36,109 nucleotides of DNA from positions 1 through 36,109 of the forward strand of contig JAURQI010000070.1 of assembly GCA_030836155.1 (NCBI GenBank), read 5' to 3'. Each line of letters starts with the position of its first letter. Positions within the stretch are counted from its first letter, which is position 1. The notes beneath the pieces are model-generated. The model was not told the DNA's origin. It saw only the letters and a program-made list of their open reading frames with translations, and made no database searches. This stretch comes from Crocinitomix sp. Lineage in GTDB: Bacteria > Bacteroidota > Bacteroidia > Flavobacteriales_D > Crocinitomicaceae. The position numbers were made by a program, and so were the translations under genes. Below, piece after piece: positions 1 to 36,109 of this stretch.

Positions 1-285
1 ACTTGAGATATCAACCGTTACAATTAGGTATTCCTTTCCATTAAGATTATAAGCTTCAAAATCATTCGCCGTATCACCTAAACCACGACCATTTTCAGAT
101 CGGAAGATTTGTTGATAGCCTTCCACGCCATCATAAAAACTAATCGACGCATTGTTCTGCTCAAATAAACCTTCGTTCAAGGAAAATACGCCGGATTCAT
201 ATTGACTCGGAGTAATTGGCTCAATCGGTTTTTTATTGCAGGAATAAATCGACAGAATCGATAAAAAGACAAAGAAGTTTTTCAT
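1..285 (-). CDS. BtuG/DUF5074-like surface lipoprotein, partial (3' end outside window)
   Basis: The first 95 codons are present; the gene runs off the left edge of the window. The N-terminus MKNFFVFLSILSIYSCNKK is a lipoprotein signal peptide with the lipid-bearing Cys at residue 16. It is followed by the segment YESGVFSLNEGLFEQNNAS, which resembles the start of the first blade in YncE/DUF5074-type beta-propeller lipoproteins, the group that includes the Bacteroides B12-binding protein BtuG. The start codon overlaps the stop of the TonB receptor gene as ATGA, so translation is probably coupled. Together with the upstream riboswitch this suggests a surface lid that hands cobalamin to the receptor. 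The propeller assignment rests on a short stretch because most of the gene is missing. Confidence 0.6.
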   Translation of the reverse strand, partial: MKNFFVFLSILSIYSCNKKPIEPITPSQYESGVFSLNEGLFEQNNASISFYDGVEGYQQIFRSENGRGLGDTANDFEAYNLNGKEYLIVTVDISS

Positions 286-2270
286 TTTTCTAATCGGTAT
301 TTTATTCTTAGTTGAAGATGACGTCCCGGCATGGGAAAACTACGAATAACTTGATAATTATTAGCCAAAAGATTCATGACCTTTAAGTCAATGAGCAGGT
401 TAGACGCTTTCCAACGAATCGTTTTCGAAAGTCCAATATTCAAATCAACAAAGCCTGGCAAGTAGTTGGCGTATATATTTTCATTCAGGGTATATCTAAA
501 ACCTGAAACTAAAGCTGTAGCTCCAATTTGATAACCTTTTCTAGTTAGGTGAATGCCCGCTTGTCCATTATAAAAAGGCGTGTACGGAATTTGATGACCA
601 TAAGTTAAACTATTTCGATCGGTAATGTCAACCGATTGATTAAAGGAATGACTGGTATTTACATCTAATCGGCACTTTTTTAATTGATGAGTGAATAATC
701 CGCCCATATCAAATCCTTGAATGGACGTTTCCCCAATATTTTGCATACTCCAATTAAATAGATCTTTAGTTGGGATAGCTATAATCTTATTAGAAACGTG
801 ATTATAATAACCATCAGCTGTCAATTCGATGCTTGCATTTTTGAATTGATACCCATATGTTATACCCAAATTGACCATGTGCGCATCTTCTGGTTCAAGG
901 TTGGTATTACCAATAAAATTATAGTATAAATCATTGAAAGAAGGCATTCGAAAAGAGTGCTTATAAAAGCTTCTGATACGCAGTGCTTTTTCCTTAAAAG
1001 GTAAATAGGCTATGGCTAAAAATGGTGACAAGCGTTGAAATTTTCGCCCTGATTGAACCGTATTTAAAATACTTTGATCTTTAATTAATTGTGCCGTCAG
1101 GTTTCCTTCCAAACGAAATCGACCAAGCACTGTTTTGGCTCCGAGCACTGAAATATTCGTCATTCGTTCTGGGCGAATCAATTGCGTACTACCATCTAAA
1201 GACCCATATATAATATCTGAACCAAAATAGACTTTCTCTTCTGGAAATCTAAAACTACGAGCCATCATAAATCCGCCCGTTGCAGATGCTTGGTTAAAAT
1301 CGATATCAATATAACCTAGCAAATTTTGATATTGTGGATCAAAATAACGCATGTAATTCGTTTGATATCCTCCATGTATGGTTGCTTTCCATTGTTTAAA
1401 GCTTCTAGTATACAAGGACTGAATTCGGAGCGTTTCTGTCTCTAAAGTTTGATCATTCGAACTATTGTATAAAACAGCAGCCCCCGGCAGTTCTTGCTGA
1501 TTGTTGGAATAGTTTGCACTTATATTCCATTTCGTTTGCTTATCTGAATAGCCACCAGCAAATCGGCATCGGTAGCTCAACATTTCAGTATTCTCTCGCC
1601 ATAATTCAGGCCCATCGTTTAAGTCTGGATGTTGAAAACGATAACGACCGTTTCCGTGTCTCAACATACCTTGTCCACCGGCGAAAAATCCTTTGCCGAT
1701 TGATTTCTGATAATAGGCTCCGTGCTCATAGGCATTGATGCTGGTTAGGTTGGTATACATACCTACTCTCATTTTATCCGGAGACCGCAATAATGTGGAT
1801 TGAAGTGAAATGGTATTCGCCTGGGCAAAAGAAGCTGCTGGTGCCAAATCATCTATCACAGTACCAGTAGACAGTGCAACTTTGTGCAAGCCAAATAATT
1901 CAAAATCTGATAAGTTAACAGCTCCCGTTCTCACAGCGGACATAGCAAAACCATCCGTCACTACACTTGTATGTGCAGCGCTCAGGCTTCTGAAAGCGAT
2001 TGTTTTGACTCCTCCAATTCCTCCGTAATCTCGAATTTGTACTCCGGGTAATATTTTTACAAGTTCTCCTACATCAACAGCTCCCCATTCATCCACCTGT
2101 TTTTGGTTAATTTCAAAATGAGGCACTGAAGAACGAATTTGAATCCACGTCGCTATGGTATCACCTTTTGCAAAAACAGGAATAGCGCTGAGATGACGGG
2201 TCGTATCTTGCGAAAGGCCTCGCGCCATGAAACTTAAAAACATTAACGTTATGGTTATTCGAATGATCAC
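282..2270 (-). CDS. btuB: BtuB-like TonB-dependent outer membrane receptor, probably for cobalamin
   Basis: A 662-residue outer membrane receptor. Residues 1-20 form a signal peptide ending SMAxxxSQ-like (FMARGLSQ). A plug domain follows at about residues 45-150 (ELVKILPGVQIRDYGGIGG, later SVVTDGF), and the rest is a beta-barrel with alternating aromatic and polar strands, ending in LQLRIKYRLEK. There is no carboxypeptidase-regulatory-like N-terminal domain, and the length is usual for BtuB/FecA-type transporters of small ligands. It is the second gene after the cobalamin riboswitch, 19 bases from the preceding gene, and overlaps the downstream lipoprotein start. Family knowledge plus the riboswitch supports vitamin B12 or another corrinoid as the substrate; the sequence alone shows only a TonB receptor. 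Confidence 0.85.
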   Translation of the reverse strand: MIIRITITLMFLSFMARGLSQDTTRHLSAIPVFAKGDTIATWIQIRSSVPHFEINQKQVDEWGAVDVGELVKILPGVQIRDYGGIGGVKTIAFRSLSAAHTSVVTDGFAMSAVRTGAVNLSDFELFGLHKVALSTGTVIDDLAPAASFAQANTISLQSTLLRSPDKMRVGMYTNLTSINAYEHGAYYQKSIGKGFFAGGQGMLRHGNGRYRFQHPDLNDGPELWRENTEMLSYRCRFAGGYSDKQTKWNISANYSNNQQELPGAAVLYNSSNDQTLETETLRIQSLYTRSFKQWKATIHGGYQTNYMRYFDPQYQNLLGYIDIDFNQASATGGFMMARSFRFPEEKVYFGSDIIYGSLDGSTQLIRPERMTNISVLGAKTVLGRFRLEGNLTAQLIKDQSILNTVQSGRKFQRLSPFLAIAYLPFKEKALRIRSFYKHSFRMPSFNDLYYNFIGNTNLEPEDAHMVNLGITYGYQFKNASIELTADGYYNHVSNKIIAIPTKDLFNWSMQNIGETSIQGFDMGGLFTHQLKKCRLDVNTSHSFNQSVDITDRNSLTYGHQIPYTPFYNGQAGIHLTRKGYQIGATALVSGFRYTLNENIYANYLPGFVDLNIGLSKTIRWKASNLLIDLKVMNLLANNYQVIRSFPMPGRHLQLRIKYRLEK

Positions 2271-2289
2271 TCTCGTTTCTAAATTGCTA

Positions 2290-3834
2290 CTATTTAATAA
2301 GAATTAGCTGGGACTGCATGCGCTCATTTGTCTCGACGGATAAAAGATAGGTTCCTTTAGCAAGATTTGTCAATTGCATACTTTGCACTCCTGCTACAAA
2401 TCGATTTTTAGTGACTACATTGCCCTGCACATCTGAAATGGTCACGGTGGCATCTTGCTTTAGATCTATTTGAAACTCACCATTAGATGGATTCGGGTAT
2501 ACCGTAAGCTCATCTTGAATTACTTCTTCAAAACCAAAAGCATAAGGGCCATTCATTGGCAAGCTTGGTGGTGTTGCCGCCCCCCAAGAAGTGTAACTGC
2601 AAGCGAACCAATCGCCATTATGAAGCTCTTCACTAATACCCGAATTTAAAACCCAGCCTCCAACATTGTCAGCTGACCATGTCGACCAATAATTTGGAGC
2701 TCCTCCGAGTCCAATATCGCCCGTTATTTCGCACTCTACACTATTCAAAAAACCACCCATTAGGTCAAAAGTCAAACCATAAATACCATCATCTTGCAAT
2801 GCCTCTAACACCTCTTCCGCAGTGATAGTTTCACCTTCAAACAAATATCCATAAGCGTAAGAATGTCCTGGTAACCACTCATTATAATCAATAACAATAA
2901 CCACTTCCTTTGAACCGGAGCCGATAACAAACTCAGTGTCAAAATGTGTAAAAGCGGCCGAATCTAATGCAGAAATAGGATAAAAAGGTCTTCTCGGAGG
3001 CCAAGAAGCATAGGAGCATCCAAACCAATCACCGTCAACAATCGTAGTTAACAAACCGGCATTCATCGTCCAATCTGATAAGTTCGTTCCGCTCCATGTA
3101 GCCCAATAATGCGGATCGCCAGCTAAACCTTGTAAATCGTTGAAGAGAATATCATTTAAAAACGCTTCTGCATTGATCGTAAGATTTACATCAGCAGATG
3201 CAATATCTGCAAGCATTGTCGCTCCGTCTGTAGTTCCGTCAAAAGCATATCCCCATGCATAAGTCATGGCTTGTCCAGACTCGCTTTCTACAAAATCTAT
3301 AACAAATACTGCTGAATCTGATCCCTCACCAACCCAAAATTGAACGATACCATCATGATACCTAGCCGATTCATAAGCAGCTAATGGATCGCCGGGTGCA
3401 ATTTCAGGATCAAAATCGGTATAAGAACACCCGAACCAATCACCGTGTTCTACCAAAGTTGCTAGTCCTCCATTCAAGACCCATTCCGTCTCCTCTGTCT
3501 TACTCCAAGTACCCCAAAAATCTGGATCTCCAACAAGTCCAGCATGATTATTATAATGGATTTCGTTCAAGAATCCTCCTTCAATAATTACATCTAATTT
3601 TTCTTCGTCTGCAGCAATAGCTGCCAAGATATCGCCACCAGAGACGTCAAGCGCATCATCAAAAAGAAAGCCCCAAACATAAGCCGAGTCTTCAGTTGCG
3701 TCCAAGAAATCGATTTCTAAATAAGCAGTGTCGGGCCCTTCGCCAACAAAGTACACCACATCATCCGATGTAAACTGAGCGCTACTAAAAAAAGCGCTAA
3801 GCGCCAATGCGCCTGTGAGTATTAATTTTCTCAT
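2290..3834 (-). CDS. T9SS-secreted protein with three transcobalamin C-domain-like repeats
   Basis: A 514-residue secreted protein and the first gene behind the cobalamin riboswitch. A signal peptide (residues 1-19, ending FFSSAQ) is followed by three repeats at about 26-138, 164-275 and 301-414. Each carries a strand of the type V.VIDF/DYN, then YxWGYxFDG, a short helix (GATMLADI, AEEVLEAL), GGFLN, then YWxTWS, W.LN.GL and GDWFGCSY. The order helix, G.(F)LNsI, YW, W..N.G and GDW...Y resembles the DUF4430/transcobalamin C-terminal domain fold that contacts cobalamin in animal carriers. Residues 440-514 are a type A sorting domain (VYPNPSNGEF...GTYLLSV...LILIK), so the T9SS should place it on the cell surface or in the medium. 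I infer that it binds B12; the similarity is from memory and unverified. Confidence 0.8.
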   Translation of the reverse strand: MRKLILTGALALSAFFSSAQFTSDDVVYFVGEGPDTAYLEIDFLDATEDSAYVWGFLFDDALDVSGGDILAAIAADEEKLDVIIEGGFLNEIHYNNHAGLVGDPDFWGTWSKTEETEWVLNGGLATLVEHGDWFGCSYTDFDPEIAPGDPLAAYESARYHDGIVQFWVGEGSDSAVFVIDFVESESGQAMTYAWGYAFDGTTDGATMLADIASADVNLTINAEAFLNDILFNDLQGLAGDPHYWATWSGTNLSDWTMNAGLLTTIVDGDWFGCSYASWPPRRPFYPISALDSAAFTHFDTEFVIGSGSKEVVIVIDYNEWLPGHSYAYGYLFEGETITAEEVLEALQDDGIYGLTFDLMGGFLNSVECEITGDIGLGGAPNYWSTWSADNVGGWVLNSGISEELHNGDWFACSYTSWGAATPPSLPMNGPYAFGFEEVIQDELTVYPNPSNGEFQIDLKQDATVTISDVQGNVVTKNRFVAGVQSMQLTNLAKGTYLLSVETNERMQSQLILIK

Positions 3835-3959
3835 CCTTTTTATTTTAAGGTCAAATGCATGACCATCAGTTAAAAAAAGGAATAGAAACGCAGAATAAGA
3901 AAGAGGTGAAACCCCGACTTAAACTTTGCTTTTATCCCGAAAGCGTTGTTTGTGAAAAA

Positions 3960-4124
3960 TGGCAGGTCTTCTGACTCACTCCGTGCTTTGCGCCCTTCCC
4001 ATCAAATCTTGATATTGACAGTGGTTTTTACACAAAGTTTTGAAGCTTACAGCTGCGGGAACAGTTCAGGAATTGCCTTTGGGCGCACCTGATTCCCATT
4101 TTAATTCCGTACAAACGGAAACCA
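3960..4124 (-). promoter_or_regulatory. Cobalamin (B12) riboswitch
   Basis: On the minus strand this stretch carries the conserved blocks of the cobalamin riboswitch in order: GGTTTCCG, GGGAATCAGGTG, GAACTGTTCCCGCAGCTGTAA, CCACTG, GGGAAGG, and the B12 box AGTCAGAAGACCTGCC at 3961-3976. It lies about 125 bases before the start of the triple-repeat secreted protein. In this class adenosylcobalamin binding shuts off expression of uptake genes, so the three downstream genes should be repressed when B12 is plentiful. This riboswitch fills most of the 362-base gap between 3835 and 4196. A TAnnTTTA-type -10 candidate lies at 4135-4142, but no clear -33 TTTG accompanies it. Confidence 0.95.
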
Positions 4125-4196
4125 AAATTCAGGGTAAAGATAGAATAAAAAGATGAAAGGAGGTTTGTTGGGTTTTCCAACTAGTATTATCTATAA

Positions 4197-4541
4197 CTAG
4201 AGAAGCTTTTCCATTTCGATTGAAGGATCCCAAAGAACCTCATTAAAATGAAGAATTTGATCATTGTCTATGACCAGACCTTCCGCTCTTAATTTCTCTT
4301 CCATAGTGGTCGGCGTGGCAAAATGCATTTTACCCGTCAGGAATCCATTTCGATTGACAACGCGGTGTGCTGGAATAGGAGTAGGAAGTGAATGCGCATT
4401 ATTCATGACCCAGCCAACTAATCTACTCGAACGTACTGCACCTAAATAGCGAGCAATAGCACCGTAGGTAGTCACTCGTCCTTCAGGAATGTTTGCTACG
4501 ACTGCGTAGACGTCTTCGTAAAAATCCTGTTTTTTATCCAA
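4197..4541 (-). CDS. Alkyltransferase-like protein (ATL), MGMT family without the catalytic Cys
   Basis: A 114-residue protein of the O6-alkylguanine-DNA alkyltransferase DNA-binding domain family. The motif that is PCHRVV in active enzymes reads PAHRVV at residues 57-62, so Ala replaces the alkyl-accepting Cys. The Arg finger (SSRLVGW, R40) and helix-turn-helix are kept. Known ATL proteins with Trp or Ala at this place bind alkylated guanine and recruit nucleotide excision repair rather than repairing it themselves. No ATG is available: the frame opens at a stop near 4557 and the first plausible start is TTG at 4541, which matches the usual N-terminus of the family. It overlaps the preceding gene by 46 bases, so coupled translation is likely. 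Confidence 0.9.
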   Translation of the reverse strand: MDKKQDFYEDVYAVVANIPEGRVTTYGAIARYLGAVRSSRLVGWVMNNAHSLPTPIPAHRVVNRNGFLTGKMHFATPTTMEEKLRAEGLVIDNDQILHFNEVLWDPSIEMEKLL

Positions 4542-5035
4542 TTGAGGATTGATTTAAATGAATGCGCTTTAGGTTGATATTCTTCTATGATTTCAGGATT
4601 CAAAAGATAGTACACATCACGTTCTAAATGTGCAAATAAAAGCGGCTCTTGATTATTCGCTTTACGCTTTGAAGGTGTAATCAAAGCCATAAAGTTTTTA
4701 AACTCAACTTCAAGTCTTTTTTGTTCCTCTTTAATTCCTAGAATGGTATTGACTGAATAGTCGTAGTGATAAACAGAAGCGTCTGTTAATTTACCACGAT
4801 TAAAGGGTGTACGTCGCTTTAATTGGCGATTTGAAAAAACACGATCAATATTCAGTCGTTTTAGATCAACTTTTGTTCCGTGTTCTTCGTTTTTAGTGAA
4901 TATGCGAAGCATGATTTGCTCCTCTTCGAGTTGATCTCGAAAGAACAAATTTTTGATTTCCCCTATAGCTTCATCAGCGCATGAAAAGCGAATGGGAGAC
5001 ATATCATCTTCGTTATGGTACCGCTTCAATTCCAA
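4496..5035 (-). CDS. Conserved-looking hypothetical protein without an ATG start
   Basis: I do not recognise this protein. The shown start is TTG, giving 179 charged, soluble residues with no signal peptide or membrane segment; the C-terminus is basic (LNWIKNRIF). The reading frame stays open 29 codons further upstream to a TAA at 5123-5125, and that extension (NNHYWQRLGNYDRIISKEI) looks like real coding sequence, but it holds no ATG, GTG or TTG. The true start is therefore either this TTG or a rarer codon such as ATT in the extension, which would nearly abut trmB. Its position between trmB and an ATL gene in one transcript hints at nucleic acid metabolism, but that is only context. Confidence 0.6.
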   Translation of the reverse strand: MELKRYHNEDDMSPIRFSCADEAIGEIKNLFFRDQLEEEQIMLRIFTKNEEHGTKVDLKRLNIDRVFSNRQLKRRTPFNRGKLTDASVYHYDYSVNTILGIKEEQKRLEVEFKNFMALITPSKRKANNQEPLLFAHLERDVYYLLNPEIIEEYQPKAHSFKSILNWIKNRIFTKTSTQS

Positions 5036-5115
5036 ATCTTCAGTAATTTCCTTACTTATAATACGATCATAATTCCCTAGGCGTTGCCAGTAATGATTAT
5101 TTTTCTGAAGTTTTT

Positions 5116-5793
5116 TTAGAGTTTAAACTTGCAATATTTGATTTTGTATCCTTTTTCTGAAAATACACCTTCATAATGTGTTTTGATCGATAGGATATCT
5201 TGTGTTTCTAAATCTAAATTATCAACCATTTCGCCATATAGATCCCAGGTTTGTGTTTCAATTGTTCCACCTACCTCTTCAACCTCTTGCAAAGTGGAAG
5301 CAAAGAGTAGGTCATTATCTGTCTTTAAGTGGATAATGCCTTCAGGTTTTAAAAACTTCCGGTAACGATCTAAAAACAACTTTGAACTCAATCTTTTTCT
5401 TGGTTTGTTGGGTTGAGGATCGGAAAAGGTCAACCAAATCTCATCTACTTCCTTAGGCGCAAAAAATGAATCGACAAATTCGATTCGCGTCCTAACCCAT
5501 CCTATATTTTTTAGATCTTCTTCTCGAACCGTATTAGCTCCTTCCCAAATACGAGCACCCTTAATATCCAAACCGATATAATTCTTGTTAGGGTATCGCT
5601 TTCCTAGCCCTACTGTGTACTCCCCTTTTCCGCAACCAAGTTCGATAACGATGGGGTTCTCATTTTTAAAATAGTTTTGATGCCATTTACCTTTGAGCGG
5701 AAAACTGTCATTGTCTATCATTGACCTGTCTGGTTGAAAAACGCAAGACATCGTTTCCATATCGGCAAACCGCTTTAATTTATTCTTCCCCAT
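5116..5793 (-). CDS. trmB: tRNA (guanine-N7-)-methyltransferase TrmB
   Basis: A 225-residue Rossmann-fold methyltransferase that makes m7G46 in the variable loop of tRNA using S-adenosylmethionine. The SAM-binding loop is VIELGCGKGEYTVGLG at about residues 49-64, followed by the acidic strand end YIGLDIKG. The tRNA-binding/catalytic loop reads TFSDPQPNKPRKR, the form usual in Bacteroidota in place of the proteobacterial PDPWPKKRH. Length agrees with the family. It starts with ATG 4 bases after the HEAT-repeat gene and is followed closely by the unknown 4496-5035 gene, in what appears to be a four-gene transcript. Confidence 0.95.
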   Translation of the reverse strand: MGKNKLKRFADMETMSCVFQPDRSMIDNDSFPLKGKWHQNYFKNENPIVIELGCGKGEYTVGLGKRYPNKNYIGLDIKGARIWEGANTVREEDLKNIGWVRTRIEFVDSFFAPKEVDEIWLTFSDPQPNKPRKRLSSKLFLDRYRKFLKPEGIIHLKTDNDLLFASTLQEVEEVGGTIETQTWDLYGEMVDNLDLETQDILSIKTHYEGVFSEKGYKIKYCKFKL

Positions 5794-5797
5794 TATT

Positions 5798-6346
5798 CTA
5801 GAGCTGATTATTGAATTGTTGTAATAAAACCAAGACTTCTTTTAGCATATTCATTTTGGGAGAATCTTCATCTTTATGGGCAACAATATATTCTTTCAAG
5901 ACGATGATCGGATCAAATAGCTGATCTTCACTAAAACCACCATCTAAGTTTTCCACGATGGTTATACATTCTAGTGCATCCATCATCTCACCTTCCGTAC
6001 CTGCAATAATGATTTCTTTCAGGTAAGGTCGATAATCCAAGCCCGAACTCCAAACAGAAATTAACAAATCATGACGAATGGATGCAAAGCGCTTATCAAT
6101 AAGTGCATTAGCTATTACCGCGGGTACAGTGCTTGATTTTGTTGTATTGATTAGGTCAATAATTTCAGATCTCACATTTCCTTCTGCTGATCTTGACAAT
6201 AATAAAAGTAGCGGTTCAACTGCATCATCATTCCCATGAATCTTTAAAGCTTTAACTGCTTTTAATTGTGTTGCTGAATCTTTACTTTCCAAGTCGCTGA
6301 TCAGGTCTTTGACTTTTTTATCCTTTGCCGTTTCTTTTTTACTCAT
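5798..6346 (-). CDS. HEAT-repeat protein
   Basis: A 182-residue helical protein. After a lysine-rich start (MSKKETAKDKKVKDLI) come HEAT-like helix pairs, for example DSATQLKAVKALKIHGNDDA followed by VEPLLLLLSR, and SEIIDLINTTKSSTVPAVIANAL. There is no signal peptide or membrane segment, so it is probably a cytoplasmic scaffold for protein-protein contacts. Genes like this occur beside housekeeping genes in Bacteroidota without a defined function. It is the first gene of the transcript toward trmB, with a good -10 element just upstream. Confidence 0.75.
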   Translation of the reverse strand: MSKKETAKDKKVKDLISDLESKDSATQLKAVKALKIHGNDDAVEPLLLLLSRSAEGNVRSEIIDLINTTKSSTVPAVIANALIDKRFASIRHDLLISVWSSGLDYRPYLKEIIIAGTEGEMMDALECITIVENLDGGFSEDQLFDPIIVLKEYIVAHKDEDSPKMNMLKEVLVLLQQFNNQL

Positions 6347-6363
6347 GATCTATAATTGAACTG

Positions 6364-6371
6364 CAAAGTTA
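6364..6371 (-). promoter_or_regulatory. Candidate -10 element for the HEAT-trmB transcript
   Basis: TAACTTTG on the minus strand matches the Bacteroidota -10 form TAnnTTTG exactly. It would start transcription about 12 bases before the ATG of the HEAT-repeat gene. No clear TTTG is seen at the -33 position. It sits directly downstream of the rnpB terminator. Confidence 0.5.
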
Positions 6372-6401
6372 CAGCTATTCGTTAAAAATGAATGAATCCA
6401 T

Positions 6402-6433
6402 AAAAAAATCCCTTCAGACAAAGCTGAAGGGAT
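6402..6433 (-). terminator. Rho-independent terminator of rnpB
   Basis: On the minus strand ATCCCTTCAGC, a TTTG-containing loop and the complementary TCTGAAGGGAT form a stem that is followed by a run of seven T. It lies immediately after the 3' end of RNase P RNA. Confidence 0.9.
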
Positions 6434-6808
6434 AAAACGTATAAGCCGGGTTCTGTCCTTCGCAAACGCGAAGTTCCTGTCATTTATCTAGTCCACAATT
6501 CACATTGAGGATCAATCCATCTACCCTCCGAGATCAACCGAACAAGTCTCAAGCCTCGGTTTACATGATGTTTCAACGCATGAGGTTTACACGGCTGCCA
6601 CTGTTGCCAATGACACCGGTGAGCTCTTACCTCACCTTTTCACCCTTACTTTCAATGAATTGAAAGCGGTTATTCTCTGCTGCACTAGCTGTATTTTGAC
6701 GAATCAAAACCCTTCCCGTTAGGAAGCATGCTGTTCTGTGTTGCCCGGACTTTCCTCTCCCGTTCGCTTACCAAAAGGCAAAGCAAATCGGGAGCGACAG
6801 GACCGTTT
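6434..6808 (-). ncRNA. rnpB: RNase P RNA, bacterial type A
   Basis: The catalytic RNA that cuts 5' leaders from tRNA precursors. On the minus strand the 5' part holds the universal block GAGGAAAGTCCGGGC, and the 3' part ends in ACAGAACCCGGCTTAT, the usual terminal signature. AAACG near the 5' end can pair with CGTTT at the 3' end to close helix P1, which sets the ends to within a few bases. The gene fills the gap between the HEAT-repeat gene and the T9SS gene at 6837 and has its own -10 element (TATCTTTG) and a strong terminator. Confidence 0.96.
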
Positions 6809-6814
6809 AATCGC

Positions 6815-6822
6815 CAAAGATA
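6815..6822 (-). promoter_or_regulatory. -10 element of rnpB
   Basis: TATCTTTG matches TAnnTTTG exactly and predicts a start near 6808, in agreement with the P1-defined 5' end of RNase P RNA. The -33 position has no clear TTTG. Confidence 0.7.
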
Positions 6823-6836
6823 CGTCTAAAAATGAA

Positions 6837-7922
6837 TTAGTGCTTGATAAACTGATTAACGGTTGTCATACCGTTAATCGTCGTGTGCAAGAAATATATT
6901 CCGTCTTGTAAATCTCCGACGTATAGATTTTGATCTCCGAACGAATCAATTATTAGATGACCGATTGCATCATACACTTGCATCGACTCAATTGATTTAT
7001 CTGTGTTTAAATAAAGAAAGTCTTGAACCGGATTCGGATATACCGAAAAAGTTTCGTTCGGATTATCTTTAATACTCAAATCACTCCAATCACGATCTTT
7101 GTATTCTACACTTGTAATTGTCTCCGAACCAAAAATATCTTGGGCTACAACGGTAAGCACCGGTATCTTTTGGTCATTCGCCCACCACGAATAAATAATT
7201 TGTGTAGGTGTTGGAAGCTGAAACCATGTTTCTGACTCCCCTAAAACAATCTTCATTGAATCAGTAAAATCAACCACTGCTTTTGTTCTAATACAGTTAA
7301 AGTCACCAAAAGGAGTAATTACCGTTCCCCAACCATCCACTTCGGCTGTTCTTTCTTGGTACCTTCTTAAAATCCCGTCGTAAACAGGATTTAGATCAAT
7401 TTCATAAAAAGAATTTGACACCCATTCGTCTGAATAATTCAACGGTAAAGCATATTCAAGGTCGATAGGGTCATTTTTTAAGGGGATTTCAAAACCACTC
7501 AACTCAACTCCAACTCCAACAATTTCGACCCGATCTGATTCGATTTTAGTGAAATTAACAGGATTTGAAAGCGGCAATTCGAATAAGTCTGATGTCGGTA
7601 TGACGAAGTTTGCATAGGGTGTATAATAATCAGCTTTATAATCAGGATCTAACCAACCGTTGTTAAAAGCTAATTGGTAGGTAATACTTGCGTCTCCAAC
7701 GTCAAAAAAAGTATCAATGCGCTGGCTCGTGAAGTTTAGTAGAGAATAATCCCAATTATAATCTGCACCTGTTGACTCAAAGTCTAGATCAAAATCATTG
7801 GAAATGGATACCATCACTGTATCTCCTGCCTCGGGAAAATCAGAACTGGTCACGGTAATTTGTCCGAAAACAGGGAAGATTGCAACAATACAAACAAGCG
7901 CAAGGGTAATATTTTTCATCAT
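6837..7922 (-). CDS. T9SS type A sorting-domain secreted protein
   Basis: A 361-residue exported protein. Residues 1-20 are a signal peptide (ending FPVFGQ). The mature part begins ITVTSSDFPEAGDTV with a following YNWDYSLL, an arrangement frequent in uncharacterised Bacteroidota surface proteins. Residues from about 285 are a T9SS type A sorting domain (SVYPNPVQDF, then DGIYFLHT and a basic end QFIKH). No catalytic motif is evident. It is the last gene of the sigma-factor operon, 11 bases after the lipoprotein gene, so it may be an exported target or partner of that system. Confidence 0.8.
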   Translation of the reverse strand: MMKNITLALVCIVAIFPVFGQITVTSSDFPEAGDTVMVSISNDFDLDFESTGADYNWDYSLLNFTSQRIDTFFDVGDASITYQLAFNNGWLDPDYKADYYTPYANFVIPTSDLFELPLSNPVNFTKIESDRVEIVGVGVELSGFEIPLKNDPIDLEYALPLNYSDEWVSNSFYEIDLNPVYDGILRRYQERTAEVDGWGTVITPFGDFNCIRTKAVVDFTDSMKIVLGESETWFQLPTPTQIIYSWWANDQKIPVLTVVAQDIFGSETITSVEYKDRDWSDLSIKDNPNETFSVYPNPVQDFLYLNTDKSIESMQVYDAIGHLIIDSFGDQNLYVGDLQDGIYFLHTTINGMTTVNQFIKH

Positions 7923-7933
7923 GGTAGAATTGA

Positions 7934-9010
7934 TTAGTTCTCCAAACCTAATAAAAACTGTCCATTCATACCAGTTAAGATCAGAGAATCTGTATGCGAC
8001 TCATTAACGAGTACCGCATCAAAAGTAAAATTAAAAGCGACTAGAGGTCGATCACCACTTTCGTTTGCAATGAAAGAAACATTTTCTACAGTAAATGAAG
8101 TCGAAGCATTTTCTGAGCTGATGTCCGAACGATACCATTCTCCATCCTTTTGCATAGACACGACCATTTGACCATAATTGTATGCATCAAATTCATATTC
8201 ATCAGTATAATTGACATCCATTTGCCAAAACTCCTTACTCCATTTTTGTCTGATTAGAACGGTTTTAAAGGACTCATTTCCGCTATCGTCACGCACAATA
8301 TGGATAACTTGGTGAATACCATCCGACAAAACATCCGTATAAGTGATTTCGCGGCTTACCAAAACTCCATCAATATACCATTCGTGATTATAGTCGCTTA
8401 CTAAAGGTTCTAAATAAACCGTGTCTAATTGGGTTTGAACCTGAAAATTAGGATTCATCAATTCGTCGCTAAAACCATGTTTTAAAATAATATTGAATTC
8501 TTCATTACTATTTTGATATTGATCGAATTTTAATCGAAGGGTCTTATAGCCGTATTGCTGTATTTCATGTGTTGAGACATTTGCAAAATTACCATTATCA
8601 TCCGCTATTCTTAGGTTATTTAATTCGTTTCCAACACCTCCAAAATCAAATTTTACTTTTCCTTTTTTGTGTGTCAGAAAAGGTAATTCTCCTTCTTCAA
8701 ACAATGTATAATTCATCCCTGTGAATTCCTTTTCAGGACGAACGAACTCAATTCGGATATTATCTTCTGATGTCAATGACTCCATCTCACCAAAGTAAGC
8801 TTTGACGCCATTCATAGAACTAATTCCGTGGCGCATAACCACCGAATTTTCACCTACTGACATGTTAACCTCTTCTCCATTGACAAGACCTCCCATTGTA
8901 TATATCGGATCATTGCCTTCTGGTAACTCAGGCAATTGTTCTTTTTTACAACCTGTCATAGAAATGATTCCAATCACTGCTAACACCCATATGTATTTCG
9001 TCTTCAACAT
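7934..9010 (-). CDS. Lipoprotein of the ECF-sigma operon
   Basis: A 358-residue lipoprotein: the signal peptide ends ISMTGC, placing the lipid-bearing Cys at residue 21, followed by KKEQ. The body is beta-rich. Around residues 195-250 a stretch with DYNHEWYIDG and DGIHQVIHIVRDDSGN has the pattern of an Ig/PKD-like fold. I do not recognise the rest. It lies 4 bases after the membrane protein gene and before a T9SS-secreted protein, so the three envelope proteins and the sigma factor are probably made together. Confidence 0.7.
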   Translation of the reverse strand: MLKTKYIWVLAVIGIISMTGCKKEQLPELPEGNDPIYTMGGLVNGEEVNMSVGENSVVMRHGISSMNGVKAYFGEMESLTSEDNIRIEFVRPEKEFTGMNYTLFEEGELPFLTHKKGKVKFDFGGVGNELNNLRIADDNGNFANVSTHEIQQYGYKTLRLKFDQYQNSNEEFNIILKHGFSDELMNPNFQVQTQLDTVYLEPLVSDYNHEWYIDGVLVSREITYTDVLSDGIHQVIHIVRDDSGNESFKTVLIRQKWSKEFWQMDVNYTDEYEFDAYNYGQMVVSMQKDGEWYRSDISSENASTSFTVENVSFIANESGDRPLVAFNFTFDAVLVNESHTDSLILTGMNGQFLLGLEN

Positions 9011-9014
9011 TCCT

Positions 9015-10745
9015 CTATCTAATTCTTGTTAACAAATTATATTTAACCCCAAACATAATATTCATTTCGCGGTCATTAATTGGTTCTAAACTATAAAAAT
9101 CATTAGCGGTACGGTCGGCAAGACCGAACGCTCCTGTTATGTTCATGGATAATTTTTTATTCAAACGATATTCATAACCCAAAGAGCATCTCATGTCCCA
9201 TTGTGCAATACCTCTTTTAACTCCCCAATTATTATTTACGGTTTCTAACCCCGTGTCATCACCAATTTTATATGACATATTCGACTGAACCATAGCCAAA
9301 CGTTCAACTCCTAAACCGAATCTTAATTTATGCTTGAGTCCTATTCGATAGTTGACAAAAGCATTCGTATTGACATAGAACAGGTCAAACACACGTAATG
9401 ATACCCAATAATTCTTACTGGAACCATCTACCAAAAACGAGTCTACTTTTATTTCTTTTCGGACATTCTCATGGGTACTATAATTCAGCATTGTATTGAC
9501 CCCAAACTCAAATTGCCTCAAAGCACCCGACCCATTTACTGTATACTCTAATCCCGCTGAATAGCGTGGTGTTGTTGTCATTGTCTCAAAACCATAAGAA
9601 TTGCCGATGCCAATGCCACCGATAAGCGCAAAATTATGTCTTGTCATTTTGAGCGCTTTTTCGATCGTTGGCGGACCAAGAGGCACGTTCCTCGATAATT
9701 TTTGTTCGATTTTAGAAACATTAGAAGGAAGCGGATTTATGTATAAAGGTGCAAAATCAAAACTTTCTGACTTTGCCTTATTATCATGGTGATTACCGAA
9801 ATTAATTCCTTCTACTATTTCCAGACTCAAATCTTCTTCTTTAATATTCTCAATTTTTTCTTCTGAACCCTCATTAATCGCCGGACCTTCAACGAATTGA
9901 TTTGTAGGATCACCATTTTCAACTCGTGCATCCGAATCAGCTTCAGCATCCGTTAACTCAGTTCTGTCGTTATTACTTATCGGACTAGAGTTATTTGCGT
10001 TTTCAAATTGCGTATTGATATTTACATTCGAATTTTGATCGGCCGTATTCAAGTAATTATTAGGATTGTACAATTCAGTTGAGTTGTTTTCAATACCAAT
10101 ATCTTCTGTACGTGCAACTTGATTATCATTTCCACGATTTTCACCAAATGTCGTCTTATTTGAATTTCTTTGACGCGAGTCTTGCACAAAATTATCGTCC
10201 CTTATTTCATTCAATCCTACGAAAGAGATCAACAATAACAATACTGCGACGCCACTCCAGCGAAAGAAAAATGATCGTCGATCTACTTTGTCTAACAAAT
10301 CTCGTGCTTCATTCCAATATGCACTTTTATACTCATAATGCAGACCTTCCTTTTGAAGGGCAGCATTTGCATCACCCCAAAAAGTCGGACTATATTGTGC
10401 CTTAACTGCTCCTGAGGCTTGATGAAAAGCCGTATTCATTTCAATATCAGCACGGTTTGCCTCCAACTCATTCCAAAAAGCAGATTCATAAGGTATAGTC
10501 ACCTGCTTTGATGCCTCGCGAAACGCATCATCCATAAACGCATCACCCAGAGATCCCGATGCAAGTTCTATCCCTCCAACTTCAGCCGCCGCATAGACAG
10601 ATGCAGCATCTTTAAACGCTTGATCTAATGAATCATTCTCCATCAGTTTCGACGCCTCTTTCCAATAATCTTGGTGATAATTAGCTTGCAGCTCTTCGCT
10701 CATTTTGCGAAACTGTTCATCCATATGTCGATTTGCATCACTCAT
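9015..10745 (-). CDS. Sigma-linked membrane protein: Trp-repeat cytoplasmic region, one TM helix, barrel-like C-terminus
   Basis: A 576-residue protein encoded directly after an ECF sigma factor, where an anti-sigma factor is expected. Residues 1-155 are charged and cytoplasmic by topology and contain four spaced copies of Y-x3-[FY]-W at 23, 86, 118 and 139 (for example YESAFW, YSPTFW). One transmembrane helix lies at about 163-178 (SGVAVLLLLISFVGL) after arginines. A long Asn/Asp/Glu/Ser-rich linker runs to about residue 350. The last 200 residues (FALIGGIGIGNSYGF, YSAGLEYTV, MNIMFGVKYNLL) look like an 8-strand outer membrane barrel of the PorT/OmpA-like kind. I infer an anti-sigma or signal-transducing protein that could link the cytoplasm to the outer membrane. 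Confidence 0.7.
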   Translation of the reverse strand: MSDANRHMDEQFRKMSEELQANYHQDYWKEASKLMENDSLDQAFKDAASVYAAAEVGGIELASGSLGDAFMDDAFREASKQVTIPYESAFWNELEANRADIEMNTAFHQASGAVKAQYSPTFWGDANAALQKEGLHYEYKSAYWNEARDLLDKVDRRSFFFRWSGVAVLLLLISFVGLNEIRDDNFVQDSRQRNSNKTTFGENRGNDNQVARTEDIGIENNSTELYNPNNYLNTADQNSNVNINTQFENANNSSPISNNDRTELTDAEADSDARVENGDPTNQFVEGPAINEGSEEKIENIKEEDLSLEIVEGINFGNHHDNKAKSESFDFAPLYINPLPSNVSKIEQKLSRNVPLGPPTIEKALKMTRHNFALIGGIGIGNSYGFETMTTTPRYSAGLEYTVNGSGALRQFEFGVNTMLNYSTHENVRKEIKVDSFLVDGSSKNYWVSLRVFDLFYVNTNAFVNYRIGLKHKLRFGLGVERLAMVQSNMSYKIGDDTGLETVNNNWGVKRGIAQWDMRCSLGYEYRLNKKLSMNITGAFGLADRTANDFYSLEPINDREMNIMFGVKYNLLTRIR

Positions 10746-10746
10746 A

Positions 10747-11316
10747 TTATGCCCACATTTCGCGGTTCTCCGATTTTCTTAATTTGTTCACCATTTCTCT
10801 CAATTGCTTTCTTGCATTTGATAGGTGCCATTTAGATGTACCATCTGAAATATCCAGCAGCTTACCAATTTCTTTGTGCGTATATCCGTCTATTACGGAT
10901 AGGTTAAACACTTTTCTCGAAATATCTGGTAAACGCTTTAAAAGTCCCATCAGAACATCCGTTTCTAATTTGGACCAAACTCCATTTTCAACAGAAGTAA
11001 CGTGAATCTCTAATTCACGATCTGTTTCTTTGGAGTCAACTAATTTTAGGTAATTCTTATTTTTTCTGAATTCGTCAATAATGGTATTCATTACTATTCG
11101 ACGAACCCAAGCCTCGAAAGGCGTTGATTCTTTTAACTTGTCCAGGTTTTTGCAAATTTTTACAAAGCTAAGATTAAGGATAGATCTTGCATCCTCTTCA
11201 TTACGGTGATAACGCATACAGGTAGGCATGAGTTTAACATAGCACCATTCGTACAATTTTTCTTGGGCACGACGTTCATTCCGCCGACAACCTTCTATTA
11301 TTTCGTGATCAACCAT
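10747..11316 (-). CDS. ECF (sigma-70 family) RNA polymerase sigma factor
   Basis: A 189-residue extracytoplasmic-function sigma factor. Region 2 covers about residues 20-95 (EEDARSILNLSFVKICKNL, PFEAWVRRIVMNTIIDEFRK) and region 4 about 125-180, with the helix-turn-helix HKEIGKLLDISDGTSKWHLS. The gene starts a four-gene minus-strand operon; its TAA is one base from the ATG of the membrane protein. ECF factors are usually held by the product of the next gene, so that protein is the likely regulator. A GC-rich hairpin in the leader may add control. Confidence 0.93.
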   Translation of the reverse strand: MVDHEIIEGCRRNERRAQEKLYEWCYVKLMPTCMRYHRNEEDARSILNLSFVKICKNLDKLKESTPFEAWVRRIVMNTIIDEFRKNKNYLKLVDSKETDRELEIHVTSVENGVWSKLETDVLMGLLKRLPDISRKVFNLSVIDGYTHKEIGKLLDISDGTSKWHLSNARKQLREMVNKLRKSENREMWA

Positions 11317-11340
11317 ACATTCTTTTTCGTTACAAAAGAA

Positions 11341-11366
11341 CCAGCCGGGCTTTAAAACCCAGCTGG
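11341..11366 (-). promoter_or_regulatory. Hairpin in the leader of the ECF sigma gene
   Basis: CCAGCTGGG and CCCGGCTGG pair over nine positions (one G-T wobble) around an 8-base loop, 25 bases before the sigma start. It is not followed by a T-run, and the flanking genes diverge, so a simple terminator is unlikely. A poor promoter match (TTTG-N21-TACTTATT) lies just upstream, which would put the hairpin near the mRNA 5' end. Confidence 0.4.
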
Positions 11367-11484
11367 CCTGAATAAGTAGTTTGATTCACTTTACCGCAGC
11401 AAACCCATAACTGCGATAAACTTCTCACTTATTATAACGGGAATTATTAATTTAGGGTTGGTGAATTTTAATTTTTTTTTTTAG

Positions 11485-11967
11485 ATGCTGAAATTATTTG
11501 TTCTAAGACATGGAAAAGCGGTAAGACCGAAGTCCGGATTATCTGATTTTGATCGTCGTTTAAATAGAAAAGGAGTCGCTCAGGTAAACCAGGTTGGTTA
11601 TATCCTTAGGTCGGAATCAACAACGTTTGATCAAGTAATCGCGTCAGGAGCGCTCAGAACTAGGGAAACTGCCTCCATCATGCGACACTTCATACACTCT
11701 CCAGTTTTATATGATGACGATTTATACCTGACATCTGCTTCTACTATTCTGTCTACCATAACCAAAGTGGGCAATGGAAAAAATATTTTATACGTCGGTC
11801 ATAATAATGGTATTTCAGACTTTGTTAATTTGATGACTGGGGAAAACCTTCTATTATCCACTTCTATGTTAGTGGAAATTAGTTTTAACTTTGATAATTG
11901 GCAAATGATCAGCGCCGGTACGGGCAATATTGAGCGTATTCTTGAACCTGATGTTTGTTCATTTTAG
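11485..11967 (+). CDS. sixA: SixA-like histidine phosphatase
   Basis: A 160-residue member of the histidine phosphatase (phosphoglycerate mutase-like) superfamily. The catalytic motif LRHGKA gives the phospho-accepting His9, [10 protein letters not shown] provides the Arg loop at about 54-63, and the second catalytic His is H106 in YVGHNNGI. Short length and lack of extra domains fit SixA, which removes phosphate from His-containing phosphotransfer domains; the actual substrate here is unknown. The gene precedes ruvC by 23 bases on the same strand. Confidence 0.85.
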
Positions 11968-11990
11968 GTAAAAAAAGACCAATCGCTTTA

Positions 11991-12560
11991 ATGGCTATAA
12001 CAGAAACAGACAAAGTTATTTTGGGAATTGATCCTGGAACTTCTATTATGGGGTATGGGATTATTCATGTTCAGCGAAAGGAATTAAAACTAGTTACCTT
12101 TGGAGTTATCCATTTGTCGAAACTCAAAACGCATCCGGATAAATTGAAACGGATTTTTGATCGGGTTGATCAACTCATACTGGAATATAAGCCCGATGAA
12201 ATGGCGATTGAAGCCCCATTTTTTGGTAAAAACGTTCAATCTATGCTCAAATTAGGGCGCGCACAAGGTGTTTCCATCGCTGCTGCCTTGCACCGCAACC
12301 TGCCTTTTGAAGAATACACACCAAAGAAAATCAAACAGTCCATTACTGGAAGTGGAAACGCTTCAAAAGAACAAGTGGCCTCCATGTTGCAGCGTTTGCT
12401 TCAGATAAAAACTTTGCCGAAACATTTGGATGCCACAGATGGTTTGGCTGCTGCTGTTTGTCATCATTTTCAAGGTGGTATTGGAGAGCATAACAAATCC
12501 AAATCTGGATCTTGGAAGGCATTTTTGAATGATAACCCAAATCGACAAAAAAATAGCTGA
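11991..12560 (+). CDS. ruvC: Holliday junction endonuclease RuvC
   Basis: The crossover-junction resolvase that, with RuvA and RuvB, cuts Holliday junctions during recombination and repair. The RNase H-like active site is visible: GIDPGT with the first Asp, then AIEAPFF with the Glu, and [11 protein letters not shown] holding the last acidic residues. I chose ATG 11991 ([16 protein letters not shown], 189 residues), which gives the usual family length; the frame is open from TTG 11955, but that start would overlap sixA and add an atypical tail. Neither ruvA nor ruvB is in the window. Confidence 0.95.
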
Positions 12561-12578
12561 ACTGATTTAACTTAAAAG

Positions 12579-13322
12579 ATGGAAAAATATAAAGCTATAA
12601 TTATTGATGACGAGTCAAGTGCAAGAAGTATTCTAGAACAACTCCTGAATCGTTTTTGTCCTGATATTCAGGTTGTAGGCACAGGTTCAAATTTAATGGA
12701 GGGTGTAGAAATCATTAAAGCCAAAGAACCACATCTCGTTTTTCTAGATGTTGAAATGCCTAAATATGCGGGGTATGAGATAACACAGTTTTTTGATTCT
12801 ATAGACTTTGAAATTGTTTTTATCACTGCTTATGATCAATATGCCATCAAAGCTTTTGAAATGAGTGCCGTGGACTATCTGCTGAAACCAATAGATATTG
12901 ATCGATTGAAATCAGCTGTAAACAAATTTAAAGAGAAACAGACGTTTACCGGCATGGAAAAGGCATATCAAGCCTTGAAATCTAATTTAGATAACGAAAC
13001 ATTTTCTCGCATTATCATACCACACCAAGGTCAGCAAAAAGTTATCAAAACATCAGAAGTCATAGCATTTGAAGCAAGCGAAGCTTATACATCCATCCAT
13101 CTTGAGGATGGAAAGTACATGGTTAGTAAAAATCTCAAGCATTTTGAAAATTTACTGGAAGAGCATCCTCGTTTCTTTAGAAGTCATAAGTCTTAGTTGA
13201 TTAACTTAGATCATATTCAATCTTATTCAAAATCAGAACTAAGTGTTGCATTGTCAAAATCCATCATAGCAAGGGTTTCCAAGTATAAAAAAGCTGATTT
13301 TGAAAAGTCTTTATCTAATTAA
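12579..13322 (+). pseudogene. LytTR-family response regulator interrupted by an in-frame TAG
   Basis: A receiver plus LytTR DNA-binding regulator. The receiver (residues 1-115) has the acidic pair DD at 10-11, phospho-acceptor Asp57 in LVFLDVEMP, T83 in FITAYD and K103 in LLKPID. LytTR starts near residue 145. The frame stops at TAG 13194-13196 after FFRSHKS, at the point where the family reads FRxHRS[YF]xINLxHI. The same frame continues without another stop as LINLDHIQSYSKSEL...VSKYKKADFEKSLSN to TAA at 13320-13322, giving the family's usual 247 residues. A single base change of a Tyr codon would explain it. No sensor kinase is adjacent. It could be a recent pseudogene, a functional short form (205 residues), readthrough, or a sequencing error. 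Confidence 0.8.
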
Positions 13323-13458
13323 GACGGGATCTCAAGAACTTTTTGGTACACGAATTGTATTGTTGGGCTGAAAGTGTGTTGATTAGAAAAGCATTTGGTT
13401 TATTTTCTGCGCATTAAAATTCTGGTATTTTAATTATCTTCGAAAAAAATTAAAAAAA

Positions 13459-14523
13459 ATGAAAACGATATTATTCAGTCTCTTAGCATTATTCTTTGCT
13501 TTCAGTTCTTCGGCACAAGTTGTTGAAGAGTATGGAGGAGGAAAGGTTTCGGAAAACCCGGTAATGGATAAAATTGACCTGAAAGAAATTGGGCGATCAA
13601 TCCACGTAGCCTCTGTAGAGGAAGGAAAAGTTGTTGTTCGTCGATTTTACAGAGGTAAGTGGGAAGAGTTTGATCAAACTCCAATTAAAGACATTTTTAA
13701 GCTTAAGCGCCTTGAACTTTTTGCGTATCGCGCAACACCTTACGTTTTCTGCCAATATGACGATAAAATGACGGTGATTCGAGCAATTGATGATAAATGG
13801 GAAATTGTTGGTGAAGAAACATTTGGTGAAGGAAGTGTTGATAATACGACCTTTTCAGTGATTGGTGAAAAACCGTTTATTGTCTATGAAGACAAAGATT
13901 ACGATATCATTCGAATGTTTTCATTGTATGACGAATCGTGGTATGATTTTGACCTCATGTCGAATGAGGGCGTGAAATCATTTAAAATTGCTGCTAATGA
14001 TCGCGGAGATGTGTTTTTAGCTGTATTAACAGATGAAGGAATGATGTTTAAAATGATTGATCAAGAAGTAGATCAGATGGAGCAGTGGGAAGAGCTTTCA
14101 AAAGATTATAAAGTAGAAAATGTGGATCGCATTGATGACTTTTCATTTGTGGGTAACAAAGCTTATTTAACGTATCACAATGAATTTGGTCCCGTTATTA
14201 TCACATTAGAGGATATGGCTAAAAAATGGGAAATCATTGAAGAAGCAACAGATGAAAAAGTTATCACTTTAGGTAAGCAACACTATAACTTAAATATCTC
14301 TGAGTATTACTTCTTTACATCACTTTCTGACAAGGGAATGCCTCAATTTTTGAAAAACAATAAAAAAGGAGTTTGGGGTGATGTAACAGATTTGTCGACA
14401 AAAAAAGCCAGAGCAATTGCATCTGATGACTATCGAAACATTATCTATGTAGCTTATGTAGATGACGCTACACAACATTTAATGGTTAAAAAAATTGAAA
14501 AAGGAGAGTTGGAAAGCGAATAA
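13459..14523 (+). CDS. Exported protein with six regular Trp-containing repeats, probably a beta-propeller
   Basis: A 354-residue protein with a signal peptide (residues 1-19, ending FSSSAQ). Tryptophans in short motifs such as GKWEEF, DKWEIV, ESWYDF, EQWEEL, KKWEII and GVWGDV fall at residues 68, 114, 161, 210, 257 and 306, a period of 46-49 residues. Six such repeats, each with strand-like segments, fit a six-bladed propeller. There is no T9SS sorting domain and no lipobox, so it probably stays in the periplasm. A -10-like TATCTTCG at 13435-13442 precedes it. It overlaps the next gene by 29 bases. Confidence 0.75.
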   Translation: MKTILFSLLALFFAFSSSAQVVEEYGGGKVSENPVMDKIDLKEIGRSIHVASVEEGKVVVRRFYRGKWEEFDQTPIKDIFKLKRLELFAYRATPYVFCQYDDKMTVIRAIDDKWEIVGEETFGEGSVDNTTFSVIGEKPFIVYEDKDYDIIRMFSLYDESWYDFDLMSNEGVKSFKIAANDRGDVFLAVLTDEGMMFKMIDQEVDQMEQWEELSKDYKVENVDRIDDFSFVGNKAYLTYHNEFGPVIITLEDMAKKWEIIEEATDEKVITLGKQHYNLNISEYYFFTSLSDKGMPQFLKNNKKGVWGDVTDLSTKKARAIASDDYRNIIYVAYVDDATQHLMVKKIEKGELESE

Positions 14524-14839
14524 GATTTCTTTTCGCATTCTAGCCGTCAGTTTTTCATTCATGGGACTCATACTATGCACAACCTTGTTTATGGCGACGG
14601 TCAGCCCCGCTAACGCAAATTCTAACCCTGTTATGTCTGCTGCACCTGCAGCTGAAAATGGGAGAATCATGATGGACTATACGAGTGTCTACGTTCCAAC
14701 CTCAGATAAAACCTATTACGAAGTCTTGGTATGGGATAACGTGACGGGAGTTTCTAAATTGTATTACTATGATTATGCTGATAAGGTTTTCAAAGTGTAT
14801 GACGATAACGCTCAATTGCCTGCGAACCCTCTCGATTAA
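14495..14839 (+). CDS. Small exported protein of unknown function
   Basis: A 114-residue protein read in another frame over the last 29 bases of the preceding gene. From the TTG at 14495 it has a positively charged start (KKESWKANK), a hydrophobic stretch (SFMGLILCTTLFMATV) and a signal peptidase-like site PANA at about residue 41. The mature part is short, rich in Tyr and Asp (TYYEVLVWDN, KLYYYDYADKVFKVYDDN). I do not recognise it. The first in-frame ATG (14560) would cut off the basic part of the signal, so TTG is preferred. The overlap suggests coupled production with the propeller-like protein. Confidence 0.55.
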   Translation: MKKESWKANKISFRILAVSFSFMGLILCTTLFMATVSPANANSNPVMSAAPAAENGRIMMDYTSVYVPTSDKTYYEVLVWDNVTGVSKLYYYDYADKVFKVYDDNAQLPANPLD

Positions 14840-14858
14840 TATGAAATAAGAGAAATTT

Positions 14859-14890
14859 AAAAAAGCACCTGACACATGAGGTGCTTTTTT
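14859..14890. terminator. Bidirectional terminator between converging genes
   Basis: AAAAAAGCACCT and AGGTGCTTTTTT form a stem around an 8-base loop, flanked by A- and T-runs so it can act in both directions. It ends the plus-strand pair at 13459-14839 and, at its other side, the minus-strand HIT gene, whose stop codon lies in the T-run. Confidence 0.9.
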
Positions 14891-15278
14891 ATGCTTTACG
14901 AATTTTTTCTGCTATCTCTGCTAACTCTTCCTGTGGAAGTTCCATTTTTGGTTGAGCAAAATTCATATCATTCATGGTATTGATTGGAATCAAATGAATA
15001 TGCGCATGGGGCACTTCTAAACCAATTACAGTTACTCCGATTCTATTGCAAGGAAAAACTCGTTTTATCTTTATACTGACCGATTTGGCGAAGACCATCA
15101 TGTCTCCTAAAAGTTTGTCGTCTATATCGAAGATATAATCAACTTCCTTTTTGGGCACAACCAATGTATGTCCTTTTCTCAAAGGTGAAATATCTAGGAA
15201 GGCATAAAAATCATCATTTTCTGCCACCTTATGAGATGGAATCTCCCCGTTTATAATTTTAGTGAATATAGAAGCCAT
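14889..15278 (-). CDS. HIT family protein (nucleotide hydrolase/transferase)
   Basis: A 129-residue histidine triad protein. The motif VPHAHIHLIP at about residues 89-98 supplies H91, H93 and H95, with H93 the expected nucleophile. The fold start MASIFTKIINGEIPSHKV and SPLRKGHTLVVPK are typical of the HinT/Fhit-like bacterial group that cleaves AMP-linked conjugates or dinucleoside polyphosphates. The ATG shares its A with the TAA of greA (TAATG), so translation is coupled. The physiological substrate cannot be read from the sequence. Confidence 0.93.
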   Translation of the reverse strand: MASIFTKIINGEIPSHKVAENDDFYAFLDISPLRKGHTLVVPKKEVDYIFDIDDKLLGDMMVFAKSVSIKIKRVFPCNRIGVTVIGLEVPHAHIHLIPINTMNDMNFAQPKMELPQEELAEIAEKIRKA

Positions 15279-15751
15279 TAGCGTGAAATTTCCATAATTT
15301 CAAACTCCATGGTACCGTTTGGCACTTTAATCTTTGCAATATCTCCTACAGACTTGCCTAAGAGGCCTTTTCCAATTGGTGAGTCGACTGATATCTTTTT
15401 CTCTTTGAGATTAGCTTCATTTTCTGCAACCAACGTATAGGTGATTTCCATACCATTCGCCACATTTTTAATTTTTGCCGTACTCAAGATTAAAACCTTT
15501 GTATTATCCAAATCTGAATCATCAAGTACTCGAGCATTAGAAATAACGGTTTCCAGCTTGCTGATCTTTGCCTCTAGATGCCCTTGAGCTTCTTTTGCTG
15601 CATCATATTCAGCATTTTCAGACAAATCACCCTTATCTCTTGCTTCCGCAATTTGTTGAGAAATACTTGGTCTTTGTACCGACTTCATGTGGTGCAATTC
15701 CTCTTTTAATTTATTGAGTCCTTCTTGGGTGTAATAATTTATATTTGACAT
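15278..15751 (-). CDS. greA: Transcription elongation factor GreA
   Basis: A 157-residue protein that rescues backtracked RNA polymerase by stimulating cleavage of the transcript end. The N-terminal antiparallel coiled coil carries the acidic tip in the segment RDKGDLSENAEYDAAKEAQ; the C-terminal globular domain has VDSPIGKGLLGKSVGD and ends FEIMEISR. Length is normal. It forms a two-gene transcript with the HIT gene and has its own promoter and a perfect hairpin at the presumed mRNA 5' end. Confidence 0.96.
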   Translation of the reverse strand: MSNINYYTQEGLNKLKEELHHMKSVQRPSISQQIAEARDKGDLSENAEYDAAKEAQGHLEAKISKLETVISNARVLDDSDLDNTKVLILSTAKIKNVANGMEITYTLVAENEANLKEKKISVDSPIGKGLLGKSVGDIAKIKVPNGTMEFEIMEISR

Positions 15752-15771
15752 AATGCTCTAATTTAACAGAA

Positions 15772-15798
15772 CAAGAGAGCCCCATTGAGGCTCTCTTG
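15772..15798 (-). promoter_or_regulatory. Perfect hairpin at the 5' end of the greA mRNA
   Basis: CAAGAGAGCC and GGCTCTCTTG form a perfect 10-bp stem with a 7-base loop, 20 bases before the greA start. The -10 element at 15804-15811 predicts transcription to begin at about 15798, the first base of the stem. No T-run follows, so it is more likely a stability or control element than a terminator. Confidence 0.6.
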
Positions 15799-15803
15799 AA
15801 GTT

Positions 15804-15811
15804 CAAATATA
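15804..15811 (-). promoter_or_regulatory. -10 element of greA
   Basis: TATATTTG on the minus strand matches TAnnTTTG exactly, placed to start transcription at the hairpin before greA. A -33 TTTG is not evident. Confidence 0.55.
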
Positions 15812-15868
15812 CTAAATATTTTCGAGATTACATTTCTAGAATAGCCAATTCCATAGCCTTATAGAATC

Positions 15869-15904
15869 AAAAAAGGCGCTCCCCTTAAAAGGAGAACGCC
15901 TTGA
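15869..15904 (-). terminator. Rho-independent terminator of the TonB-receptor/PorV operon
   Basis: On the minus strand AAGGCGTTCTCC and GGGGAGCGCCTT form a long GC-rich stem followed by six T. It lies 33 bases after the stop of the PorV/PorQ-family gene and closes the three-gene operon. Confidence 0.9.
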
Positions 15905-15936
15905 GTTTTATATAGAAAACGCTTTCTACGTTTCGC

Positions 15937-17019
15937 TTATTTTACTTCGATTGACAAACCAATAGAGTGTACCCCATTGAATAATGCTGTTTGTCTAAAT
16001 GCATATTGTATTCCAAGCATGCTATTATTCTTTCCGACAACAGCGTCAACTGAAACACCAGCCGTTAATCCGCTTAATGCAGTGACACGTGAAGCAAACG
16101 CAAACTCAGATGAGAATAAGCCTTGTTCATAAACATAGCCAGCCATCATATTGAAATTCATTTTCCCACCAGTCATTGCATAATTTAGACCTAATCTGAA
16201 CTGATCATTTGAGAATGAATTCGCAGAAAAAGCTAAAGCAGTTGTTAGGGTATGTTGCTCATTAAAGATAAAGTCATATGACCCACCAATTGACAACAAC
16301 GAAGGCATCTCAAAAGTTGCTGATCTTTGCTCCAACGTCGCAACGTCACCAGAATTTGGGTACATTACCTGAATCGAAAGACCATCACCTTGGAAATCCA
16401 TTGTTGGTCCGATATTCTTAAGAGCAATACCAAATTTAATGTGATCTTCCTCTCCAGTAACATAACGGATACCAGCATCAACTGCAACTCCAGTTCCACG
16501 GAGGTCAGCAATTGACTCGTTGATCACCTTGAAATTAATTCCACCATAAATCGAGTTTGAGAACTCTCTTGCATACCCAACATTGAAGTTAGAATATGTT
16601 GGAGAGAATTTTCCACTACTCGGCTCTGGCAAATCAACTGTTGTGATATCAATATCACCAAAAGTCATTGCCATTACAGTAACGGATATAACACTACTCT
16701 CTCCTACTCGTTGAGCAAGTCCTGCAGTATTGATATTAATCCCTGCACCACCTAACCAATTCGTACGATCGAATCTGATTTGTGTTTTATCAGTAAAAGC
16801 CAATCCTGCAATATTTGTATATACGGCATCCAAACCGTTAGCACAAGATACACCAGCATCTCCCCAAGCCGATGAACGCGCCCACGGGTTGATTAGCAAT
16901 TCCGTTGCTCCAGCAGAACCGACACGGTCACCATTTCCAGCCATAGCTGTACTTGACAGACCTAATGCCATTGTAGCTAAAAACGTTCTTTTTATGAATT
17001 TATTCATTTTCATCTTCAA
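15937..17019 (-). CDS. PorV/PorQ-family outer membrane protein
   Basis: A 360-residue protein with a signal peptide (about residues 1-27, LSSTAMAGN). The mature start GDRVGSAGATELLINPWARSSAWGDAGVS and the following AVYTNIAGLAF are the marks of the PorV/PorQ (UPF0164) family of FadL-like barrels in the T9SS. It ends GVHSIGLSIEVK with barrel-like alternation. In that family PorV shuttles T9SS cargo from the translocon to the attachment complex. Several paralogs usually exist; being encoded with a receptor and a large secreted protein suggests a dedicated paralog rather than the core porV. It follows the 1395-residue gene by 18 bases. Confidence 0.85.
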   Translation of the reverse strand: MKMKMNKFIKRTFLATMALGLSSTAMAGNGDRVGSAGATELLINPWARSSAWGDAGVSCANGLDAVYTNIAGLAFTDKTQIRFDRTNWLGGAGININTAGLAQRVGESSVISVTVMAMTFGDIDITTVDLPEPSSGKFSPTYSNFNVGYAREFSNSIYGGINFKVINESIADLRGTGVAVDAGIRYVTGEEDHIKFGIALKNIGPTMDFQGDGLSIQVMYPNSGDVATLEQRSATFEMPSLLSIGGSYDFIFNEQHTLTTALAFSANSFSNDQFRLGLNYAMTGGKMNFNMMAGYVYEQGLFSSEFAFASRVTALSGLTAGVSVDAVVGKNNSMLGIQYAFRQTALFNGVHSIGLSIEVK

Positions 17020-17037
17020 TAATTTAAGTTCTTAATC

Positions 17038-20000
17038 TTACAAGTTATCTAGGTCTGCTTGTCGCAACACGCCAAACCATTTAAGAATCTTCTCGTATTC
17101 TACCATGTTTCCATTTTCATCTGGAACTTCGATTTTCACATGTATGATGTACATACCTCCTGCAATCGGAATTCCTTGATGGTTTCTTAAATCCCAATCA
17201 ACCGAAGTTAATGGGTCATCTTTAATGAAGTTTCTTACTAAAGCACCTTGCATGTTGAAGATTGTGATCTCACAACGCTCAGGTAGGTTAGTAATCTTTA
17301 CACGGTTATCACGTTTCCCGGTCTCATACTCACTATAAGCATAGTACGGGTTAGGAACGATATTGATATTATCAATTACCGATACGAGACGCTCAGAATC
17401 ACCTGTTACTGATGGATTGTCAAAGCTAAATTGATAAAGTGGGAAACCTTCGTTTTCACCATCAACTTCTCTTTCCTCGTAAGGTTTGTTGACACGCGCG
17501 CTGATCTTAACATCTGACGATAATAACTCTTCATCATCTGCTAACATTGGCTCCATGACCCACATACAATTTTCCCATGCATCACGATAACTCGTATTAG
17601 ACTCATCTTTTAATTGTTCATACAAAAACTGACCGTTATCATAAGAACCAGAATTACTAGCCTCAGCAGAGAATACGTATACATAGTGCATTCCTCCAAA
17701 TAGCGGCGAACCTGAATTATCAGCGAAATTTGAAGTTGGGTTCCAAATCATGTCGTCTCCGTTATCACCTGGTAACCATGAATTTTCAGAGAAAACCATA
17801 TTTAATCGTTGACCAGTTGTTAAATCAATTGCATAACCAGGGAACCAACCCATACCTTTTTTATCATCACCTTCAAAGTCTGTCTCCCCATCAGGCTGGC
17901 CATCCTTATTAACAGAAGGATCACTTCTTAATGTTAAAATATCATCACCTTCTTCAGGATACTCCGTTTGAGCCGGATTATTGTTCATTTCGATCACTGG
18001 ACATCTTGTCCACTTCGTCTTATCATCTGTTATAATGATATCGATATCGTGAAGATCTTCTAAACTGACAATGTTTTGCAGTGCACCTGCTAGACCGAAC
18101 CAAGATGTATTTACTTCATACCAAGGTGTAGACTCATCTTCACCAGGGAAACCGAATGGATTACCATAAGGCCCTTTTCCAACAAACTTAAATGGAGCAA
18201 TACCGCCTTCTAATAGTTGTTCGTATAATTGATCTTCTGCATCCAAGGCAAAGTCATCATAATGACAAGGTTGGAAAATCCAGTTAGTTGCTATACAATC
18301 AGGATTTGGATCTGTTGCGTGGTTTCCAGCTTCTTCACTGTTACCTACACGTATCCAGTTTGATGGATAGAAAGAATCATCATCTTGAACAAAATCCAAC
18401 CATCTTTTCGAAGAATCAGCAAATGTAATGGACGATCCGATAGGTGCTATATATCTATTCGGTCCGAAACCATCATAATACTGCTGATTAATTTGTACTG
18501 AAATACCCCAGTCCATAATTAACTGCTCGCGGATTACACCAATTGTTTGGTCAGACCAAACTGTGTCTCTCACACCGTCAGCATTTCTTTCTAACCACCA
18601 AATATCTTCAGCGATTGACGATGAATCTTTTCCAAACCCTAAGGTATAGTCACCACCTTTTAAATTTAGTGGATCAACCACCTTAACATCGATTGGACCA
18701 GCACCTGCTGCATAAGTTGGATGCTTGACAGAACCATCTGCCAAGATATCATCAGTAGTGCTTTGAGTAAACTCAACAAATGTTCCACCATTACCTATAC
18801 CCTCAATCTGTGTGATTTCCGGTTGAAATCCATAGCTTGTTGTGAATACACGACCATCGGCTTCAGGTGAAGGATCATGTGGTATACCTACTACCGACTC
18901 AATTCCTCCACCAGTTCCAGAAATACGTGAACGCAAATAAGGTCTTTTTTGACCATCTAATAATTCTGGATTAGTCGGATCGTATTGTTTGTATTGGTTA
19001 TAAGCATAAGAAACAGCTAAATAGTAATATTTCTTGTGATTAACTAATGTTCTATCGCCACTAGCGAAAAGATCTTCAGTGATGCGGAATGAACGTCTTA
19101 GACCTTGGTCTAAATCAGTTTCAGCTTCTTCTACCATGACAGCTGGAATTGAAATATCCAATTCTTCGTTGTATGTATAGTTTACCAACTTACCGACACC
19201 ATTCACCACATCTGACTGAGCAACCAAACGTGCTTTAGATAAATCTCCTAAATCACCAACTGAGGCTAATTCGTCAGCCATTTGATAAATTTGGAAACCT
19301 TCGAAACGGAACGTATCATCATAGAATATTCCTTCTTCGATTAATTCGTCAGGAGTAATAATGTTAATCTTATCACGCTCGAAATAGCTTTCCAGATCAT
19401 ATCCAGCAGGATCGTTTAACAACAAGATTAACTCGTTCTCTAATTCTTGAATGGTCAATTCTGGTGCTACTGGCGGCTCAACTAACTGGAAACAGTTATC
19501 GAATAACGCCTGTGCTTTTGAATCGGCAGACTTTAATGCTCTTAAAGGAGCTTCCAAATCAGACTCGCTACTTTGACCTATTACAACACCTACAGTAATG
19601 TTATTTACCGCACCTGGTCTCAAGATAAAAGGACCAGCAGATTGCAAGAAACGACGGTCACCTTTAGGGTTATTTACCGTAATCTCTGACCAAGGATCTG
19701 ATGAAGGTAAAGCATTAGGGTAAGTACCCCATCCTAATGGATCAGAATCATCTGGATACATAAACTTAGTTGGGATACCTGAACCACTTGTGTTACCGTT
19801 ACCACCAAATTGCATATTCAAACCATTCTTCCAGATACCTCTTAAGTATCGGTAATAATCTGCTGCTGAACCTGGATCACCATAAGGCCCTGGATCACGC
19901 TCGTGATATACAAATCGCTGCATACCGAAACGCTCATTATCCGCGATTCCGTCACCGTAACCTATTCCCAAACCTGAGTATGGTATACCTCCTTGTGCAA

Positions 20001-21225
20001 GCGCTACAGTCACGTCAGCAGTCAATGGATTATCAATACCATCATTATCTTGATATGGTCCCTCGAAGAAATCGACACCAACAGCTGGAGGATTCTCACC
20101 ATAACCTGGCTGATTTCCTCCACCTTCGTCGTTCAAGTCACCATTATAAGTATATCCTAAACCTCTGGATACATCACAACCAACATAATCATCATCATTC
20201 AAACCGTATCCAATATCAGCATCAACCCACTGACCGAAATATGTTTCGTAAAGTGTTTGTGTACCACGGTTAATTAATTCGTAGTTGTAGAATGTCATGT
20301 CATTGATCTCATCATCCGTTGCGAATGAGAAAGCTTGTGCACGAATCTCCATCCCGATTGGGTCACCACCTGATTCTGTATGAATATTACCTTTATCGTT
20401 AAAAACCCACCAGTGCGTTTCATCACCAAAAAGTGTCACACGACGGTCATTTCTACAATCGATTTCTTCTTCAATATCATACCAAGGATAATCTCCATCT
20501 TCTAAAGGACGATAAACACCGTTCCCCGTTTCTCCATCTACTGCATTATCATAGAATGGTGCTAGATAAAAATCTTGCCCTAGTGACTCATCGCCGTGCG
20601 CTGGCCATCCAACGATACGATCAATAATCTCTTCACTTGGACGCTCAATGCCTTCACAATCTGCAGGATCGGTTACACCGTTCTCACAATTCCACCATGC
20701 GATGAATTGCAAAACTTCCGTTTTACGAATGGTAAAGAAATTATCATATTGCGTACAAGTCGCCGTGAAAACCTCTGCTGCACCATTATCTTTAAATAAT
20801 GTAACATCAGCATTTTGAGGAATAAACGGATCATAATTTCCCGTTCCTGGGATCAAATCACCCAATGGACCAGGCCAGAAATCGTTTCCTTGACGGAACA
20901 TGTGTGCCGCCAACTTCAATTGACCGTTGATATCCTCTCCACCCATCCATAGAGCACCTGAATATATTACATGGTTTCTACTATCCTTTGGATATTCATA
21001 AGAAGAACGACTGTTCGCACGATCTTGCCATAATGAACCTCCTGTCTCAACGAGCGCTCGAATATTGTTAAACTCCATGAAGATTCGCTCATTCGCCGGC
21101 GCACAACCCGCTGCACGCGACTCTGCATCTGATCCTCCCTCAGGACGATATGAACCCTCCAACTTATAAGCCAACAAACTGTTCGCAAGCCCCAACACAA
21201 AAATGCTTAATAATAACTGTTTCAT
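17038..21225 (-). CDS. Very large secreted protein with FlgD/T9SS-like C-terminal Ig domain
   Basis: A 1395-residue exported protein; the signal peptide ends SLLAYK (about residue 19). The N-terminal third is rich in Asp, Gly and Tyr with WMGGEDINGQLKLAAHMFRQG and later many DGxxD-type acidic loops that could bind calcium. From about residue 1275 a domain begins NINIVPNPYYAYSEYE, then VKITNLPERCEITIFNMQG and GMYIIHVKIEV, the pattern of a FlgD-like/T9SS type A Ig fold. It does not end there as normal sorting domains do but continues with KWFGVLRQADLDNL. The middle gene of a receptor/PorV operon; I know of no biochemical role. It may be a surface subunit assembled with both neighbours. Confidence 0.75.
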   Translation of the reverse strand: MKQLLLSIFVLGLANSLLAYKLEGSYRPEGGSDAESRAAGCAPANERIFMEFNNIRALVETGGSLWQDRANSRSSYEYPKDSRNHVIYSGALWMGGEDINGQLKLAAHMFRQGNDFWPGPLGDLIPGTGNYDPFIPQNADVTLFKDNGAAEVFTATCTQYDNFFTIRKTEVLQFIAWWNCENGVTDPADCEGIERPSEEIIDRIVGWPAHGDESLGQDFYLAPFYDNAVDGETGNGVYRPLEDGDYPWYDIEEEIDCRNDRRVTLFGDETHWWVFNDKGNIHTESGGDPIGMEIRAQAFSFATDDEINDMTFYNYELINRGTQTLYETYFGQWVDADIGYGLNDDDYVGCDVSRGLGYTYNGDLNDEGGGNQPGYGENPPAVGVDFFEGPYQDNDGIDNPLTADVTVALAQGGIPYSGLGIGYGDGIADNERFGMQRFVYHERDPGPYGDPGSAADYYRYLRGIWKNGLNMQFGGNGNTSGSGIPTKFMYPDDSDPLGWGTYPNALPSSDPWSEITVNNPKGDRRFLQSAGPFILRPGAVNNITVGVVIGQSSESDLEAPLRALKSADSKAQALFDNCFQLVEPPVAPELTIQELENELILLLNDPAGYDLESYFERDKINIITPDELIEEGIFYDDTFRFEGFQIYQMADELASVGDLGDLSKARLVAQSDVVNGVGKLVNYTYNEELDISIPAVMVEEAETDLDQGLRRSFRITEDLFASGDRTLVNHKKYYYLAVSYAYNQYKQYDPTNPELLDGQKRPYLRSRISGTGGGIESVVGIPHDPSPEADGRVFTTSYGFQPEITQIEGIGNGGTFVEFTQSTTDDILADGSVKHPTYAAGAGPIDVKVVDPLNLKGGDYTLGFGKDSSSIAEDIWWLERNADGVRDTVWSDQTIGVIREQLIMDWGISVQINQQYYDGFGPNRYIAPIGSSITFADSSKRWLDFVQDDDSFYPSNWIRVGNSEEAGNHATDPNPDCIATNWIFQPCHYDDFALDAEDQLYEQLLEGGIAPFKFVGKGPYGNPFGFPGEDESTPWYEVNTSWFGLAGALQNIVSLEDLHDIDIIITDDKTKWTRCPVIEMNNNPAQTEYPEEGDDILTLRSDPSVNKDGQPDGETDFEGDDKKGMGWFPGYAIDLTTGQRLNMVFSENSWLPGDNGDDMIWNPTSNFADNSGSPLFGGMHYVYVFSAEASNSGSYDNGQFLYEQLKDESNTSYRDAWENCMWVMEPMLADDEELLSSDVKISARVNKPYEEREVDGENEGFPLYQFSFDNPSVTGDSERLVSVIDNINIVPNPYYAYSEYETGKRDNRVKITNLPERCEITIFNMQGALVRNFIKDDPLTSVDWDLRNHQGIPIAGGMYIIHVKIEVPDENGNMVEYEKILKWFGVLRQADLDNL

Positions 21226-21263
21226 AATCTATCTATTACTATCTGTAAAAAGTCGAATTAACT

Positions 21264-24200
21264 TTAAAAATCAAATTTAACACCTAAACGAATTGTTCTT
21301 GGAATACCATAGTTAAATGGATTCTGAACCTTCAACTGGTACAAATCTCTGAATGATCGCTCATCCAATTGATTCTGGATTGACTGCTGGAATTGTGCAG
21401 CTGTCAAATAACCATCGTCATCAGGGTTACCAGTTGCACGGTATACGTTTAATGTATTGATGATATTAAACATATTCGTTACACGCACATACACATTCAA
21501 ATAAGCAGCTTTCTTTTTGTTCTCGTCATCACCAAACTCTAACATAAAGTTTCTGTCAATCTGAAGATCAACACGATACTGCCAAGGTTTTCTAGATCCA
21601 TTTAATGAACCGTCTAATTGAGAAGTACCACCTGCCAATAACGCTTCACCTGCAGCTAGTTTAAATCCTGAATATGGTGTTCCTGAACCAATTTGAGTAA
21701 CTACGTTCAAACCTGTATTCTCTAAAACACCGAAGTCTCCGATCATTGGTCCATTATAGTCTTTTCCTTCACCATATCGGTAATCGAATACAATATTGAA
21801 TCCGTGTCTTTGATCATAGTTGTATGGAAAGATGGTTCTTAAGTTTGGCTCTCCCGAATTAACCAAAGTCAACGCCGAGTTTGCATCTGAACCAGTACCA
21901 TTAGCAAACTGCAATGTATATGCAGCAGTCATTCGGATATTACCTGTTCTTCTTAAGTCATAAGAAATTGTCAAACCTTTTACCGTACCAAAATCACGGT
22001 TACCATATGAACGGTAAGTATTCGGATATGCAGAGAATACATTTACCAACTGAACTTGATCACGTTGCTCTTTGTAGAAAGCCGAGATTTTCAATGATGA
22101 AGTTTTTGTTAATACCTGCTGGAATCCTAATTCGTAATCGATTGTTCTTTCCGGACGTAAGTTAGGGTTGTTGATAATAACGTTACGCGCTTCTAAGAAT
22201 TGATAATCAATTGGATTAAAACGGTTACCTGTTGTAGGTCGTTTTGTTAAGATATCGTAATGAGCAAAGAATGAAGCTTCATCCGAAATCGGGAATGAGA
22301 AAGCAACACGTGGCATGAAATTCACCTGCGGCTCATAATCTTCAAAGGAATCTGCTGTAGGCTCAGTTAGCGTATTATCTTGTAACCAAGGTGCGATACC
22401 TTTAGAACCTTCTAACAATTGTGGATCAGATACCTCAACACCTTGAGCATCATACCAAGTATCACCATTACGGTAACCATTAATTGCAGTAGGATTATCA
22501 ACATCATTTACATAGACTACGAAATCCTCTCCCATATTCTCTGGGTGAGCTATAGACGTTCCGTTCTCGAATGCATCAACCTCACGAACCGTTTTTGCTT
22601 CATAAAGAAGGTATTTATCTTTCAACACAGGCTGGTTAGCGTCGAATACATCAACACGAACACCAACATTAAAGATGATGTCGTCAAAAGCAAATTTATC
22701 CATTATGTACCCTGACATGTATATTGGTTGAAAAGCACCAATTGTACGCGCATAGTTTTGATCATCATTAAATTCATTGAAATATTTATTGATATCGGTA
22801 TTACCTCTTACAATATCTCCAGTATGATCATAACCAAACCAAGTAAAATATGTTTGTCCCGAATTCAAAAGCTCATCTGCACTAAACATGTCAAGCGAGA
22901 AAAAATTCGGATCTAAACCATCAATATTAACAAAATCAGTTCCGTCTGTCTCGATGTCCATACCTTGCTCTCTCAACTTCTTTCTTACATTATAATCGAA
23001 GAAATACTGAGCATCATCATTTTCTTGACCACCAAATTCACCCTTTGAAGCGTTCAATCGTTCGTATGTAATTCTTGGGTAAGTTCCGAAATAATCAAAT
23101 GTATAATTATCTCTATCTAGCTCCAATATGTGGTTGTTCATATACTGACGTGCAATCTCCCACATTCCGATCGGTGATCCAGAAAATTGTCTATCCCATC
23201 TTTGCTCGTATTCGAAACCTAATGAAATAGCGTGGTCATTTAAGTTAATTGTACCTGAACCTGTGATACGGAATTGCTCCGTACGACCAAAAGCATATCC
23301 TCCGAAAGGAGTTCCTAAGTTACTCCAAATACCATAAACACTTTGAGGAACGTCACCGTTTCTTAAGGCGTTACCTTGTTGAATTTGAAATAAATTCTCG
23401 AAGTTATCTTCTGGGTTACCAGCGTAGATATCGAAGTACTGACTCGTGATAGCAGCGAATGCCTCGTTATTAGTTGATGGTGTAAAAACAACCAATGTAT
23501 CGTTGAATCCATTATGGATCAAACTGTCATTGTCTTGGTTAAACTCATAAGTTGTCTCTCTGTAGATGTCGAATTTACCAACATGACCGTAATTAAAGAT
23601 ACGATCTTCGTGACGCTCATCCCATACTCTAAAGTTAGTTTGAGAGTAATCAACCATTAATGAGTAAAATGCAGATTTGATTTTAGAAGTTGACCCTTCC
23701 TGGTTATTATTAAATCGTTGCGTAAAACGTCCATAAACTCTCCAGTCATATGAATTCGTTACACCAAAGTTATCGAAATTGAATAATGAGCCTGCGTAAT
23801 TGTAGTTACGGTTATTACTGTAAGCCAAGTTACCACCAAATGTTAAGTTAATTGAAGGCCCTGCATTAACGTCAATTTTACCTGCTGTTGAGAATGATCT
23901 CGAACGCGCATTCATTCTCCAAGGCGTTTGTTCGAAGTCTGATAATTCAGGATCATTATTGTGACGTAAGAATTCAGAGTTATAATAAACACCCCCACCT
24001 TCTTCTCCAGTTGGACGAAGCGGATTAGCTAATAATGAATCTCTAACATCCTTTTTGACTCTCCAAGAGCCACCGTTTGCCAATGGTCTACCATCAACAA
24101 CATCTGTATAGTTTGCCGATAAGAAGAAACCTAGAATAGGCGTTGTTTTTTTTCCAGTAGAATCTTTTTTCATCAATAACGGACCAGAAATCATCCCTTC

Positions 24201-25007
24201 CGCTAGGTTATATCCATATTTATCTAAACCGAATACACGCCCATCATAACCATTTGGATCTTCACCATTGAAATAGAAACCTGAAGTTACCCCTTCAAAT
24301 GACCCAAAGTATCTAGCGGATGGTCCTCTAGTCGTAATCGAGATAATACCTCCCGTTAAATCACCATAGTTAGCCGGAACACCACCCGTAATTACAGCAA
24401 CCTCTTGGATAGCTGATTTAGGTAAGCTTGTTGAACCACGCACCTTAATACCATCGATATAATAATAACTATCTTCAGAACGCGTACCACGAATACTCAA
24501 ACCGCTCGACCCTTCCGCGTTATATACACCACCAACAGTTGCGGCAATTGCCGTAGCAGAACGGCTAGGCATCTTTGATATATCCTCACGCGTTACAGTT
24601 GCTCCTGATGCACCACCATCTTTATCGATCAATGGCACGGTATATGTAGTTACCTCTACCACATCCAACATTTCATCAGATGGAGCTAGCTCTAAAGGCA
24701 GAACCGTTAAACGATCTGAACTTACGATTACACCTTCCTGACGGATACTGGTATAACCAACAAATCGAACTTCGATATCATATTCACCCGGGGCGAGTGA
24801 ACTAATTAAGTATCTCCCATCGAAATCGGTTGCAGCATAGCCTTTTTGTTGGCCATTCTGATAGGCTACCACCTTTACAAATGGTAATGCCTCTCCGGAC
24901 TCTTTGTCTTTGACAGTTCCTTTCACGGAACCTGTACCGGTCTGGGCAAACCCGAAACTCCCTGAAAGTAAGAGTAATGAGAATAAAAAGAATAGTTTTT
25001 TAAGCAT
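21264..25007 (-). CDS. Large TonB-dependent receptor-like protein with carboxypeptidase-regulatory-like domain
   Basis: A 1247-residue outer membrane protein. The signal peptide ends SFGFAQ (residue 22). A carboxypeptidase-regulatory-like domain spans about 26-112 (GSVKGTVKDKESGEALPFVKV, DFDGRYLISSLAPGEYDIEV). The plug follows at about 130-235 (ATAIAATVGGVYNAEG, GLSIRGTRSED, YYYIDGIKVRG, NYGDLTGGIISITTRG), then a long barrel ending PRTIRLGVKFDF with terminal Phe, as expected for outer membrane insertion. Length exceeds ordinary siderophore receptors and is closer to SusC-like proteins, but no SusD gene follows; instead a huge secreted protein and a PorV-family barrel do. The substrate is unknown. 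Confidence 0.85.
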   Translation of the reverse strand: MLKKLFFLFSLLLLSGSFGFAQTGTGSVKGTVKDKESGEALPFVKVVAYQNGQQKGYAATDFDGRYLISSLAPGEYDIEVRFVGYTSIRQEGVIVSSDRLTVLPLELAPSDEMLDVVEVTTYTVPLIDKDGGASGATVTREDISKMPSRSATAIAATVGGVYNAEGSSGLSIRGTRSEDSYYYIDGIKVRGSTSLPKSAIQEVAVITGGVPANYGDLTGGIISITTRGPSARYFGSFEGVTSGFYFNGEDPNGYDGRVFGLDKYGYNLAEGMISGPLLMKKDSTGKKTTPILGFFLSANYTDVVDGRPLANGGSWRVKKDVRDSLLANPLRPTGEEGGGVYYNSEFLRHNNDPELSDFEQTPWRMNARSRSFSTAGKIDVNAGPSINLTFGGNLAYSNNRNYNYAGSLFNFDNFGVTNSYDWRVYGRFTQRFNNNQEGSTSKIKSAFYSLMVDYSQTNFRVWDERHEDRIFNYGHVGKFDIYRETTYEFNQDNDSLIHNGFNDTLVVFTPSTNNEAFAAITSQYFDIYAGNPEDNFENLFQIQQGNALRNGDVPQSVYGIWSNLGTPFGGYAFGRTEQFRITGSGTINLNDHAISLGFEYEQRWDRQFSGSPIGMWEIARQYMNNHILELDRDNYTFDYFGTYPRITYERLNASKGEFGGQENDDAQYFFDYNVRKKLREQGMDIETDGTDFVNIDGLDPNFFSLDMFSADELLNSGQTYFTWFGYDHTGDIVRGNTDINKYFNEFNDDQNYARTIGAFQPIYMSGYIMDKFAFDDIIFNVGVRVDVFDANQPVLKDKYLLYEAKTVREVDAFENGTSIAHPENMGEDFVVYVNDVDNPTAINGYRNGDTWYDAQGVEVSDPQLLEGSKGIAPWLQDNTLTEPTADSFEDYEPQVNFMPRVAFSFPISDEASFFAHYDILTKRPTTGNRFNPIDYQFLEARNVIINNPNLRPERTIDYELGFQQVLTKTSSLKISAFYKEQRDQVQLVNVFSAYPNTYRSYGNRDFGTVKGLTISYDLRRTGNIRMTAAYTLQFANGTGSDANSALTLVNSGEPNLRTIFPYNYDQRHGFNIVFDYRYGEGKDYNGPMIGDFGVLENTGLNVVTQIGSGTPYSGFKLAAGEALLAGGTSQLDGSLNGSRKPWQYRVDLQIDRNFMLEFGDDENKKKAAYLNVYVRVTNMFNIINTLNVYRATGNPDDDGYLTAAQFQQSIQNQLDERSFRDLYQLKVQNPFNYGIPRTIRLGVKFDF

Positions 25008-25049
25008 AAGTAAGCGTGTTTGTTAAAAAATCCTAAAAACAATAGCCCG

Positions 25050-25128
25050 TAAATATAGGTAATTTATAAATCAACGAGCAAGAAATAAACAACAAAAATT
25101 CACAGGGACAAACCCGTTAACAAATTTA
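25050..25128 (-). promoter_or_regulatory. Candidate promoters of the TonB-receptor/PorV operon
   Basis: Two -10 candidates precede the 25007 start. TATATTTA at 25050-25057 has CTTG 21 bases upstream (25079-25082) and would give a leader of about 37 bases. TAAATTTG at 25121-25128 matches TAnnTTTG exactly but lacks a -33 TTTG. I cannot choose between them. Confidence 0.35.
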
Positions 25129-25178
25129 GGCAGATAGTATGGCTAAAAAAATGGATCAGAATATCAATTGAGACAATT

Positions 25179-25469
25179 TTATACGAGTCTATTATTCTTC
25201 ATTGGTTTCCCCTTTTGGCGGCGACTTGCATTTTTTGCTGCACGCTTCATTCGTTTACGGGTTTCCTTATCTTGATTTCTCCAATGTCTCTTACGCGTTC
25301 GCTTTTGACGTTTGTAAGTACTCTTAACACGCTTAGATTTCTTATTTCCTCCGCTATCCTTAACACTCTTAGCACCCTTGTTTTGAGCCAATGATTCTTG
25401 AGGCATTGCAAAAGCTAGTGCAATAATTATTAGTACTTTCGTTATTATATTAAAGCGTCTGTTATCCAT
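25179..25469 (-). CDS. Very basic small exported protein
   Basis: A 96-residue protein with an N-terminal signal peptide (VLIIIALAFAMPQESLAQ, cleavage after about residue 29) and a mature chain of about 67 residues made largely of Lys and Arg (KRVKSTYKRQKRTRKRHWRNQ, KRMKRAAKNASRRQKGK). No Cys and no known fold. Such a chain could bind polyanions such as lipopolysaccharide, DNA or acidic polysaccharide in the envelope, but that is only inference from charge. An exact TAnnTTTG (TATATTTG, 25474-25481) lies five bases upstream of the ATG, so the mRNA may be leaderless. Its ATG overlaps that of the divergent lipoprotein gene. Confidence 0.6.
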   Translation of the reverse strand: MDNRRFNIITKVLIIIALAFAMPQESLAQNKGAKSVKDSGGNKKSKRVKSTYKRQKRTRKRHWRNQDKETRKRMKRAAKNASRRQKGKPMKNNRLV

Positions 25470-25902
25470 GATTCAAATATATAGAAGATACATTTACTTT
25501 TCACAACTTTTTGTTGTTTTCTTGTTTTTGTCGTGTAAGGAAGAGCAATACCCTATTCCGAATGTACCTGTAAATCAAAACATCAATTTAGATTTACCCG
25601 CATATTCACCACTTAATGCACCTGGAGGCTATGTTTACGTTACAGGTGGCAGCCGAGGAATTATTGTATATCGGAATTTCGATGAATTCGTCGCTTTGGA
25701 TCGTCACTCCACTTATGAGTCTCACAAGGAATGTGCCATAGTGGAAGTTAATCCCGATAACATCTTTGAATTGATCGACACTTGTTCAGGTTCAACCTAT
25801 AGCATTATAAGTGGTGTTGTGATGAGTGGACCAGCTCAATATGGACTTCGGAGATATAACACTTATTGGGACGGAGCATTTACAGTCAATATCTTTAACT
25901 AG
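25468..25902 (+). CDS. Lipoprotein with a degenerate Rieske-like domain
   Basis: A 144-residue lipoprotein: signal YIYFSQLFVVFLFLSC with the lipid-bearing Cys at residue 23. The mature chain (LPAYSPLNAPGGYVYVTGGSRGIIVYR, then FVALDRHSTYESHKECAIVEV, then DTCSGSTYSIISGVVMSGPA and YGLRRY) follows the layout of Rieske [2Fe-2S] domains and of Bacteroidota Rieske-like lipoproteins. The two cluster boxes are altered: instead of CxH and CxxH the sequence has RHST and DTCSGS, so the His ligands are not both present and a normal cluster is doubtful. The GPA...L..Y end of the fold remains. Its start codon shares CATG with the divergent gene. Confidence 0.7.
   Translation: MIQIYRRYIYFSQLFVVFLFLSCKEEQYPIPNVPVNQNINLDLPAYSPLNAPGGYVYVTGGSRGIIVYRNFDEFVALDRHSTYESHKECAIVEVNPDNIFELIDTCSGSTYSIISGVVMSGPAQYGLRRYNTYWDGAFTVNIFN
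25474..25481 (-). promoter_or_regulatory. -10 element of the small basic protein gene
   Basis: TATATTTG matches TAnnTTTG; GTTG lies 22 bases upstream (25504-25507), close to the usual spacing. Transcription would begin at about 25468-25469, at the ATG itself. The element lies inside the first codons of the divergent lipoprotein gene. Confidence 0.5.
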
Positions 25903-25927
25903 GTTAAATCACATCATATTGGAAAAG

Positions 25928-25965
25928 AAAAAAGGGTGATGGTTAAAAAACCATCACCCTTTTTG
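25928..25965. terminator. Bidirectional terminator between converging genes
   Basis: AAAAAAGGGTGATGGTT pairs with AACCATCACCCTTTTT around a 4-base A loop. It separates the Rieske-like lipoprotein gene from ahcY, which converge here. Confidence 0.93.
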
Positions 25966-25988
25966 AGTATTCTACTACGTTCTATTAA

Positions 25989-27302
25989 TTAATAGCGGTA
26001 GTGCTCAGGTTTGTATGGACCTTCAACTTTAACACCAATATAATCAGCTTGGTCTTGTGATAACTCTTCAAGTTCAACACCAATTTTCGCTAAATGTAAT
26101 TTCGCTACTTTTTCATCAAGATGCTTAGGCAACATATAAACGTCATTCTCATATTGATCTGTATTGTTCCACAACTCAAGCTGAGCTAGCGTTTGATTCG
26201 TAAACGAGTTTGACATAACAAAAGAAGGATGTCCTGTAGCACAACCTAAGTTTACCAACCGACCTTCTGCAAGTAAAATGATATCATTGCCGTTAACGTT
26301 ATATAAATCTACTTGAGGTTTGATTTCCTCTTTTGAATCACCAAAGTTATTATTCAACCATGCCACATCTATTTCATTATCAAAATGTCCAATATTGCAG
26401 ACGATTGTTTTATCCTTCATTTTCTCAAAGTGCTTTCCAACGATAATATCTTTATTACCAGTTGTTGTAACAACAATATCGGCCTCACTTACAGCATCAA
26501 TCATCTTTCTTACCTCAAAACCGTCCATTGCAGCTTGAAGCGCACAAATTGGGTCAATTTCAGTAACAATAACACGTGCACCTGCACCTCTTAATGAAGC
26601 AGCTGAACCTTTACCTACATCACCATAACCACCAACAACGGCAACTTTACCTGCCATCATTGTATCTGTAGCACGACGAATAGCATCAACTAACGATTCT
26701 TTGCATCCGTATTTATTATCAAATTTAGATTTTGTTACAGAATCATTTACGTTGATCGCAGGCATTACTAAAGTTCCGTTTTTCTTTCTTTCATAAAGAC
26801 GATGAACACCAGTCGTTGTTTCTTCTGATAATCCTTTAATCCCTTTTGTCAATTCAGGATAACGATCAAAAACCATATTTGTCAAATCTCCCCCATCGTC
26901 GAGGATCATATTCAACGGTTGACCTCCTTCAAAAGCGTGCAATGTTTGCTCTATACACCAATCAAATTCTTCTTCATTCATGCCTTTCCAAGCAAAAACT
27001 GGTATGCCTGCTGCTGCGATAGCTGCAGCGGCTTGATCTTGAGTTGAGAAAATGTTACACGAAGACCATGTCACTTCCGCCCCCAATTCAACTAATGTTT
27101 CAATTAAGACAGCTGTTTGAATTGTCATATGAAGACATCCGGCGATTCTTGCACCTTTCAACGGCTTCGAAGCTCCGTATTCTTCTCTTAATGACATTAA
27201 ACCTGGCATTTCAGCCTCAGCTAATCTAATTTCTCTTCTACCCCAATCAGCAAGGCTTATATCCTTAACTTTGTACTTCACTTGTTCTTGTGTATCACTC
27301 AT
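25989..27302 (-). CDS. ahcY: Adenosylhomocysteinase (S-adenosylhomocysteine hydrolase)
   Basis: Splits S-adenosylhomocysteine into adenosine and homocysteine in the activated methyl cycle, keeping SAM-dependent methylation uninhibited. I chose ATG 27302 ([21 protein letters not shown], 437 residues); the frame is open from 27362, but that part holds the promoter. Visible landmarks are [16 protein letters not shown], the substrate-site segment [15 protein letters not shown], the NAD-binding loop [25 protein letters not shown], and the family's typical C-terminus [10 protein letters not shown], in which Lys and Tyr reach into the neighbouring subunit. Confidence 0.97.
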
Positions 27303-27331
27303 TTTTTCTTTTTTTTCTTTAAATGATTGCA

Positions 27332-27339
27332 CAAAAGTA
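27332..27339 (-). promoter_or_regulatory. -10 element of ahcY
   Basis: TACTTTTG matches TAnnTTTG and predicts a start near 27326, giving a leader of about 24 bases before ATG 27302. This argues against the longer frame starting at 27362. No clear -33 TTTG is seen. Confidence 0.55.
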
Positions 27340-27379
27340 CAAAACAAGTTTCTAATTTGCACATTTTAAACAGATAGCC

Positions 27380-28003
27380 TTGCAATTCGAAATTAACGAC
27401 ATATTTGCTCACGGAGATAATCAAATCAAAACTTTGTCTTATTCTCACCAGGGTATTTCGAGTCTAAACATAGACCTATTAAATGATGAGGACAAAGTAA
27501 GGTTTGGAAAATTGGGATGCGAAAAGCGAAAAGCGGAATTTTTTTTCACCCGTGTTCTGTGGCAACATTTTGACGCTTATCAACGAATAAGCTATAACGA
27601 AAACGGGAAACCTTTTTTATCAAATGGTCACCTGAGCATTTCTCATTCTAAAAATATTGTCGCTATAAGTTATGGAAAACATAAATCTGTTGGGGTTGAT
27701 GTCGAACATTTTAATCCTAAAATTAAAAGAATACAGCGAAAATTTGTTTCTGAAAAGGAGGCAAAACAGTTGAATATTGATAATGAACAGGTTCTAACAA
27801 CTATCTGGAGCATAAAAGAAGCTATATATAAAATGATGGGGATTCCCGGATTAAGTTTTAAAAATGAAATGGAAGTTAGGCTCATAGGGGATGAAAACAT
27901 CATTTTTGTTCTCATTCCAGCTGAAGGTTGGAAACCATATAGATTCGAGAGACTTGTCTACCCAGATTACATACTGACCTACTGTGAAATAGCTCCGCAT
28001 TAA
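27380..28003 (+). CDS. 4'-phosphopantetheinyl transferase family protein
   Basis: A 207-residue Sfp-type enzyme that moves the phosphopantetheine arm of coenzyme A to a conserved Ser of carrier proteins. The family motifs are present: NGKPFL and LSISHS at about 75-90, GVDVE with the Mg-binding D107 and E109, and WSIKEAIYK with E147. The only early start is TTG 27380, 77 bases from the divergent ahcY start; ATG codons downstream would remove conserved sequence. No polyketide or peptide synthetase gene is near, so acyl carrier protein of fatty acid synthesis is the simplest substrate. Confidence 0.9.
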   Translation: MQFEINDIFAHGDNQIKTLSYSHQGISSLNIDLLNDEDKVRFGKLGCEKRKAEFFFTRVLWQHFDAYQRISYNENGKPFLSNGHLSISHSKNIVAISYGKHKSVGVDVEHFNPKIKRIQRKFVSEKEAKQLNIDNEQVLTTIWSIKEAIYKMMGIPGLSFKNEMEVRLIGDENIIFVLIPAEGWKPYRFERLVYPDYILTYCEIAPH

Positions 28004-28029
28004 GACGCGGTATTTTCGGAAATTATTTG

Positions 28030-28037
28030 TATTTTTG
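28030..28037 (+). promoter_or_regulatory. Candidate -10 element of the Kelch gene
   Basis: TATTTTTG matches TAnnTTTG and would give a leader of about 68 bases before ATG 28111. There is no clear -33 TTTG at the right distance, so it is weak. Confidence 0.35.
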
Positions 28038-28110
28038 TTAGCTGATGATTTGCGTTTAAAGCCAACTTTTTGTATTGTCTTAACGTTGTAGAAATCAAGC
28101 AACTTACTCT

Positions 28111-29337
28111 ATGAGATTATTAAAACCATACCTACTCGCACCGTTAATGTTATGCGGTCTGTTTATACTAACCACTAGTTTTACCAGAACTTGGTACCAA
28201 AAAGCCAATCACGGTGGTGACGCCCGACACAGAGTGGTTGGATTTGCTATTGGAAACAAAGGGTATATTGGTGGTGGACACGTAAACTCTGGAATTGAAA
28301 TTACCTATCGTGATTTTTGGGAATATGACCCAGCTACTAACAGTTGGACACAAATAGCTGATTTTGCTGGCGGACTTCGTTATCATTCTAGTGCTTTTGT
28401 TATTGACGGCGCAGCTTATGTGGGATGCGGTGAAAATTCAACTAATGAATACACCAACGATTTTTGGAAATATGTCCCTGAAGTAAATAGCTGGTTTGCA
28501 GTAGCAGATATGCCTGGGACTCCTCGAAGAGGTGGAATTGCATTTTCGGTATATGGATTAGGTTACTATGGAACGGGGCAATCAGAAGAAGGTTATCATA
28601 CTGACTTATTTGAATATGATCCAGCATCCGACACTTGGACATCAATAGCAGACTTTCCAGGAGAAGCTAGAAATGCTTCTGTTAGTTTTGTTTATGAAAG
28701 TAAAGCTTATGTAGGAACTGGTCACAAAGTTGGCGAAGCGCTAAACGACTTTTATGTTTATGATCCAGCAACTGATAGTTGGGATACATTAGCAAGTGTT
28801 GGAGGATCTATCCGTCAAGACGCCATGGGATTTTGTATTGATGGGAAGGGATATATTGGACTTGGTAATGATAATATCGATACCGACTTCAGGGATATAT
28901 GGGAGTATGATTTTGATTTGGATACCTGGACTAAAGTTGGGGATTTTGCTGGACAAAAGAGGCGTTATGCTGTGACTTTTGTAATTGAAAACAATGTCTA
29001 TTTGTGTAGCGGAACAGATGGAACCAACATGAAAGATCTTTGGGTTTGGGCTCCAACCGTATCCATTGAAGAAGAACAACTCCATCAACTATCGATAAAC
29101 GCCTATCCAAACCCATCCAATGATTGGATGCGAATCAATCTAGACGGAATAGATGACCTATCAACTGTTGATTTAGTTTTATCAATAAGCAATATTAATG
29201 GACAAACGGTTTATAAAAAACCAATCGATCAGTCTCAGATTATCTTGAATAAGAATGAAATTGGCAGCGGAATTTATTTTGCTCAAATCACTTCAAGTAA
29301 AGGCATTGTTCACCAAACTAAGATCGCTTTTAAGTAG
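28111..29337 (+). CDS. Kelch-repeat T9SS-secreted protein
   Basis: A 408-residue exported protein. After a hydrophobic signal segment (LLAPLMLCGLFILTTSF) come at least five Kelch repeats of about 47-50 residues, each with a Gly-rich pair and a spaced W, for example FWEYDPATNSWTQIADF, FWKYVPEVNSWFAV, LFEYDPASDTWTSI, FYVYDPATDSWDTL and IWEYDFDLDTWTKV. This is a Kelch propeller. From about residue 330 a T9SS type A sorting domain follows (INAYPNPSNDWMRINL, GSGIYFAQI, KIAFK). Its TAG directly abuts the ATG of the GGGP-synthase gene, so both are read from one transcript. Role unknown; such propellers bind proteins or sugars. Confidence 0.9.
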   Translation: MRLLKPYLLAPLMLCGLFILTTSFTRTWYQKANHGGDARHRVVGFAIGNKGYIGGGHVNSGIEITYRDFWEYDPATNSWTQIADFAGGLRYHSSAFVIDGAAYVGCGENSTNEYTNDFWKYVPEVNSWFAVADMPGTPRRGGIAFSVYGLGYYGTGQSEEGYHTDLFEYDPASDTWTSIADFPGEARNASVSFVYESKAYVGTGHKVGEALNDFYVYDPATDSWDTLASVGGSIRQDAMGFCIDGKGYIGLGNDNIDTDFRDIWEYDFDLDTWTKVGDFAGQKRRYAVTFVIENNVYLCSGTDGTNMKDLWVWAPTVSIEEEQLHQLSINAYPNPSNDWMRINLDGIDDLSTVDLVLSISNINGQTVYKKPIDQSQIILNKNEIGSGIYFAQITSSKGIVHQTKIAFK

Positions 29338-30078
29338 ATGAATCGCTTTTTAGACATATTGAAAAACGGCAAGCGAAAGATCGCGATTTTGATTGATCCT
29401 GAAAAGACGAAAGAACAAGATCAAATCGATGCTTTAGCAGAAAAGGTAAACATATTAAAACCTACATTTCTGTTTGTCGGTGGCAGCACTGTCACTAAAG
29501 ATGACCTACATAAGTGCATTGACAACCTCAAAGCTAAAACTGATATTCCGATTATCCTTTTCCCTGGCTCCCACCAGCAAATATCGGAAAATGCAGACGG
29601 CATATTATTCCTATCTCTAATTTCAGGGCGAAACCCTGATTTTTTGATCGGTCATCAAGTAGAATCAGCTCACCTCTTAAAGGAAATGGATTTAGAAATC
29701 ATTCCGACCGGCTATGTTTTAATAGACGGAGGAAAGCCTACAGCCGTGACCTATATCAGCCAGACAACCCCTATTCCGGCTGACCAACTGCAGATAGCTT
29801 CTCAAACGTCTATAGCGGGAGAAATGCTCGGTTTAAAAACTATTTTTCTTGATGCCGGTAGCGGAGCTCAGCAAACCGTTTCAAAAGAAATGATTTCGGC
29901 CGTTCGATCCGCCATTAGCGTTCCTTTAATTATTGGTGGTGGAATAAAATCAATCACTGATATAGATTATGCCTTTGAGGCAGGAGCGGATCTTGTCGTA
30001 ATAGGAAACCAAGTGGAGGCTGATATAGACTTTTTACTTGATATAAAAACACACCTTAATCAACATTTTGTTGATTAA
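29338..30078 (+). CDS. Geranylgeranylglyceryl phosphate synthase family protein
   Basis: A 246-residue TIM-barrel prenyltransferase of the PcrB/GGGPS family, which joins a polyprenyl diphosphate to glycerol-1-phosphate through an ether bond. Supporting segments are KIAILIDPEKT near the start, TFLFVGGSTVT, IILFPGSHQQIS, IPTGYVLIDGGKPTAV, FLDAGSGAQQTVS and the phosphate-binding IIGGGIKSITDID, ending ADLVVIGNQVE. In archaea this is the first step of membrane lipid synthesis; Bacteroidota carry a group II version whose product in the cell is less clear. It begins with the base after the Kelch stop codon and is followed 20 bases later by the CotH gene. Confidence 0.92.
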   Translation: MNRFLDILKNGKRKIAILIDPEKTKEQDQIDALAEKVNILKPTFLFVGGSTVTKDDLHKCIDNLKAKTDIPIILFPGSHQQISENADGILFLSLISGRNPDFLIGHQVESAHLLKEMDLEIIPTGYVLIDGGKPTAVTYISQTTPIPADQLQIASQTSIAGEMLGLKTIFLDAGSGAQQTVSKEMISAVRSAISVPLIIGGGIKSITDIDYAFEAGADLVVIGNQVEADIDFLLDIKTHLNQHFVD

Positions 30079-30098
30079 CTGATTTGAAAAATTAAACC

Positions 30099-32711
30099 AT
30101 GAAAAAAATTTTAGTTGCCCTTCTTGGCTTTTTCACATTGACCCACACATGGGCTCAGTATCTTGAAATCCCCATAGCAAACATTGAATCGGGCGTTTAT
30201 ACCGAAGATGTGATGCTCGAGTTAGATCACGTTGAGGATGGTGTATCCATTTTCTACACCTTAAACGGAGAAGAACCAACGGTCGCAGATAATTTATACA
30301 CTGGACCTATTTCATTATCCACCATTTCAGGTGAACCGGATGTATATTCGGCTATTCCAACAAACCCCTCGTTAACTTATCCCTATGGCACTTACAGTCC
30401 AGGTCGTGCTGCGAGTCGAGGTTGGGTACCTCCTTATGCTGATGGATATAAAGTAAATATTGTTCGGTACAAAGCCTTTAAACCGGCTTATGCTCCCAGC
30501 GAAACGGTAACGCAAACCTTTTTTATTGATCCATTTGGTGCTGAAAAATACACCATGCCAATTGTTTCCATCGTGATGGATTATCAAGATATTTTCTCAG
30601 ATGAAGAAGGAATATATGTATACGGAAATCATCCTGACGGAAACTATGAACAAAAAGGATCAGATTGGGAGCGCGTTATGAGTTTTGAGTTTTTTGACCA
30701 AAACGGCGAATTGTCGATTAAACAAAATTGTAGAACAAGAATTCATGGAGGCGGTAGCCGTCACGCACCTAAAAAGACCTTTCGAATCTATGCCGAAACT
30801 GGTGAAATTGAAAACTTCAAATTTCCATTTTTTGAGGATACAGAACAAAAGAAATTCAAACGAATCTTGCTTAAAGCTGGTGGACACCGCCCTGACTGTT
30901 TTCCAAGAGACGATCTTGGAAATATGATTACAAAAGGAATTAATGTGGAGCAACAACATTTCCGTCATGTTATTGTATTCATCAACGGTGAGTATTGGGG
31001 AATACATTCGATTAAAGAGCGTATGGATGACTATTTCATTCAGAATCTTTATGGTATTGATGATGATGAAATCACGATGCTTGACCAAGAATATGATGTC
31101 CAAGGAAACGGACAGCCAGCGGATAGTGCTAAAATGAAAAACTTGGAGCTTTTCGTTGATGTTAATGACATGAACGATCCGTATAACTACACTTATGCAA
31201 CAGATCGAATAGATGTTGACAACTATATTGATTATATGTGTGCTGAAATCTTCCTAAGTAATGAAGATTGGGTTTATTCAAATGTAAATCTTTGGAGAAA
31301 AACGGGTGAGTTTAACTCGGCCCTACCAGCAGGACACAATGGTAAATTCAGATGGGCTGTTTATGATTTAGATGGCGCGTTTGGAGGATCTTGTAATGCC
31401 GCTTATTATACAGTGAACACTTTAGCTGCTGCAACTATAGAATCAGGAGATTTTTCTTCTTATTCACGTTTCTTTAGAGGAATGTTGGGTAGTGATGAAT
31501 TTAAAAACAAATTCATCAATCGGATGAGTGATTTAACCAACTCGTGGTTTAAGAGTTCTGTAGTGCATCAAAAGATCGACTCAATCTATAATATGTTGAC
31601 ACCTGAAGTATATGAAAATGCAGTTAGATGGCGTTACCCTTCATTTGCTGCTAGTATAGAAGAACGATATGATGAAGTACCAGGCATTGAACGTTGGAAT
31701 GAATTATTCGACCTACTTCATATTTTCGCCTCACGCCGTCAACGTAAAGTGCGAGAACATATTATGGAGAAATGGGGTTACGCAGACACCAATAAATTAA
31801 CCGTTAATGTTAATGATGTCGATATGGGACGCGTTCAGGTTAATAGTATCTTAATCAATAAGAACTTACCAGGTGTATCGGCAGACTTATACCCATGGGT
31901 AGGTGATTATATAGATGGTGTTCAACTTCCTTTAATTGCTGTCCCATTGCCTGGTTATCGTTTTGTAGAGTGGATTGAAACAGGAGAAACAAATGACACT
32001 ATCGTTTGGGATCCTCTTGGAGATGCGACGTATACTGCCTTATTCGAAGAAGACCCCGATTTCCAATCTGTATTGATTAACGAAGTTATGTTATCCAACT
32101 CTGACTATTTAAAAGATAATTTTGGTCAACATGATGATTGGCTTGAATTATATAATCCGAACGACTATCCCGTTAACATTTCGGGTTGTCAATTTAAACG
32201 CGACGACAGAACATGGACAATACCCAACGGTTTTGTAATGCCTGCAGATGGTTATCTACTCTTTTGGCATGATAATGAAACATACCAAGGAAAAGACCAT
32301 GTTAGTTTTAAACTATCCAATAAAATAGACACTGTGTTCTTAATGACTCCATCAGGTAATGAAATGGATTATTTGCGTTATCCGGTGACTCCTACAGACA
32401 ATTCTTATGGCAGGTATCCAAATGGAAGTGAAACTTTTTCACAATTCACCTATCCAACACCTATTGGTAATAATGATTTCTCGAGTCAAAAAGAAGAAGT
32501 TATAATTCTGACACCGTTAAAAGCTTATCCAAATCCAAGTAACAATCTTGTTTTCTTGAATAAAGTCGTTTCATTCAACCTTTTCAATATGCAAGGACAA
32601 GTTGTGATGACGGAACAAAACGCCAATCAATTTGAAGTCGGACAACTTGAATCTGGCATCTACATTTTGCAAGCAGACAATCAAGAAACGTTGAGAATTG
32701 TTGTACGCTAA
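30099..32711 (+). CDS. CotH-kinase family, lamin-tail T9SS-secreted protein
   Basis: An 870-residue exported protein. Signal peptide to about residue 19 (LTHTWAQ). Residues 25-150 resemble a chitobiase/hexosaminidase C-terminal-type Ig domain (VSIFYTLNGEEPT, NIVRYKAFK). A CotH domain covers about 150-560 (MPIVSIVMD, RIHGGGSRHAPKKTFRIYA, FRWAVYDLDGAFGG), related to secreted protein/sugar kinases and to the spore coat kinase CotH. At about 655-775 lies a lamin-tail domain (LINEVMLSNSDY, DDWLELYNPNDYPVNISG, WTIPNGFVMPADGYLLFW). The last 75 residues are a type A sorting domain (KAYPNPSNN...ESGIYILQ...IVVR). It may phosphorylate exported proteins or bind cell surface material; neither is shown. 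Confidence 0.92.
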   Translation: MKKILVALLGFFTLTHTWAQYLEIPIANIESGVYTEDVMLELDHVEDGVSIFYTLNGEEPTVADNLYTGPISLSTISGEPDVYSAIPTNPSLTYPYGTYSPGRAASRGWVPPYADGYKVNIVRYKAFKPAYAPSETVTQTFFIDPFGAEKYTMPIVSIVMDYQDIFSDEEGIYVYGNHPDGNYEQKGSDWERVMSFEFFDQNGELSIKQNCRTRIHGGGSRHAPKKTFRIYAETGEIENFKFPFFEDTEQKKFKRILLKAGGHRPDCFPRDDLGNMITKGINVEQQHFRHVIVFINGEYWGIHSIKERMDDYFIQNLYGIDDDEITMLDQEYDVQGNGQPADSAKMKNLELFVDVNDMNDPYNYTYATDRIDVDNYIDYMCAEIFLSNEDWVYSNVNLWRKTGEFNSALPAGHNGKFRWAVYDLDGAFGGSCNAAYYTVNTLAAATIESGDFSSYSRFFRGMLGSDEFKNKFINRMSDLTNSWFKSSVVHQKIDSIYNMLTPEVYENAVRWRYPSFAASIEERYDEVPGIERWNELFDLLHIFASRRQRKVREHIMEKWGYADTNKLTVNVNDVDMGRVQVNSILINKNLPGVSADLYPWVGDYIDGVQLPLIAVPLPGYRFVEWIETGETNDTIVWDPLGDATYTALFEEDPDFQSVLINEVMLSNSDYLKDNFGQHDDWLELYNPNDYPVNISGCQFKRDDRTWTIPNGFVMPADGYLLFWHDNETYQGKDHVSFKLSNKIDTVFLMTPSGNEMDYLRYPVTPTDNSYGRYPNGSETFSQFTYPTPIGNNDFSSQKEEVIILTPLKAYPNPSNNLVFLNKVVSFNLFNMQGQVVMTEQNANQFEVGQLESGIYILQADNQETLRIVVR

Positions 32712-32724
32712 GGTAATTACATAT

Positions 32725-35028
32725 ATGAGGCTCCCTAAGACACTGTCATTATCGATATTATTGCTATTTGCGACCACTGGATTTGCTCAGATATTCACTG
32801 AAGTAAAAAAAGCAGTCGCGGCGGATCGAGCTGATAGCGATCGCTTTGGCTGGTCAGTTGATATTTCTGGAGATTATGCAATTGTCGGATCTTACGGGGA
32901 TGATTTTGCTCCATTTGACCCAAATATGGGATCAGCTTACATCTTCGAAAAAGAAGGTATAGCGGATTGGACATTTGTTCAAAAAATCAATAATTCAGAT
33001 CAAGATGATTATGATCGATTTGGATGGTCAGTAGCTATAGACGGTGACTATGCCATTGTTGGTGCTTATGGCGAAGACCATAATACTGTGGATGGGGCTC
33101 CGCTTGCGAAAGCTGGATCTGCCTACATCTTTCATAGAGGTGGAGACGGTGTATGGTCTGAAATGCAAAAACTAGTTCCGGACGATCGCGCTGAAGATGA
33201 CGAATTTGGTTGGTCCGTTGACATCTCAGGAACCACAGCAATCGTTGGAGCTCATTTCGAAGATCATGATGCTGCGGGAAGCAACTTCCTATTTAATGCT
33301 GGATCAGTTTATATTTTTGACCTTTCTGGTGGTGTTTGGACACAAACTCAAAAGATTGTTGGTTCAGACAGGGCAGAAGACATCGTGGATCCAGCTGATC
33401 CCGATTTGGCCGACCAATTTGGTCATAGCGTGGCTATTGATGGTGACTATCTCATTGTTGGTGCTTTTGGTCAAGACTTAAACTCAGGTGGTGGGTCACC
33501 TTTAAGTGAAGCCGGTGCTGCTTATATATTTGAACGATCTGGTGGTGTTTGGTCGGAGGTTGAAAAAATCACTAATAGCGATCGAGAAGAACAAGACCAA
33601 TTTGGATTTTCTGTTGCTATATCAAACAATTTTGCAGCCGTTGGTGCGAATGAAGAAGATGAAAACGAAGGAGGAACGGGAACCCTTTCAAATTCAGGAT
33701 CGGTTTATTTTTACGAGCGCGACATGGGAGGTGATTGGATAGAAAATCAAAAAATTGTGGCAAGTGATCGTGGAACAGGTGATCGTTTTGGGTGGGACGT
33801 AAACATGGAAGGAGATGAACTTGTTGTTGGTGCTGCGCGATGTAATTCAGACGAAGAGGACATGGCTAGCTTACCCGATGCTGGTGCTGGATATGCATAT
33901 GAATATGACGGTGCTGAATGGGTTGAAGTCAATAAAATGGACGCAAGCGATCGGCAAACAGACGATCAATTAGGAATTAGTGTAGGTGTATCAGGGGGCA
34001 CAATCATAATGGGAGCCTTTCAACAAGACTTTGATGAAGATGGACTTGGGGAAATAGCTGATGGTGGAGCAGCCTACCTTTATAGCCAGCTCGATTGTGA
34101 ACCTTCGTCGAGCAGCCAAACACTAACGCTTTGTGCTGGCGAAGAAGTGATTGTTGGTCCATACACCCATGATGAAACTGGAATTTATGTGGATGTTATT
34201 GTATCCGTAACTGGTTGCGATAGCACGGTCACCACCGACTTAACGATTATTCCTGCTCCCACTTCAACACAAGAAGTTGAAATCTGTTTTGGGTATTCAT
34301 ACGAAATAGGCGGTAGCTCACATACAGAGTCTGGTGTTTATACCGACATTATCACCAACGAGTCGGGTTGTGACAGCCTTGTAACTACCATATTAACTGT
34401 TAGTCCAGAAAATGCCGTTGAACAGGATATCACAATCTGTTGGGGAGACTCTTTTTCTATAGGTGCCTCTACTTATGATGAACCTGGTACCTATATTGAT
34501 GTATTAACTTCATGGGCTTTATGTGACTGCACCATTACAACCAATTTATCCGTTCAACTACCCGTTGACAATTCGATTAGTCAAGACATGAATATCCTCA
34601 TGGCTGGTTCTGACGACGCCGATTATCAATGGATCAAATGTAATCCATATGAATTAATCGTTGGTACCGGAGCGAATGATCAAACCTATATCGCTCCTAC
34701 AATTGGAGAATATGCCGTAATTGTAAACGAAGGTGTTTGTTCTGATACTTCTTCATGTGTCTATGTTGACGCGTTAAGCATAGCACAAAATCAAGATAAA
34801 AGTTTTAATTTATTTCCAAACCCTGTTCGAAAAGGTGAATTCATCAACCTATCTTACCCAGGGAAATTTTCAGGATATATAGTGGATGCAAGAGGACAGC
34901 TTGTTCAAGATATTGAATCAATCCTAGGTCCTATCTCAATATCCACAACTGAATTCTCACCAGGCGTTTATTTCATTCATCTTCAAAATGCAGAAGGTAT
35001 TGAAAGTAAACGTATTGTCATTCAATAA
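32725..35028 (+). CDS. T9SS-secreted FG-GAP (integrin-like) seven-bladed propeller protein
   Basis: I chose ATG 32725 (MRLPKTLSLSILLLFATTGFAQ, a good signal peptide) over the TTG at 32698; the protein is then 767 residues. Seven repeats of about 60 residues carry D.FGWSVDISGDYAIVGAYGED followed by GSAYIF and W..VQKI, the FG-GAP pattern of seven-bladed propellers. Three Cys-containing repeats follow (LTLCAGEEVIVG...GCDSTVTTDLTI and two like it), then an Ig-like segment and a T9SS type A sorting domain (NLFPNPVRKGEF, SPGVYFIHLQ, RIVIQ). It is 13 bases after the CotH gene and paralogous to the next gene. Probably a surface adhesin or binding protein. Confidence 0.9.
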   Translation: MRLPKTLSLSILLLFATTGFAQIFTEVKKAVAADRADSDRFGWSVDISGDYAIVGSYGDDFAPFDPNMGSAYIFEKEGIADWTFVQKINNSDQDDYDRFGWSVAIDGDYAIVGAYGEDHNTVDGAPLAKAGSAYIFHRGGDGVWSEMQKLVPDDRAEDDEFGWSVDISGTTAIVGAHFEDHDAAGSNFLFNAGSVYIFDLSGGVWTQTQKIVGSDRAEDIVDPADPDLADQFGHSVAIDGDYLIVGAFGQDLNSGGGSPLSEAGAAYIFERSGGVWSEVEKITNSDREEQDQFGFSVAISNNFAAVGANEEDENEGGTGTLSNSGSVYFYERDMGGDWIENQKIVASDRGTGDRFGWDVNMEGDELVVGAARCNSDEEDMASLPDAGAGYAYEYDGAEWVEVNKMDASDRQTDDQLGISVGVSGGTIIMGAFQQDFDEDGLGEIADGGAAYLYSQLDCEPSSSSQTLTLCAGEEVIVGPYTHDETGIYVDVIVSVTGCDSTVTTDLTIIPAPTSTQEVEICFGYSYEIGGSSHTESGVYTDIITNESGCDSLVTTILTVSPENAVEQDITICWGDSFSIGASTYDEPGTYIDVLTSWALCDCTITTNLSVQLPVDNSISQDMNILMAGSDDADYQWIKCNPYELIVGTGANDQTYIAPTIGEYAVIVNEGVCSDTSSCVYVDALSIAQNQDKSFNLFPNPVRKGEFINLSYPGKFSGYIVDARGQLVQDIESILGPISISTTEFSPGVYFIHLQNAEGIESKRIVIQ

Positions 35029-35123
35029 TCATCATTATTGATTATTAAAACGTTAGGATTTAATCTAACAATTGTTACTTCAACTAAAAATGCTGTGAAA
35101 AGTAATTTTAACGTAGCTAACGG

Positions 35124-35155
35124 TTTGATTCATTAAGTGATCTTCACTATATTTG
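35124..35155 (+). promoter_or_regulatory. Consensus Bacteroidota promoter for the second FG-GAP gene
   Basis: TTTG at 35124-35127, a spacer of 20 bases and TATATTTG at 35148-35155 match the Bacteroidota promoter TTTG-N19-21-TAnnTTTG completely. A start near 35161 leaves a leader of about 66 bases. It lies in the 198-base gap between the paralogs; the AT-rich inverted repeat AATAATCA/TGATTATT at 35024-35046 could be a weak terminator of the upstream gene. Confidence 0.8.
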
Positions 35156-35226
35156 CATTAACCACTGATTCAATGAGATGCTCCCTACAAAATAGCATGT
35201 TTTTGAAGCAGAAAACTTAACTAAGA

Positions 35227-36109
35227 ATGAAAACGCTACTCACTCTAGTACTTAGCTGTGCTGTTATAGCTGGATACAGCCAATCTTTTACAGAAGTATT
35301 TAAAGCGGTCGCAGATGATCGCATGGACGAAGATCGATTGGGTTATTCCGTCGATATTTCAGGAAATTATGCCATTATTGGTGCTTATGGCGACGATTTT
35401 GGACCCACTGATCCAAATATGGGATCCGCCTATATCTTTGAGAAAACAGGCATCGATGATTGGTCATTAGTCCAAAAAATTACCAACTCAGATCAGGATG
35501 ATTATGATCGTTTCGGATACGCCGTTGCTATTCATGGTGACATTGCAGTAGTTGGCGCTTATGGCGAAGACCATGATGTCGATGATGGAGCTCCTTTACC
35601 GAAAGCCGGCTCAGCTTATGTTTTTAGACGTGGAGATGACGGTGTTTGGACAGAAATGCAAAAATTAGTGGCTTCTGATCGTCAAGAGGATGATGAATTT
35701 GGATGGTCTGTAGATGTATATGATAGCACGGTTATCGTTGGCGCTCATCATGAGGATCACAATGCTGCTGGGTTCGGTTATGAATACAATTCAGGTTCAG
35801 CATATATTTATGATTTGGGCGAAGATGGTATCTGGACGCAAACCCAAAAAATTGTTGGTTCGCACAGAACAGATGACCATGTTTATCCCGAAGGTAGACC
35901 TGACCCAACTGACGAGGATGTTTCAGATCTATTTGGAAACTGTGTCGCCATTTGGGGTGACTATATTGTTGTCGGTGCACATAATCATGATTACGGTCCA
36001 TCAGGAATTGGAACGGGCTATCTATGGAACCGAGGAAAAGCTTATGTTTTTGAACGCTCAGGAGGAGTATGGTCTGAAATGCAAACTTTATCCTCTCCTG
36101 TTCCTAAAG
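35227..36109 (+). CDS. Second FG-GAP propeller protein, partial (3' end outside window)
   Basis: The frame starts at ATG 35227 and is open to the window end, 294 codons. Residues 1-19 (MKTLLTLVLSCAVIAGYSQ) form a signal peptide. At least four FG-GAP repeats follow (DRLGYSVDISGNYAIIGAYGDD, DRFGYAVAIHGD, DEFGWSVDVYDS, DLFGNCVAIWGDYIVVGA). The N-terminal half aligns repeat by repeat with the preceding gene, including shared stretches such as NSDQDDYDRFG and AYGEDH, so the two arose by tandem duplication. It has its own consensus promoter. Whether it ends in a sorting domain lies outside the window. Confidence 0.88.
   Translation, partial: MKTLLTLVLSCAVIAGYSQSFTEVFKAVADDRMDEDRLGYSVDISGNYAIIGAYGDDFGPTDPNMGSAYIFEKTGIDDWSLVQKITNSDQDDYDRFGYAVAIHGDIAVVGAYGEDHDVDDGAPLPKAGSAYVFRRGDDGVWTEMQKLVASDRQEDDEFGWSVDVYDSTVIVGAHHEDHNAAGFGYEYNSGSAYIYDLGEDGIWTQTQKIVGSHRTDDHVYPEGRPDPTDEDVSDLFGNCVAIWGDYIVVGAHNHDYGPSGIGTGYLWNRGKAYVFERSGGVWSEMQTLSSPVPK

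Follow-up and report, generated by a model that had tools for sequence, protein, structure and literature searches.

A Crocinitomix sp. gene directly behind a cobalamin riboswitch encodes a 514-residue secreted protein with three tandem repeats, the modelled fold of which resembles the beta domain of the animal B12 carriers transcobalamin and intrinsic factor. The protein is predicted to be exported by the type IX secretion system (T9SS), and its gene is followed by genes for a BtuB-like receptor and a BtuG-like lipoprotein. B12 binding by the protein is likely. Together with location and handover as we infer them, binding would probably make the protein a cell-surface or released cobamide catcher that feeds BtuG and BtuB.

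The window (the whole stretch of DNA analyzed, 36,109 nucleotides of contig JAURQI010000070.1) contains the following features, all on the reverse strand:

1..285 (-), start of the gene for a BtuG-like lipoprotein, cut by the contig end and whole on contig C65
282..2270 (-), BtuB-like TonB-dependent receptor, 662 aa (PF00593 and PF07715 above cut-off)
2290..3834 (-), gene for the 514-aa secreted protein (open reading frame)
2308..2502 (-), T9SS type A sorting domain, residues 445-509 (PF18962 and TIGR04183)
2533..2958 (-), repeat 3, residues 293-434 (alignments)
2959..3366 (-), repeat 2, residues 157-292 (the domain modelled alone)
3367..3774 (-), repeat 1, residues 21-156 (alignments)
3829..3885 (-), hairpin stretch, candidate ribosome-site-hiding expression platform (MFE -16.5 kcal/mol, z -4.44)
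3944..4141 (-), cobalamin riboswitch aptamer RF00174 (cmscan 102.9 bits, model positions 1-189)

A riboswitch-led gene encodes a predicted T9SS cargo

The score of the aptamer lies far above the RF00174 gathering score of 31.5, bearing out the first-pass annotation of a cobalamin riboswitch ahead of this gene. The aptamer ends 109 nt before the start codon of the 514-aa protein. In the leader hairpin, CCUUUUU pairs with AAAAAGG directly 5' of the AUG, and none of 200 shuffled sequences was as stable (0/200). Riboswitch and hairpin would be expected to control translation. The ribosome-site hairpin is not universal among relatives: the same CYUUUU/AAAAGR stem was recognized by eye in 7 of 18 folded leaders (the window, L029-L033, and L036), with a C-G to U-A exchange among the leaders that share it. 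The leaders of L038, L047, and L049 have other stems, and the CYUUUU/AAAAGR stem is absent from the folded leaders of L034, L037, L039-L041, L046, and L048; leader L028 was left out of the count.

The repeat unit of the 514-aa protein spans approximately 115 aa and occurs three times. Repeats 1 and 3 exhibit 41% and 34% identity to repeat 2, respectively, and pairwise repeat alignments score 203-281 as compared to a maximum of 73 among 500 shuffles each. No Pfam model matched the repeats. The C-terminal sorting domain matches PF18962 (46.4 bits, cut-off 27, E 5.1e-12) and TIGR04183 (41.5, cut-off 23), and the host genome encodes SprA (TIGR04189, 2398 bits). Both marks of a T9SS cargo, a sorting domain in the protein and SprA in the genome, were thus found, and the protein is a putative T9SS cargo with export itself predicted from tail and SprA. 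The earlier description of a 514-residue T9SS cargo with three repeats accordingly agrees with the open reading frame, the shuffle-tested repeats, and the above-cut-off tail matches; its repeat at residues 164-275 is indeed a repeat, with bounds slightly inside the actual domain (157-292). By eye, a signal peptide is seen at the N terminus.

The modelled repeat resembles the transcobalamin beta domain

Repeat 2 alone was modelled by AlphaFold2 from an alignment of 64 repeats with a pLDDT of 88.9 and a pTM of 0.86, and the full-length protein with values of 83.3 and 0.68. The predicted repeat is a beta-grasp with a beta-hairpin inserted after the helix, its elements being strands 17-26 and 33-42, helix 48-58, a hairpin of strands 62-66 and 70-75, and strands 86-93 and 114-120. 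The same order, strand-strand-helix-hairpin-strands, is described for the beta domain of rat transcobalamin (PMC11107200).

Comparison of one repeat with 350,542 PDB chains by Foldseek gave 160 matches at E <= 10, the best 50 of which were listed. Ranks 1-14 were all transcobalamin or intrinsic factor, with probabilities of 0.90-1.00, E-values of 0.0075-0.16, and TM-scores by query of 0.41-0.58. The best match was 4zrp_A (probability 1.00 at E 0.0075); 5np4, the human beta domain in isolation, reached E 0.032 with a TM-score of 0.58 by its own length, and intrinsic factor 2pmv_A a TM-score of 0.58 by query at an rmsd of 3.6. At rank 15, streptokinase, the probability was down to 0.14, and other beta-grasp folds (USP7 ubiquitin-like, SSL, DWNN) exhibited probabilities of at most 0.35 among the best 50 of 160. 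None of the 160 matches of the repeat reached E <= 0.001. When the full-length model was compared, transcobalamin appeared at ranks 21 and 27 only among the best 50 listed, outranked by T9SS-tail and multi-domain Ig/FN3-type matches, some of the latter combining high probability with a low TM-score; for recognizing the fold, the full-length model therefore helped little.

Many of the most conserved motifs of the repeat are the hairpin tip GGFLND, YW-TWS, and W--N-G. At the hairpin tip, F69 and L70 are each conserved in 59 of 64 repeats; in the strands after the hairpin, W88 is conserved in 64/64 and N102 in 61/64. In rat transcobalamin, the ligand anchors strands 3' to 7' and the loop 7'-8' (PMC11107200), and many of the most conserved positions of the modelled repeat fall in the same part, in a comparison at the level of regions. 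As modelled, the repeats resemble the transcobalamin beta domain at fold level, in element order as in the 14 best PDB matches, consistent with the likeness that the first-pass annotation had proposed for structural checking.

Transcobalamin and intrinsic factor (5np4, 4zrp, and 2pmv) are, like the 514-aa protein, secreted and found in a B12 setting. The repeats share 8-13% identity with them over ranks 1-14, and their alpha/alpha toroid domain is absent from the 514-aa protein and its model. In contrast to these carriers, the 514-aa protein has tandem copies, a T9SS tail, and a place in a bacterial outer-membrane operon.

The repeats do not match the DUF4430 profile

The repeats had also been described as DUF4430-like, which holds for the predicted likeness to the transcobalamin beta-domain fold (Foldseek ranks 1-14) but not for a match to the family model: none of the 64 repeats matched PF14478 at E <= 10 (curated cut-off 23.8 bits), nor did any sequence in the host genome. 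By hhalign, the repeats aligned with a set of only ten DUF4430 sequences in the expected register over 48 columns, at P 0.089 and a probability of 0.6%, and with one DUF4430 sequence no link was seen. Pfam and NCBIfam searches and phmmer against PDB sequences gave no route from repeat sequence to fold, and profile searches of PDB sequences returned only weak unrelated matches (best E 0.51 and 0.11). The likeness of the modelled fold is thus drawn solely from structure comparison, every sequence route having failed. Fold likeness is claimed here for the predicted repeats; membership in DUF4430 is not, because of the PF14478 result and the hhalign P-value.

DUF4430 itself is rare in the phylum (1/296 genomes). 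In 4 of 9 plasmid records, a DUF4430 gene adjoins a gene for an ECF S component, an adenosyltransferase, or a B12-dependent reductase. By eye, the YW and final G-D motifs are similarly spaced in bacterial DUF4430 proteins and in the repeats; the repeats differ in having an additional GxG strand at the N terminus and a conserved proline stretch at the C terminus. The DUF4430 proteins fetched are mostly small, single-domain, and Gram-positive, unlike the tandem repeat protein. In the 2007 survey, the transcobalamin-like SLBB clade is described from animals, low-GC Gram-positives, planctomycetes, and some euryarchaea (PMC1796856).

Relatives are consistently linked to cobalamin riboswitches

Relatives were found in 13 of 199 related genomes by protein search, in 14 of 399 genomes of the order by profile A3, and in 8 of 395 genomes of the phylum by profile A1, own genome included in each case. 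Two short patterns run against the genomes of 84,980 species yielded at least 23 loci. The culturable relatives Crocinitomix catalasitica ATCC 23190 and C. algicola are among the carriers. A cobalamin riboswitch lies directly upstream on the same strand in 23/23, at 112-474 nt from the first repeat, and most of the loci also contain BtuB and BtuG genes, so that the expected co-occurrence of repeat and riboswitch in other genomes was observed. As counted by blastp (E <= 1e-3, anywhere in the locus), a BtuB-like gene is present in 18/23, a BtuG-like gene in 16/23, and the third gene of the operon in 18/23. Where the BtuB-like gene is lacking, the sequence of L039 and L044 stops at the repeat gene, and that of L040 stops within an 88-aa open frame resembling a receptor start; in L037 and L042, none was detected by blastp despite continuing sequence. 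By the same search, the BtuG-like gene was undetected in L039, L040, L042-L044, L046, and L048, and the third gene in L039, L044, L045, L047, and L050.

A riboswitch is also directly upstream in a further locus, L064. L098 is the L050 gene again, and the sequence of L099 starts within the repeat gene, its upstream region lying outside. L100 retains only a 72-aa remnant between receptor gene and third gene; no riboswitch was found in its 3 kb, the upstream end of which falls within the receptor gene.

Repeat number varies from one (L050) through two and three to four, and the L044 repeat gene is broken by runs of N. Among 15 three-repeat proteins (window included), the closest foreign repeat held the same place in the repeat order in 525 of 630 comparisons; for this reason, the triplication is probably old, with copies kept distinct.

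Fusion proteins join a divergent form of the domain to a BtuG-like propeller

In six other genomes of the same class, a protein of approximately 750 aa consists of a divergent copy of the domain, a DUF5074 propeller (E 1.6e-120 to 3.5e-112), and a T9SS tail that exceeds the cut-off in 6/6. A BtuG-like propeller, of the kind found as operon partner of the repeat protein, occurs here within one polypeptide with the domain. The divergent domain matches the repeat profile over positions 1 to 54-57 (E 2e-13 to 5e-12) and, in a profile-profile comparison by hhalign, over 119 columns (E 5e-16); a link of the divergent fused form to DUF4430 was not found. A seventh genome (L062) encodes the divergent domain on its own; by eye, this protein starts like a lipoprotein. 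A riboswitch lies upstream on the same strand in 6/7 loci of the divergent form (six fusions, one lipoprotein-like), and at the seventh (L061) the contig ends approximately 1.35 kb upstream. The order in L059 is riboswitch, TonB receptor, DUF5074 protein, another small protein, and fusion. The fusions are reminiscent of B. theta BtuG1, in which BtuG and a BtuH domain are joined (PMC10404256).

Operon partners

The genes behind the repeat gene agree with their initial assignment. The 662-aa receptor matches the general TonB receptor models for barrel and plug, and its best NCBIfam match is TIGR01779 TonB-B12 (E 8.3e-22), at 77.5 bits versus an equivalog cut-off of 599.7 bits. Contig C65 of the same genome overlaps the lipoprotein start (281/285 nt agree) and begins with the operon end, comprising the lipoprotein in full and a third protein, which has a T9SS tail. 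The lipoprotein matches DUF5074 at 52.5 bits (cut-off 27.2) and aligns with 8blw_B (E 1.3e-37) and 8bmx_D (E 2.1e-11), entries of BtuB1G1 and BtuG2-CNCbl, respectively (PMC10404256). By sequence, it is a BtuG homologue.

Proposed role in cobamide capture

As suggested by aptamer and hairpin, a fall in internal B12 would cause the riboswitch to stop hiding the ribosome site, and the operon would be translated. T9SS carries cargo across the outer membrane, cleaving off the tail and leaving the cargo anchored or released. Tail and SprA suggest the same route for the 514-aa protein, the signal peptide serving passage of the inner membrane and T9SS that of the outer membrane, with the tail then removed and the protein anchored or released. 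The fold predicted for each repeat is that of the beta-grasp domain with which transcobalamin and intrinsic factor hold B12 on one face. In animals, the B12 sandwich is completed by the alpha domain. On its own, the human beta domain binds B12, with which it was also co-crystallized, and affinity fell when the domains were separated (PMC5599065). Because the isolated human domain binds B12 without the alpha domain, probably either each repeat binds one cobamide alone, or one molecule is enclosed by a pair of repeats or by one repeat together with the BtuG-like propeller. Tandem copies would raise capture and avidity. Captured cobamide would be handed to BtuG and imported by BtuB, in a relay like that suggested for B. 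theta, where off-transporter B12 binders such as BtuH would load BtuG, the lid of BtuB (PMC10404256), with T9SS export replacing the lipid anchor. On a broader scale, chances seem about even that Bacteroidota have a modular transcobalamin of their own, with the domain single, in tandem (up to four), or propeller-fused, exported by T9SS to feed BtuB and BtuG, and with the other half of the B12 sandwich contributed by a neighboring repeat or propeller.

The ligand may instead be corrinoid-related rather than complete B12 (cobinamide, another cobamide, a degraded corrin, or heme/porphyrin), which we regard as possible but rather doubtful. Such a ligand would suit a riboswitch class that senses cobamides in general. 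The human beta domain also binds cobinamide (PMC5599065), and diverse ligands are allowed for the clade by the SLBB authors (PMC1796856). The findings do not discriminate among cobamides; heme is disfavored by the riboswitch and the BtuG homologue.

It is unlikely that the repeats share only general beta-grasp architecture with the B12 carriers and do another job, such as BtuB/BtuG docking, surface shaping, or vesicle release. The missing sequence link to DUF4430 and the modest Foldseek E-values would fit such a job, as would the example of BtuL and BtuK2, which are encoded in B12 operons and for which B12 binding was not seen in the work described (PMC12751083), a vesicle-release role being proposed for BtuL of B. 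theta. However, the low probabilities of other beta-grasp folds among the best 50 of 160 matches argue against this explanation, as do two independent lines: B12 carriers are the nearest structural matches, and the gene sits in a B12 locus.

Gene position would also allow the 514-aa protein to be a counterpart, perhaps a distant homologue, of BtuK, which is encoded first in B. theta operon 1, in a similar place behind the riboswitch and ahead of BtuB and BtuG, and of which BtuK1 binds B12 (PMC12751083). This relationship is improbable: no chain named BtuK was found among the best 50 of 160 PDB matches, although perhaps none has been deposited. Genomes of this kind commonly encode T9SS-tailed proteins with other or unknown roles, and further ones are seen by eye in the window, but an ordinary T9SS adhesin or structural repeat protein sharing the riboswitch with transport genes by chance is very improbable, as the 23/23 riboswitch linkage and six BtuG-like propeller fusions are unexpected of a passenger.

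Relation to known B12 binders

In the literature searched, surface B12 capture by Bacteroidota is described from the gut Bacteroides lipoproteins BtuG, BtuH, BtuJ, and BtuK. The folds of BtuG, a DUF5074/YncE propeller, and of BtuH differ from that of the repeats, and the binding domain of BtuH is reported to have low similarity to any known structure (PMC8941943). DUF4465 (BtuJ, PF14717), a B12-binding family (PMC13398666), has an augmented jelly-roll fold, unlike the repeats. Identification of the 514-aa protein as DUF4465 was rejected, with no Pfam match for the protein and 0 matches in the host genome. The entry IPR026444 is presumably the T9SS tail. It is annotated on 229 of 824 DUF4465 proteins (PMC12751083). 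Five DUF4465 matches were found here, and a T9SS-tailed DUF4465 gene lies in a cobalamin riboswitch locus in three loci (L084-L086), behind a TonB receptor in L084 and L085; T9SS tail and riboswitch locus are what these share with the repeat gene. The three examined with wide flanks include none of btuK-operon type, and their open reading frames gave no convincing match to the repeat profile (best E 0.025, filters off).

The claim of a new kind of part was too strong in one respect, since T9SS-tailed DUF4465 proteins are already in print (PMC12751083). The parts are of known kinds, transcobalamin-like bacterial proteins (2007, PMC1796856) and T9SS-tailed DUF4465 (2025, PMC12751083) having each been printed separately. 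The combination, the domain family, and the riboswitch linkage appear new; no publication on the repeat family was found in the literature searched, with subscription papers and preprints outside it. If the proposed role is true, a family of T9SS-delivered B12 catchers would be added in Flavobacteriales and relatives, and the animal B12-carrier fold would gain a Bacteroidota representative with strong B12-gene linkage. Two questions become testable: whether a beta domain without an alpha partner can be a working scavenger, and how tightly bound B12 reaches the importer.

Host genome and third operon protein

Four B12-binding-domain matches were found in the host genome, three of them above cut-off. 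No CbiC match was found in this genome, which only suggests that the host lacks CbiC and needs outside B12, absence being weak evidence in a genome 94% complete. By eye, other T9SS-tailed proteins are encoded in the window. The third operon protein has approximately 326 aa and a T9SS tail, with no other Pfam domain above cut-off. Its best PDB-sequence match, a lead only, is to residues 431-472 of 8blw_B (E 0.1). This match falls behind the propeller, in the region of BtuG1 described as a C-terminal BtuH-like extension (PMC10404256).

Fusion, apparent loss and apparent exchange of candidate B12-binding domains

A divergent copy of the repeat, a BtuG-like DUF5074 propeller and a T9SS tail are joined in a single protein in six genomes of the same class (loci L057–L061 and L063). 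The fusion gene lies downstream of a cobalamin riboswitch at five of the six loci, and at the remaining locus the contig stops too early for an upstream riboswitch to be judged.

L059:8717-10990, example of the fusion gene (divergent repeat, DUF5074 propeller, T9SS tail)

The third operon protein (∼326 residues, T9SS-tailed) is conserved at 18 of the 23 loci recovered by pattern scan, and is also encoded on contig C65, which continues the operon past the left end of the window in the same genome (G000).

L056:1103-2101 (contig C65, G000), gene for the third operon protein, ∼326 aa, T9SS tail

No Pfam domain other than the T9SS tail was detected in this protein. Its best match among PDB sequences, albeit weak (E 0.1), falls in the segment of BtuG1 that follows the propeller, and on the basis of this match we consider it a candidate T9SS-exported BtuH-like binder.

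The repeat domain itself seems to have been lost from genome G628 with retention of the rest of the operon, a 72-residue remnant being flanked there by a receptor gene on one side and the gene for the third operon protein on the other.

L100:1441-1659 (G628), repeat-gene remnant, 72 aa

At three loci (L084–L086), a T9SS-tailed DUF4465 gene is found downstream of a cobalamin riboswitch; in L084 and L085 the two are separated by a gene for a TonB receptor; B12-binder families appear to have been swapped for each other among lineages. In the four-repeat proteins of L046 and L048, typical repeats (2 and 4) alternate by eye, and in part by the sequence comparison of repeats, with altered repeats (1 and 3): both of the latter depart from the usual hairpin motif, and repeat 3 departs from the YW motif as well.

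Surroundings of the locus

Window positions 1-285 overlap contig C65 with 4 differing positions over the 285 nt, and the assembly at this end may therefore contain mixed variants or errors. An RNase P RNA lies upstream of the repeat-gene locus, and likewise 2–6 kb 5′ of the riboswitch in L029, L031, L033, and L038.

Window 6426-6813, minus strand, RNase P RNA, 259.8 bits
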